The notes beneath the pieces are model-generated. The model saw only the letters and a program-made list of their open reading frames with translations, was not told where the DNA came from and did not search any database. Below, in pieces: positions 1 to 64,000 of a stretch of DNA of 64,000 bases. The position numbers and the translations under genes were made by a program. The stretch spans positions 186,001 through 250,000 of the forward strand of contig JAVXUO010001871.1 in the NCBI GenBank assembly GCA_033065855.1, given 5' to 3'. Source of the stretch: Escallonia rubra. Lineage: Eukaryota > Streptophyta > Magnoliopsida > Escalloniales > Escalloniaceae. Every line of letters starts with the position of its first letter. Positions within the stretch are counted from its first letter, which is position 1.

Positions 1-1008
1 TACACATAAGGGCCTGTAACTCCAAATTTGCAACAAGTAAGGGCATCCGTCCACTTTCTTAACGATCCAAGCTTTTCCGTCAGGAGCATTTTTGGGTTTC
101 CATATTTGGGTTTCATTGTGAGACAGAGAGACTGTGAGAGAGAGTGAGTTTGTTTCAGGTGGGTCTTTAATACACATGAGTTGGATTGGCCAAAGGAGAT
201 CGCAAAAAACGGAGGCCAAAGCAGATCGCGAAAAATGGACGAAATTGGCGTAGGATTCGAACCGGCGGTGAGCAGTGGGTCGTCTTTGCCGGAGGGTGTT
301 GAGCAGTTGGGTGGTGGTTTCCAGAGGGTCTTGCCGGCGGTGGAACAATAAAGAACCAGATTGCAGGTAAGGTTTTGATGGTCGTGGTCGTGGGTTTGCA
401 GGTAAGGTTTTGGGTGGTCGTGGGTTTGCCGGTAAAGATCTGTGGCGATTGGTGGTCGTGGGTTTTTCGGGATCTGGATTGATTTAGTTCGCCGGCAGTG
501 GCTGTTGGTGGGTTGGCATGATTGGTGGTGGCCGGCGGCCGAAAGTGTGCAAATGTGGTTGTGGCCGGCGGTTGGTCGTGGTAATGGGGTGGTAGGGCCA
601 CTACCGGCGGGGTCCCCAGACGGTTTTGGTCGACGGTGGATCGTGGTGATGGGGGAGCGGTATTGGTCGTGGGTGGATCGTGGTGATGGGGGAGCAGTGT
701 TGGTCGCCGAACGGCGTTGGTCGGCGGTGGATCGTGGTGATGAGGGAGAGATGGCAGGGACAATTGCCGGCATGGTAGCCGGATGGTGTTGCCGGTGGTG
801 TTGGTCGTGAGTGGGTGGATTTTGAAACACCCAAATATGGAAACCCAAAAATGCCCCTGACGGAAAAGCTTGGATCGTTAAGAAAGTGGACGGATGCCCT
901 TACTTGTTGCAAATTTGGAGTTCCAGGCCCTTATGTGTAAAAATTAAACTTTGGGACCCTTAATTGAGACTTTGTGGTAGTTCCAGGGTACCTACGTGTA
1001 TTTGACCC
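1..1008. mobile_element. Long-TIR Mutator-like element (MULE-1), left end outside window
   Basis: Bases 1-84 are the inverted complement of 856-939 with one visible mismatch. The right TIR then continues to 1008, ending in GTGTATTTGACCC, so about 69 bases of the left end lie before the window. The same terminal sequence bounds the complete copy at 40801-42163, which has a 9-bp target duplication. The interior is GC-rich on one strand, with short repeats built around GATCGTGGTGATGGGGGAG; translated, these give spurious His/Pro-rich frames. No transposase is present, so it is non-autonomous. Whether the interior is captured host sequence cannot be told from the sequence alone. Confidence 0.85.
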
Positions 1009-1533
1009 AACAAACTTTTAGGATGCTTTTTATGAAACATTCCTCTATAGGCGTCGTTGCATCTAATTTTTTTTGTAGTGATTATAGAGTTGCTTTGCAT
1101 TAATTCAAAAAAATCAGGTATATCCTTGTTATAGAGATTGACTTGGGATTGATTCCTAAAATTTGGTGTATCCCGTATGCTTTAGGAGACTTTATCCAAA
1201 CTTGGGGTGATTGTCCTCCTAATCCGGGATAATGTTATGTCTGATTAAAACCATCAGATAAGGCTTTTGATTTTTTAGACCTTTTAATTCAATTTAGATG
1301 TCATCCTTTTCTTGAAGGATATGTACGAAAAAGTCAATTGTACCATTTTATCAGTCCCCAAACTTCTACAAATAGATCTTTTGGGCTATAGAAAAAGGGA
1401 CCCGTCTCTGAAGAAAGAATTTTGCAAAATCGTGAGAAAAGAGAAAATACAACATTTCAAATTCCTATCACTGTTTATAATATGTTAGTTAGTCCACTTG
1501 CATCCTGGATCCTTCTCGACATCGTGCGCGGCA
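1009..1533. other. Intergenic stretch, nothing recognised
   Basis: This stretch lies between the MULE-1 terminus and the copia LTR. It has no coherent reading frame, no recognisable repeat and no RNA gene that I can see. Confidence 0.5.
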
Positions 1534-2085
1534 TGTTAGTTTATTTCAATCATCTTGACCCCATAATGAACACCATTAGAATCTTACAGTAGCATAAACA
1601 TAAGAATAATATGATTTTGAACTCACCGGAATCAAAGGAAGACATAGATTACTAAGAGCTTTATTCCGATGATGAAGAATGCCAAGATGCTGAAGCGAAC
1701 GTATCCCCTTTGGTATTGATCTTCACTACTCTTCTCTATCCTTGATGATGGAATAGAGTTGTGTATTTTTTCTATTAGACTAGGAGCCAAAAAGAGTAGC
1801 CAGACATTATCATACCCTAGCCTCCAAGAAAAAAAGATATTTATATAGAGAGTAGTGAGATCAACCCTAAAGCTTGCCAAATCTCAATCGTCCCTCAAAG
1901 TTAAGAGATTAGAGTCTATAAGCCTTTATACACAATAAATCATTAGTGCATTGGATGATAAAAATTAAATAGGCCCATAATATTATTTAGCCAATTTAAT
2001 TAATTAATGTCCAAGTTAAATAAATAGTCAACATTAGTATGACCCGTTAGACCACCTAATTGGATTGGACTAATCAAATCCAACA
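1534..2085 (-). repeat. Copia 3' LTR
   Basis: This LTR begins TG and ends CA, and matches 8453-9007 along its length with scattered substitutions and small indels. It is the 3' LTR because the element reads on the minus strand. Confidence 0.93.
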
Positions 2086-2098
2086 TTCTCCCACTTGG
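2086..2098 (-). promoter_or_regulatory. Polypurine tract of the copia element
   Basis: Read on the minus strand, the bases next to the 3' LTR are purine-rich (AAGTGGGAGAA), which is the usual plus-strand primer of LTR retrotransposons. Confidence 0.8.
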
Positions 2099-2480
2099 CC
2101 AAGGGTTATACTAAGGTTAACGTCATAAGTTTTGACATGACGAAATTGAACAAAACACCCCGTAAGTTAGGCCAAATTTAACAAAAATACTAAAATGAAT
2201 CGAAGATGGTATCCATGCCTCTCAACACCATAACACCGTTCTCCGGTTACAATCTCAGAACGTTTGCCATATATGGCAGTCAAACAGCTTAATAGACATG
2301 AACTGCATCGTTCCATAATAAATAACAATATGAACGACTTCATGTGATCCGTACATGAGTGTTTGTTTCAGAATACTTTAAATGTGCACTTTTAACGAGA
2401 AGAAACAAACCATAATCATAATATCCAGAATTCAAAACAAAAGGTGATCACGTAAATAAATGTCTCAAATCAACAATCCA

Positions 2481-3260
2481 TCATCTAAGGGAAAGGCAAT
2501 CAACCAAACCCATGCTAGCAACATGTTCTTGAAAGAGAGTGGGTAGTAAGCCTTTCGTCATGGGATCCGCCAATATAGCGATCGTACTGATATGCTGAAT
2601 AGACACTATTTGATTCTGAATTCTTTCCCTCACAAAAAGATACTTAATCTCGATATGCTTCATTCTACCACTTGATTTGTTGTTCCTGGAAAAGAAAACA
2701 GCAGCCTGATTGTCACACAATATCTTCAGTGGTCTCGAAATGGTGTCAACCATTTTAACTCCCGTAATGAAGTTCCTCAACCATACACCATGACACGAAG
2801 CCTTAAAACATGCCACAAACTTTGCCTCCATGGTGTGAGAAGCCACTAATGACTGCTTAGCACTCTTTCATGAAACAGGCCCTTCTGCGAGCATGAAGAC
2901 ATAACCTGATGTGGATTTTAGGGTATCTACACACCCTGCATAATCGAAATCAGAATAACCAATAAGCTCAAGGTTATTTGACTTCCTATAGGTAAGCATA
3001 TAATCCTTGGTACCTTATAAGTAGCGCGTGACTTTTTTGGCTGATTTCCAATGACCTATTCCTGGGTTTATTTGGCAACGTCCAAGCATGCCAACAACAT
3101 ACGTTATATGTGGGCGAGTACAGACTTGAGCATACATGAGACTCTCTACTACTGATGCATAGGGAATACGCTCCATTTTGTCTTGCTCCAGTTGGTTCCT
3201 AGGACATTGTAGCGAACAAAATTTGTCACCCTTAACAACAGAGGAATAGTGGGAGAACAA
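2481..3260 (-). pseudogene. Copia RNase H region
   Basis: Frames at 2481-2846 and 3015-3260 match the end of copia polyproteins. The first has EAKFVAC, then LCDNQAA and KHIEIKYLFVRERI, and ends with the typical LADPMTKGL motif. The second contains the connection region just after reverse transcriptase (RIPYASVVESLMYAQVCTRP). The two are separated by frame changes. The conserved active-site context DNQAA is still readable. This is the C-terminal end of the broken polyprotein. Confidence 0.9.
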
Positions 3261-3450
3261 TTATGCATGTTGAACCTTTTCAGAAACTTATCAATATAGG
3301 CTCTTTGGGACATTCTCAATATTCCACGAGACCTATCTCAGTGAATCTCAATGCCTATAACGTAAAGGGCCTCTTCAAGATCTTTCATATCAAAATTCTT
3401 AGACAAAAGTTTTTGGTCTCATGCAACATATGCATATTACTACTGGCAAG

Positions 3451-3999
3451 TCAGATATCATCTACATACAAAACTAGAATGATAAATTTACTCCTGCTGA
3501 TATTTAGGTATATACATTGGTCCATTGCATTTTCTTTAAAGCCAAATTTACTAATCACATCATGGAACTTAAGATACCATTGTCTAGAGGCTTGCTTTAA
3601 TCCGTATATGGATTTCTTCAACTGACATTTCATATGTTCCTTGCCTGTAACCATAAACCCTTCTGGTTGTGTCATATAGACATTTTCATGCAAGTCACCC
3701 TTAAGAAATGGAGTCTTGATATCCATTTGATGCAGCTCTAAATCGTAATGAGCTATTAAAGCCATGACTATTCGAAAGGAATCATTTTTTGACACAGGAG
3801 AAAATGTTTCATTATAATCTCTCCCTTCCCTTTGATTGAAACCTTCAGCAACAAGTCTAGACTTGTATCTTTTGACAATACCTTTAGGATCTAGCTTAGT
3901 TTTGTAGATCCATTTATAGCCTATAGCTTTGGCCTCTTCAGGCAAGTCAACAAGGTCCCAAACTTCATTTATTTTCATTGGTTCTAACAAATCTTTCAT
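3451..3999 (-). pseudogene. Copia reverse transcriptase (RVT_2) fragment
   Basis: An open segment of about 180 codons carries the copia RT signature: NEVWDLVDLPEEAKAIGYKW, then KARLVAEGF-like KSRLVAEGFNQREGRDYNETF, HQMDIKTPFL and SIYGLKQASRQWYLKF, ending in YVDD. The catalytic YVDD is intact. The HQMDIKTPFL segment differs from the usual HQMDVKTAFL. Flanking frames break up, so it cannot be translated as part of a full polyprotein. Confidence 0.93.
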
Positions 4000-4312
4000 G
4001 GCCTCAAGCCATTAAGGTGAGTGATCGCTCATAATAGCTTCTTTAAAGGATGTATGATCATTTTCTATGCCTAAATTATAGTCAGCCTCATCTAGGTACA
4101 CAATATAGTCATCAGAGATGGCTGTCCGTCTCTCTTTTCTGGACCTTCGAAGAGGTTGCTCATTAGCAGAAATTAGAGCAAGATCCATAATAGGGGTCGC
4201 ATCATTAGGTACTACCTCGGGTGCATCGTTATCCTCGTTTTATGAGGTAATGGCACACCCACCTTTTGGATAACAGGAATAGAAACATGATCCTGAATTT
4301 CCTCAAGGTTTA
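4000..4312 (-). pseudogene. Copia integrase-RT spacer, decayed
   Basis: This is the region between the integrase C-terminus and reverse transcriptase on the minus strand. It is of the size and position expected for the variable linker of copia polyproteins, but no long frame remains open. Confidence 0.5.
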
Positions 4313-5333
4313 TTATTCTTGATGTACTTCTTCCACTATACCTTCAAAAAATATTGCATGCCTAGTTTCAATAATTTTAGTAGTATGTGATGGATTGTAA
4401 AATCTGAAACCCTTAAATCTTTCAGGATAACCTATAAAATGACAACTTATGGTCTTGGGATCGAGTTTCTTAGTATGTGGATTGTAGACTTTTGCTTCAG
4501 CTAAACAGCCCCACACATGAAAATATTATAAACTTGGTTTCCTCTGTATCCACAATTCAAGAGGTGTTTTAGGCACAGACTTACTGGGAACCCTATTAAA
4601 AATATGCACAACTGTTTTAAATGCTTCAACCCACAAAAACTCTGGTATCTCATACTTCGTACCATATCCATAAGGGTACGATTTCGCCGTTCAACTACAC
4701 CATTTTGCTGGGGTGTACATGGCATTGTATACTAAGCAACGATGTCACATTCTTCCAAATACAAGGCAAAAGGACTAGGGTTACGACCCGTTTCAGAGAA
4801 TTTTCCATAATATTCTTTTCCTCTATTAGATCTTACAACTTTAATCTTTAGGTCGAGTTGATTTTCAGCTTTGACTTTGTAAGTCTTAAACATGGCAAGT
4901 GAGTCGAATTTTTCATGAATGAGGTAAACATATCCATGACAAAAATAGTTATCAATAAACGTGATAAAATATCTATGACCATCAATACCCGGTGTAAGGA
5001 AAGGTCCACAAATGTCAGATGGAGAACCTTTAAAAGTCCCGTACTTCGAGTGGCACCACATTTATTACCTTTTACAAATTTTCCTTTAATACATTCAATA
5101 CATGCGTCAAGATTTGAGAAATCTAAAGAAGGAAGAATTTCATCTTTAATTAGGCCTTCCATTCTGCCTCGTGATATGTGACCTAGACGTTTATGCCATA
5201 ATTTAGCAGAGTTTTCATTCTCTCGTTTTATCTTACCACAAGTTTTAGCAACTACAACATTCACGTAAATTGTTTTCAAAGATTCAGCAAAATAAGCATT
5301 CAAAAGTAATTTGTAGAGGTTTCCCTCCAACAA
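4313..5333 (-). pseudogene. Copia GAG_pre-integrase and integrase, frame-broken
   Basis: Four overlapping minus-strand frames make up the integrase. The segment near 5170-5220 gives AKLWHKRLGHISRGRMEGL, the HHCC-like pre-integrase motif, followed by ACIECIKGKF. Next come the catalytic core pieces (DICGPF, FITFIDNYF), then [22 protein letters not shown] with the conserved [10 protein letters not shown], then WGCLAEAKVYNPHTKKLDPK. Frameshifts separate the pieces, so no functional integrase is encoded. Confidence 0.92.
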
Positions 5334-5770
5334 ACCGGAATCAATAACTCTAGAGTAAAGGAAAAGAGAGAAGCCTTTATTCTCAAACTTAAACGAATAT
5401 CAATAAGCGTCAAGTCTAGAACATAAATAAGGGTTCTGGTCATACTGGGAACATAAACAGTATCAACTAAATCCAAATTGAAGCCATTCTCCAAAACTAA
5501 ATGGAGAGTTCCTACAGCTTCAGCTAATTGGGCTTTCTCTCCATTTTCTACTAGCACATTACGATCCCCTTTGTTTAACTTTTTCACGGAAAGGAATCCA
5601 TGCAATGAATTAGTTATGTGCACAGTTGCACCTGTGTCAATCCACCATGTATTTAAAGGAGCATCAATTGTATAAGACTCATAACAAAAGCAAATAAATA
5701 AATTACCTTTTTTTTTTCAGCCACACTCTAAATTTATGACTTTCTTTCCTCATATGTCCTTTATCTTTAC
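5300..5770 (-). pseudogene. Copia protease and gag zinc-knuckle region
   Basis: On the minus strand the protease active-site motif IDTGATVHITN is readable around 5610-5640, followed by VENGEKAQLAEAVGTL and LVDTVYVPSM. Upstream, near 5730-5770, is a retroviral zinc knuckle of the form C-HF-C-KDKG-H-MRKE, with serine where the last cysteine should be. The knuckle has therefore probably lost metal binding. Confidence 0.85.
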
Positions 5771-5959
5771 AAAAGTGACACCTGGGACCAGAAGAACCCT
5801 TGGCACCAGAAGAGCTTGCCTTGTCAGTCTTAGTTACAAAAGCACTCTTATCCCCTTGTAGGCTACCTTTGCCAAATTTCTTTCCTTTTCCTTTTCCTTT
5901 TCCTTTAGATGGACCAGTTATGGCGACATGAGCACCATCAAGTTGTTCAGATTTTAGCT

Positions 5960-6450
5960 TCTCTTTTTCTTAGACACACATGGAAATCAACTCGCTCGTC
6001 TTCCACTTCTCTTTCTGCATATTATAGTTGATCTTAAAATGACCAAACTGCGCAGGAAGGGAAGTCATAATAAAGTGCACGAGAAAACCTTCAGAGATTT
6101 TCATGTCCAAGCCTTTTAGTTGAGAAGCCATATCATTCATCCGTAAATATATGCTCACGAACACCGCTGGATTCACTGTACTTAAGCGTAACCATTTTAG
6201 TGATGAGAGTAGTAGCATATGCTTTAGAAGAGCCCTGAAGCTGCTCTTCAATATGAGCAAGGTACATCTTAGCATTATTTGAGTTAGGAATAGCTCAGTG
6301 AATTGCATTCGTAATAGAGCCTTTCATAATCATTAGGGATATGCGGTTGGAACGCTCCCACTTTTCATAAGCCGCCTTTTGCTCAGTAGAACTTTCAGCC
6401 GTAAGGGCAACAGGCGCGCGTCAACCCGTAAAGCATATCCAGATCCATAA
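5960..6450 (-). pseudogene. Copia gag (UBN2-type), frame-broken
   Basis: The minus-strand frames here give ESSTEQKAAYEKWERSNR, then NAKMYLAHIEEQLQGSSKAY and a KMVTLKYSES-like segment, as in plant copia Gag proteins of the UBN2 family. A plausible start, ATGGATCTGGATATGC, is near 6440. Stops and frameshifts interrupt it. It is preceded by a long untranslated leader reaching to the primer-binding site. Confidence 0.85.
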
Positions 6451-6779
6451 TTCCAAGAATTATGTTAATTTGCTCTTTTCATTTTCTAAAATTGGTGTCG
6501 CTAAATGATTCAATAGATGAAAGATAGCCAGTAATTGTAGCAGGACTATACGCTAAACAATAACAATTATCATGCATGTTAGTACCGAAAATTGATGAAA
6601 ATAGTTAGTTCATCTTTTAACATAATAACATAAATTGAGGGATAAACAATTTATTTGTATGAAAAAGGTAAATACACAAAACCTTTCCCAAAAGGAAAAA
6701 TTAATATATCACTTATAACCTTATGTTGGGCCGGTTATTAACATATGACTTATTATTTCCTTTCTTTCCGCTTAAAAAT

Positions 6780-7615
6780 TAAAATATAGGGAAAATTACA
6801 AAAAACAACCTCGTGGTTTGGGTCAGTTGCAAAAAGACCCCTGCTGTTACAAAAGTTGCAAAGGAACACCTGCGGTTGCAAAAGTGTTACAACCATTAAA
6901 AAAATCGTGCAAATTAACAGCAAGTGATATTCACGCTCCTGAATAGTGCGTTTGGTAGAGATTATTCGAACGAAATGACAAAAATGCCCTTTATTTCTTT
7001 CCTCTCCAAATCTTGATTTTTTTTCCTACTCCAATAAGCCAAACCCTAACCACCGCCACCTGCCTCATCACAATCGTCGGCGCCTGCTCCACCTGGATTT
7101 GTCTATCGATTTTGGGTTCCACCGTTTGTTTTTCGTCTGACGTCGTGGTGGTGAAAGGCCGGAGTGTAGGGATCTACGGTCTACACATCAGCAGTCTCGG
7201 TCGCTCACATCGGTAGTCTCGATCGCGCTTTTCCTCCCTCCGATTAGCTTTGGTCGGCCGTATCTTCAGTCGTTTCTTCTGTCCGTCTACCGCCGTTCGT
7301 TTCCGTCCGTAGCTTCGGCCCTCGCCGGTGACCAGTGTTCCCCTTTCCTCTTCTATCTCAGCCCCTTCTTGTTGCCTCACCTGCTTGCTCACACCGGCTT
7401 AGGGCTTGGGCTTGTGGTGAAGAATGAAGGGCAATTTTTTCATTTGGACAATTTACAAGGGTATTTTGGACAAATTTTTTATTTCGTAACAGAAACCGTG
7501 GGTTGCAACACTTTTGCGACCACCGGTGTTCCTTTGCAACTTTTGTAATAGTAGGGGTCTTTTTGCAACTGACCCAAACCACGAGGTTGTTTTTTGCAAT
7601 TTTCCCTAAAATATA
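6780..7615. mobile_element. MULE-3, 818 bp, inserted in the copia leader
   Basis: The element is 6789-7606. It has long inverted repeats starting GGGAAAATT...AACCTCGTGG and is flanked by a perfect 9-bp duplication TAAAATATA (6780-6788 and 7607-7615), which is the Mutator signature. The TIR is well over 100 bp. The interior is pyrimidine-rich with CCG codons and has no transposase. The TIR sequence differs from MULE-1/2 and from MULE-4, so this is a separate non-autonomous family. Confidence 0.93.
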
Positions 7616-8437
7616 ATCTTCCGTTGGGCCGATTATTATTATTAATTAATAAGCATAACGTGATGTGGTTTTATCATTATTTCAACTTATAAAAGACAAT
7701 AAATCTCCGTTGGGCCGCTTATTGCCAAAATAATTAAGAACCACTAGTTATTTCAAATTCATTATAGTAGTCTAGACATGCCAAACGAAGCATAAAAATT
7801 TGGCATGATCTAACATTTTTAGATTAATTATTGAAATTATAATAATATTGACACGTTATATTCATCTGTATCCCAAACTAAATAAATATTAAAATATTTA
7901 AAGAGGCCAAAACAGGCCCAAATTTTGTGGCCTAATAAAAAAAACCCAATTCGCTGGTTACAAGCCCCTTTAAAGAGGCAAAAAGAGGCCCAAACCGCTG
8001 GCCGGAAATAGGGCGTAATTCTGGCTAAACAAGCCCAACTCGGCAGGCCCATTGAAGTTCAACTTGCTGCTAGGCTCTTTAATTTAGACATGCCCAAGAA
8101 AAAAAAAATTACAGGCTACATAATCTGGGCCAGCCTTTTATGGCCCAATATAACAGGCCATTTAACAGCCTAACTAGACAGAAGGCCATTTAACATAATA
8201 TGGGCCAACCTTTTACGGCCCAACTTAACATGCCATTTAACACCTTAACTCCCAACCCTTACGGCCCAATTTTGCCAATCTTCAAGGCCGACAAACAAAC
8301 GGCCACTTGGCCAAAACCGGCCAACAGGCTACATAGCTGATTTTTTTTCTTCTTTTATCATTAACATTAGACATAATTCATCAAATATTTCAAGAATCTT
8401 AAAGGGAAAGTTCTATGTTCATGCAATTGATTAACGT
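7616..8437. other. Copia untranslated leader
   Basis: This AT-rich sequence lies between MULE-3 and the primer-binding site, with a repeated GGCCCA/GGCCAA-type motif between about 7900 and 8330. It contains no supported coding region. It is the rest of the 5' leader of the copia element. Confidence 0.6.
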
Positions 8438-8450
8438 GGCTCTGATACCA
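8438..8450 (-). promoter_or_regulatory. Primer-binding site, initiator methionine tRNA type
   Basis: On the minus strand the bases directly after the 5' LTR read TGGTATCAGAGCC. This is complementary to the 3' end of plant initiator tRNA-Met and is the standard primer site of plant copia elements. Confidence 0.95.
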
Positions 8451-8452
8451 CA

Positions 8453-9007
8453 TGTTAGTTTATTTCATTCATCTTGACCCCATAATCAAGATCATAAAAA
8501 TCTTACAATAGCATAAACATAAGAACAATAGGGTTTTGAACTCACCGGAATCGAAGGAAGTCATAGATTACTAAGAGTTTTATTCCGATGATGAAAGGAC
8601 ACCAAGATGCAGAAGCGAACGTATTCTCTTTGGTATTGATCTTCACTACTCTTCTTTATCCTTGATGATGGAATATAGTTGTATATTTTTTCTATTAGAC
8701 TAGGAGCCAAAAAGAGTAGCCAAACATTATCATATCCTAGCCACCAAGAAAAAGAGATATTTATATAGAGAGAGTAGTGGGATCAACTCTAAAGCTTGAC
8801 AAATCTCAACCGTTCATCAAAGTTAAGAAATTATGGTTTATAAGCCTTTTATACACAATAAATTATTAGAGTATTGGATGATAAAATATAATAGGCACAT
8901 AATGTTATTTAGCCAATTTAATTAATTAATGTCCAAGTCAAATATATAGTAAACATTAGTATGACCCGTTAGGCCACCTAATTGGATTGGACCGATCAAA
9001 TCCAACA
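8453..9007 (-). repeat. Copia 5' LTR
   Basis: This repeat is collinear with 1534-2085. It should hold the promoter of the minus-strand element. On the minus strand, TATA-like ATATAAATATCTC lies near 8755-8770. Confidence 0.93.
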
Positions 9008-9074
9008 CGACAGTTTAAGGAAGCCAAATCTTGAGGTCTTGTTCTCTTTTAGAGTTGGTTTGCATTTCTTTTAA

Positions 9075-9360
9075 TTTCCGCAATCATCATGTTGATAACT
9101 TTCACTTTATTCTATGTGCTTTTTCTCTTTTTTCTTTTTAATTTCCATTGTCCAATGGTGAGTGTTGGTACCTGTGACCATTTCGGTTGAAGTAATTGGT
9201 TTGTTGAAATCAGCTCAACTTATTTTTTTTAAGTGGTTTCCACAATATGCCAAAAAGTAATACTTAGGTAGTTTCTTTTAATTTGTGGATAGATTATGCT
9301 ACAGGTCTTCCTCTGTATTAGCAATTGTTTCTAGATTTCTCACCATACTTTAGACTTTAA
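9075..9360 (+). repeat. Dispersed repeat shared with 18220-18545
   Basis: The segment from CATCATGTTGATAAC to TTTCTAGATTTCTCACCAT aligns, with many substitutions and a few indels, to 18220-18545. The similarity stops abruptly at about 9361, where a different repeat starts. I do not recognise the family; the other copy lies inside gypsy LTR-like sequence, so both may be LTR fragments. Confidence 0.7.
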
Positions 9361-9361
9361 C

Positions 9362-12300
9362 TGTTATGGCCAAAAATTGATTGGGAACGAATGAGCGTCG
9401 GTTGGGACCAAACGAACACGTGAGCAGACCTGAGAAGCACAACACGAGCATACGGTGTCCTGCCAGGGCCTCCGAAAGGTGTTCCGGCGGGGAGTCTCTA
9501 ATGCTTAAATCAGAAATATTAAAGAAAGCATGCAGGGAGCGAAGATTAGAGAATATACGAGTGTATTAGATATTGTGAACCCACCTTTCTCTTGTCCTTA
9601 GACTCCTTTATATAGGAGTGTATTAAATAGTAAGTTACCTTCTCTTTAATGGGCGGTTAGCGGACATAATAGGTAGTTACCACTCTTAATGGGAGAGTGG
9701 GAGAGTGGGGGAGTGCCACTTCCCACTACTCCAGGAATGGTGGAATGGTTTCAAGGTCCCTGGAGTACTTTTCTTGACCAAGTGGCATGTATTTTTCTTG
9801 TCGCCCTCCCAAGAGGCATGAATTTTTTACCCATATCATTTGCCCCCCCATTCCATGTTCTTTTTTAGAAAGAATGTAGAAGCAGAATAGTTGTCTTAGC
9901 ATCGGGATTTGGACAACATCCTTCGTTCAATGGCAGAGTGGAAAAACATTTGGTTTGTTTCTTGACCAAGTGAATGAAGATTTGAAGGCTTAAAGAGTTT
10001 GTTTAATCGGCCAGACGAGTAGAGAGTGTACCTTTTAAAAGGACGTTCGTCTGCTCGGCTGGATGAGCAGATGAGTAGTGGCTGCTCATCTGCTCGGCTA
10101 GACGACCAGAGAACAATGATTGAGCTCTCCTGCTCGGCTAGACGAGTATGGAGCAATGGTTGAGCAAAACAGAGCTCGTCTGCTCGGTCTGGCGAATAGA
10201 TAAATTTTGGGTGCCTTAAGGAGCTCGTCTGCTGGGTCAGATGAGCAGAGAGACTGTCGGCCCTAAGGAACTCGTCTGCTTGGTATGGCGAGCAGAGAAA
10301 CTTTTAAAGGCCTAAAGGAGCTTGTTTGCACGTTCTTAACGAGTAGAGAGACTTTAGAGGCCTAAAGGAACTCGTTTGCTCGGTCTGGCCAGCAAAGAGA
10401 GCTCGTCTGCTCGATCTGGTAAGCAGAGAGACTTTGAGAGGCCTAAAGGAGCTCGTCTGCTCGGTCTGGCGAGCATAGGCTTTGATAGGCCTAAGGAGCT
10501 TGTCGTTTGGTCTGGTGAGCAGAGACTGAGGGGCTCTAAGGAACTCTTCTGCTTGATCTGGCGAGCAAAGAGAGCTCGTCTGCTCGATCTGGTAAGCAGA
10601 GAGACTTTAAGAGGCCTAAAGGAGCTCGTCTGCTCGGTCAAGTAAACAGAGGCTTTGAGGGGCTTAAGGAGCTCGTCTGTAGGGTCTGGCAAGCAGAGAG
10701 GCTCTAATGTGCTCATCTGCTCAGCCTGGCGAGCAGAGGCTTAAAGGCTTTAAAGGTGCTCGTCTACTCGGCTTGACGAGCATAGGGACTGAGAGACTCT
10801 AATGTTCTCGTCTGCTCGACCTAGCGTGGAGAGGCTTAGAGGCTCTGATGTGCTCGTCTGCTTAACTTGGCGAGCAAAGGCTTAGAGGCTCTAAAGGTGC
10901 TCGTCTGTTTGGCTTGGCAAGCAAAAAGACTGAGAAACTCTAATGTTCTCGTCTGCTCGGCCTAGCGAGCAGAGGTTTAGAGGCTCTAAAGGTGCTCGTC
11001 TGCTCGGCTTGGCGAGTAGAAAAACTGAGACATTCTAATGTGCTCGTATGCTTGGCCTGACAAGTAGAGGCTTAAAGGCTCTAAAGGTGCTCGTCTGCTA
11101 GGCTTGGCAAGTAGAGGCTTATAGGCTCTAAAGTTGGTCGTCTGCTCGACTTGGAGAGCAAAGAGACTAATAGGCTCTAATGTGCTAGTCTGCTTGACCT
11201 GGCAAGCAGAGTCTTGGAGGCTCTAAAGGTGCTCGTCTACTTAGCCTGGTGAGCAGAGAGACTGAGATGATCTAATGTGCTCATTTGCTCACCCTGGAGA
11301 GCAGAGGTTAGAGGCTCTAAAGGTGCTCGTCTGCTCGGGTTAGAGAGCAAAAAGATTGAGAGGCAAATATGCTTGCTTGCTCAGCCTGACGAGCAGAGGC
11401 TTTACAGGTGTTCGTATGCTCGTCTTCACGAGTAGAGAGACTGAGAGGCTCTAATATGCTCGTTTGCTCAGTCTGGTGGGCAGAGAGGGAGCAGTCCATC
11501 GGGGCTCTAAAGGTGCTCATATGTTCAGCTTGGTGAGCAGAGAGATAGAGACTCTTATGTGCTCATCTGCTCGACCTGGTGAGCAGAGGCTTATAGGCTC
11601 TAAAGGAGCTAGGTTCAGAAAATAGGGAGTTAGGAATTCAAAAGACCTCTACTCAGTCTGACGAGCAAAGCGGTAGGATTTCGTCATAGCTCTTCTACTC
11701 AGTTTAACGAGCAATGAGCTAGGAATCTGAAGGATCTCTGCTCGCCTGACGAGCAGAGGGTAGGAGTTCATCGCAACTCTTTCACTCGGTCTGGCAAGCA
11801 ATGAGCAAGGAATCCAAAGGATCTCAACTCGATCTGATGAGCCAATAGGTAGGAATATGAAAGATAGTGTGTACTCTGCGAGGTTTACATGACTCCTCTA
11901 GAAAGAAGTATGTGGCTCGCGATGGAGGCTTATGTAACTCCTTGACGAGGGAGTGCGAGTACTCAACAGGACTAAGGTTTAGGGGACTCCATGGAAGGGA
12001 GTGCGTATGCTAGGCCATATCGAGGCTTTAGCAACTGCTTGTAGAAAGGAGCATGGGTGCTCGGCTAGATCAGCACAAATATTGTCTGTAAAGGGGGCAC
12101 CGAATGATGACTGATGCTGTGAAGTTGAGCTTCTTAAAATGTCGGTCATGAGAGCGGCTAGAGCACAATTGAGGCAGTGATGAGTGAGCCTCGTAATATC
12201 TCTTCTTAGGCCATTTATTCCTGGAATGACGATGTTACTCATCGTTTAGAAAAAGTGATGTGGCCATTGCAAAGGTCTTGGCCATTCTTCTGATGCACAA

Positions 12301-12544
12301 GGCAAGATTATTATATATTTTCTGTCGTGTGACCTTAGATGTCGGTTAAAAAAGCCCTCAGCTTCATGATAAGGAGATTAGGTGAGGCATCATTAAGTAG
12401 GTTGCCGCTGACCGGTAGAGGTTTGTAGTGCTCGATACATCCAAGAGAGACGATTGACCAAGGCTTACAACTACTTGGTAGATTCTTGCATGACATGAGT
12501 GGTGACAAGCAGGTCATGCTGCTCAGCCATCGTATGAAAGGAAG

Positions 12545-12546
<2 letters not shown>
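9362..12546. mobile_element. Unclassified repeat element with hairpin minisatellite
   Basis: This block begins with a sharp break in the 9075-9360 repeat, at TGTTATGGCC, which looks like an LTR start. It contains the sequence CCTTTATATAGGAG near 9606, a tandem array (about 10000-11830), and further GGAGTGCG/GGCTTT-type degenerate repeats to about 12100. No reading frame resembles a transposase or polyprotein. It may be a long LTR or the leader of an LTR retrotransposon, but no second copy is in the window to prove it. Confidence 0.4.
10000..11830. repeat. Minisatellite of about 45-65-bp units, each with a hairpin
   Basis: Units repeat the sense GCTCGTCTGCTCGG followed by CTGGCGAGCAGAG and a spacer such as ACTGAGAGGCTCTAAAG. 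Each unit contains inverted arms TGCTCG and CGAGCA separated by about 6 bases, so every repeat can form a short stem-loop. Roughly 30 units are visible, varying in length and sequence. Long open frames here (for example 10354-10716) are a side effect of the repeat and are not called as genes. Confidence 0.85.

Positions 12547-12619
<73 letters not shown>
12547..12619. repeat. (AT)n microsatellite, left of MITE
   Basis: This is 73 bp of pure AT dinucleotide, ending exactly at the MITE terminus. Confidence 0.98.
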
Positions 12620-12622
<3 letters not shown>

Positions 12623-12921
12623 AGCTGATCCATTGCTCGCGCAAGCAAATGGGGCTGAGTTGGTTGTGCAATCTGGCTGTCCACGCGTGAGATGTGGACG
12701 GGCCAGATCTCGTCGTCCTCTACATTATGTAGCGGACGGTACCATCCGCTAGATTATGTAGTAGACGATATTATTGTCAACAGTAGCGTCCGCTACATTA
12801 TGTAGCAGACGACGAAAAAAAGCGTAACAAAAATATCTGGACCATCCACAGATGGCTCGTGGACGGCCAGATCGCACTGGCAACTTAACCCAATTTGCCC
12901 GCACGAGCAATAGATCGGCTC

Positions 12922-12923
<2 letters not shown>
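12620..12923. mobile_element. 304-bp MITE inserted in (TA)n, related to the large MULE at 55212
   Basis: The left end GGGAGCTGATC and the inverted right end GGGAGCCGATC start a diverged TIR of about 70 bp. Each end contains a subterminal hairpin (CTGGC...GTCCAC with GTGGAC...GGCCAG). The interior carries palindromes with arms GTCCGCTACA and TGTAGCGGAC. Both sides are (AT)n, so it inserted into a dinucleotide repeat. The terminal GGGAGCTGATC, the GATCTGGCCGTCCA stretch and the palindrome are all shared with the element starting at 55212, which encodes a transposase. It has no coding capacity of its own. Confidence 0.9.

Positions 12924-12965
<42 letters not shown>
12924..12965. repeat. (AT)n microsatellite, right of MITE
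   Basis: This is 42 bp of AT dinucleotide starting exactly at the MITE right end. Confidence 0.98.
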
Positions 12966-12969
<4 letters not shown>

Positions 12970-14379
12970 ACTTGCCTAAGGCTAGACAATAAAACTATGT
13001 AGTTTTGATATAGTATTTCTCTTTCCCTAGTTACCTCTCTCTGTCAAGCAATCTCTCTTGCTCATTAGAGAACACATCACCGGCCATCAGCCTCTCTCTC
13101 CCAGTCAATTTTTCTCTCTCATTAGAGCTCACATCAGCCCATCGCCGGCCTTCCATAATTGGACCCTCTCACCAAGTCTCTCTCACATCAGACCACATAG
13201 GGCATAATCGCCGGCTGTCGTCATCATACCACAACAACCACTACCAATTGTCCACCTCGTCGGCCGCACCTCACCTATCGTCGGTGACCTTCCACACCGG
13301 TGAAACCACCATTGTCGCCCCTCTCCTCTCACCGTGACAGTGAATCAGCCACGACCCCTCGATGGCGATAAAAATGATTAAATATGCCGTTGTCGCACTT
13401 TCTCACCATCTCTCTCTCTCTCTATCTATCTCTCTCTCATATAAGAGTTGATGTGAAAGATAGATTTGGTGAAAGGTCAGACCACACAAGCATCATCGCC
13501 GGCCGTCATCCTCCACCCGTCATTCACTGGAAAAATCACCAACTCCGACATTCTTTAGTCTCTACACAGTTGCCATCGCAAAAATCACCAACGCCGGGAC
13601 AATTTTCAATCTCTCTCACATCAAACCACATAAGGCATCATCACCGGCCATCGTGCCTTTCCTCTAATTTCCTCTTTATGGTCGACGCTTGGAACTGCAA
13701 ATAAAGAACCATGCGAGTATTCAATTCAATCCAATATCTCTGACTTCAATTGAATTTTTCTTTTTCACTCGACGATTATAAGTTGACTTTAGTCCCCGGT
13801 ATAGCTGAATATTTAGGTACCACAGAAAGTTCTGTATAAATTAGACATTTACACTCTCTGCTACTCAAATTCACCGGAAATTTACGCCTTACACATTTTA
13901 CGACATAATTTGAGCATCTAAACATCGACAATTATAAATTTTTGGCGGGTAATTTTAGTATCTAGGTAGTAAACTGAACTCGAATAAATAACCTTTGGCA
14001 AGTCAAGGTCGGGCAAGGATGGCAAGTAAAGCAGATGCGTGCACCTTTGAATTCTGTTCTAGGAATCCGCAAAAAAGGTGGGAAACAGTATGGAATGGGG
14101 GAGTACGTTTGAATGCCTTGATGTGTCCTTATGTACCACGATGAAGTAAGCATAAAGATATAGTCTTAGTTTGGGGTTTTTGGGTTAAGCATGAGAACGG
14201 AAGATGTAAATCACAACCAAATGCAATGACCAAATAAACATGAGGTTTTCAGTAAGAAATGAGTGTATGCAAAACTGAATATCAGGTCTTTCGCGATTCG
14301 ATGTCCTCAGCTAGGTATACTCTGTGAAAGCTAGACAAGATTGCATTTTGCACTCAAGAAGTTACTGCCTGGATGTGCT
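12966..14379. other. Non-coding stretch, CT-rich first half
   Basis: From about 13020 to 13680 the plus strand is rich in CTCTCTC and CATCACCGGCC-type words, with a (TC)n run near 13411-13440. The rest is AT-rich. The frame 13384-13704 is low-complexity at its start and matches no family I know. I see no terminal repeats that would define an element. Confidence 0.45.
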
Positions 14380-14382
14380 TAT

Positions 14383-14527
14383 AAGGCAAACAGGATATAT
14401 CCGTAAGAAAAATACAAGTTGTGATGGAAGAGCTATTAGCTATGCCTAGATTTGCTTAAAAGGCAAACATGATATAATCGTAAGAAAAATACAAGTTGTG
14501 ATGGAAGAGCTATTAGTTATGCCTGCT
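14383..14527. repeat. Tandem duplication, about 75-bp period
   Basis: Two adjacent copies run from AAGGCAAACAGGATAT through CAAGTTGTGATGGAAGAG and GCTATTAG, with few differences. They sit just upstream of the chlorophyll synthase exon, in what would be intron sequence. Confidence 0.85.
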
Positions 14528-14572
14528 TGTAGGATCTAATCATCTTCTTTTGTCTTCTTTTGTCTTGCATAG

Positions 14573-14660
14573 GATATATGGAAGATTCATATTCAGCTTA
14601 CAAAGCATGTTACTTGGCCTCCATTGGTTTGGGGAGTGGTTTGGGGGGCTGCTGCTTCTG
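14573..14660 (+). pseudogene. CHLG: Chlorophyll synthase, single exon fragment
   Basis: The exon encodes DIWKIHIQLTKHVTWPPL followed by VWGVVWGAAASG. This matches the N-terminal part of the chlorophyll synthase mature protein (usual form with QLTKPVTWPPLVWGVVCGAA), a UbiA-family prenyltransferase that esterifies chlorophyllide in thylakoids. It is bounded by an acceptor (TCTTGCATAG, 14563-14572) and a donor (GTAATA, 14661), so a genomic copy, not a cDNA, was the source. Substitutions such as Pro to His and Cys to Trp at conserved sites suggest no function. Neighbouring exons are not found in order, so this is an isolated piece, probably moved by a transposon. Confidence 0.82.
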
Positions 14661-15258
14661 GTAATACAAAGTTAAAAATCATATGATCAGCATGATATAT
14701 CCACTCTTTTAAAGTCCAATTTGTTGTATTTTAGATGTGGAATACATGAGTAACATTTCAAATTTCCGCTCTAGCACCTTCCTGGATCTTTTCCAAATTC
14801 AGGTACTTGTCTCTCCCACGTGGTGCTTTCCCTGCTTGTATGGTCCGTGTCCACGATGTATGATGCTGCATATGGATAATAGGTAATTTAGGCATCCAGC
14901 AAAGAGGAAAAAATCCAAAGGAACAAACTTAGCTTTTGGATTCTAGAAAGTAGTTGCTGGCATCAAGCCTGAATTATTGCTGGATTTTTCCAAAACTACA
15001 ATAGGAATATCCTCTAGGAATCAAATGCCCAATAAAGTACAAAGAGGTTGTTCTTTTTTGCATGCATACTTCTCTATCAACCATGTGATGACTTGTCCAT
15101 AGTTCTTGTTACACAAGTGGAAGTTTGTGAACCTGAAAATTTAAAACCATGCTATGTTGAATGTATTTGCATGATCATTATCATAATTGTGTCTATCTTT
15201 TGTTTTGCTAATAATGGTTTTCTTGATATACGAACTTATGATGGTATTTGTCCAACAG
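14661..15258. other. Non-coding stretch after the CHLG exon
   Basis: This is intron-like AT-rich sequence. The next chlorophyll synthase exon is not seen. The frame 15048-15404 spans the boundary to the next exon-like segment and shows no family resemblance. Confidence 0.45.
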
Positions 15259-15447
15259 GTTCACAGAGATTTAGCAAGGAAAGCAGTGAGGAAATTGTTT
15301 GTCTTGTTGAAGAATGGGGAGAATGCAGACATCCATTTACTACCACTCCCCAAGGGAGTTGTTCGTACCTTAGCTTACCACTTTCCCTGTTCGATAAAGT
15401 ATGAAGTTGTCTCTCCATTTTTTACTGGAGGCCATACTATGTATTAG
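15259..15447 (+). pseudogene. Exon-like segment, unknown product
   Basis: After an acceptor-like TTTGTCCAACAG, a frame reads VHRDLARKAVRKLFVLLKNG, then ENADIHLLPLPKGVVRTL and AYHFPCSIKYEVV. Its composition and hydropathy look like real protein, unlike the frames around it. I do not recognise the family. It does not follow chlorophyll synthase in any sequence I know, so it may be a second captured fragment next to the CHLG exon. Confidence 0.4.
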
Positions 15448-16029
15448 GGTTTTGGGGCTTGAGTATAGAATTTAGTAGAACAATTAGGACACACAGGGGA
15501 TGACAATGGATTGTTGCTCAATTCATTTTTCTTCACCTATGCCATTTGTGTCAGCAATGTAATTAAATATTTGAGCACTTCATATCAATAAAATTATTTT
15601 GTCTTGCAGTAATTTAAATTCGAGAAATGTTTTGTCTTTCTTTTGACTATATTTTTGAAAAATGTAATGTGTTGGTATGCTTAGGGCAAGATTGCATCTG
15701 ACTTACCCCAAAACTTGCAAATGGTATCTGAGATCTTTTACACCTCTTATTTGTCCAAGTACGAAGAACTATTCAACTAGTTTCTGTTACAGTACGAAGA
15801 CTTTTTTAAAAATCTAAGTGATGAAGAATGTTGAACATGCATCCCACCAATCAAAGACATAATTCGACAATAATTGCAATACAGAGTTGCTCGCAAAAAC
15901 AAGACCTATGTTTAAAGAATCTAAAATTCTATCGAATACAATGAAAAGTTCCAAAACTAAGCCTGGTCCCTTTAACATAAATCCCTATCAGTAGCTTTGG
16001 GTGTAGTTGTTTTAGTTCCCGAGTCTAGG

Positions 16030-17535
16030 AGCTATTTTGGTAATTTAATGGCACAACTTACCTTGATCGAAAGAATTAGACAAGCTCAGACCACATATTC
16101 AAAATTGATTAAGATCATGGAATAAGTCAGGGTTGGTCAACAGTCAGAGTTCAGGATTGATGCCGAGGGCACATTACGTTTTGGCACAAGAATGTGTATT
16201 CCTTCTAATGTAGGGTTAAAAAATGATTTAATGCTTGATGCACACGCTTCAGGTTTTACAGTATATCCGGGTAGCACTAAGATGTGTTGGGATTTGTGAG
16301 ATACTTTTTGGTGGAATGATATGGAGAGAGAGAGATATAGAGAGAGAAAGAGAGAAATTTGTTGCTTGATATCATATCTGTGAGCAGGTTTAAGCGGAAC
16401 ACAAACAGCCTACCGGACCATTGCAACCACTTACCACTCTTTAGTGGAAATGGAAACATATTACTATGGACTTTAGCGTCTGGTTTGCTTAGGACAAGGC
16501 AAGGTCATGATTCAGTTTGTGTTATAATTGATTGGTTGACCAAGTCAGCACATTTTTTCCCTGTACCTACAGCTTAGAGAAATTGACCAAACATTATGTT
16601 CAAGAGATAGAGAAAAACTCTTGGCGTGTTATTTCAATAGTTTTAGATAGAGATGCACGTTTCACATCGAGGTTCTAGCACAGTTTGCAAGATGCCTTGG
16701 GTACTCAAATTGACCATAGTACAACTTATCATCCTCAAAGTGATGGACAGTCATAGAAACTATTGAGATTCTAGACGATATGCTTCATGCTTTTGCTCAC
16801 TAAACTTTAAAGGTAGCTAGGAGAATCAGCTGCCACTTGTTGAGTTTGCATATAACAATAGCTGTAGAGCTAGTGTTGGTATGGCACCATTTGAAGCTTT
16901 GTATAGTCGAAGGTGCAAAACACCAATTTGCTGGTATGAGGTTGGAGAGGAGAACTTTTGGGTGCTTAGGGCCTAGAGATAGTACAAGTTAAATCTGAGA
17001 AGATTCGTTTGATTAAGGATAGCTTGCTAATTGCTCAAAGTCACCAAAAGATAATGCTGATAATAGAAGACGTGAGTTAGAGTTTGAAGTGGGAGATCAT
17101 GTGTTCCTTAAGGTGTCACCTTGAAAAGTAGTAATGCATTTCGGGAAGAAGGGCAAGCTTAGGCCTAGATTTATTGCACCATTTGATATCTTAAGGAGGG
17201 TTGGACCAGTCGCTTACAAGGTGGCATTACCTCTGGTTTTATCACAAGCATATAATGTGTTCCATGTATCAGCTTTGCGGAAATATGTATCGCCTTCATA
17301 TGTTATTCATTACGAACCCCTTGAGATTCAGGAGGACCTATCATACATTGAGCACCCAGTGCAGATTTTAGATCGCAAGGAGAAAATTTTGTGCACAAAG
17401 ACTATTAAGTTAGTTAAGATGCTTTGGCATAACCATTCAATGATATAGGTCACTTCGGAACTCGAGGATGCTATGCATGAAAAGCACCCTCGGCCTTTTG
17501 ACAAGGTAGGTTTAATTTAGAGGACTGAACTCTTT
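16030..17535 (+). pseudogene. Ty3/gypsy integrase to polyprotein end, strongly decayed
   Basis: The plus strand gives, in pieces, an H2C2-like zinc-binding segment ending HASGFTVYPGSTKM (near 16240), then the core LLRTRQGHDSVCVIIDWLTK with SAHFFPV. Later come MAPFEALYGR-like APFEALYSRRCKTPICWYE, then FGKKGKLRPRFIAPFDILRR and VFHVSALRKYV, then EPLEIQEDLSYIEHPVQILD. This is the C-terminal half of a chromovirus-type gypsy polyprotein. Stops and frameshifts are frequent. The segment ends with a purine tract (GACGGGGAGAA) and an LTR start. Confidence 0.9.
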
Positions 17536-17537
17536 TA

Positions 17538-17548
17538 AGACGGGGAGA
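17538..17548 (+). promoter_or_regulatory. Polypurine tract of the gypsy element
   Basis: GACGGGGAGAA lies directly before TGTAATATTC and directly after the end of the gypsy coding remnant, which is the expected position for the plus-strand primer. Confidence 0.75.
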
Positions 17549-18259
17549 ATGTAATATTCAATTATTATAGGAATTGTTATACTTCAAAATAAATAAGTAA
17601 ATAAACTAAGTATGTGCCATGTGCGTTAAAAAAATTGCAATGTTTTTAATAAGTAGCTTAAGTTTGGGGCGGGGGGGGGGGGGGGGGGGCGGTTAATTTC
17701 CTATTTTAGGGCTTGATCAAATCAGCATTTGGCAGCCCCTTTTTGTAGTAGCCCCTTGCTGCTACCTTTCTGCTGGTTCTTGCTACTTCCTGCTCCAATT
17801 CTTTCATAAGCACACACCTCCGTTGGGTTCTCGATCTCCTAATTTGGTTGTCTCTATTAGCCATCTCTATCGTACTTGTAGTCCTTTTTGGAGGTTTGGT
17901 TAAGTCCTAGAAATTTATATGTTTGGTTTTTGGAGTTAAGTTTGCGTTAGTAGAAATCGTGGCAAAATTGTCTTCGGGATTTACCTTTTGCTTCAATAAT
18001 GAAAGGGTTTCTGATTTTCATTGTTGTTGTAAGGGTTTCCCATAATCTTATAACATGATTCTGTGGTTGGAGTCTTACACAATCAAATTCATTTAGGAGC
18101 TTTCATCCAATTACTGTCCATAATTTAATTCCAAAGCAATTGTTTGTTAAACTCATGGTTGTTCTCTGCTTTAGAATCCATGCTGGCTTGTCCCTAATTT
18201 TGTTTGTATAGCCCATGGCTATCATCATGTTGATAACTATTCTGTCCTGTATGCTTTGT

Positions 18260-18298
<39 letters not shown>

Positions 18299-19600
18299 CC
18301 ATTGTTTAGTGGTGAGTCCTTATACTTGTGACCATTTCAGGGAGAAGTAATTCGTTTGTTGAAATCAGCCCCACTTGTGTTTTTTTTTTAATAAAGAGGT
18401 TTCAGCAATATGCCCCGAAAGTGATGCTTACGTAGTTTCTTTTTTTCTTTTTATTTTGTATGATTTTATAGGTCTTTTTTTTGTAATTGTATTTGTTTCT
18501 AGATTTCTCACCATCCTTTAGACTTTAATCATTCTCAAATTCTACCGCAAGTTTCAATGAAATGCCAATAGCTTTTCTTGTTATCTTATTGCCCTTAGAA
18601 ACTTTTTGCATCCTAAGGTAATGGGGCAAAATTCATGTAGTCACTCCCTTTCTAAGTACTTACTCTTTTTATTTGCATTACTATAATCTTACCTCATTGT
18701 TGTGACCATGCAACCTGTTTTTATCAAAAACCAATACCCATTGTGTGCGTTACATTTGTTGGGCACACTGCCACATGCCAACACTTAGCTTCATAGGTTT
18801 TGTTCTTTCGTCATATTTTTATTACTCCATCTAGCTCAAAAGAACTCTGAGTTAGGTAACTGCAATGTCATTGTATCCACATTTTTTTTTCTTTAAATCC
18901 AAGACCAAAATCGACTATGTTCGAACAACTTTGATATCCAAGAAGGTCTTTAAGACATGTTTGTTTATATGCTGGTGATAAATGGACACCTAGCACGCTA
19001 CCAGTAGCACACATTTGATGTTTGTACATTTCGTTCGAGGTTGGGTCTTTGTGACCAATATACTCACTCTATTTTGGTTAGTGACCCATGCTTAGTGCTT
19101 ATATGTATAAGGTCAAAATGCTTAATGATGCTTGTTTGGATATTGGATGAGAATATCTTTTGCTCGTTATCATTGAAAATTAATATTGGATTCTTTTAGC
19201 TTCCTTTGGGCGTCGTGTCATTTGGTACCTAAATGGGCTACTCAAGCTTACCCTTTTACTTTACCTTTCCCCTTGCCAAGGTAAATGAGGTGACTAAGGA
19301 CTCGGGCAACATTAGAGTTTTGAGAGTTCTTTTCAGTTAGTTCGACTTTGTAGTTTATTTTGAGAACTTTACCTTGGTGTGGGTAATTTGATTGGGTTGA
19401 CATTGTGTAAGTTGTTTTAGCCGCTGCGTTCAATAAATTGTTTAGTAAGAGTTTTTTAAGATAACATATTTTCTTAGATCGATGTCGGATGGAGATATGT
19501 GTATTAAGGATTTAGTTGCTCTATTTTTATACCTGATGTTACAAGAATTATTGGGGTATATTATCTCATTTTAGGAACTTTTATTGTAGTCACGACTTCT
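17549..19600 (+). repeat. Probable gypsy 3' LTR region, right border not resolved
   Basis: The region starts with TGTAATATTC after the purine tract. It contains a G homopolymer (about 17666-17690), a (TA)n run at 18264-18294 and the dispersed repeat shared with 9075-9360. A sequence starting with the same TGTAATAT and also followed by a G run occurs at 21446. I could not locate the terminal CA with a matching target duplication, so the right border is approximate. Confidence 0.5.
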
Positions 19601-21440
19601 ATTTTAGCTGCGTGACATCACCCGAAGAGGTTTAGAGACCACCAAGCAGAAGCCCAAGAACTTAGTCAATGCTTTTATTATGTGTTGGAGGAACAAAGTT
19701 GCCCAGATGGTTAACCGTGCCTTCAGAAGGAGAGCAGGATATCATAGTAAGAAAAAACCTCTTGCCAATGTACCACGAGTATATTTCTTGACACTACCAC
19801 ACCTCCTTTAAGGTATTGATGGGATCCCTTACACACATAAAAAAATGCAATCAAAATGAGAACCATGTCATAGGATACTAAGCCAGGAGGATACAAGACC
19901 AGTGTGAGAGTCCAAATGCCTGGTCGAAGCCAGCCAGTGCAAACAACAGGTGGTGTCATGGGAAGCTAGTAGTGAGCCACGAAGAAAATTCACCCCTTTG
20001 TTGGCCAATGTGTTTGAACAGTTACTATGGAAGCGCATGATTGCCGAGTTGCCACTTACTCCCACGCCAGCTATCTTACCAGAGGTGCATGATGTCTACA
20101 CTCACAGCGAGTACCATAAAGGGGCAGGGTATCACATGAAAAGGTGTATCACCCTCAGGCATGCCATTCAAGATTTCATCAACGTAACAAGGGTGAAATT
20201 TGCCTTCCCGCCAGGCCAAACATGAAGAAAAAACTTCTACATTCACATTGGGTAAACATGGTTGATTGTGCCCTTTGAGTGTTAGATCCTTCTGCATTCA
20301 TAGTTTCTGTATATCAGATGGAAGCTATACCAGATATGAGTATTAAGGTTGTCCAGCAGGAATATTACAATGTGATTTTGCGGGAAGAGCTAATCGGAGA
20401 AGAAGCCTATACCGTAGAAGAAGAGGATTACGATAAAGACTCATGTTTCACCTTTAGGCCCAATGTCATTGTTTCGCATATGTCCACGTCGACTGAGCCT
20501 ATCAGACAACCATATCACCAGCTGCATCCGAACATTTGTTCTCTGAAGATCCACCGGATGATGAAGTACTTAAACAATTAAAGAAAACTCATCAACATCT
20601 TAATTTGAGAATTGTTGTCTGCGTCCTACTCTCAGAGGTAGGCAGTGATCAAATTACTCAGCAAGGAATAAGTTCCTAACCAAGATCAACTTGAAGATTT
20701 ATCCAATGTGTGGGCTATTCAGTACGGCAATGTTCTCATATTTGTCGAGACAGAGTTGCCCAAGAGTGGGCTAAGCCATAACGATCTATAACATATCACC
20801 ATGCAGACTCTTGATAAGAATGTTCCTTTGGTCGTCATTGACAATGGCTTGGCTCTAAACGTGTGTCGCTCCGCACTGTCTAGGTCCTCAAGATCGACCT
20901 TTCTAGCTTCACCCCATTTGACCATGCAGTGAGAGCCTACAATAGTTCAAGTAGTGAGGTCATTGGCGCACTCAAACTCTCCACATATGTAGATGTGGAT
21001 AAATTAGAGGTCAATTTATAGGTTTTAGATACTACAGGAGCTTTCAGTATTTTCCTCGTAAGGCCATGGATATATTATATAGTGACAGTAATTTCGAGCC
21101 TACACCAGAAGGTTAAGTTTATAAGGCCATTTTCACCATCATTGAAGACTCGCAGCTGCCCTAGCTAAGGTAGGTGGAAAAGGAAAATGACGATGTGATG
21201 ATCAGCATGACTCTCATAACCTAATTCTTAATGTGTTCAAGATAGACGATCCCGTACAGTTCCTAGAATACAATGACGTCTGTCGCCGGTAATTATTTCT
21301 CAATTTCACACCATATAGTAACACTTTTGTTCTCTCTAATGAGGAAGTTCTACTAGTCTCTAGGAAGGGCCTGGGCCGTAATTTCCAGGGGCTTGCTAGC
21401 TTCCCTACTCTTAAAGTTAAGAAAGACAAGCCTCAGTTAG
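19600..21440 (+). pseudogene. Ty3/gypsy gag-protease remnant
   Basis: Readable pieces in order are LVNAFIMCWRNKVAQMVNR (Gag retrotrans_gag-like), YTHSEYHKGAGYHMKRCITL with RHAIQDFINVTRVKF (the knuckle-like segment of Tat-type gypsy Gag), VVIDNGLALNVC near 20830 (protease, usual form DNGSSLNV), and SEVIGALKLSTYVDV with GAFSIFLVRPWIYYIV and SSLHQKVKFI near 21060-21120 (usual LLGRPWIHSA..SSLHQKLKF). It is frame-broken throughout and the catalytic protease context is altered. Confidence 0.85.
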
Positions 21441-21824
21441 GATACTGTAATATCCAGCATTAACTCAATTAGTTACTTACTAAAAAAAAACTTAAGAAAG
21501 AAACTTGGAATTTGCTGTCAGGCATGGCTGCTGCCCCCACTCCCTAGAGAGTGGAATTTGCATGAGCATGCATTGGATTGGAGGGGTGGTAGGTGATGAT
21601 TTTATTGGAATTTTTGCTGGAGGAAAGAGGGGGGGGGGGGGGGGGGGAATTAAAGTGGAGAAATCTGAGAAATAATGTGTTAGACATTATTTTAGCTCAT
21701 TAAAGTGGAATTTCAATTGGAAGAAAATTGATAGGAATATTGTCTATTACTTTATTTAGATAATTCTTGAACTTTGGTTTAGATTAGTTTAAATGATATG
21801 CATTAATGTGTTTACGATGTGGAT

Positions 21825-22250
21825 CCTGCGTGCGCGCGCGCGCGTGTGTGTGTGAGTGTGTGTTTAAGGTGGTATTTCAGTGTGTGAAAGTGTGTATGAG
21901 TGTACATTGAGTGAGCAGTGAGTGTAAGATAGGTGTGTGGGTGTGTGTGTGGGTGTAGGTGTATGGGTGTGTGTGTAGTTCATGTGTGTGTGTGTGCGCG
22001 CGCGCACGCGTGTGTTTGTGCATGGATTATAGGTGAAAATTAGGGATTGTGTGTGTGCGCGAATGTGTGAGGAAAATCTGAGAAGGTGTGTGTATGTGTG
22101 TCCCTTTTTTCAGTGGGTGAGAGCTGTGTGAAATCAGCAAGGTGTGTGCATGCGTGTGTGTGTATTTCTGTGTGTGATTAGTGTGTAAATTCAGCATGTG
22201 TGCGTGTGTGCGTTTGTGTGTGTCCAGGTAGAGCAGCTGTAGTGTGTGAG
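21825..22250. repeat. GT-rich complex microsatellite
   Basis: About 420 bp is dominated by GTGTGTG with CGCGCGCG blocks at 21831-21844 and 22000-22010. Alternating purine-pyrimidine tracts of this kind can adopt Z-DNA. The reverse-strand frame (His/Thr-rich) is a repeat artefact. Confidence 0.95.
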
Positions 22251-22476
22251 AGTGTCTAAAATTTCGTAACATTGTAGTGTTGTTTACTCTTGCGACGGTC
22301 GTGAGGGATATTTTGGTAGTTTTACATATCCGGTAACGAACTTAGCTGACTTGTGCAATTTAGCATTGGGAATGACAAAGTTCGAGAGACTATCTTATGT
22401 ACACTCTCAAACCTAAGAAATTTGTGCCATAAATGCACTTTCAGCGGCAGAGGTTCAGGTTAGGATAGCTAGTCGT

Positions 22477-22666
22477 ATTAAGAGGTTATAAACTTAACCA
22501 GAGGTCTCGTGTTCGAGCCCTGGGAATGCAGCTGCGTTAAAACTTGGTAGGGAGAGCTTTTCCGCCCATGTGGTCCTGCCCGGCTCGAACCCGGATTAGT
22601 CGGCTCTCAATGTGGTGTCCGGAAACCGGGTGGTCTAACCAAAAAAAAATTAAGAGGTTATAAACT
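22477..22666 (+). mobile_element. tRNA-derived SINE with 18-bp target duplications
   Basis: The body is 22495-22648. It is flanked by perfect copies of ATTAAGAGGTTATAAACT (22477-22494 and 22649-22666) and ends in a run of nine A. A B-box-like GTTCGAGCCC is at 22511-22520. No A box precedes it, so the copy is probably 5'-truncated, which would also silence its internal RNA polymerase III promoter. The perfect duplication marks it as a fairly recent L1-type retroposition. Confidence 0.9.
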
Positions 22667-24135
22667 GCTAAGTGGGAAAGAGTGGAACAAAGTGTCCGTG
22701 TGTTATTAATAGACGGTTGACTAGCGAGATATTCATGCACTAAGGATATTAATTTACAACCCATTCATCTTTTTAGATTCGGTAGAGGAGGATTAGGATC
22801 GGACTCAAAGAAACTCCGGATTCGCTTAGTAGTTCGAGTAAGTACTCTTGCCATACTCCCGATTATTATCATACTTTCAATTCTAAAATATCTACAATTG
22901 TATTTGTCTCAGCTAGATGTTTTGATGTCTTCTAAGAAACACGACTGCTTTTGCTTTAAACTGTTGATAAGAAACTAAATGAACTGCCATGGGACACTTT
23001 GTGATTATTCATTTATGAATCATGTTTTGCCGGAGCAGATGAATTTATTAAATAGTTGATGTGTCCCACAAACTGGAGAAAGTTAGATTTTTGGTCATTG
23101 TTAATTGGATAGAATGTTGACAGGCAATACTGTTCCTAGTGGTCGTCCCTGCATCCACCATAACGAATATCCCGAGGTGGGATTTCAGGTCCAAGTTAGT
23201 GGGACCAAACGCTGACTGCAGCATGCCGTGTAAATGGTTATTCGATTGAACAATCACTTGATGATAATCGCGCTATTGTTTTTCTATCCCTTAGAATTGT
23301 ATCACTTAATTACATGTTCTTACAAATTATATATACCAAATCTATTATGTATTGACGATCCGTTTTTGAGTTGAAAATCTGTGGGATGTTTATGAGGGAA
23401 TTGAAACGTATTTCTGAATACGGTAAGTGTGCTTCCTGGCCTCTAACTCAGTTCTTAATTTTTAGGCAATTACCTAGGCAAACCCGACGCTTGTGATGAT
23501 CTTGAGATTGAGGCTAGCGGAGACGATCATTAGAAGAATAGAGTCCTCTTAGTACGTCAATGTTTCCTATGGCATCATGGTTATTATTCTTTTTGTTTCG
23601 TATGCTCTAAGGAGCTTATGTCTGCACGAATTTCAGTTTTATTTGTTATTTAGGTATGTTTGAAGATGCTGTCAGTAATGTTTTGAGAATTTTAAGTACG
23701 GCTCTTAGTAGTCATATTAATGGTTTAGAACTTAGTGGCTTCAATAACTTGTATGCATAAGTTATAGTAATGCCTAGTAGAACACTTGGTGATAACCCAA
23801 TTGGCCAGTGGCTGAACATAGACCTAGTTCACTGGCCCAATCGTGGGAAATCGCGAAGGATACAAACCCACCAAAGAAGAGAAAAATAGAGGCACGTAAA
23901 AAATGGCTAGCCTTAGGGGGCGGGGGGCGGGGGGGTAACATTGACTAAGCAGGCATAATATATCTTATGTCTTTCTAAACAGTCCTCGCTTTAATAGAAT
24001 TACAATCTTTGTGAATAAGGCATATGACCCCTTTCCTACTCAAGGTAATTGCCTCCTACTAGGAGAAGAGAAGCCTCATTCGTCTCCATAAAAATACCCT
24101 CATAAATCTTAGGTACGCTTAAGTTTTACTCCCTA
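22667..24135. other. Non-coding LTR-like and unique sequence
   Basis: No supported coding region is present. A G-rich run (GGGGGCGGGGGGCGGGGGGG, about 23916-23935) is a candidate for G-quadruplex formation. Sequence to about 23780 resembles the tail of a gypsy LTR. Confidence 0.4.
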
Positions 24136-24165
24136 CTAGCACAAGAACCCGAGCCAAGCTCGGGT
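24136..24165 (-). terminator. Helitron 3' hairpin and CTAG terminus
   Basis: The plus strand shows CTAGCACAAG then the inverted arms AACCCGAGC / GCTCGGGTT around 24146-24166. In Helitrons this hairpin acts as the stop signal for rolling-circle transfer. Confidence 0.85.
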
Positions 24166-24500
24166 TAGTTCATGATATGGTTGTAAAAAGAGTAAGTTTG
24201 GTTTATTTAGACACCCTTTGTTTCATAAAAGGTCTTTGTCGCATGTATGTATGTAATGCAAAGGATAGGATGCATGTTTGTTTGAAATCTGAAGTTCCAA
24301 ATATAAGAATAAGATTTTAGTTCAATAATTGAAGTAAATAACATGTATGTTTGTAATCCAAAGAATAGGATGTTTGTTTCAAGCTTGAAGTCCAAATATA
24401 AGAATAAAATTTTAGTATAAGAATTGAAATAAATAAGAAACACAGTACTGAGGATCTTAGTTCTATCAAAATTGTGATACATAAGAATAAGATATAAAAA

Positions 24501-24845
24501 TTAAGGAGATATCTCATCAGTTCTATACCAAAGGGAAAATGTACGTTTATTTTCCAAGAACCTATCCATTATAAGATCAATCTTGCACATTAGACAATCG
24601 ATTGATCTTTCCTCTTCAGGGGTTAACCTCCATGCGTGCAAAATCTTCTGTATGTTCATGTCGTGTAAAATTCCAATATCGTTGCAGCACATGTCTTGTC
24701 GATTTGGGCACCAATTGTCGCAATTTAAACGTATTATGCCATCAAGTACGAATTGTGATTCAAGGAGTGAGACAGTATCGTATCCCATATCAAAGCACTG
24801 GATAAAGGTAGCAATCCCTTTTTTGTTGGTCTTTGTTCCATTCAA
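24501..24845 (-). pseudogene. Reading frame of unknown product inside the Helitron
   Basis: A 114-codon minus-strand frame has well-spaced cysteines (NCDNWCPNRQDMCC) and an acidic segment (RLTPEEERSIDCLMC). It starts just downstream of the Helitron protein fragment. I do not recognise it as Rep or helicase. It could be captured host sequence or decayed Helitron coding sequence. Confidence 0.35.
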
Positions 24846-24891
24846 AATAGAGATTACCCCTATTGCATATTTTGCGTCAATGTATCCAGTA

Positions 24892-25476
24892 TCAGCAATT
24901 GGTTATAGTTTTCCAATGCTCATTACACTCAAGCAATTGAAGACGAACATGTTCATAATCTTCTTGTTTGAACCGTTCTCTTGCAGGACGAAAGATCTTA
25001 ACTATTTCGTTATTTGTATCAAACACTCGAACCAACTTCTCAACAATTTTTGAGTCAAGATTGCTTGACTCATCAATGATAGAAAATGCAGCCATCATGT
25101 TAGCCACTACATTCTCGGAGTCATACATGTACACATGTGGAAACTTAGGTGATTTCCCTTCAGGAGGCAACAATGACCCAATTCTATGGTGATTTTGCCC
25201 GCTTAACCTAAAAACATAAGGCCCTTTTCCATCATTAATGAAGATGTCAATTTTCCCTCCAATTGAGGTGAATGCAAACATTGAATTATATGCTCTAATG
25301 GACTCTCTAAATCTAGCTGAATCCTCTCCACGCTGATACTCTAAAAGTTCTTTCAATTCATCTAGAGCTTCTCTCAAAAGTGGCAACTTAACTTTACCCT
25401 TCCCACAGCAAATAGAGAATTGTGGTTCTTTAGTTTTCTTAGATTTCACGGACCGCTCTTGGTACCATACAGCCAT
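24892..25476 (-). pseudogene. Helitron helicase-like protein, N-terminal fragment
   Basis: 194 codons match the segment before the Helitron_like_N domain of plant Helitron proteins: MAVWYQERSVK (usual xMWYxER), PQFSICCGKGKVKLPLL, FRESIRAYNSMFAFTSIGGK, GPYVFRLSGQNHHRIGSLLP, then a YDSENVVANMM segment. The frame stops shortly after the VRLQLLE position. The Rep HUH motifs and the helicase domain are absent, as is the usual CxxC just before the first motif. This protein could not mobilise the element alone. Confidence 0.9.
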
Positions 25477-25479
25477 TGT

Positions 25480-25640
25480 AACAAATTCGGTATTCGGGAA
25501 TTATTCGGTATGTGGTAATAATTCGGAATTTGGAAATTATTCGGAGAACTTCGCTATTGAATCGGTAATAATACGGTGGAATAACAAAATTCGTATCATA
25601 AATCGGGAATAATTCGGTAATTAATCGTTTAGGTTATAAT
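25480..25640. repeat. Degenerate ATTCGG/CCGAAT repeats
   Basis: AATTCGGTATTCGG-type words recur about ten times immediately upstream of the Helitron reading frame. They are irregularly spaced. Confidence 0.6.
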
Positions 25641-25817
25641 GATTTTAAGTGTATGAAATTTTGTAAAGTGTACCTGAAATAACAAAATTAAAAGAATTGT
25701 TCTATTCTTTAAGTGATGGGTAAAAAAAATGAGAGAGAATGCACGGCTAGTGCTTTATAATTCAGTGTGGCTTACTATAATATGTATTTTCTTTTACCTA
25801 AAGAAAGCAACAATTAT

Positions 25818-25930
25818 GGGTTGGTGTGGTGGCACAAGACTGTTACATCAACCGGAAGTACACGGGTTCGAATCCCACCAAAGAAGTCTTGCTTCTATCC
25901 TTTTTCAAGGAAAAAGGGGAGGAATTTTAA
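25818..25930 (+). mobile_element. tRNA-like SINE head
   Basis: An A-box-like TTGGTGTGGTGG (25821-25832) and a perfect B box GGTTCGAATCC (25865-25875) are spaced as in tRNA-derived SINEs. It does not fold convincingly as a functional tRNA because the acceptor ends do not pair. No clear target duplication was found. Confidence 0.45.
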
Positions 25931-26095
25931 CTCGCGATATTCGCGAGATATCGCGATAAATTAGTTAATCTCGTGATATACGTGATATATTCGCGTATCC
26001 TGCAAATATTCGTGATAAATTCGCGATTAAGACTTTCTAACAATTTATCGCGATAAATTCGCGAATAACGCCAATATATCGCGATTTTTGTTACT
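25930..26095. repeat. TCGCGATA-rich palindromic patch
   Basis: Within about 165 bp the self-complementary word TCGCGA or TTCGCGA occurs about eight times (for example 25932, 25941, 25949, 26020, 26047, 26055, 26079), mixed with ATATATCGCG. The spacing is irregular. Confidence 0.7.
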
Positions 26096-26239
26096 ATGCA
26101 TACAGCAGCATGGCAATACTGGCAAGTTTTATTGGGGCCTTCAAGATTCAATGGTTCATTTATGTAATCTGTACCGAGCAAACTATATTATAAAAGTGGC
26201 GAATATATAATATCTTTTTTGCTTCAAAAGTACTTGGAA

Positions 26240-27000
26240 AAGCTAAGTACTTACCGTTTTTCACTTGCTTTTGTTTCCTTGGTGCTAGTTTTCCACCTAA
26301 AAAACCATTACAATGTCATTGTTAGCATTTCATGAAGCTTATTGAGTAGACATTAGCATCATCAAACCAATTAAAGTTTTAAATACAATAACCAAATTCC
26401 ATGGTGTTTTTGCTTGAGAAATAGTTGCAAAAATCACATTTTGAATGAAGTGCATATCTTACCATTATCAAAAGCTTTTCCAGTTTAAATCAAGCTTTAG
26501 CATAAAGAATTACTCACCATTTTTCATCTGCTTTTGTTTCCTTGGTGTTGGTTTTCCACATAAAAACCATTACAGTGTCATTTTTAACATTGCATGACGC
26601 TTATTGAGTAGACGTTAGCATCATCAAAGCAATCAAAACTTTTAATACAATAACTGAATTTCATGGTGTTTTTGCTTGACAAATACTTGCAAAAATCACA
26701 TTTTGAATGAACTCCATATCTTACCATCATCAAAGCTTTTCCAGTTTAAATCAAGCTTTAACATGAAGAATTACTCACCGTTTTTCACCTGCAGCTTTTG
26801 TTTCCTTGGTGCTGGTCTTCCACCTAAAAAACCATTACAATGTCACTGTGAGCATTGCATGAAGCTTATTGAGTAGATGTTAGTATCATCAAAGCAATCA
26901 AAGTTTTGAAAACAATAACCAAATTCCACGGTGTTTTCGCTTGAGAAATACTTCCAAAAGCTATGTACCTTTTCCTATTGTCAATTAACCTGCTACTTTG
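26240..27000 (-). repeat. Three tandem repeats of about 260 bp, each with an exon-like core
   Basis: Copies start near 26245, 26511 and 26766 and share CTTTTGTTTCCTTGGTGCTG, CATTACAATGTCA and GCTTATTGAGTAGA. On the minus strand each copy holds a 40-50-bp core bounded by AG and by GGTGAGTA or GGTAAGTA, with a frame such as GKPTPRKQKQMKNG. This looks like repeated duplication of one small exon with its introns. Whether it is spliced is unknown. Confidence 0.75.
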
Positions 27001-27116
27001 TTTTGTTTAAATCCTGAAGAATCATTGTTTAAATTCAATGCATATCTTATCACCATCGAAAGCTTTTATCAGCTTCAATCAAGCTTTAACATGATATACA
27101 AATTTCTACGTTAACT

Positions 27117-28200
27117 CTAAAAGTTAATAATACCTTTCTTCCAGTTGTCCCTAAGAATATCAAGTCTATTAACACAAGCTTCTCTACACTGTTCTCTAGC
27201 AGTCAATGAAAGAGCTATTGTATTCAATGTTGGTCGATGTCCCCGACACTGTTCTCTGGCAGTCAATGAAAGAGTTGTTGGATTCAATGTTGGTTGATGT
27301 CGTTGCATTATTGTTTCTACATGTATGTCAGCTGCAGTAGTTCAACATGCTTGACAAATCCTAATTAAGAAGAAGTAGACGTTATTTACAACTATGGACA
27401 ATGGGTACGTGCTGTCTAGGAGCAAAAGTCGGGAATGGAGTAAGGAAACACCAAACAGCGTTCGTGCCATCTACAGTAGATGTTGTTCGAACTTAGCCAA
27501 GTTTTGCCAATTTAGCAAAGAGGACGGAACTAACTAAGTCCCAGTAATTCATTGTAATGGTTTTCAGACAAACTGAAGCTTGAGTCAAATATTGGATTGT
27601 ATATTGTCTATTGATTGAGAGATAATCCAGCACCAGGTAATCACTCACTGAGAATGTATAATTTGCAGCAAAAAGTACCCGTGCACGACTCCTACAGTAG
27701 ATGATGTTCGAACTTAGCCAAGTCTTGCCAATTTAGCAAAGAGGACGGAACTAACTAAGTCCCAGTAATTCATTGTAATGGTTTTCGGACAAACTGAAGC
27801 ATGAGTCAAATATTGGATTGTATATTGTCTATTGATTGAGAAATAATCCAGCACCAGGTAATCACTGAGAATGTACAATTTGCAGCAAAAAGTATCCCTG
27901 CACGACTCCTAATCAAGAAGAAAAAACAATTGTGCTACTTGTTTTGTTTAATACCTCAAAAATCATAATTTTAATGCATTGCATATCTTACCATCATCGA
28001 ACGCTCTTTCCAGATCGAATCAAGCTTTAACATGAATTATAAATTACTACATTAATTGGTAAAAGGTAATAATACATTTCTCTCGATTGCGCCTAATAAT
28101 ATCAAGCCTATGAGCACGAGCTTTCATACACTTCTCTGGAACCCAATGAAGGGGGCATTGGATTCAATGCTGGGTGATGTCGTTGCATTACTTTTGCTAC
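27117..28200 (-). repeat. Duplicated exon-like segments of the Helitron
   Basis: The minus-strand frame 27117-27308 contains an internal duplication of about 60 bp: TLNPTTLSLTAREQCRGHRP followed by TLNTIALSLTAREQCREACV, then NRLDILRDNWKKG at a GTATTATT donor. A diverged copy of the same segment lies at 28080-28200 with the same flanks as 26990-27110. The pattern resembles the basic, low-complexity N-terminal part of plant Helitron proteins, but the assignment is tentative. Confidence 0.6.
27468..27910. repeat. Direct tandem duplication of about 220 bp
   Basis: The sequence from TACAGTAGATG(T/A)TGTTCGAAC through AGGTAATCACT and GCAGCAAAAAGTA(C/T)CC is present twice in a row, 27468-27695 and 27696-27910, with few differences, so the duplication is comparatively recent. 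Confidence 0.9.
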
Positions 28201-28329
28201 ATTAAAGAAAAAAAGTTGTATATCAGCCGTAGCAGTTCAAAAACTATGACAACTGCTAATCATGAAGAAAAAATAGATATTATTTAGAACTATGGACAAT
28301 GGGGGTTGTCTAGATGCAAAACTCAATCA

Positions 28330-28638
28330 TCAAGATTGTAACTCTAGCAAAGCATTATAAAACCAATAGTTACTACCTCGAGCAACGCCAACTACTATTT
28401 GATCGTTTACACAAGAAGCTTCGTTTATGCAAAGAGGCTCTGCTCGAACTAACCGACGAACATCGTTTACATGCAGCCTTTTTGGGTGGTTGTTAGTAGG
28501 ACTAACTATATGCTCTAATGCCCTCTTTCCATCCAGCTGGACACGCCTTTTTTTGGCTGAATTTCCAACATCGTCTTTAACAAACTTTGGTTCTTCTCTT
28601 CCCCTCTTTTGAGCATTCTGATTTCTACAAATATCCAT
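28330..28638 (-). pseudogene. Basic reading frame, possible Helitron N-terminal exon
   Basis: The frame begins MDICRNQNAQKRGREEPKFV and contains a basic cluster (GNSAKKRRVQLDGKRALEH) that would serve as a nuclear localisation signal. It lies upstream of the Helitron helicase-like fragment in the same orientation. I cannot assign a family. Confidence 0.35.
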
Positions 28639-29923
28639 GTCTTTTTCTGCAATAATATGTTACCACATAAAAAACACACAAAAAACCAAAGAAAGCAACT
28701 TCAAAATTTAATTTATTAGAGTTTTGCTAACATGACTTAATAAAAGTATCATTGGAATAATCATCTAGATTAATGGTATTTATCTAGAAGAGGAAATATG
28801 ACGATTATCATATTCACTTCAAAAACGATAAAGAAAAAACTGTGCTATTTATTTTTCTTCGTTTATATTCAAATGTTCTAAGGTGATAATGTATTGAACT
28901 TCTATGGCTGTTGAGGTGGGGGAATGGTATTAAAATTTAGAAGGACAATGTCCTGGATAGTTTTTCAACGTTTACGGATAACTACCAAAACTAATCTTGG
29001 TTTTGGGGATTCAGATGAGAGAGTCTCTCAACATTGGTTTGGCTTTTTCATAGTTGCTTTTGGTGACCTTGTTCACTGTATGCATCTTCAGGTTGACAGC
29101 ACATATGGGTTCTAACATGGATTAGTGTATCAGTGATCTACATGCAAGATGATGGATGAGCGGCGATTGATATTCCCCTCTCTAAAATGCTGGTAGCTCT
29201 TAGGAGGGTGAGGTCACTTAGGGATACAGCCACCAACTCTGTGACCAAATTATCTACTTTCGCTGAAAATTGGAATTGGGAAAGAAACTCAACTAATGGA
29301 ATAGCGCTTGGGTTTGTATCGATCACAACTTCAGGCGACATCAATTTTGTAGTCACAGGCACATAAGAACAAACATTTAATGTTCATGAATATCTTACCA
29401 CAAAACAAAACAAATTATGATAATTAAACCAAGAAAAAACTGAAGCTACATCAATTTTGTAGTCATAGGAAACTGGCACAAATTATGATAATTAAACAAA
29501 GCAAAAAATGAAGCTACAAAAAGAACCTGAACACGAAGTGCACCTGATAGTCACTGTCTCGATGAGTCAACAACATTGAGGAACGATAGTCATTCTGGAG
29601 AAAAACAGAGGGGTGACATAGAGGGAGCAAAACAGAGTATTAGAGAGTGGAAGCAAGGAAAGCACAACGCGCTTTCTTATAGTTGAGTAGTTGTGTTTTG
29701 TGTCTTGAAATCTAATCACGAAGCTGAAAGCACAAAATATTAGGAATAGGGAAAGAAGAAAACCAGAGTATTAGAGATAGAAAAACAGGGAGTGGGTTTG
29801 GAGTAGAAGAAAGGGAGTATTGGCGGAATGATTCTTGAGCAGAACAAAGGGAGGCAGATAGAGACAGGAAAACAGAAAAACAGAGGAAAGGGAGGGAGAT
29901 GGAAACTGAAAAACAGAGGACTT
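28639..29923. other. Helitron 5' part, no recognised gene
   Basis: AT-rich sequence with several short frames (28924-29115, 29138-29362), none resembling a known family. From about 29640 the strand is purine-rich (AGAGG/GGGAG words) up to the LINE target site. Confidence 0.45.
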
Positions 29924-30224
29924 AACGTGAGGAAATACATGAGTCTTAGGACAGGCCTCCGCTCGTTTTTCTCTCTAGCTCTGTTTTTCCTTGGTTAACT
30001 GTGACTGTTCCATTCCGGCCAACCCACTTCTGCTTTTTCCAATAGCCTTCATCCCCATGATTCTCAAGCTTAGCCCATCTACAGATTCATCATCCCACAA
30101 TACACAAACCCTGACCTGTGCCTGTGACATTAACGTGTCTTGGCCTTAACCTCCTTTGCACCTCAGCAATCCTGTCCTCCAGTTGACTCTTCCACCAACC
30201 TTAGTAGCTCAACCTCTGTCCAAC

Positions 30225-33119
30225 ATGTTTCACCCTGATGGAAATATTAGGGAGGAGCAACCCTTAGATCTCAGATCATGCCTGTTACCCCTCAATGAAG
30301 GCTTAGTCAGGATCGCACGCGAAGGCAAAGACCACGTACTTCTGGGGAAATTCCAGGACACTAGATTCTTCTCCCAAAGCAAGATTCAGTCCCGTGTGGA
30401 TGAATGTTGGGCACTAGATGGCCCCGTCCGTGTCACCAAAGTTCCCAACGTCTTTCTCTTTGAATTTGACTCCGCCTCGGATGCTTACATTGTTCTCACG
30501 CATGGGCCATGGAATTTCTTTGGGGCACTTCTTCTCTTACAACCTTGGTATCCTCATGTGATTTACAAAACTGTTAAATTCCCAACTGCTGACTTGTGGA
30601 TGCAAGTCCATAATGTACCAAATGATTGCTATCACTACTACCTTGCGGAGAAAATTGGCCATGCTGCAGGCATCTTGCTCGCGATCGACTGGTCGGAGCG
30701 ACGTACCACATTCACAGATTACTTTCGCATCAAGATCCGGACCTACGTTGATGAACCTTTGCTCCCGGCTGTCTTCCTCCATCTCCTAGATGATATGGGT
30801 GTACAGCTGCTCCAATGCTCGTACGAGCGCGTCTTCACAGCATGTTACAGGTGTGGGAAAATAGGACATGAAAATACCAATTGTCGTTCATCCATCGCTG
30901 ATGTTATTGACTCCCTCACCAGGCGCACCGCCCATCTTCCTGGACCAAATCTGTATCCTACTTTCTTTGCGGAAGGCTATCCGTTATTCGCACGATCTAT
31001 GAGAGCTTTGCCAAATTCAGATTGGAATCGCACCTCGCGTATTGCTATATACCGCGATCATCTCGGGATACATCTCAATCAAACTTATGACGCCTTCTCG
31101 CCCAACCCAACCCCGCCGACAAGTGACGATGATATATATACAACGGCACCCAACTCTCCAGTTTCTGTCACGGGCGAAAATGCTGGAGAAAATATGTCCC
31201 CAGAACCACATTTTGAAGGGAATGCACATCAACAAGACATGGAGTATGAAGCAGCTTACAATCAAGTTCTGAATCAAGCACCTAATGTAGTCATCAATCC
31301 GAATAATCACTATGCAGAACTCATGGATGAAGAAATCTTTGCCGAAGATAATCCACATCCTAACGCCATTGAAAATCATGCACTAAACATGGCCGAACTA
31401 ATGGCCAATCTGGAACAAATTGAAGCAAACTTCGACGAAGAAGGTTGGAACGACGACAATATTTGGGAAGATGAACATGAAATCATTAACGATTTCGGTG
31501 AAGATGCAGACCCAGAAGAAATTAGCGTTATTGGCAGCCACAACAGTGACATACCGCCACCAGATGATTCAGAGGATGTTGATGTTTTTTTCTCACCGGA
31601 ATGTTCACCTGTAGCAATCGGGCAGGAAGATGAGATCCACGCGCCGGTAACACAGCCCATATCTGTAATCCTTTCTCTGACAAATGGGGAGTTGGTAAAT
31701 TCCATGACGACATGCCAACAACTTCTGAGCCCTTCACCTACCACATCTCCAATCTTACAAGGGGGCGAAATCTCTGGACCTCCATTTCTTCTACCAAAAT
31801 CTTCAGATGGGAGGCTGTCAGGAGTAGGAGCCGAAACAGGAAAATCCAATCTTGCTCAGATTTGCACACTTGAGAGCAATCCAGAGATATTTTCTCTAAA
31901 TCGTGAACCTGGTCCCTTCTCTTATTCGGGCCCCCCTCTCACCTTGCCAAGCCAGCCTTCCCTCAAATGCAAGCTGGCCCAGTTGATATTGGGCCTGTCC
32001 GAATCTGGACTTAACCTTTTAGCCCACAACATTGGTGCTGAAACAAACCCTCCTTTCTCTTACCCGGGCCAAGACAAAATCCCACAGCCCAATACCGACT
32101 CTAAAATCACCCCAGACTTGGTCGTGACCCAACAACACTCCTTCAGCCCAATCGTTGCCAGCCCAAGCTCTATTTCGAGCCTTAACAGAAGCTTAACTCT
32201 AAGCTTTCTTCACCCACCAGCAACCTTCTCTAGTAACCATCTTCTCCAGACTGCTGCCCCTCTCCATGTTCCACAGGAACCTCTTGCTCCAGAGATACCT
32301 CAACTTCATGAACATTATCTCCTTCTAAAACTCAAGCAGGACATTACCCTCAACATACATCAAGCTGCCTTTTCTTCCCAGAATTATGCAGTGACAATGG
32401 AGTATTCAGACCGTTCTTCTGTCACCGCCAATCAAACGGTGACACTCTTCAACCCGCCATCACATCATATGGTAAACGGAGGCACTATTTTCACCGCTCC
32501 TGACTTCGACGACATTTCTGATGGAGATTTGGACACTTATGAAGTTCCTGCACTTCAAGCGTCATGCGACATTTCTACGCTTCAAACCGGGGTCAAACGG
32601 GAAGGCCTGAAGTCTAAGGATAGTCTTGAAGAACCATCTGGAAAAAAGAGGAAACTCGATGGTTTTTGCACTGCCACTATATCTCCAGGTTCATTACCGT
32701 TTTTCAGCCGGTTTACCTTGTCTTTATTTATGTTACTGCATGTCTGTACTAAAAGGCAACACAAAAGGAAACGGAAGATCTTAGAATCTTGTAGTCTCTT
32801 GCTTCCTACCGCTCAAAAAAAACCGTGCCACACTTGGCATTGGGTTCCTCCTTTAACTCCTCCTTATCAACGTGAACCCTTTATCTCGGTTGTCAAACGT
32901 AGATGCACAGATCAACTGGTTTCTAATAGCCTTTTCCACCCCCCTAATATTCGGCTTACTTTAGAAATCATAGGTTCAGTAGTGACTTCTCTTAAGGGAA
33001 AGAAACGGTCACTTGCTCAACGTGATAATCCCTTCTGGTCGATAGACCTTTCATCCTTCAATAATCGCGCTTCTAGGGTTTCAGGTGTTGCCCCTTCGCA
33101 ACCCCTTCACCCTCAATGA
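30225..33119 (+). CDS. LINE ORF1 protein, DUF4283 and CCHC zinc knuckle
   Basis: This protein binds LINE RNA and packages it for target-primed reverse transcription. I take ATG 30225 (MFHPDGNIREEQPLDL) as the start, since the upstream in-frame codons contain no ATG; that gives 964 residues, long for the family. Residues about 25-170 match DUF4283 (LLGKFQDTRFFSQ, VFLFEFDSASDAYIVL, HGPWNFFGALLLLQPW, LWMQVHNVP). A knuckle CYRCGKIGHENTNC lies at about 206-219. The middle is acidic and Asn/Pro-rich, probably disordered, and a basic GKKRKLDG near residue 810 may direct nuclear import. Its stop TGA overlaps the ATG of ORF2 (ATGA), so ORF2 could be translated by termination-reinitiation. Confidence 0.93.
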   Translation: MFHPDGNIREEQPLDLRSCLLPLNEGLVRIAREGKDHVLLGKFQDTRFFSQSKIQSRVDECWALDGPVRVTKVPNVFLFEFDSASDAYIVLTHGPWNFFGALLLLQPWYPHVIYKTVKFPTADLWMQVHNVPNDCYHYYLAEKIGHAAGILLAIDWSERRTTFTDYFRIKIRTYVDEPLLPAVFLHLLDDMGVQLLQCSYERVFTACYRCGKIGHENTNCRSSIADVIDSLTRRTAHLPGPNLYPTFFAEGYPLFARSMRALPNSDWNRTSRIAIYRDHLGIHLNQTYDAFSPNPTPPTSDDDIYTTAPNSPVSVTGENAGENMSPEPHFEGNAHQQDMEYEAAYNQVLNQAPNVVINPNNHYAELMDEEIFAEDNPHPNAIENHALNMAELMANLEQIEANFDEEGWNDDNIWEDEHEIINDFGEDADPEEISVIGSHNSDIPPPDDSEDVDVFFSPECSPVAIGQEDEIHAPVTQPISVILSLTNGELVNSMTTCQQLLSPSPTTSPILQGGEISGPPFLLPKSSDGRLSGVGAETGKSNLAQICTLESNPEIFSLNREPGPFSYSGPPLTLPSQPSLKCKLAQLILGLSESGLNLLAHNIGAETNPPFSYPGQDKIPQPNTDSKITPDLVVTQQHSFSPIVASPSSISSLNRSLTLSFLHPPATFSSNHLLQTAAPLHVPQEPLAPEIPQLHEHYLLLKLKQDITLNIHQAAFSSQNYAVTMEYSDRSSVTANQTVTLFNPPSHHMVNGGTIFTAPDFDDISDGDLDTYEVPALQASCDISTLQTGVKREGLKSKDSLEEPSGKKRKLDGFCTATISPGSLPFFSRFTLSLFMLLHVCTKRQHKRKRKILESCSLLLPTAQKKPCHTWHWVPPLTPPYQREPFISVVKRRCTDQLVSNSLFHPPNIRLTLEIIGSVVTSLKGKKRSLAQRDNPFWSIDLSSFNNRASRVSGVAPSQPLHPQ

Positions 33120-36100
33120 AAGTTCTCAGCTGGAACTGTCGCGGGCTTGGCCAAGCACGCACAGTTCACGCAGCGACCAAAATGGCCCGTGAGCACAAGC
33201 CTTCATGTATTTTTCTTAACGAGACAAAAAAACCCGTCTCTTTCGTCAGTTCAAAATTTGCCAACTTAGGTTACTCTTCAGTCGCGGGGTTGGACTCCGG
33301 CGGAGTACTTGGTTCCAAAGGTGGTCTTTGGGTAGGTTGGACGGATGATGTTTCGGGTAAGGTGTACTGCGACAAGAATCTCATCCTCGTGGAATTTATT
33401 TCAAACTATAACCTTGCTTGGGTTGCCGGCTTCATCTATGGGCATCCTAATCTTTCCAAACGGCAACATACTTGGACTCATCTCTTATCTATCCTCTCTA
33501 GTATTCAGCTTCCCCTTGCGCTTATTGGCGATTTTAACCAAGTTCTGTGCACGGCCGACAAAACCGGGCCCAATTTCATGTCTATTCCCGGACATAATCA
33601 CCTCAACAACTTTATGCAACATCTTGGGCTTATTGACGTTAAGTGGATCGGTCCAGCTTTTACCTGGACCAATAACCATGATGGCCACTCTCGCACATAT
33701 GAATGGCTAGACAGATGTTGCGCTAACTCAAAGTGGTTGTCAACCTTTACTCATGCTTTTGTCAAGAATCTAGGCATTCAGTCATCAGATCACGCTCCTC
33801 TCCTTCTCGACAGTTCACCTGTTAATGCCTTCTACCCGCGTCCTTTTCGCTTTGAAGCAATGTGGCTCAAACATCATCAAGGAATGGAGGTGATCAGAAA
33901 TTCCTGGCAACTAAGAATTGACGGCTCCCCATTGTTTAAAGTGGTTTCTTTGGGCAAAGAAATGCTTAAAGCTTTAAAGGGTTGGAACAAGCACAGGTTT
34001 AGAGGCCTAGACTCTCAGATTAAGGAATCTATCCAACGGTTATCACATTTTCAATCTCTATTACCCAATCCAGATGTCCAAGTTTTGGAAAAATTAGAAA
34101 GAATGAAGTTGGACTGGCTTTTGGAATGTGAAGAGATATTTTGGGCACAGAAGTCTCGGATTAATTGGTTGAGGTTGGGAGACAGAAATACTAAGTTTTT
34201 TCATGCTTCGACTATGATTCGTAGAAACAAAAATAGAATCATCAGTATTCTAGACTCTGAAGGTGGCAGCCATACATCTCATTCGACTATAACTGATTGC
34301 TTCCTAAAACACTTTGCCAAGATTTTCAGTACCCAAGCCTCCTTGTCCGGGAGTATTCCTTCATGTACCAACGAAATCTCCAGACAGCTTGACCTTTCCC
34401 AAATCTCTACTTTAGCCCGTCCCTTCTCTGCCTCGGAGATCAAAACCGCCTTATTTCAAATAAAAGGCCTTAAAGCTCCAGGACCGGATGGTATCCCTGC
34501 TATTGTATACCAAAAATGCTGGCACTTTATGGCGAGACCTATCACCGCAGCGGCACTCTCTGTGCTTCGATCTGGTTTTATGCTGCGTGAAGCTAACAGC
34601 TCCTTCATAGTTCTCATCCCCAAATGTGTCAATCCTGTCAAGCCGGATGACTTCCGACCTATCTCTTTATGCAACACCATCTACAAGGTCATATCCAAAA
34701 CCATAGCAAATAGAATCAAACCCCTCTTAACTTCCCTTATCTCTGACTACCAAAATGCGTTTGTCCAAGGACGGCATATTAGTGACAATGTGCTGATAGC
34801 TCAAGAACTAACGAACAAAATCAGGCAACACAAGAAGGGTAAATCTTATTTGGGAGCCATCAAGATGGATATGAGCAAGGCCTTTGATCGGGTAGAATGG
34901 TCATTCCTTGAAGAAGTCCTTAAGAAATTCAAATTTCCTGGCCACTTTATCCGCCTTATTATGCAATGTGTATCCACTGCCTCTTACCAGGTTCTTATTA
35001 ATGGATCCCCTTCTAGAAGATTTTACCCATCGTGTGGCCTTAGGCAAGGAGACCCCCTGTCTCCGTATCTGTTCGTCTTGTGTGCTGAAGCTCTTTCATC
35101 CTCCCTCAACAATGCACAAGCTTCTGGACAAATCCCTGGGATACAAGCTGGGAGGAATAGCCCGCCTATCAATCATCTTTTCTTCGCTGACGATATTCTT
35201 ATTTTCACCAAAATGTCAACCAACAGCTGCTCTGCCCTTAAGGCAAAGCTGGACCACTATTGTGAGGCATCAGGACAAAAGATTAATTTTTCAAATTCGT
35301 CGCTCACGATGAGTCCAAACACTGAAGCAAACAGGGCCACAAATCTGGCGCAAGCGCTGGGATTACAAATCTCAAACTTGTTTGGCAACTATCTAGGCTG
35401 CACTCTTGATATTGTCACTGACAGACACCAATTCTTTCAGAACCTTGTGGGTAAAATTCAGTCGCGTTGTGCTGGGTGGAAAGGTGTCCTCCTGAATAAA
35501 GCAGGGCGCGCTACCCTCATCTCCTCTGTGCTTTCGGCATTACTAAACTACCACTTACAGATCTGTTTATTCCCCCAAAATATCTGCAACTCCATTAACT
35601 CCCTTCTGCGTAAGTTCTGGTGGGCAGGGCCGAACCGCACCTCTTCTATACATTGGATCAACTGGAAGGCCTTATGTGCACCCAAAACGTTGGGAGGACT
35701 CGGCTTCAAGGACATCCGGTTATCCAATCAAGCTTTGCTTGCCAAAACAAGCTGGAGAATTTTCAAAGCACCCGAGTGCCTCTTGGCAAAAGTTCTTAAA
35801 GGAAAATATTGTACCCGAACAAGTTTTAGTAATAGCCCCTCTTCAGGTAACTTCTCGTGGGGATGGCGAGGTATTTTAGCAGGACGTCACGTCATCACAT
35901 CGGGACTCAGGTGGCAGGTCGGAAATGGTTCAAGTATTTCAATTTGGAACGATGACTGGATCCCTCATAAAGAAACCCATCCCCTTACCATCACAAACTC
36001 CTCTCATCACCCTGCCTCAGTAGTGAAAGATCTCATTCAGAACAAAATTTGGAACACCTCCTTGATAGATGCCCTCTTCCCAGCTGACATTGCAACCAAG

Positions 36101-37165
36101 ATTCAAGCCATTCACCTGTCCCCCCACGAAATTGAGGATACCTTAGTATGGAGGTGTACTAATAATGGTGACTATACCGTTGCTTCAGCGTACAATATGC
36201 TATACCAACACAGTTCTGCGACTCATATTGTCCAACCATCGAGATCCGTTTCGCATCCTGTACTTTGGAAGAATATTTGGTCACTACCAATCCCTTCTAA
36301 ACTAATCTTCTTCATATGGCAGCTTTTATGGAATAGGCTCCCCTTATACTTCAACCTACATAAAATTCGAATCTCACCTTCTGACATGTGCCTTATCTGT
36401 CTAGATCAACCGGAAACAGTCGATCACATATTCTTCTCTTGCCAAGCGGTCAGATCCATATGGTTTGGGGGAATGACAGGTCTTCATAGTCAAACTGTAG
36501 GATCTTCCTTCACCGAATGGCTTTCAAATTGGATTACCAACCCCGCATGTCGCCGGTCTTTATTACCCAAATCCATTCAGATTATAGCCACCATTTGGTG
36601 CATTTGGATTCATAGAAATCATTTGATCTTCAGACAAACCCCCTTCCAGCCTATTCTTATCATCAATAATATTGCAACCTTAACCCAGAATATTGGTGCA
36701 ACGCTTATTCGACGCTGTTCACCCTCTACTCCCGCCATCAATAAAACAGCGCCTCTGATGGTTGCTTCACTCTCAGCTATCACTCCCGTCATCAACCGGT
36801 GCAATTGTGTGACAGTGAAACCTCTTAGAATGGTTATCGATGTCTGTTTCAATAAAGCCACACTGAAATCGGGTTTGGGGCTTTACTGTCTTACGGAAAA
36901 TGGCTTTCGATGCGGCTCAACAGCAATTTCTTTTTTAGCATCTGACGATTTGAATGCACTCTCTAAAGGCTTGCTTACATCTTCTTTATGGGCAAAGAAG
37001 CACAATCTCTTACATATTAAAATTCTCACTAACTCAAATTTTTTGCTTACTCAGCTCTCGGATATGGTGGAGATCCCTGATACCACCGCTCCTATTATGT
37101 ATGACTTTTGCTATATGCTATCAGACTTCCATCAGATCAGCTTTGACAGAGCTACGCCGTCTTAG
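33116..37165 (+). CDS. LINE ORF2 protein: endonuclease, reverse transcriptase, RNase H-like
   Basis: This 1349-residue enzyme would nick the target and copy LINE RNA. The apurinic-type endonuclease is at about 1-225: MKVLSWNCRGLG, the glutamate in LNETKKP, LIGDFNQVL, and SSDHAPLL at its end. All these catalytic residues are present. RT spans about 430-720: APGPDGIPAIVY, DDFRPISLCNTIYKVISK, KMDMSKAFDRVEW, GLRQGDPLSPYLFVL, and the catalytic FADD near 690. A zf-RVT segment follows at about 1060-1140 (CLICLDQPETVDHIFFSC). The C-terminus resembles RVT_3/RNase H (VIDVCFNKATLKSGLGLYC). The frame stops at TAG 37163 but stays open afterwards to TAA near 37251 (IKESRSLAAFACHARVTVF), so the original protein was probably about 29 residues longer. 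Confidence 0.95.
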   Translation: MKVLSWNCRGLGQARTVHAATKMAREHKPSCIFLNETKKPVSFVSSKFANLGYSSVAGLDSGGVLGSKGGLWVGWTDDVSGKVYCDKNLILVEFISNYNLAWVAGFIYGHPNLSKRQHTWTHLLSILSSIQLPLALIGDFNQVLCTADKTGPNFMSIPGHNHLNNFMQHLGLIDVKWIGPAFTWTNNHDGHSRTYEWLDRCCANSKWLSTFTHAFVKNLGIQSSDHAPLLLDSSPVNAFYPRPFRFEAMWLKHHQGMEVIRNSWQLRIDGSPLFKVVSLGKEMLKALKGWNKHRFRGLDSQIKESIQRLSHFQSLLPNPDVQVLEKLERMKLDWLLECEEIFWAQKSRINWLRLGDRNTKFFHASTMIRRNKNRIISILDSEGGSHTSHSTITDCFLKHFAKIFSTQASLSGSIPSCTNEISRQLDLSQISTLARPFSASEIKTALFQIKGLKAPGPDGIPAIVYQKCWHFMARPITAAALSVLRSGFMLREANSSFIVLIPKCVNPVKPDDFRPISLCNTIYKVISKTIANRIKPLLTSLISDYQNAFVQGRHISDNVLIAQELTNKIRQHKKGKSYLGAIKMDMSKAFDRVEWSFLEEVLKKFKFPGHFIRLIMQCVSTASYQVLINGSPSRRFYPSCGLRQGDPLSPYLFVLCAEALSSSLNNAQASGQIPGIQAGRNSPPINHLFFADDILIFTKMSTNSCSALKAKLDHYCEASGQKINFSNSSLTMSPNTEANRATNLAQALGLQISNLFGNYLGCTLDIVTDRHQFFQNLVGKIQSRCAGWKGVLLNKAGRATLISSVLSALLNYHLQICLFPQNICNSINSLLRKFWWAGPNRTSSIHWINWKALCAPKTLGGLGFKDIRLSNQALLAKTSWRIFKAPECLLAKVLKGKYCTRTSFSNSPSSGNFSWGWRGILAGRHVITSGLRWQVGNGSSISIWNDDWIPHKETHPLTITNSSHHPASVVKDLIQNKIWNTSLIDALFPADIATKIQAIHLSPHEIEDTLVWRCTNNGDYTVASAYNMLYQHSSATHIVQPSRSVSHPVLWKNIWSLPIPSKLIFFIWQLLWNRLPLYFNLHKIRISPSDMCLICLDQPETVDHIFFSCQAVRSIWFGGMTGLHSQTVGSSFTEWLSNWITNPACRRSLLPKSIQIIATIWCIWIHRNHLIFRQTPFQPILIINNIATLTQNIGATLIRRCSPSTPAINKTAPLMVASLSAITPVINRCNCVTVKPLRMVIDVCFNKATLKSGLGLYCLTENGFRCGSTAISFLASDDLNALSKGLLTSSLWAKKHNLLHIKILTNSNFLLTQLSDMVEIPDTTAPIMYDFCYMLSDFHQISFDRATPS

Positions 37166-37451
37166 ATTAAGGAATCCAGATCTCTAGCTGCTTTTGCCTG
37201 CCATGCACGTGTTACCGTCTTCCAAGACTGGGTGCATGATTTTTTGCCGTAACGAGATCTCTATTTCCATTTTGTGCGCGTGTCTTTTGCTTTATATATT
37301 ATTCCTAGCTCTGTTTGTAGCCCTTTTAACTTTGATCGAAGTGTAGCTCTATGTTTTCCTTGTCTGTAATCACCATGAGGTGCTAAACTCCTTTCATATA
37401 ATATGACATTCTACTTTATAACAAAAAAAAAAAAAAAACGTGAGGAAATAC

Positions 37452-37646
37452 TATTGAGAGAATAGTATTCCCATTTGAACATTACCACTTAACATGAGGG
37501 ATGATGTGTCATTTTGTGATTTGTGGTTAAAAAATTTGATGATGTGTCGATGATGTGTTTGCGCTTATGTGTTTAAAAATGCACTTATGTGTCGCACAAA
37601 GAAGCTATCGTTGCAATTTTTGCTTCGCCTATTATATATTATATAG
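37452..37646. other. Helitron 5' terminal region
   Basis: AT-rich sequence with repeated GATGATGTGTC words lies between the LINE target duplication and the Helitron 5' end. No gene is seen. Confidence 0.6.
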
Positions 37647-37647
37647 A

Positions 37648-38305
37648 TATGCTTTCTCTCCCTTTCAGAATCTTATCTCACATAGTTCGACAATGTTTGC
37701 TTGTATTGTGCATTGCAAATCTATTAGCTTGTTCTTCCATCACGGTCAATTTTTTTTAACTGCAACAATGCATTCTTCTTTTTATGTTTTGATTAAACTA
37801 TTAGCTGTTGCAAGCCCAATGTGTCGTATTTGTTTGAAAGTTAATCTAAAAAAAAATAAGATAAAATTCTCACTCAAATATCTATCTCTAGAATAGTGTA
37901 ACCCATATCTCCCCACTTCCTTCTATAGAAAACCAACTCCATTCCAGTACAGCACACTTGGGTCGAATTCCCCAGTTGCAGTCTAATATTCTACAACAAT
38001 CCTCCAAACCACAACTTATCTTTTACAGCAAGTGTCTTCTTCTTGTCTATAGCAATTGTCTTTCCTTGTCATCCACTCCAATTTATCTTGTTCATCGATA
38101 ATCCTCCAAACCGCCGAGTTCCCTTCACCTAAAGTACTCCACTTGCCCACTTTGTCAACGAACAATCCATCTTCTTCGTCTAACTCTCTCCAAACAAAGA
38201 AACTCTCGAATTCCTCTATTTTGTTTTACATCAAAATCTCCCTAACAGAGAACGATTGCCAAGACCATTTAGCTATTTGATCGGCGCAGACAAATATCAT
38301 TCAGC
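37648..38305. other. Leader-like sequence before the copia gag remnant
   Basis: The sequence is pyrimidine-rich (many CTCC/TTCC words) with no supported gene. By position it could be the LTR or leader of the copia remnant starting at about 38308, but neither LTR borders nor a primer-binding site are clear. Confidence 0.4.
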
Positions 38306-38880
38306 CATGGCCTCCAATAGTCAATTATCATCAAATCTAACCTAATTTAATTACAATCAAGCAGCAGAGAGAATCTTTGGGGGAGAGTCATATGATTTTT
38401 GGAGTATTCAAATAAAGACTTTGTTCGTCTCAGAAAGCTTACGGAATTTTGCACATAATAGGTGCGAGCAACTCACCGATTCCACTATGTGTGCGACATG
38501 GAGCAAAAACAAGAAGAAACAATATTACAAAAACCAGATAGAGGATGTGTATGTGTTGCTCAACCTTAGCAAGACCACTTTTCCAAGAAAACTAGGGATT
38601 TTAGCAAAATAAATTTAAGAGCTCCGACAAGATAATTTCTATGAAACTTCAGTCTTTATTGAATGATTTTGATATTCTACTGATGAAGGAAAGTGTATAT
38701 ATTCAAGCATTCTTTTCTCGTGTCTCTAATATAATTACTTAGTTTAGAAGATTGGAGACACAATTGAAGATAAGAAAATTATTCAAAAATTCTTAAGAAG
38801 CCTTCCTATGAAATTTGATCATGTTGTGACTGCTATCGAGGAATTTCAAATTTTGAATAAACTTACTCTAGTAGAATTAA
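38306..38880 (+). pseudogene. Ty1/copia gag, first part, cut by MULE-4
   Basis: From ATG 38308 the frame gives MASNSQLSSNL, then after frame breaks IFGGESYDFWSIQIKTLFVS, ESVYIQAFFSRVSNI and EEFQILNKLTLVEL, as in UBN2-type copia Gag. The coding line is interrupted at 38880 by MULE-4 and resumes at 48563 with MSFPEACEERMQLDQPIEQ when one copy of the target duplication is discounted. Stops make it non-functional. Confidence 0.85.
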
Positions 38881-39409
38881 GGGTTAATTTTACGCTACAC
38901 CATGTACTTAGGAATCAGTTGCACCCAGCACCCTAGGGTTTTAAAATTGGCACCCAGCACCAAAATTTTAAAAATCTTGGTTTTCGGCACCAAATGACGG
39001 TCAATATGACATTTGACCAAACGTCTGTTACTTTTTTAAGGACAAAATTGTCAGTTTGCTTATTGTGTCCAAGGCATCATCCCTGTGGCATCTACATGGT
39101 GTCCATGTGGCATCTATGCGCCATCCAATTCAACCAGAGAAAGCCCAATATAATTCGCAGACCAAAACTCAACCACCGCCGGCAGACCAAGATCAACGCC
39201 GCAACCCCACCAAACCACTGTCAATGCCACCATTTGTAAACACCACCAAACCACGGTCAACGCAACATCACACTCATCAACACCATTCCCCAATCACACC
39301 CACACTAATACCACCGTTAAACATCAGATCAAACAAATTAGATAGAAAATTCATGATTAAAAACCAAAACTTTCTGCTGTTGACCCACTACAAGAAATTT
39401 GCCATTTAG

Positions 39410-40000
39410 CGACGAACATGATTCGTCGAGGAAGGTCTCATATTCGTCAAGAAATACATACATTGACGAAAAAAATTCGTCACGAAGTTCGTCAAAGACT
39501 CGCCGTCAAGAAATGTATTTTTTGACGAATATATGTGTTCGTCAATAAAAAGCATATTTATTGACGATTTTTTATTTCGTCAAGGAATGTTTGATATTTA
39601 ACGACGAACTATTTCGTCGAAATAGCTTGCTCGAATTTGTCTCTAGATGTTCAAGTTCGTCAAGAATGGGTTACTTTTTCGACGAACTTGGGTTCGTCAA
39701 CAAATGATTCATCATCACTATTTTCTCTTGACATCTTGACTTCGTCGATAATGATGGCATTTGTTGACGAACTCAAATTCGTCACAAAAATCTTGATCCT
39801 CACAATTCTTCCTTGACATATTGGCTTCGTCGATAATGGTGACATTTGTTGAGTAAAACCTTACTCGTCACAATTTTTTTCTCGACATCTTGGCTTTGTC
39901 GTTGAAAACTACATTCAACGACGAAAGAGTTTGTCATTACTTGTTGCCCTTTTAACGACGAATACTTTGGTCTTTGATGAGCATCCAACTCTAAAGACAA
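39410..40000. repeat. CACTA left subterminal repeats
   Basis: About twenty TTCGTC or GACGAA hexamers occur in both orientations, often as TTGACGAA. They mirror those at 47540-47790. Confidence 0.9.
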
Positions 40001-40791
40001 ATAATAGAAAGATTTTATTTAACGACAAAGAATAGAAAGATTTTATTTAACGACAAATAATAGAAAGATTTAGCGACAAATAATAAAAAAAGTCTTCATC
40101 TAATATATAAAACTAATGCTATCCATTACAAAGATTTAGTTGGTTACAACATGAGAACATAAGTACGTAGCAAAAAAGCTTGACATATATCCTAAGTACA
40201 AATTAGCACCATACAAACACAATGCCTATGATGATGCAAATGCAACCATCCTAGTGGTTGGTGACGCAAAATATATCGACCACTTGCTTCATATCATGTC
40301 CAGAGATGATCTGTATATCGCATCCGAGAACACCGCAACTAAAAGACCAATATTTGCAAGCCTGCATTAAAAATGAAAAGAGGAATAGAAGTATTCATGT
40401 TAAGATGTTGCTCAAACCTATCCATACTCCATGCAATCCACCACCATCAATTACATCTTTTTATTTACCACAAACGAGCAGTCGTGCACACGCAATGCGT
40501 TTGCGTGTCATTCATCGTTAGCTCATAGATATGACATCACAAAAATAAAGGGAGTCTATATAAATTTACATATCATACATAATGGCCTTCAACTTAGGAA
40601 GTAGAAACATCCTTGCACATATAAACATGCTATCATATATATCACGCGTATTAATATGAAATCACACCTTAAAAACCCAATTTTCACAAAAGTTGCGTGT
40701 ACGACAGTTCGTTATATATGAAATCAACCCCACACACCCCTACACCTTATAATTAAATCAACCACCAGATATCCAGTTGTACGTGGCATAG

Positions 40792-42172
40792 TAAGTAAAT
40801 TGGTCAAATACACGTAGGTACCCTGGAACTACCACAAAGTCTCAATTAAGGGTCCCAAAGTTTAATTTTTACACATAAGGGCTTGTAACTCCAAATTTGC
40901 AGCAAGTAAATACATCCGTCCAAATTTTTAACGATCTAGATAAACTGTCAGGGGCAATTTCGTCAAGTCAAATTTGTTTTCTTAAAACCCTAGTTTGAAA
41001 ACATTCTCAAACCTTCAACTACCCCACTGCCGTCAACTGACAATCACCGTCGGTGCCATCTTATCACAGCACCACCGGCGAAGACTACAACCACTGAGTG
41101 CACAACCATCGCCGCTCACAAACCATCACCGCTCGCCCCATCTCTACACTCACGGGCACTACACAGCCACCATAACACCGGCAAACCACCAAATCCCCTA
41201 GCACCGTCAGCCTCATCGCGCGCAGTATCATCGATGGCCAGATCGTCCACCTAAAACCACCATGAGATCAGCCTCACCACCACATCACCAAATCAGCACA
41301 GCCCGCCGGCATCACTGCGCCATCATAGCAGCGCCACCGACACCCAGATCAGTATCGTTGGTGGCCCAATTGATCGCAAAACCATTTAATTACCTCAGAT
41401 CCACCGCTGACCAATACTGTCCAACGACCAACACCGCTCCCCTATCACCACGATCCACTACCGACCAACACCGCTCCCCCATCACCACAATCTCTCTTCG
41501 ACCCCTCCTGATCCACCTTAAATCCTTGTTCAACCAACAACTCACACATCAGCAGTGGTGTGCAAGAGCAGATGACTTACCGCCACCAACAAACACACAC
41601 ACACACATACATCAGCACAATCACCACTGCAAATCGCACGCCAAGTGCCACCAACGGCCACCAATCGACCACCCATGAGACGGCCTCCATTAATCAGCCC
41701 ACCCACGGCCGCTGTTGGTTAAGTCCTACCATCAGGGCTCCATCCATGCTGCCGTAATAATTCCCAGCACAACCACCACTGTCAGAGACCGAGGGCCATC
41801 AACGGCCATTAATCAGTCACCCATGAGATGCCGTCGCGCCTCTCACTCTCATCATGTTAAGTTTCTAGTGGAATTGAATGAACCGAAAATGCTCTTTGAA
41901 AACAAACAAAGAAGTTCTGCTTCGTGATGCTTCTTGAGATGCCAACTTACGAAAAGTGCCCATGACGGAAGCCCAAAATGAAACCCAAAATATGGAAACC
42001 CAAAATTGCCCCTGACGGAAAAGGCTGAATCGTTAGGAATTTGGACAGATGTACTTACTTGGTGCAAATTTGGAGTTACAGGCCCTTATGTGTAAAAATT
42101 AAACTTTGGGACCCTTAATTGAGACTTTGTGGTAGTTCCAGGGTACCTACGTGTATTTGACCCTAAGTAAAT
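40792..42172. mobile_element. MULE-2, complete, inserted in the CACTA element
   Basis: The element is 40801-42163, flanked by a perfect 9-bp duplication TAAGTAAAT (40792-40800, 42164-42172). The TIR is about 150 bp and begins GGTCAAATACACGTAGG, the same family as MULE-1 at the window start. The interior also shares the CTCCCCCATCACCACGATCC motif with MULE-1, in the opposite orientation. Long Pro/His/Thr-rich frames in it are compositional. It lacks a transposase. It is the youngest layer of the nest. Confidence 0.96.
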
Positions 42173-42773
42173 CCTTGTCTTGGCTCATAAGCCTTGCTGT
42201 GAATTGTTAACTTTACCAATCTGACTTGTTATTTGTAGTTGTAACCATTGCTATTGTACCTTGAAGAGCATACTAATATTAGCAACTTTGGTTCTTATTT
42301 ATTCAGGAAATGTGCATGTCTAGAATAAGTTACACATAAATCCAATCAACATTACACACAACAACAGGTCAAAGATCCTACCATCTGAAGTAACAAAAAT
42401 CCAAGCTTAGTACCTCTCAGAGAATAATGACCATTAGCATCCCTAGGTTGTAAGAAAATGCCGCTCCAATTTATTAGCTGTATCATTAGTAAAAGAACCT
42501 AGTTAAGTCCCAATTCATGTAGCACCCCCACACACACCCCAAAAACTTAAAATTAAATCAATCATCAATTATGGTTGTATCAAAATCTGGTTCGTATACC
42601 ATCCAAGACAGAAGAGACATAGGGTAAGAATGACCAATGGTTCTTGGTTGCCATTTCGCAGTGAACTGAGCCAAAAGACAAATGGTTCAGAAATGGAGTG
42701 TGGAAAGATTAAACGAACAAAAAAAAAATGCAAATCAACAAATATTAAAATAGTGGAAATTGAGAGGTGAAAA

Positions 42774-43005
42774 ATAAATGGTACACTACAGCAATGAGTT
42801 TGGAATACCGGGGTATAAGACTTACAATCTTACATGATCATGTCACGCATGTTGGAACTGTCCCCCCCCCCCCCAACCCCCTCTCTTACAATAAGTGGTA
42901 TACTACAGCAATGAGTCTGGAATACCGGGGTATATCACTTACAATCTTACATGATCATGTCACACATGTTGGAACTGTAACCCAACCCCCCCCCCCCCTC
43001 GCTTT
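42774..43005. repeat. Tandem duplication of about 123 bp ending in C homopolymers
   Basis: Two copies run from TGGTA(C/T)ACTACAGCAATGAG through CATGTTGGAACTG, each followed by a run of C (42859-42874 and about 42984-42998). The copies differ at few bases. Confidence 0.9.
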
Positions 43006-43739
43006 CTACATCTCTGCAACTCTCTAGTGAGGAAAACTGATGTTAGTGGGACATAAGGAAAAAAAGGCGTACATATAGAAAAACATATATATATAGAGAG
43101 AGAGATAAATAGAGTATACGAAGCAAAGCCTTTTTGTAAATTCTTTCAGAATTTAGTATTTTTTTCCTCTTCTTTTCAGGTCCTTGTAGTATATGAATTA
43201 TCTATCATCATCTTGCACTCTCTCAAATGAATCATATTCCCGATACACTTTGAAAGAGATTGTTGCAAAAAAAAAATCTACGTCATTGACTTCTTTATTA
43301 GGTAACGAAGCGTTAGAGATGTCCTTTTTCCGAAACAGTTGATGCTATGAAGAAAGTCCTTATATATGCTAAAATGGGTTGTATTAGAACTCTTGGGATT
43401 GAAGAATCAGTACTGTGATGGGAGAACTGTGACTGACCTGAGTAGGGGTTGTGTTTGAGAGCAATGAATTGGATGGTCGGGTTTTCAACTACAGCATTCG
43501 ATTCCCAGCAGTCATCTGGTGCCTCATGTGATGAATAAGCACTTACATGTATCCCCAATTCCCCACAAAACTGTCATAGCTTTGTCTGTCTCCACACTGG
43601 GTGCAATTCAACCTACCCCAAAATCAACGTTATAAAAAAATAAACACGATAACCAAGCAGGTTAGGCTTATCGCCAAAAGCTGGACAAATACAACTGGTA
43701 TGCACCAGGCACCAGCTATGCCAAAAAATACAAAAGCGT

Positions 43740-44565
43740 ACTTGATTAACAGCAGGAGGGACAGAGGCAAAATTCAAAAGCTTTTGGATCTTTCTGCAAG
43801 AGAAATTGCTCACACCAATGCCCCTGCACAAACCCATCTCAAGGCATTTCTCCATCCCAAACCCTGTGGTCTCCTGGTCCAGAGGTTCAAATTCATCTTC
43901 CTTGGGAATAGCACAAGCAACCCATGGCTTCAACTTCACTGGCCAGTGCACCAAGTACACATCAACATACTCCATCTCAAGATTCCTACAACATGAGAAG
44001 GTAGAAGTTTCATGTAAGAAAACTGGATATATATTATGTTCCCATGGAATTGCATTGCAAGAGCCTGCAAATATGATTACTTTAGAGTTTGCTTGAGTGC
44101 TGACTGCTGAGACTGGATCATGATGATCACTTCCCCATAACTTAGACGTCACGAAAAAATGTCGCTTCACTCGACTCTCCCATCGATAATAACTTCTCTT
44201 CGAGCAGTTCCCACAGATGGCTCAGAACCATATATCTCCGCGGTATCAAAATGCATGTAACCCATCTGCACACATATAACAGATATTAATCAAACACATT
44301 CACAAGGTATATACACCTAATGATGCAGAACAAGCGCGTGAGTTCACGTGCAGGCATGAAAGCACGCAAAACACTTCATCTGCAGTTGCCGGATGAGAGG
44401 AATGTATGAAAGTAATATGAGAGCAGGCCATATGGCACCTTAAGAGCCATTTGGATGGCTAGTTCAGTGGCGTCTCTATCATTCCCAAAGGAGTAAGTAC
44501 CAAAACCAAGGTTGGGAATTGTGATGCCACAGTTCAGTTTTGCCTGATGAGCCCTCATCTCTCCT
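43740..44565 (-). pseudogene. Aldo-keto reductase gene fragment captured by CACTA
   Basis: Four exon pieces lie in order on the minus strand. The first (to 44439) encodes IPNLGFGTYSFGNDRDATEL with AIQMALK at a GT donor. The second (from 44265) encodes MGYMHFDTAEIYGSEPSVGT, with the catalytic Asp and Tyr of the family. The third encodes FVTSKLWGSDHHDPVSA, and the last (about 43994-43740) encodes NLEMEYVDVYLVHWPVKLKP, GFGMEKCLEMGLCRGIGVSN and FSCRKIQKLL. The match is to the plant AKR4 group (chalcone and codeinone reductase relatives), NADPH-dependent enzymes. A frameshift plus stop separates pieces two and three, and the 3' end is missing. Confidence 0.9.
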
Positions 44566-45184
44566 GTGCAACCACCACCCATTTCACAAGAACTCAAGAT
44601 TTGTGAAGAGATTCTGCCTGTGGAGTTGTGCTTGTAGCTACACATATTTATAGTTGTGCACCCACTGAAAGTCAAACAATATTTTAACATGTTTCCTGAA
44701 GACAACAAGAATTGAGTACAAAATTAAGAAGATCACAATCCTCTGTAAATTCTTTATTCTTTCAGAATTTAGGTCCTCGTCTGAAACAAATTGTTATGCT
44801 CAAATAAATCATATTCCCGATACACTTTGAGAAGCCACAACAAGATTGTTGTGTTCAAGGTATTGTTATTGAAAAGTGTGCATCCTATTGCTCAATCAAT
44901 CAGAGATTAGCATGAGATTTATCATAATCTCTCAGAAATACCCATCTAAGCTCACAAAATCAAAAGCTTCATCTGCAAATACGTCTTTTGCCATCTCAGG
45001 GCAACTAAGAAACCGGTACTTATGGTCTTTCTTAATTGTATAACAGACTAAATCAAATGCAAGTATGATTACCAAATGAGCACTTTGCATTCGGTCTCAT
45101 CCGGAGGTACAATTAAGTCTAAAAAAAAACTACTAAACACTAGCAGAGAAAAATATCCATACCCATCAGCATGACCGCACTGGC

Positions 45185-46312
45185 CAGGCCATGATAAAAT
45201 AGCAGCCAACAGGCGCCCAGTGCTAAAATTACTCTTCAACAAGTGGGTTAAGCGTGCGATCTTCTTTACACTTCTCTAGTTTCCTCAGGACATGCTTCCT
45301 CTTCTTTGTCTCCTCCGGAGCAGCATCAGCCTTATCTGAACTAGTTAATCAGCACACCATAATGTAGCAATCCATAGATATATTTGGCACTCGAAGTCAC
45401 ATCTGACAAAAAAAATGCAAAAGTATTGTAGATTGTCAGCCAACCAACAATTAGCTAATGACAGGTCTTACAATTCAGGCATGATGGATCAAGATAGGTG
45501 TACAAGAAGGAAAGGTTGCAAGACATTTTGCCGTAAATGTACATAAGGAGCACAGAATTGATGCAAGTCAAAAGAAAATTGTTGCAATTAGAAATGATAT
45601 ATCCCCTCTGGTAAAAATTATACAGTCCATTAAGAAAAGTCACTTTAAGAACTGAAAATAGAATCTTACGGAAGAATCTAAAAAAAAAAAGAGATGTATA
45701 TTGTTTATGCACGTACTCTAATGCCAAAGGATAGGGGAGAAATACAAGTATAGCATTTTTATATGACAAATTTTGTGATTGTATCATGTCTAAACTATTT
45801 GGGCATAACATTACAAAATCGAAGTCCTCTTTAGTACTCAAAACCACTAAATAATGCAAAATACTGAAAGCAATAGGTGCTGAAGCACACTGAAGCTTGT
45901 TTCGATCTAACAATCTTTTTATTGTGCATCATTGTAAGAACTAAAAAGATTAAGTCTAACATCAGTAGACATGTCCCAAAAAAAATGTTTAACAAAGACT
46001 CCAATACCTGCCCTTCTTTTTTTCCAGAACCAGCAGATTCATTTTTTGCAACCAACATCAAGCCATAGTGCTGAAGATAATACTGCTTAAATGGCGCAAC
46101 ATCGATTTGAGTAATTGCGCCCTTCACTAAGGTCTGGGTCTTAACCAACTCATTGTTCGATGCATTGCATACAACATCCAAAAGTGTAGCCTTTCTTGTC
46201 ACAGCCTCATTGCCCCAAGAGAAGTTCCATGTATCCAACCTCAATGCACGCCACTTCACATCCTCACCATGACCTCTAATCCTCCGAACTGTCTTCTGGT
46301 TTAGTACCAACT
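45185..46312 (-). pseudogene. RPS8: Ribosomal protein S8 gene fragment captured by CACTA
   Basis: The upstream exon (46310-46015) encodes [53 protein letters not shown] and [11 protein letters not shown], clearly eukaryotic ribosomal protein eS8. A second piece (about 45345-45185) encodes APEETKKRKHVLRKLEK and, after stops and a frameshift, GRLLAAILSWPGQCGHADGY. Introns are kept, so the source was genomic. Substitutions in conserved positions (for example Gly to Trp) and stops show it is non-functional. The N-terminus is missing. Confidence 0.92.
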
Positions 46313-46329
46313 GGTAGTTCCTTTTTGTA

Positions 46330-47540
46330 GATTCTTGTAGATCTTACTTTAGTGGTCTGACCAGCCCAATGATACCGAGTCAGTCTTCTCTTTAGAAACT
46401 TAAAAAAGGGTATGTCATCCCAATAAGTTCATTATGCTATACAATGTCTAAATGACTAGAAATAGCAAGTTTTACTTGTTAACCCCTTTGGTCTAATCCC
46501 TTAGGCTACAGATTTTCTACTTGTTAGTAACCTTTGGTCTACCAATTTAACATTAAGCATTAAACCAGTAGAGAATTGTCTGCTTTTGTCTGTGTAATAG
46601 CAACTACACGCCTACAAAGAATGAGGTCAATCAGCCACAAACTCAACCCAATGCAGACATTCACAACCCATTAAGTAATTTAAGCCAATAAACAATTAAA
46701 TGAACGTATAGAGATGAATTCACTCAAATTACTAGGCATACCCACATATTCTCTGCTATTCACTGATAACTTTGAACCCAAACCAGAGCTCATAAAACTG
46801 ATCAAAATGCAAAATTCAGTCATTGACAAAAAGATGCAACTTACAGTAATCTCAAATTGGTTCTCAATGTAGATCAAATTTGGGGCAATTCTCATCGACA
46901 ATGAACAAAGTGACTGCAAACAAAAAGGGTTTAAATGAGAGAAGAAGAAACAAAGAATTGAGAACAAGAGAAGCGAGAAAGAGAAGATACCAGGGGAACA
47001 TTTGATGTTGTATGAAGAGAGATGGTGAGATCTGAAACCAATTGACTATAGACGTTATATCTTATGGAGAAGAAAGAGAATGAGAAGAAGAAGTGAAGTG
47101 TGGTTTGGTGGTGTCTGTGATTGACAAAGGAACAGAAAGAAGGATGTCATACCTGATACTGTGGCGGCACCATGAGATAGAGAGAGAGGTGGTGGCGGCG
47201 GAGTGTAGCATAGCGGCATCGGAGCGGCGGAGTGTAGCATAGCGGCATCGGAGGAAAGTAGTGGCAACGGGAAGAGATCACCGGTAGAGCCTTCGCTGGT
47301 CACCCGCCACCGTCGCCGGTCACTCGCTGGTCTTCTCTTGGCATATCTTGATTTGAGGGAGGGCAGGAGGGAGGGAGAGAGAGAGAGAGAGAGCCCCTGT
47401 AGCCTTCGCTCGTCGGCTAGAGAGAGATGCGAGAGTGAGACTGAGAAAGTCGGACACTAGATCGAGCAGAGGCGCAAGAGAGAGAGAGGGGGGGGAGAAA
47501 AAGCAAAAAGCAGAGTATATTTATTTATTTTTGGCTTCTC
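46330..47540. other. CACTA interior, nothing firmly recognised
   Basis: AT-rich to about 47050, then GC- and GA-rich with a duplicated GGCGGAGTGTAGCATAGCGG (47197-47250) and a (GA)n run near 47370-47392. The latter part looks like the 5' untranslated region of a captured gene upstream of RPS8 in the same orientation, but this is a guess. Confidence 0.4.
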
Positions 47541-47795
47541 GACGAATTATATTCGTCGCTAAATGTGAAAAGTAAGTCAAAAGAAGCGCCCAAAATCTTT
47601 TTCCTTCCCACTTCTCGTTGAACATATTTTGACAAATTAACAGATTCATCGAAAAAAATAATGATTTATTGACGAATAAATGCATTCGTCAAGAAATATT
47701 GGACTATTATTGACGAACTCGGCATTCGTCAACGTTTATCTACCTTTGTTGACGAACCTAAATTCGTCGAGAATTTATTTGTCGCTAAATGCCAA
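47540..47795. repeat. CACTA right subterminal repeats
   Basis: Dense TTCGTC/GACGAA motifs such as TTATTGACGAA and ATTCGTCAAGAA are in inverted arrangement relative to the left end. Confidence 0.9.
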
Positions 47796-48562
47796 ATTTC
47801 TTGTAGTGACCCAAGGAGCAGTAGACGTGGCTTTCTCCGTTCAAGATTCTGGTGCTAGTGTGCTACTGACTCAGATCTGGTGCGCAGATGAAGAGAAGCG
47901 GATCTGGGACTCAGATCTGTGGTAGCAACTTTGCTGGCGGCAAATTCCGTAGCTGTGGATCTGGATCTGCTAGTTATTTGTAGGTTTGGTGAGGGGCTTA
48001 CGAATGGCACCGCAAGGATGGTGGGCGGTGGCTAGTTGGTGGCGCAATTGGAAATGGCTCAATGGTGGATGGTGGGGTGGTCAGATATGGTGGATGGGTG
48101 CGATCGCCGGCGGGTGGGTTGGCAGTGGGTTTTCATGCGGGATGGAGGTGGGAATTGTAGGTTGGTTGCCGTGGAGGGTTTGCTTGCAAGTCAGGTGGTG
48201 ACAAGGGTTTGTAAGTTGGTGGTGGTAGTGTGGTCGGTAAGGGTAGTGGTAGAAACAAGTGGGTTGGCGAGGGTGAGGGTGGGGGAAGAAGATAATCTGA
48301 TGGGTCCAAATGGAAAGATCGACTGAGGATTTGACTACGTGGAAATGACATGGACACCATGTCATTTATAAAGGGCAACGAGACTATTTTGCCCCTAAAA
48401 AATTAACAGACGTGTGGTCAAAGGCCATATTGACCGTCATTTGGTGCAAAAAATCAAGATTTTTAAAATTTTGGTGTTGGGTGCCAATTTTAAAACCCTA
48501 GGGTGCTGGGTGCAACTGACCCTCAAGTACAGGGTGTAGCGTAAAATTAACCCTAGAATTAA

Positions 48563-50760
48563 TGAGCTTTCCCGAAGCTTGTGAGGAGAGGATGCAATTG
48601 GACCAGCCTATAGAGCAACCCTCCGGTCAAAGTTCAATATATCCAAAAATAACAGAGAATAGAGAAGAACAGAAAGTCATAAGAAAAAGTTTCAGCATAA
48701 AAGACCTTTAATAATCATGTAGATGAGAAAGGAAAACATAAGAATCAGGGGACTAACAGAGAAAATGCTAAATTTGGCCATTATTGCTATTTGTACAAGA
48801 CAAATAACCATGGCGTCAGAATTTTTTTTGTATAAATGCACGAGGTACAAATGGCCAGTCATTTTGGAAAGGACGACTTCTCTTACTGGCAAAATTAATT
48901 AAATTTAAGTGACCAATTGTTCTATTCTTGCTTTAATACTCAACAAGAATCACGTGATATTTCGTATGTCGATAGTGGTTGCTCAAACGACATGACCAGC
49001 AACAAAGGTTGCTTTGTCACTCTAGATGAAAATACATAACCTAAAGTTACGCTTGCTGCTGGTAATAAAAAGCAAAAAAAAAATGAGGGAAGAGACTTAA
49101 TTGTTGTATTCAAAAGAACTGATGATTCTAAGTACATTATGATATTGTTTACGTTCTGGGCTTGGTGCATAATCTACTTAGTGTTGGCTGATTCACTCAA
49201 AGAGGCTATAAACTTGACTTGAATTTAATAAAATATGTGTCTTATTCTTGATAAGCAAAAGAGGCGGCTTACTACAGTTGTTAATATGTCCGACAATAAA
49301 GTCTTTGGCTCTTTTAATACCACTTAAGAAAATAATTGCTTTGAAATATGAAGTTTTGGATGAGTCTAAGTTCTGGCATTTGAGGTATGGCCATCCGAGT
49401 TTTAAAAGCCTTAAAGTTGTTTGAAACAAAAGGATATGGTGCTTGGCCTGCCAAATGTATAAAAAAGAATATATATGAAGGCTACATTTATAGAAAGATG
49501 CATAGGCTACCTTTCCCTAAAACATTTTGGAGGGCTAGAGATCCGCTTGAACTTGTGCATGCTGATATTTGGGGATCTTTTAGAACTCTCTCTTGTTGGA
49601 AAAAAGGTACTTTTTTTTTCATTCATTGATGATTCTAGCAGATGACATGGGTAGAAGTTTGCTCGAAGGTAGAAGTTTGCCAAAACATTTTTGGGCCAAT
49701 GCTGTTAATACGGCTGTTTATATCCATAATAGATCCCCCACTAAAGTTGTGCAGACCACTCCTTTTGAAGCTTGGTTTAAGAGAAAACCAAAAGTAGAGC
49801 ATTTTAGATTCTTAAAAAGTGTTGCTAGTGCCCACATCCAAAAAGAAAACAAAGAAAATTTTGACGAAAAAGGAGATAAGTGTAATTTTATTGCATAGAG
49901 TGGTGAATCAAACGGCTATCATTTCTACAAGCCCGACTCAAGAGATGTTTATTTTTTATGCAACGGAAAGATGGAAATGGAGCAACAGTGCACCTCAAGG
50001 ACAAAAACTATTGGACGAATAATTGTTGCCAACAGGAAGTGACTCGTGCCCAAGGGCAACTTTCAGCGCGAACACATCATTTTCTCCACCTCCAGCTTTA
50101 TCTCATCCTAGAAAGATGCTACTGTTGCAAGAAATCTATGAAAGCTTTGATGTAGCACTCTTTGCATGTGTATCTCAAAAGTTCGAAGACATTGCAAAGG
50201 AGAATGTATGGATCGAAGCTACGAGCAAGGAGATAAAATTGATTGAGAAAAATCAAACTTGAAAATTGGTTGACAAGCCCAAGAATAAGAAGATGGACTC
50301 AAATGGGTCTAAAAAGTCAAGAATAATGAAGATGGACTGGTGCAAAAATGCCAGGCACGCTTAGTCGCCAAAGGATACTCTCAGTAGCCCGTAGACTTTG
50401 AAGAAATGTTTGTGCCTGTAATTCGTATGGAGATAATAAGGATGGTCCTTGGTTTTGCAGCCCAACAGAGGTTGTTTGTTTATCAACTGGATGTCCAATC
50501 AACGCTTCTGAATGCTCAAGTTGAGGAAAAGGTTTAGATGGAGCAACCGCAAGGCTATACATCAAGGGAGATGAAAACAATGTCAATCGGCTACGTAAAG
50601 ACTTACATGGAATAAAACCAGGTGCCACATGCTTGGAATGGGAAGCTATATAAGTATTTGCTTCAACAAGGATTTGTCAAAAGCCCAAGTGAACCGTCAC
50701 TCTACGTGAAAATACAAGGTAATGAAGACTTTCTCATTTTATGCATTTATGTTGACTAGT
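48563..50760 (+). pseudogene. Ty1/copia polyprotein, second part, decayed
   Basis: This continues the Gag of 38306-38880. In order: the end of Gag, a protease-like DVSYVDSGCSNDM segment near 48960-48990 (usual DSGCSNHM), a pre-integrase piece (LPFPKTFWRARDPLELVHAD, IWGSFRT), an integrase C-terminal piece (SLPKHFWANAVNTAVYIHNR, SPTKV, TPFEAWFKRKP), and RT pieces (QPVDFEEMFVPVIRM-like, LFVYQLDVQS, SLYVKIQGNEDFLILCIYVD). At the RT active site the second Asp of YVDD is replaced by a stop. Parts of the integrase core are deleted. No downstream LTR was identified. Confidence 0.85.
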
Positions 50761-52589
50761 TAGAATCACGTACTTCGCATGTTACGTAGTGATTTGAAAA
50801 ACACAATAATGATTATCACAATTAAAATTAAACAAGTAAAATAGTCTCGAAGTATGAAAAGTCCATTGCACAAAACATGGTATTATTTTCAAATCTGAAT
50901 TGCTAATTCTAATTATCACTAATATTTGTCATTGTTATCATACTAATTTCTTTTTTTGCATCAAGTTACCACTAAAGAGAATTCTAATTGTTCCATATTA
51001 TATCTTGTTATCCAAGGTACACCGACATTATAATCAGTTACAAACATCTTTTACGAATATTTAATTCTCACTAAACAGTACAAGTTTGACATTACAGTAA
51101 TAAACGTGAAGAAAGTGTTTTAGAGACAACTAATGTCAACTGTATATATTAGAGTTCTTCAATTTCTTGTAATATATTTCTATGCATATATATAAGTTTA
51201 GGAATTGAAGCTGAGAATAAGTTTGTATTGTAACTATGTGATATTAACGAAAGTTGAAAAATAAAGTGTCTAACGGAAATGAGTTATGAATAATAAGTTT
51301 ATAAAAAAGGTTGTAAAATGAAAGGAGTTCGGAGCTTGAATGTTAAATCTTTGAAACCAAGAATGAAATAAACTCAAGAAATCTAGCAAGGTCACATATA
51401 GAAACTCAATTGTTTTGGTAACAAATCTAATTTCTATAGTTTTGAAGGATCTCTCTAAAGTTTTCTATCTTTCACTTTTAGAGTTTTAGCCTTTTTTTTC
51501 TTACAAGCATAATAGTAAAGTTAAAAATATCAAGACTTCCGACTTTTAGTATTATATCCATCTTATTTCTTTATGTACAGTGATTGCCATTTTTTGTAGT
51601 ACTAATTGTTGAGAGTCAAAATAGCCCATGTAGTTTATTTTCTTTTTGTAATGATCTAGTTTATTCATATACGTCTTATTTGAAGATTAAAGTAGAGAGT
51701 AAAACCTTTCAATTTTTTCTAATGTAAATTCCAAATTTTGAGTACAATTTCTCTATAACTACGTTTAATCTTAATGTTACTTTCTTTTTTTGACGTTCCA
51801 GTTGAAAAATATGTAGCCGGTGTACTCTAAATTTGTTTTGATAGTGTATTCTAAAGCTCTTTTTTATTTTTACCTAGCATGACCTTGTTCATCTTAGTAC
51901 TACAATAAAGCTACTAATTTAGTTATGCACGTAATCTAGCATATATTTTTCATACGACTTTATTGTTAATATATTTATATGATAATACCACACCTACTCA
52001 TCTAAAATGTTAATAATATGTGTGTTTATGTCTTTTCAAATGAATGTGTGAAGTTAATATGAGATAATTGAACGAAGTAAGTTCAATAATGTTCACAAAC
52101 AGAAGTTTTTATAGCTATGTACATTCGCATTATATTTAGATTACACAAACTCATCAAGAGTAATTTCTGACCCAGATCATTCATTGGATACTATGACCTT
52201 TATCATCAAATAAATAGGAAAAAAATATTAACTATGACATAAGGTTTTGAGAGTTAAGAAAATTATAATAACCTACTTTTTTTCCAAACACAAAATAAAA
52301 CCTAAGCTCATCACAAAAGTTGTAAAAAGAAGGTCTAGTCGAACTTGTAGATATTCTAGCTCGGTCCTATATCGGTAAATTTAAATTTGCAGTCATATGC
52401 AAAAGTTAATAGATGCAATAGCCGATCCATCCTAAAAAGAATATTAAAAAATAATATGATAGTACCTGGACTTAGGAACGATCCTCTTGTAATTCCCAAA
52501 ATTAAGGTGTTCATTTTATCGATTTTGATGATAGTAAGTTTCAAGGTTAGGTTTTGATAGGATTTTCTTTAAAGGTGAACAGATACTTA

Positions 52590-53270
52590 GCATCATACTT
52601 ATACGATTGGGCTAGATCCACTCACGCTTTGGTTGAAGTCAATTCTTTTGTTATAGAAAGATATGTTGATGAACTTTTAAACTATTCAACAATCAAATTT
52701 ATAAATGATTCCCAAAGATGTTATAATTTTGCCTCACCTTTTCAAGAACAAAAAACACCTTTTCTGAATTTATAAATTTAAAAAAAATAGTTTTTTAAAA
52801 AAATTAACCATTTTATCCTTGGGATCATTTTTATAGGTGGGGCAATATCGACATCCGTTTTGGTTAAATTCATACATATTTGTCACTTAAAGATGTATTA
52901 GTGAACTTTTAACCTCTTTAGCAGCAAATTATTTAAATTTGCTAAAAATATTGTAGGCTAGCCTCAACTTCTTAAAAGTCAAAAATACCTTAATTTTTTT
53001 AAACTTTTTATTTTTAAAAGGGTATTTTTAACGAAAAAATATTTAGTCGTTTAATCCATTGAGATTATATTATATGATGGGGTCAGATCCTCACCTAGTT
53101 TGGTTATATTCATTGTCTTTTGTCGCTAAAAGATGCATTAGTAAACTTTTATCCTTTTTAGTGGAAAAATATTTGAAGTTCGCCATAAAGGTTACAATTT
53201 AGCCTCACAATTTAAAATTTCTAACCCCTTGCGTATCAAAACTTGAGAGTTTTCAAACTAAAAAAAATAC
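52590..53270. repeat. Three diverged tandem units of about 240 bp
   Basis: Units near 52600, 52845 and 53090 share a TTTGGTT start, then AGATGTATTAGTGAACTTTT (with variants), then TTAGCCTCA and a run ending in a TTTAAAAGGGTA-like tail. Similarity is moderate, so the array is old. Confidence 0.65.
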
Positions 53271-53559
53271 TACCCATTTGAGCTCAAATAAATTGAAGTC
53301 TTTATTAATTGTTTTTCACCTATCAATTAAAAGAGAAGCATATGCAAAGACAGTAGTGTTAAAGTGGAACATGTTATCATGCAGATATATGGTATTACGG
53401 GTTACAGTGGATCATATAAAGACAATAACCATATGACAAATATATATGTTGTCATACAAATAAGGGTACAAACATCACTTACCTGCCACGAACTCAAATT
53501 ATAATAAGGAGTAGAATAGTACGATCTAGCAATTCTTATACATTTAAAAAAAAAAAAAA

Positions 53560-54990
53560 ACTTCAGTTTTACAAAATTAGAAAAGGACTAAGTTTCCGAC
53601 AAATAATTCAACAATAATTCAAATCTGTAGCATACGCATCAAATACAAAATTAGAAAATGATTGAGTTTCTAAAAAAAAATCATTTCAGTTTAGATATAT
53701 TACTTTCGTTTTAAAAGGCTATAGAGAACTCTATTATATGCAAGTTGTATTCTTTGATCGAATTTGATGAAAAAAATGTAGTGGCTCTACGATACTTTAG
53801 TTTTACAATGAACGGAGGTAGTATGTGTTTGATAGGAATTTATTTCAGCAATTAGAGAGCATGCAGGAGTTCAAGGGTGATTATAGGTTCTTTTTTTTTT
53901 TTTTCCTTAGTAAAAGTTAAAACAACCATTAACTCTAACAAACGCATATACTTCAGTAAGGGTATTTTAAGTAAAGCGACCTGATATCCCAAGAGAAGTC
54001 AAAAATATCTTTATTTTTTCAATAACACTCTAATTCAAAATGTATATTTAGTAGAAAAAAACTCTGAAGTAAAAAATAACCCTAATAACCACTAATCTTT
54101 TATGAGGACTTCAATTTAGAAAGGGCAACTTAAGCAAAAAATAAAAAGATTAATTAGTCATTTAATCAAAGTCAGGATTACATATGCATTCAAAAAGTTC
54201 TAAACAACTCCAATTTTACGATAGCTCCCTTACACTAATGTGTCCGAATTCAAATTCCATAAAACTTCAGGTTTTCCATAGTTTTAATGTACTGTTCGTA
54301 TTAAAATCTATATACATGTATAATAATTCAAATTTGTAGCATACGCATCAACATACAAATATGAAATACTAAATTTAAAAAGATTGAGCTTTTCAAAAAA
54401 TATTCAATGTAGTTTAGGTATATTACATTTATTCTAAAAGGCCATAGAAAACTCTGTTCTCTGCAAGTTATTCTTTGTAATCGAATTTGATGGAAAGATG
54501 TAATACCTCTGAGATAGTTTAATTTTAATGTGAATAAAGGCATTGGGTTTTGAAAAGATTTTTTTTAGTAATCAGAGGGCATGCAATAGTTCAAAGGTGA
54601 TTTTATGGGATTTTCATAGGATTTTTTATCCCTTTTTTTATTAAAAGTCAAAACAACCCTTAAAGCTAACAAAAGCATATACTCCAACGAGGGTATTTAA
54701 AGGAAAGAGGCATGATATCCTATGAGATGTCAAAAATACCATCATTTTTTAAAAATAATCTAATTCAAAAAAGGTATTTAATGGAAAAAGAAAGTTTTAA
54801 GTGAAAAAGTCAAAATAACCCTTAACTGTAAGAAAAGCTTATATTCTTATCAGGGTATTTTAAGGAAATAGGCTTGATATCCTATGAGAAGTAAAAAATA
54901 CCCTCATTTTTTAATACCACTCAAATTCAAAAAAGATATTTAATAGAAAAAAATGTTTTAAGTCAAAAACACCACTAATCTTTTCGGAAG
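53560..54990. repeat. Two to three diverged direct repeats of about 700 bp
   Basis: 53620-54150 and 54325-54780 share TTCAAAT(C/T)TGTAGCATACG, GGC(T/C)ATAGA(G/A)AACTCT, TTTGATCGAATTTGATG-like, GAG(A/G)GCATGCA and CCTAATATCC/GATATCC stretches in the same order. A third partial copy follows at about 54790-54990. Confidence 0.75.
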
Positions 54991-55131
54991 ACTTCAATTT
55001 AAAAAGGGCATCTTAAGGGAGAAAAAAGATTAGACATTAAATTCATCTGTGCTTTTATATATGTATAGATGACTTAATATTTATTGGCACCAACACAAAG
55101 ATTATTAAAGAATTTAAGAAGATTATGATGC

Positions 55132-55134
<3 letters not shown>

Positions 55135-55211
<77 letters not shown>
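55135..55211. repeat. (TA)n microsatellite at the MULE insertion site
   Basis: This is 77 bp of pure TA dinucleotide ending exactly where the MULE terminus GGGAGCTGATC begins, as at the MITE in 12547-12965. Confidence 0.98.
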
Positions 55212-55213
<2 letters not shown>

Positions 55214-55266
55214 GAGCTGATCCCTTGACAGCGCTGGCAAAATAGGAGATCTTGCCAGCGCGATCT

Positions 55267-55295
55267 GGCCGTCCATCCCTTCGGGATGGACGGCC
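55267..55295. repeat. Perfect subterminal hairpin
   Basis: Arms GGCCGTCCATCCC and GGGATGGACGGCC enclose a 3-base loop. The MITE at 12620 has weaker hairpins in the same subterminal position at both of its ends. Confidence 0.9.
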
Positions 55296-55325
55296 CATAT
55301 CACTTTTTTTTTGCGGCGCTGTCAG

Positions 55326-55562
55326 TCGTCCGCTACACTGTGTAGCGGACGGATCTTTTTACCATCTTGCCCTCGCTCACCCGTCCGCTAGACTGTGTAG
55401 CGGACGACATTCTTGGGCCCACATCGTCCGACAAAAAGTAGTCCGCTACACTGTCCAGCGGATGACTATCACAACTATGTAATTCTGACACAATTGTGAC
55501 TTGTCTGACACAAGTGTGACTTGTTGTCGGCAATTCTGTCCGCTACACAGTATAGCGGACAG
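55326..55562. repeat. Palindrome cluster 1, upstream of the transposase
   Basis: Four sites lie at about 55328, 55381, 55440 and 55537. The first is almost a perfect palindrome, with 11-base arms GTCCGCTACAC and GTGTAGCGGAC around one base. They lie between the terminus and the transposase 5' untranslated region, where a regulator or the transposase could bind. Confidence 0.9.
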
Positions 55563-55719
55563 TATTGCCCATCCCCAAAACCTACTCAATTTTCTTTCAG
55601 CACAATTTTCTTCTACTCAATTTTCTTTCAGCACAATTTTCTTCTCCTTCGGACTCACTTCCATTTTCAGCTGCCTTCAAGCTTCGAGTAACACTTGCTT
55701 CAAGCTTCGCTCAAGCAAG

Positions 55720-56091
55720 GTAAGTTTGCTTCAAGTTTTCTTGATGTTCTAGAAATTTGTCACTGTATTCATCAATTTGTGATTTTATACTCTAGATTTT
55801 TTGTGATGTTCTAGACATGATGTTCATCAAAAAGGTATAATTTGTTAACTTTATATTTAATTCATTATAGTTTAATTCGATTTTTTGGCATGATGAATTC
55901 GTCTATTTATCTTACTAATTTAAATTTTTTATGTTCAATAAATTAATAATTGTTAATTTGGAGACACTTTTGAGATTATGCATACCGTATGTTTGTCATC
56001 CTAAATTGGTCTATTCGCCAAGGTAATTTTTAGGTAATATTTTCAGTTAGAAATGCTATTTGATTGTTAAGCGTAGTCTATTTCTACACAG
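55720..56091 (+). other. Intron in the transposase 5' untranslated region
   Basis: A consensus donor AAG|GTAAGTTTG at 55720 and an acceptor TTTCTACACAG ending at 56091 bound 372 bp, with AT-rich sequence between. It would leave the transposase ATG 13 bases into the next exon. This is predicted from motifs only. Confidence 0.6.
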
Positions 56092-56104
56092 CTCTTGTTT
56101 CACA

Positions 56105-58402
56105 ATGTCTGATTTCGTGTCGAGCTCCAACGTCCCCGTAGATGCTAGTGATCCGTATCTAGGACGAACATTTGCTACGTTGGAAGAAGCTGAAGAATGT
56201 TTTCGAGCGTATTCATTGAGGGTTGGTTTTGGCATTAGAATAAAGACTTCAAGAACGAGCACCATAACGAGAAAGATATGCTCTCGCTTTTACGAGTGCC
56301 ATAGGAGCAGAAACCCAGTGCAAAATGAGACACGCGTAGGCAATGATGACAGTGATGACGAAATAGGATATCCGCGTAGAAGACGGGACTGCTTTGAGCG
56401 CACAAATTGCCAGGTCAAGATGTTCGTAAGCTACAAACCCAATCAAGACCATTGGCTTATTACCAGCCTAGAACTGGCACATAATCACCCGTTAGTAACC
56501 CCTTCTAAGGTGAGTCAGATGCATCAACACAAGAAGATGGGTAAGGTCGCAAGGAGCCTGATTCAGACAATGAGCAATGCGCGACTAGGACCTACCGACA
56601 TGATTAATGTTCTTGCTGAACAGGCTGGGGGAATTCAAAATTTGACCTTTAACACGACAGACGTTCGTAACGCGGTCCGAACCCATAGACGAGCCGCGTA
56701 TGACCTCAATGATGCTCAAGCCACAATGAGCCTATTGAAACGGATGCAGATGGAGGACCCGCAGTTGACCTTCGATTATAAACTTGACGACGAGCATCGA
56801 GTTAGCACAATTTTTTGGGTCGACGGTCGTTCGAGGCTTGCTTATAAGCATTTTGGGGATGTCGTGACGTTCGACACCACATACCGTACCAACAAGTACT
56901 CGATGCCGTTCGCCCCTTTCACGGGGGTCAATCATCATTATCACTCCATCCTGTTTGGGTCCGCCTTGTTAAGGGACGAGACCGAGAGTTCTTTTGAATG
57001 GTTGTTTAGGACGTGGCTGGAAGCAATGAACTTCAAAGCACCCAAAGTGATCATCACCGATCAAGATTTGGCAATGAAGAAGGCTATTGCGACCGTCTTC
57101 CCAGACACTCGGCACAACTTGTGCACCTGGCACATAAGCAACAAATACCCGGAACGGCTGCATCACGTGTACTCAAAGTATCCAGACTTTAAACAGGATT
57201 TTGACAAGTGCGTCCTCAAGTCGTTAACGATTGAGGAATTCGAGGAGAGGTGGGAAAAGCTTGTTCGGGATTACTCATTGCAAGACAACGAGTGGCTCCA
57301 GCACTTGTACGAGCGCAAAGAGCAATGGATTGGCGTTTACACGAGGAGGTATTTTTCAGCGGGCATGAAAATGACGGGCAGGAGTGAATCCATGAATGCC
57401 ACGTTCGATAGTTATGTGGGTACAGCTACCAATTTGAAGACTTTCGTTGCATCCGCACAAAAAGCGGTAGCTTCGTTGTTCGTAAAAGAAAGGGCTGCCG
57501 ACTTTGCAACAACGTACAAACAAAGGAGAACATTGCTCGAGACCCCGCTGGAGTTGAACGGTGCCAAAGTCTATACGAAGGAGATCTTCTTGCTATACCA
57601 AGTAGAGCTGCGAAAATTCGGACGATACAGTATAAACAAGGTGGCAGAAATGTCTACGCGTGAGTACAAGGTTTATTCGCTCGTGAATGACCTCGTCCTT
57701 GAGAAGCTGCGCAGAATGTATACGGTGAGCCACGACACATTGACGGACTCGGTGACATGTGTTTGCAAGAAGTTTGAGTTCCATGGCATCCTGTGTAGAC
57801 ACGTTCTGCGGTTTTTCACCCAGAAGAATATCAGGACAATCCCCGATAAATACGTCTTGCCACGGTGGACAAAAGGTGCAAACAGGTTGCACGGTACCAT
57901 TTCCTTTCCGGAGCACCCGTATACTGACTTTGAAGAATCAGAGACGTTGCGGTATAATCATCTGGTGACGATGTTCACCCGTTTGTCCGTAAAGGGTGCT
58001 GCTACAATGGTCGGTTATAAACATCTCCTCGAGGTAGCTCAGCAACAAGAGCCCATCGTCGACCAGTTGGAAGCAGCTTCAGTCACCAATGCGATTGACA
58101 CCGAGCCTACGACGGGGGTATCAGAAGATGACGAGCCGGAGGAGGAAGACGACAATGATATCCGTTTGTTGGATCCAATTATATCGCAAACGAAATGCCG
58201 CAAGAGATCTATGCGGATGAAAAGCTCTATTGAAACGGCAACTCAACCTAAAAAGCTGCGAAGGTGTGCATTGTGCAACAAAATGACCGACCACGACAAG
58301 TGGAACCATTACAAGGCACTGGGGATAAGTTCAGGGGGTTTGCAAGACGGGGAAGAAGGTGACGCCAAAGATGAGGACGAACAAGCTGCAGTGGACCTTT
58401 AA
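56105..58402 (+). CDS. FAR1/Jittery-type Mutator transposase, intact
   Basis: This 765-residue protein should cut and join the element ends. I chose ATG 56105 (MSDFVSSSNVPVDASDPYLG); the upstream in-frame codons have no ATG. A FAR1-type DNA-binding region is at about 15-125 (FATLEEAEECFRAYSLRVGF, then SRFYECHRS, CQVKMFV and LELAHNHPL). The MULE catalytic core is at about 235-390, with acidic residues in VVTFDTTYRTNKY and VIITDQDLAMKKAI, the CxxH in NLCTWHISNKY, and a likely third acidic residue in EEFEERWEKL. A SWIM zinc finger is at about 550-570 (CVCKKFEFHGILCRHV), and a C-terminal CALCNKMTDHDKWNHY resembles another zinc site. The frame is open. FHY3/FAR1 host regulators descend from this lineage, but TIR-like ends and element-specific repeats favour a transposon gene. 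Confidence 0.93.
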   Translation: MSDFVSSSNVPVDASDPYLGRTFATLEEAEECFRAYSLRVGFGIRIKTSRTSTITRKICSRFYECHRSRNPVQNETRVGNDDSDDEIGYPRRRRDCFERTNCQVKMFVSYKPNQDHWLITSLELAHNHPLVTPSKVSQMHQHKKMGKVARSLIQTMSNARLGPTDMINVLAEQAGGIQNLTFNTTDVRNAVRTHRRAAYDLNDAQATMSLLKRMQMEDPQLTFDYKLDDEHRVSTIFWVDGRSRLAYKHFGDVVTFDTTYRTNKYSMPFAPFTGVNHHYHSILFGSALLRDETESSFEWLFRTWLEAMNFKAPKVIITDQDLAMKKAIATVFPDTRHNLCTWHISNKYPERLHHVYSKYPDFKQDFDKCVLKSLTIEEFEERWEKLVRDYSLQDNEWLQHLYERKEQWIGVYTRRYFSAGMKMTGRSESMNATFDSYVGTATNLKTFVASAQKAVASLFVKERAADFATTYKQRRTLLETPLELNGAKVYTKEIFLLYQVELRKFGRYSINKVAEMSTREYKVYSLVNDLVLEKLRRMYTVSHDTLTDSVTCVCKKFEFHGILCRHVLRFFTQKNIRTIPDKYVLPRWTKGANRLHGTISFPEHPYTDFEESETLRYNHLVTMFTRLSVKGAATMVGYKHLLEVAQQQEPIVDQLEAASVTNAIDTEPTTGVSEDDEPEEEDDNDIRLLDPIISQTKCRKRSMRMKSSIETATQPKKLRRCALCNKMTDHDKWNHYKALGISSGGLQDGEEGDAKDEDEQAAVDL

Positions 58403-58539
58403 TTTTTTGTACAACTTTATGACATTTGTAATAATTTTCGGAGGGATAATTTTTCGACCGAGTACTGGAATTTTTTAAAAATGGACCTATGAGAGGCCAT
58501 CGAATCAAATCTAAAGTCTTTATTTCAATTTTTTTTAAG

Positions 58540-58790
58540 CCCCGTCCGCTATACAATGTAGCAGACGTCATCGACTTTTGGTCTTTTACGTCCGCTATAT
58601 TGTATAGCGGAGAGGTGGCATCGAAGTAAAACTTTTGGTCTTTTTACGTCCGCTATACAATGTAGCGGACGTCACAGCAGGCAAACTTTTGGTCTTCTTT
58701 AATGTCCGCTATATAATATAGCGGACGTCATCGCAGTAAAACTTTTGGTCTTCTTTTACGTCCGCTATACAATGTAGCGGATAAGTCTAT
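58540..58790. repeat. Palindrome cluster 2, between transposase and B3
   Basis: Five copies of the GTCCGCTATACAATGTAGCG type motif occur at about 58547, 58590, 58648, 58702 and 58760, separated by a spacer containing ACTTTTGGTCTT(C/T)TTT. They lie in the transposase 3' flank and the B3 promoter region. Confidence 0.92.
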
Positions 58791-58959
58791 ATGATATATA
58801 TTAATCATATCGGGCAATCGGCTGTTATCAGTCCTATCTGGAGGGCATTCTCTCTGTCTCGAACATCTAGCCCAGGCCACTACTCCATCTCCGGCGACCC
58901 ACATCTCCGGTGACCCACAACTCCGGCGATAAACCGTCCCCCCCTCAACGCCGACCTCG

Positions 58960-59430
58960 ATGGCTTCTGGATCGGAGACCACCTACGATTTTATTGGCAA
59001 CTTGCACCTGGCAGGCAAACACTTTTTCAAAGTCATGATGCCGGGGTTTGAGAATGAACTTGTATGCCATCCCTCTATCTCTGTATTTTCGTGTGTTAAA
59101 GGTTTGATCTTTTGGTTAAAAACTAACCTATTTTTTGTGTATTGTGTTTGTTAGGACATACTGGAAGCCTTGACCAATCAATTTACAACAATTCATGACA
59201 GTGCAAGATTATATAGCCGCAAGGAGGCATGGTAGGTTGAAATCAAGCTGAAGCCCGGCCGACCCCAAAAAAAGCAATTCGCAGAGGGTTGGAACGTCTT
59301 CGTGCGCCAGCATGGCCTCGAACTCGGGGACTTTGTAGTGTTTGAACACCTTGGGTGGTGGGATTTTCAAGTTGTAATCTTTGATCGGAGCACTTGTGAA
59401 AAAATTTCTTTCCCCCAATGTGAACCCTAA
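58960..59430 (+). pseudogene. B3-domain DNA-binding protein with one in-frame stop
   Basis: Two exons (58960-59061 and 59155-59430) are joined by a 93-bp phase-0 intron with GTATGC and TTTGTTAG borders. They encode 125 residues that make up almost only a REM-type B3 domain: HFFKVMMPGFENEL, ALTNQFTTIH, VEIKLKPGRPQKKQFAEGWN, VFVRQHGLELGDFVVFEHLG, and a final VVIFDRSTCEKISF. B3 domains are plant-specific sequence-specific DNA binders. A TAG at 59233-59235 falls in the loop between strands (EAW-stop-VEIK) where a single residue is expected. Apart from that the frame is clean. It sits 557 bp after the transposase, same strand, between palindrome cluster 2 and the main array. Confidence 0.88.
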
Positions 59431-59568
59431 TTTATTATTAATAAAATAATTTGTGTTCTTGTTGATTGTGTTTCGAAATTTTTCCTCGCTTAATTGTGCT
59501 TAATTGTGTCGTTTAAGATTCCCTCGATATATTGAGATCGTTGATTGTGAATCGTACGTTAATTGCAG

Positions 59569-60785
59569 AAACTGATTTTACGTCCGCCATACAATGTAGC
59601 GGACGGCATAGCAGAAACTCATTTTACGTCCGCTATACAATGTAGAGGACGGCGCAGCAGAAACTCCACCCATCAACACTTAGAAAAATTTGGTCTTCAT
59701 TTTACGTCCGCCATACAATGTAGCGGACGGCGCAGCAGAAACTCCACCCATCAACACTTAGAAAATTTTGGTCTTCATTTTACGTCCGCCATACAATGTA
59801 GCGGACGGCGCAGCAGAAACTCCACCCATCAACACTTAGAAAATTTTGGTCTTCATTTTATGTCCGCTATACAATGTAGCGGACGGCATAGCAGAAACTC
59901 ATTTTACGTCCGCTATACAATGTAGCGGACGGCGCAGCAGAAACTCCACCCATCAACACTTAGAAAAATTTGGTCTTCATTTTACGTCCGCCATACAATG
60001 TAGCGGACGGCGCAGCAGAAACTCCACCCATCAACACTTAGAAAAATTTGGTCTTCATTTTACGTCCGCCATACAATGTAGCGGACGGCGCAGCAGAAAC
60101 TCCACCCATCAACACTTAGAAAAATTTGGTCTTCATTTTATGTCCGCTATACAATGTAGCGGACGGCATAGCAGAAACTCATTTTACGTCCGCTATGCAA
60201 TGTAGCGGACGGCGCAGCAGAAACTCCACCCATCAACACTTAGAAAAATTTGGTCTTCATTTTACGTCCGCCATACAATGTAGCGGACGGCGCAGCAGAA
60301 ACTCTACCCATCAACACTTAGAAAAATTTGGTCTTCATTTTATGTCCGCTATACAATGTAGCGGACGGCATAGCAGAAACTCATTTTACGTCCGCTATAC
60401 AATGTAGCGGACGGCGCAGCAGAAACTCCACCCATCAACACTTAGAAAAATTTGGTCTTCATTTTACGTCCGCCATACAATGTAGCGGACGGCGCAGCAG
60501 AAACTCCACCCATCAACACTTAGAAAAATTTGGTCTTCATTTTATGTCCGCTATACAATGTAGCGGACGGCATAGCAGAAACTCATTTTACGTCCGCTAT
60601 ACAATGTAGCGGACGGCGCAGCAGAAACTCCACCCATCAACACTTAGAAAAATTTGGTCTTCATTTTACGTCCGCCATACAATGTAGCGGACGGCACAGC
60701 AGAAACTCCACCCATCAACACTTAGAAAAATTCTCTACCTACATTTGTCCGCTACATTGTATAGCGGACGGCACAGCAGAAAGAC
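59569..60785. repeat. Higher-order tandem array of the MULE palindrome
   Basis: About 18 copies of a 25-bp motif (arms CGTCCGCTA and TAGCGGACG around TACAATG; many units have CGCCA in the left arm) are embedded in two unit types, 78 bp and 46 bp. Units are ordered 46+78+78 (202 bp) or 46+78+78+78 (280 bp): the 46-bp unit recurs at 59856, 60136, 60338 and 60540. The copies are nearly identical, so the array was amplified or homogenised recently. It fills the spacer between the 3' ends of the B3 and PMD-ULP1 genes. Frames in it are artefacts. Confidence 0.97.
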
Positions 60786-60966
60786 TAAACTTCACTACTT
60801 AGAAATTTTTTGCACCATTTCGTTTTCCACATTTCAATCATTCCCAATGAGGCCAAAAAACCAACAACTTTCATCAATCAATCAGTAATCGACAACAGAA
60901 ATCAACACAAATCAAATCACACCAATGGCGTACGGTTTATGTAAAAAATACTGTTATGATACAATT

Positions 60967-63900
60967 TCAACTGGGGTCTGCATGTTGGGGCGGATTCTCG
61001 TCATTAGCCGGATTTTTTATAAACCTAACCGCTCTAGGCCGGCCTTTCATAATTTGCCAAGCTATTCTATATCTATAGGCTTCAACTTCTGCTTGGCTCC
61101 AGACGGCCGCCTTGAGGCTCTCAGAGCGACAAATGAAATCCATGTACATGCAAAGGAAGACGCCGCAGTCCGAAGTGTTACGTTGCTTGGGCCTTCTCTT
61201 CTTCAATCGCCTATCGAGATTTGGCCGCGCCGGTACGGGGACATCACGGACACGATTGACCATTGCACAAAAAATATTCTGCGAGAAACAGAAAATGGCG
61301 TAAGACACGAGTTAAAATTTATGGCAAGATAGAATCAGAGCATTATACAGCGATCGTAATATTACCAATGAGTCCAACTGGGCTCTGTACATCTGCAGCA
61401 CAGGCATCTGATGAGTATCGTCGTGGAGACTGTCGATCACCGATACGACTTTACTTGTTGGGGAGTAGCAAACCAAGTACCAGTGGCTTTGCCCTAGAAA
61501 TGGGATTAGAAACACATTGGCAACACTTGCGCTCACCGGACTATCCCTATTAAGATACGCTCGTAGGTTAACGGACGGTCTCCACTGGGCCAACTTTTTC
61601 TTCCCCCTATTTTCGACCCACTCCTGCCATTCAGACACTAGGATGCCATGAAAAAAGGCATCGAACAAAAAAACGGCCGGATAGGTCGGCTGCTGCCGAC
61701 ACCTTTCCTTCAGAATCTCCACGTAGGTGGAGACGACACCGTTGTCTAACCAACTCCCCGGAGCCAGGGAGGCCAGTTCTCCTCACGAGCAACTGTAATC
61801 CATGCCCTCCGGATGATCCACACTATACAACGCTTGGTCATGCGGGTAGCCGCTAAAATGACGCTCTCTGATTATCTGGCATTTCTGCGGCTTTAGGGGC
61901 TTCAACGGATGCCCTTTGCGATATTGCCCTCGGGGGTCGACCGGGGGGTATTGCACTCCTTCGGGGGGGTCGACGGGGGGATATTGCACTCCTTCGGGGG
62001 GGTCGACGGGGGGATATTGCACTCCTTCAGGGGGGTCAACGGGGGGGTATTGCCTGCCTTCGGCAATAGATGGTCCTGCCCACGGGACAATGGGCAGACT
62101 GATGTTTCCGAAACCCCAGTCTTGCGTGACTTGACTCTGAGATAGGGGTTGGGGTTCCGAATCCAATAGTAAAGAGAAGGAGGGCGCACTGTAATCTTCC
62201 CACGGCGCTTGAGCCTGGCCCATGGTGCTTGGCGGTCCCCAATCACCACCCATCTCCGGTACATAGGGAAAACCATATCCCTGGCTCACTCCCGAAGTCT
62301 GTCCCGAGGGATCGGTGCATCCCTCGGGAACAAACGGCCGCTGCCACCCCGGATAACCCATTCCCGGGTTTGGCTGTCCCGATGCTTGCCGTAAAAAATT
62401 CCCACAGCCATTAGCCAAAGCTTCAGCCTGTTGGCAAAGCTCCTCGCCCATGGCATCCACCAAATCCTTCCGCTCGCTCAACTTCTGGAAGAAGGCGAAC
62501 GAGGCATTAACCTACATCCAGAAAGATAATAAATAAGTAACTTCGTACACACTTAGAATGATCAAGTTCAATTAGAAGCACTGGTTGGGCAACTTACCAG
62601 ATTGTATGCCATGTGCTCATCGATCTGACCCCTAGGGTGGTACTTCTCCCCGCGTTCAAACCTTACTGGAGCTACTCTCCTCCGGGTGATGCGGTAGTAC
62701 CACTCATTGTACTGTTCGATGCTGATGACGGGGTCAGGCTCCGACACAATGGCCGCCAGCGTGTCCTGCCAGGAATTCCAGACCTCAATTTCACGCGCGC
62801 ACAACTCGTGCGCATTCGCCCTGCCAAACAGTCCGACACCCGGTGGGTTCCTGTTAAGCCTCATATCTGGCGCGCCGACTGGCAACCCCTGCAGGCAGTC
62901 AAAATGGCGCATAGCGCGATCTGGCAGCTGCCACTCTGCGACCTCGAAGTGGATCAGGGGTGTGCGTTGCAACCCGGAGAGCGTGAAGACGAACGACTCT
63001 CCCACCCGTCGTGCCAAATGTTTGTACGGTGCCCATCGCATCTGGCCAGGAGATAACGAGTCGAGCTCCCCCCGATAGTATGAAATGTTGTGATGGGGAT
63101 CGTCTCTCCTCTCGTAGTGGGTTTCCTTCCGGCTGTACTCCCAGGCGCACAACCGAGGCCACACATTATCTGTTCCGTCCCTACGCCTGGGTGCGCCGGT
63201 AGCAAGGTGTTCATAAGACCACACCTGAGAGCAAAGACATTAAAAAAAGTATCGTCAACATTTATTGTCCATTCAACAAAAAAAAAACAACAAAGAGCAC
63301 GTAATGAAGAATTGTATGATATACCTGCAATAGCGAGAGACATGCACATATCGCTTTGGAGTCTGGCCTCGTTGCCTTGTGCAATGCTCGGTACAGGTAT
63401 GCAAGAGTTGCTGCACCCCAGGCATAATCCCCAACCTCAGCCAGGTTACGCAAAAACGGTAAATATTTGACGCTGACCGTGTTCTTCGACGTCGTTGGGA
63501 ATAATATTGCCCCCATCACCCACCAGAGGAAGGCTTGTGTGTACAGCACAAGGTCATGGCCCGAATAGTTTTCTGGCAAAACCCCTTAGGTATCTACCAA
63601 CCACTTCAACTTGATACCACTACTGCTAAATCCATCCTGGGGTATCGAAGTAAAGAAGTTCCTAGCGGTCCTCTTATTCGTTGCTTCGGACGGATGAGCT
63701 ATTACCGGCCGCCCCGTCACCGGTAACCCTAAGATGAACCCTACATCTTCTAGGGTAATTGTCATCTCTCCGAGAGGGAAGTGAAACGTATTCATTTCAC
63801 TTCTCCACCTTTCAACAAGGGCACCTATTAAGTGCCGGTCAAGTTGTTGAAAGATCTGCCCATGCGTGAAAATCCCAAACCCAATCCCACGCAGTAATCT

Positions 63901-63972
63901 TTTCTGGGTTCTGTTCAATTTCTAGGCGTTGAAATTATCGCTTACTTCTACCGTGTTGACAAGTGCTCTTTC
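60967..63972 (-). pseudogene. Plant mobile domain-ULP1 cysteine protease fusion, spliced, three in-frame stops
   Basis: Four exons (63972-63325, 63224-62598, 62511-61366, 61278-60967) are joined by three phase-0 introns of 100, 86 and 87 bp with GT/AG borders; upstream exons lie outside the window. Exons one and two encode a plant mobile domain (GIGFGIFTHGQIFQQLDRHL, IGALVERWRSEMNTFHFPLG, YLPFLRNLAEVGDYAWGAAT, then WQLPDRAMRHFDCLQGLP). Exon three encodes a Pro/Gly-rich linker with four PPVDPPEGVQY-type repeats, then a C48 protease start (LASLAPGSWLDNGVVSTYVE). The catalytic set is complete: His in GQSHWYLVCY, Asp in VIDSL, Gln and Cys in QRNTSDCGVFLC. Stops are TAG 63922-63924, TAA 63586-63588 and TGA 61783-61785; no frameshift was seen. 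It converges on B3 with the array between them. Confidence 0.87.
61940..62050 (-). repeat. Coding minisatellite in the PMD-ULP1 linker
   Basis: A 33-bp unit encoding PPVDPPEGVQY occurs about four times, with few substitutions, between the PMD-linker and the protease domain. Such a repeat can change copy number without a frameshift. Confidence 0.9.
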
Positions 63973-64000
63973 CTACGAATTAATAAATATTATTTAAGCA

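Follow-up and report, generated by a model that had tools for sequence, protein, structure and literature searches.

The element described here is a high-copy MULE with terminal inverted repeats (TIRs) that resides in TA microsatellites and carries a set of three genes, coding for a FAR1-type transposase, a B3-domain protein and a plant mobile domain (PMD) fused to a ULP1 protease. It lies in a window of 64,000 nucleotides of Escallonia rubra (contig JAVXUO010001871.1, positions 186,001-250,000, forward strand), whose numbering is used throughout. The best explanation overall, with a probability of about 0.6, is that the PMD-ULP1 protein docks on an array of palindromes within the element and that its SUMO protease counteracts silencing, the B3 protein being a second reader. 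The idea of a self-protecting three-gene MULE, raised in the initial annotation, is strongly but indirectly supported by the combination of a PMD with the VANC21 fold, a fused protease with all SENP-type catalytic residues and an adjacent array whose motif varies from one subfamily to another. The palindrome, which these proteins may recognise, is present in thousands of copies. The element may be another case of transposon self-defence against host silencing.

The element extends from 55212 to 64875, its right end being outside the window. The left TIR, about 100 bp long (55212..55314, plus strand; 103 bp up to the fifth mismatch), adjoins a (TA)n microsatellite target of 38.5 units (55135..55211), as had been read from the left end alone. 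The inverted partner that was to be sought on the right ends at 64875, with the first 30 bp perfectly matched and (TA)n alongside, beyond all three genes. Both TIRs were found in 14 full-length copies; every left end and all but one of the right ends (13 of 14) lie within runs of TA repeats, some of them interrupted. Since insertions occur in (TA)n, the target site duplication of 8-11 bp cannot be told from the surrounding repeat. The MULE DDE transposase domain and the TIRs place the element in the Mutator superfamily.

The search gave 790 candidates and 40 scored places, from which 18 copies were taken whole and 17 analysed (the window copy and 16 others); C3065 was left out (1,800 N, no TIR found), and eight 3.3-kb pieces (L001-L008) stand outside this analysis. 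Three of the 17 (C2062, C1259 and C2300) miss one clear matching end, the match of C2300 ending 58 bp short of its right end. A second subfamily is represented by two copies taken from 72 scored places: C183, whose right end was read to within 7 nt of the expected end, and C3170, compared without its left part, which includes the transposase. The linkage of the B3 and PMD-ULP1 genes to the same transposase, on which the initial annotation made its proposal depend, recurs in all 17 copies, each with complete, intron-bearing B3 and PMD-ULP1 genes, and also in the divergent C183. A homologous pair with 41-45% identity, apparently linked, is present on a foreign contig of 7,311 bases.

The transposase (56105..58402, plus strand; 765 aa) is intact in the window copy, as predicted, and has the FAR1-MULE-SWIM arrangement, with a MULE DDE domain (PF10551) at E 3e-32. 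Its catalytic D, D and E are kept in 17, 16 and 17 of the 17 copies, respectively. Among private changes of the transposase, 107 of 158 are C to T or G to A, an excess expected of methylated copies. The predicted B3 gene proves to consist of two plus-strand exons (58960..59061 and 59155..59432), coding for a single-domain protein of 125 aa. A single stop, at codon 61, interrupts the frame of the window copy; 14 of the 17 copies are open. The Pfam B3 profile scores 37.8 bits against a cut-off of 30.1 for the protein of an open copy; the fold model of P0144 was too poor to use.

The convergent PMD-ULP1 gene, also anticipated, occupies five minus-strand exons from 64162 to 60967, with three in-frame stops in the window copy. 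Exon 1 (64079-64162) lies outside the window; exons 2 (63325..63972, two of the stops) and 3 (62598..63224) code for the first and the second half of the PMD, respectively, exon 4 (61366..62511, one stop) for a linker and the first half of the ULP1 domain with the catalytic His and Asp, and exon 5 (60967..61278) for the catalytic Gln and Cys. The Pfam PMD profile (PF10536) scores 246 bits against a cut-off of 34.9, and the C48 (ULP1/SENP) domain 45.5 bits against 20.7. Alignment to SENP2 reveals all SENP-type catalytic residues (His, Asp, Gln and Cys), which are kept in 17 of 17 copies. In fold, the PMD matches VANC21, an anti-silencing protein that is encoded by a transposon and binds DNA in a sequence-specific way; at the sequence level, VANC21 is not found by the PMD profile. 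DUF1985 remains far below its cut-off in three of the PMD proteins or pieces scanned (E 0.046-0.16) and is not among the matches listed for the open 938-aa PMD-ULP1 protein. Host MAIN/MAIL proteins also bear PMDs, so a VANC-like fold alone is no proof of anti-silencing.

Between subfamilies, the dN/dS of the PMD is 0.25-0.28, well below 1. A comparison of the two copies of subfamily 2 yields larger values (PMD 0.56, linker 0.77, ULP1 0.63), and the ULP1 domain of C183 has four stops. Within the window's subfamily, the ratio among shared variants is 0.30 for the transposase, 0.45 for the PMD and 0.87 for both the linker and ULP1, with no significant constraint among these variants (Fisher p at least 0.17 in each of five tests). 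The B3 gene is too short for a firm selection test: its shared variants within the window's subfamily comprise three nonsynonymous, one stop and no synonymous, and the comparison with C183 gives four nonsynonymous and four synonymous changes (p 0.057). The PMD-ULP1 frame is fully open in only one copy and broken in 16 of 17. Over the 17 copies it has accumulated 47 lesions per 15,946 codons, about twice the rates of the transposase (18 per 13,022) and of B3 (3 per 2,142), which are alike; the projection of frames omitted insertions that the window copy lacks, so that stops within these are uncounted.

The palindrome that had been noticed around and between the genes is found, with up to three mismatches allowed, at 30 places in the window (60 matches on the two strands) and at none in shuffled sequences. 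Twenty-seven of these places are in the element and three in a MITE of 304 bp (12620..12923) with (TA)n on both sides. The element's sites form several groups. Four subterminal sites (55329..55559), with a core that is mostly TACACxGTxTA, are mirrored by four at about 64529-64759, outside the window; five sites with the commonest core TATACAATGTA separate the transposase from B3 (58545..58781); and where the B3 and PMD-ULP1 genes face each other with their 3′ ends, near-perfect palindromes of 21 bp form a tandem array (59583..60768), with 18 sites in the window copy and a number that varies among copies. Palindromes occur at both ends in all nine full-length copies listed, and 14 copies have 58 left and 56 right end sites, whose motifs mostly form a class of their own. 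Subfamilies differ in the array motif but are more similar in the left half of the element. The C3170-type core TATACTATATA also occurs in 3 of 182 window-type array sites, and the correspondence between array and PMD-ULP1 is drawn from two subfamily-2 copies. In 72.6 kb of flanking DNA, 20 sites lie outside the elements, and each of them falls within a related end or immediately internal to one; 12 are in a relative of 1,929 bp that adjoins copy C1806, and 8 adjoin related ends at C1440 and C2409.

The proposed mechanism brings these features together. The PMD, as a VANC-fold domain, most likely docks on the adjacent palindrome array in the noncoding DNA of the element and would thereby recruit the fused SUMO protease to the chromatin of the element; removal of SUMO or related marks there would counteract host silencing in this family only. 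Such a model would parallel VANC and its Ulp1-bearing KIU relatives, as reported for VANDAL elements. Another palindrome class is most likely read by the B3 protein, acting in transcription or in help to the transposase, which the end palindromes most likely serve. We infer all three of the pairing of protein with palindrome, SUMO as the substrate and anti-silencing as the outcome.

The palindromes could instead serve transposition and transcription, being bound chiefly by B3 or by the FAR1 domain of the transposase; PMD-ULP1 would then not read the array but act elsewhere, for instance on host factors that carry SUMO. Their presence at both ends of full-length copies, the mostly separate class of end motifs and their retention in related non-autonomous elements (the MITE at 12620 and the flank sites in related ends) speak for this possibility, which is nevertheless rather unlikely, as the largest array is internal, between B3 and PMD-ULP1, is variable in number and differs in motif between subfamilies, and as the PMD is folded like a protein that binds DNA. 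Read-through transcripts of the palindromes might also fold into hairpins and give rise to small RNAs, the arrays then being where the host silences the element. The near-perfect tandem repetition, the prevalence of C to T and G to A among private changes, as in methylated copies, and the targeting of VANDAL21 noncoding regions by RdDM, described in the available part of one report (PMC10398659), are consistent with this view. The outer arms (TCCGC...GCGGA), however, are kept as sequence across array sites. Of the five inner pairs, three show complementarity in no more than a third of distinct array sites (33%, 23% and 3%), the other two in 100% and 97%; a protein site fits somewhat better, and hairpins as the main explanation appear very improbable. 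The hairpin and anti-silencing readings are compatible, and both can hold.

It is also conceivable that the element merely captured B3 and PMD-ULP1, by transduplication in the manner of Pack-MULEs, and that they do nothing for it. Capture of gene fragments by MULEs is frequent according to the portions of two reports consulted (PMC2528002, PMC13317346), the PMD-ULP1 frame is broken in nearly all copies and constraint within the subfamily is not significant. Against this stand the completeness of both genes in all copies analysed, the low dN/dS of the PMD between subfamilies, the conserved catalytic residues, the apparently linked pair on the foreign contig and the like lesion rates per codon of transposase and B3, that of PMD-ULP1 being about twice as high; the passenger hypothesis is very unlikely. 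A broader interpretation, held tentatively and at slightly under even odds, is that a TIR-MULE lineage outside VANDAL possesses its own VANC-type anti-silencing, in which a PMD-SUMO protease reads arrays that change along with it, B3 is a second reader and the PMD belongs to the superfamily of host MAIN/MAIL. Since this family of domains is also found in those host proteins of silencing, the factors with which plants silence and those with which transposons oppose silencing would then represent branches of a single superfamily of DNA-binding proteins.

If true, this would add a case of sequence-specific anti-silencing, in a MULE that has TIRs and its own SUMO-type protease, with subfamilies that differ in reader and array and with about 13,000 sites on which the idea could be examined. 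With the domain of MAIN/MAIL1 tied to the VANC fold, the question of the role of the PMD becomes testable as DNA binding. The lineage of the source plant is distant from that of the Arabidopsis host of VANDAL elements.

The VANDAL elements of Arabidopsis have been demonstrated to counter silencing in a sequence-specific manner, as described in the parts available of two reports (PMC5735166, PMC10398659). VANDAL21 (Hiun) encodes a VANC with DUF1985 where the present element has a Pfam PMD, and its motif is YAGTATTAY rather than a 21-bp palindrome; the descriptions available to us mention no B3 protein. As a group, VANDALs have TIRs that are absent or short and degenerate, some members having TIRs (PMC6446971, accessible text), whereas those of the present element are about 100 bp long. 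Kaonashi elements and other MULEs carrying KIU resemble it in that they encode a VANC-type protein that includes an Ulp1 domain (PMC13317346), with the ULP domain opposite in direction to the transposase gene (PMC2528002), but in the excerpts seen they are called non-TIR elements of the Vandal group, while the present one has TIRs, encodes a transposase of the FAR1 type and carries both a PMD and a B3 gene. MULE-borne PMDs are known from the PMD-C proteins of grasses and Amborella, for which the authors suggested anti-silencing (PMC5418596, in the part available); there the PMD is fused to the transposase, whereas here it is fused to ULP1 in a separate gene. Two Vitis proteins with PMD and MULE domains (P0021 and P0023) have PMDs of another clade. 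In the open-licence literature, nothing was found joining Mutator-like elements with a B3 domain and ULP1, nor on a plant mobile domain with Ulp1, nor on a B3 domain captured with a Mutator-like transposase.

TA flanks and short relatives in the same type of site place the element with TA-microsatellite-targeting MULEs (SaTar, MuTAnT). As far as the available passages go (PMC5907723, PMC4486113), SaTar MULEs and AutoMuTAnT likewise occur with short derivatives in (TA)n, often adjacent, and the AutoMuTAnT transposase is Jittery-like; the autonomous AutoMuTAnT (4.9 kb, a single transposase ORF) and AgS-MULE1 (5.3 kb) differ in that these descriptions mention no B3, PMD or ULP1. The right end of the MITE in the window is 70% identical, over 142 bp, to the left end of the big element.

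The TIR MULE that begins at position 55212 of the window combines a transposase, a B3 gene and a fusion of a plant mobile domain (PMD, PF10536) with a SUMO-protease-like ULP1 domain (Peptidase_C48). The items of the initial annotation, namely the transposase, the B3 gene, the convergent PMD-protease gene and the repeated palindrome, were all recovered on re-analysis. The transposase frame, with FAR1, MULE and SWIM domains, lies on the forward strand (56105-58402); the two-exon B3 gene is located 3′ of it on the same strand (58960-59061 and 59155-59432), and beyond B3 the five-exon PMD-ULP1 gene runs on the opposite strand from 64162 to 60967. The right TIR, sought beyond the window, occurs 875 bp past its edge, hence all three genes are contained in an element that ends at 64875 and measures 9,664 bp. 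This end repeats the first 30 bp in inverted orientation without a mismatch and abuts (TA)n. In-frame stops are present in the window copy, one in B3 and three in PMD-ULP1.

That B3 and PMD-ULP1 belong with this transposase had been proposed from a single copy. The window's own assembly (566 Mb, 3,222 contigs, the window being C2417:186001-250000) was searched with a 271-bp intergenic probe, giving 790 first-look candidates, of which 40 places were scored, with best matches of 93-100% identity at each. Among the 17 copies analysed from the 18 of 40 scored places that were fetched (the window's own included), the linkage is universal and the gene order unchanged. Both TIRs are found in 14 of the 17, with lengths from 8,855 to 9,982 bp, and TA-repeat runs, some of them interrupted, hold all 14 left ends and 13 of the 14 right ends of these full-length copies. 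B3 splice sites are kept in 17/17 copies and canonical PMD-ULP1 exon borders in 14/17, the exceptions being the copies on contigs C1806, C2409 and C1259.

Fully open frames are retained in 8/17 copies for the transposase, 14/17 for B3 and 1/17 for PMD-ULP1. Stops and frameshifts together amount to 18 in 13,022 codons for the transposase, 3 in 2,142 for B3 and 47 in 15,946 for PMD-ULP1. These lesions are mostly private to single copies; shared ones affect B3 codon 61 (two copies), transposase codon 719 (two) and PMD-ULP1 codon 933 (four). This is most simply explained if the copies descend from ancestors with three open genes and decayed once inserted. Private changes are mostly C-to-T or G-to-A transitions (107/158 in the transposase, 174/312 in PMD-ULP1), an excess expected of methylated copies. 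CpG is not depleted, the observed/expected ratio being 1.02 in the window element versus 0.63 elsewhere in the window; it is 1.01-1.08 across the 14 full-length copies, despite the methylation-type spectrum of their private mutations. When the genome was queried separately with an E. herrerae B3 protein, 1,389 candidates emerged, of which 150 places were scored; among the matches listed, open frames are 91 or 97 aa long, and the single stop (in rare cases two) that each match contains is interpreted as the end of the intron.

A search with the E. rubra PMD protein P0002 uncovered a divergent subfamily: of 5,570 first-look candidates 72 were scored, and two of these places, C183 and C3170, were fetched. 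C183 has a left TIR in (TA)n, a full transposase (92-93% aa identity), B3 (97%) and PMD-ULP1, in a sequence read up to 7 nt before the expected right end. C3170 was read without the transposase part. Its B3, of which 82 codons were within reach, has one stop and is identical at the rest; exon 4 of its PMD-ULP1 forms a single 410-aa open frame running from linker sequence into ULP1, and its right TIR lies in (AT)n. DNA identity of these copies to the window element is 84-98% in the transposase-B3 half versus 68-82% in the PMD-ULP1 half; the two halves may differ in evolutionary rate or undergo recombination, perhaps through exchange of halves between subfamilies. A segment of ~1.5 kb between B3 and the palindrome array is common to C183 and C3170, with no match found in the window element. 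The C3170 segment carries a 153-aa open frame (fetched piece L038, element orientation, from about 1364 downward, minus strand), and the 60 residues of it searched gave no Pfam match. Elsewhere, at C1974:100527-101789, a PMD match covers aa 26-455 of P0002 unbroken by the usual intron and with five stops; the copy may have been processed or rearranged.

With up to three mismatches, the palindrome TCCGCTAYANNRTRTAGCGGA is found at 30 places in the window; 27 of them lie in the element and three in a small relative, and dinucleotide shuffles yielded none. Searched exactly, the genome yields 13,267 forward and 13,281 reverse matches, which mostly coincide because the pattern is near-palindromic; the pattern read backwards has no exact match. 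In the 14 full-length copies three sets of palindromes can be told apart: each end bears about four, with a core that is mostly TACACxGTxTA; the transposase-B3 interval has about five, among which TATACAATGTA is the commonest core; and an array of variable copy number lies between B3 and PMD-ULP1. The sets share nearly invariant outer arms, TCCGC...GCGGA, and differ in the inner bases. Array cores also differ by subfamily: xATACAATGTA occupies 166/182 window-type sites and TATACTATATA three of the 182, while GATATAGTATA or TATACTATATA is found at 22/23 sites in C3170 and TATATAGTAAA at 7/13 in C183. Four sites in the transposase-B3 interval of C183 retain the window's motif. The flanks (72.6 kb) add 20 sites, in or just inside related ends.

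The one open PMD-ULP1 copy encodes a 938-aa protein whose exons match the locus exactly; its PMD spans residues 71-420 (E 8e-73) and its Peptidase_C48 domain 707-908 (E 1e-11). The PMD matches the fold of VANC21, the anti-silencing DNA-binding protein of Arabidopsis VANDAL21. Alignment of the protease with SENP2 places His, Asp, Gln and Cys in position, and these residues are kept in 17/17 window-type copies and both copies of the second subfamily. In a tree of 23 PMD rows, the element's PMD groups (100/100) with proteins P0001, P0002 and P0003, apart from MAIN-LIKE 2 proteins and two Vitis proteins holding a MULE domain. P0003 (41% identity to this element over 46% of the query) and the best transposase match P0024 (45%) each come from a 7,311-base ENA contig and are very likely neighbours on one contig; at such identities, the PMD-transposase link would date far back.

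Selection was estimated by comparing the open copy of the window's subfamily with C183 and C3170. For these two respectively, dN/dS is 0.25 and 0.28 in the PMD (Fisher p 3e-15 and 4e-15), 0.55 and 0.54 in the linker, and 0.49 and 0.55 in ULP1 (p 4e-5 and 1e-3); the transposase gives 0.21 with C183. B3 shows four nonsynonymous and four synonymous changes against C183 (ratio 0.25, p 0.057) and is unchanged over 81 codons against C3170. Counted against constraint are the ratios between C183 and C3170 (PMD 0.56, linker 0.77, ULP1 0.63) and the four stops in C183 ULP1; within the window's own subfamily no test of constraint is significant.

The best reading of the fusion is a PMD-guided protease that would act at the array against silencing: the PMD would target PMD-ULP1 to the palindromes, and the protease would then remove SUMO required for silencing. 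Observed are the VANC21 fold match, the catalytic residues, the array and the dN/dS ratios; DNA binding, substrate and outcome are inferred. B3 is probably a second DNA-binding factor. According to PMC5735166 and PMC10398659, VANC21 binds a short motif tandemly arrayed in noncoding regions of its own family and causes methylation to be lost there; its targets shift through repeat turnover, and VANC is less conserved than the transposase. In some VANDALs, KIU genes are described as VANC with a captured Ulp1 domain (PMC13317346), and Kaonashi elements as carrying a ULP domain opposite in direction to the transposase gene (PMC2528002). The present element has the same layout built from other parts, in that a SUMO-type protease is joined to a VANC-fold PMD, the gene runs opposite to the transposase, and a tandem array that differs between subfamilies lies beside it.

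In the open-licence literature searched, no TIR MULE with transposase, B3 and PMD-ULP1 was found. Some of its separate features have precedents in the excerpts consulted: SaTar and MuTAnT elements target TA microsatellites, the autonomous ones with a length given being AutoMuTAnT (4.9 kb, one Jittery-like transposase ORF) and AgS-MULE1 (5.3 kb) (PMC4486113, PMC5907723); PMD capture by MULEs is reported as transposase fusions, for which anti-silencing was suggested (PMC5418596); and ULP1 in MULEs was already known (PMC2528002). The element is therefore a variant and not a new kind of element.

Shorter relatives accompany it. A 304-bp non-autonomous MITE (12620-12923, within 12547-12965) has inverted ends, three palindromes and (TA)n on both sides, its right end being 70% identical over 142 bp to the left end of the large element. 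At C1806 (L011/L012), the (TA)n run at the right end of the big element also holds, directly beside it, a 1,929-bp relative carrying 12 palindromes, an arrangement as in SaTar arrays; the relative's ends are similar to those of C183, and the matches listed between it and the window element fall in ends and palindromes. At 10213-11854, the window also contains a large divergent tandem-repeat region with units of ~47 and 95 bp.
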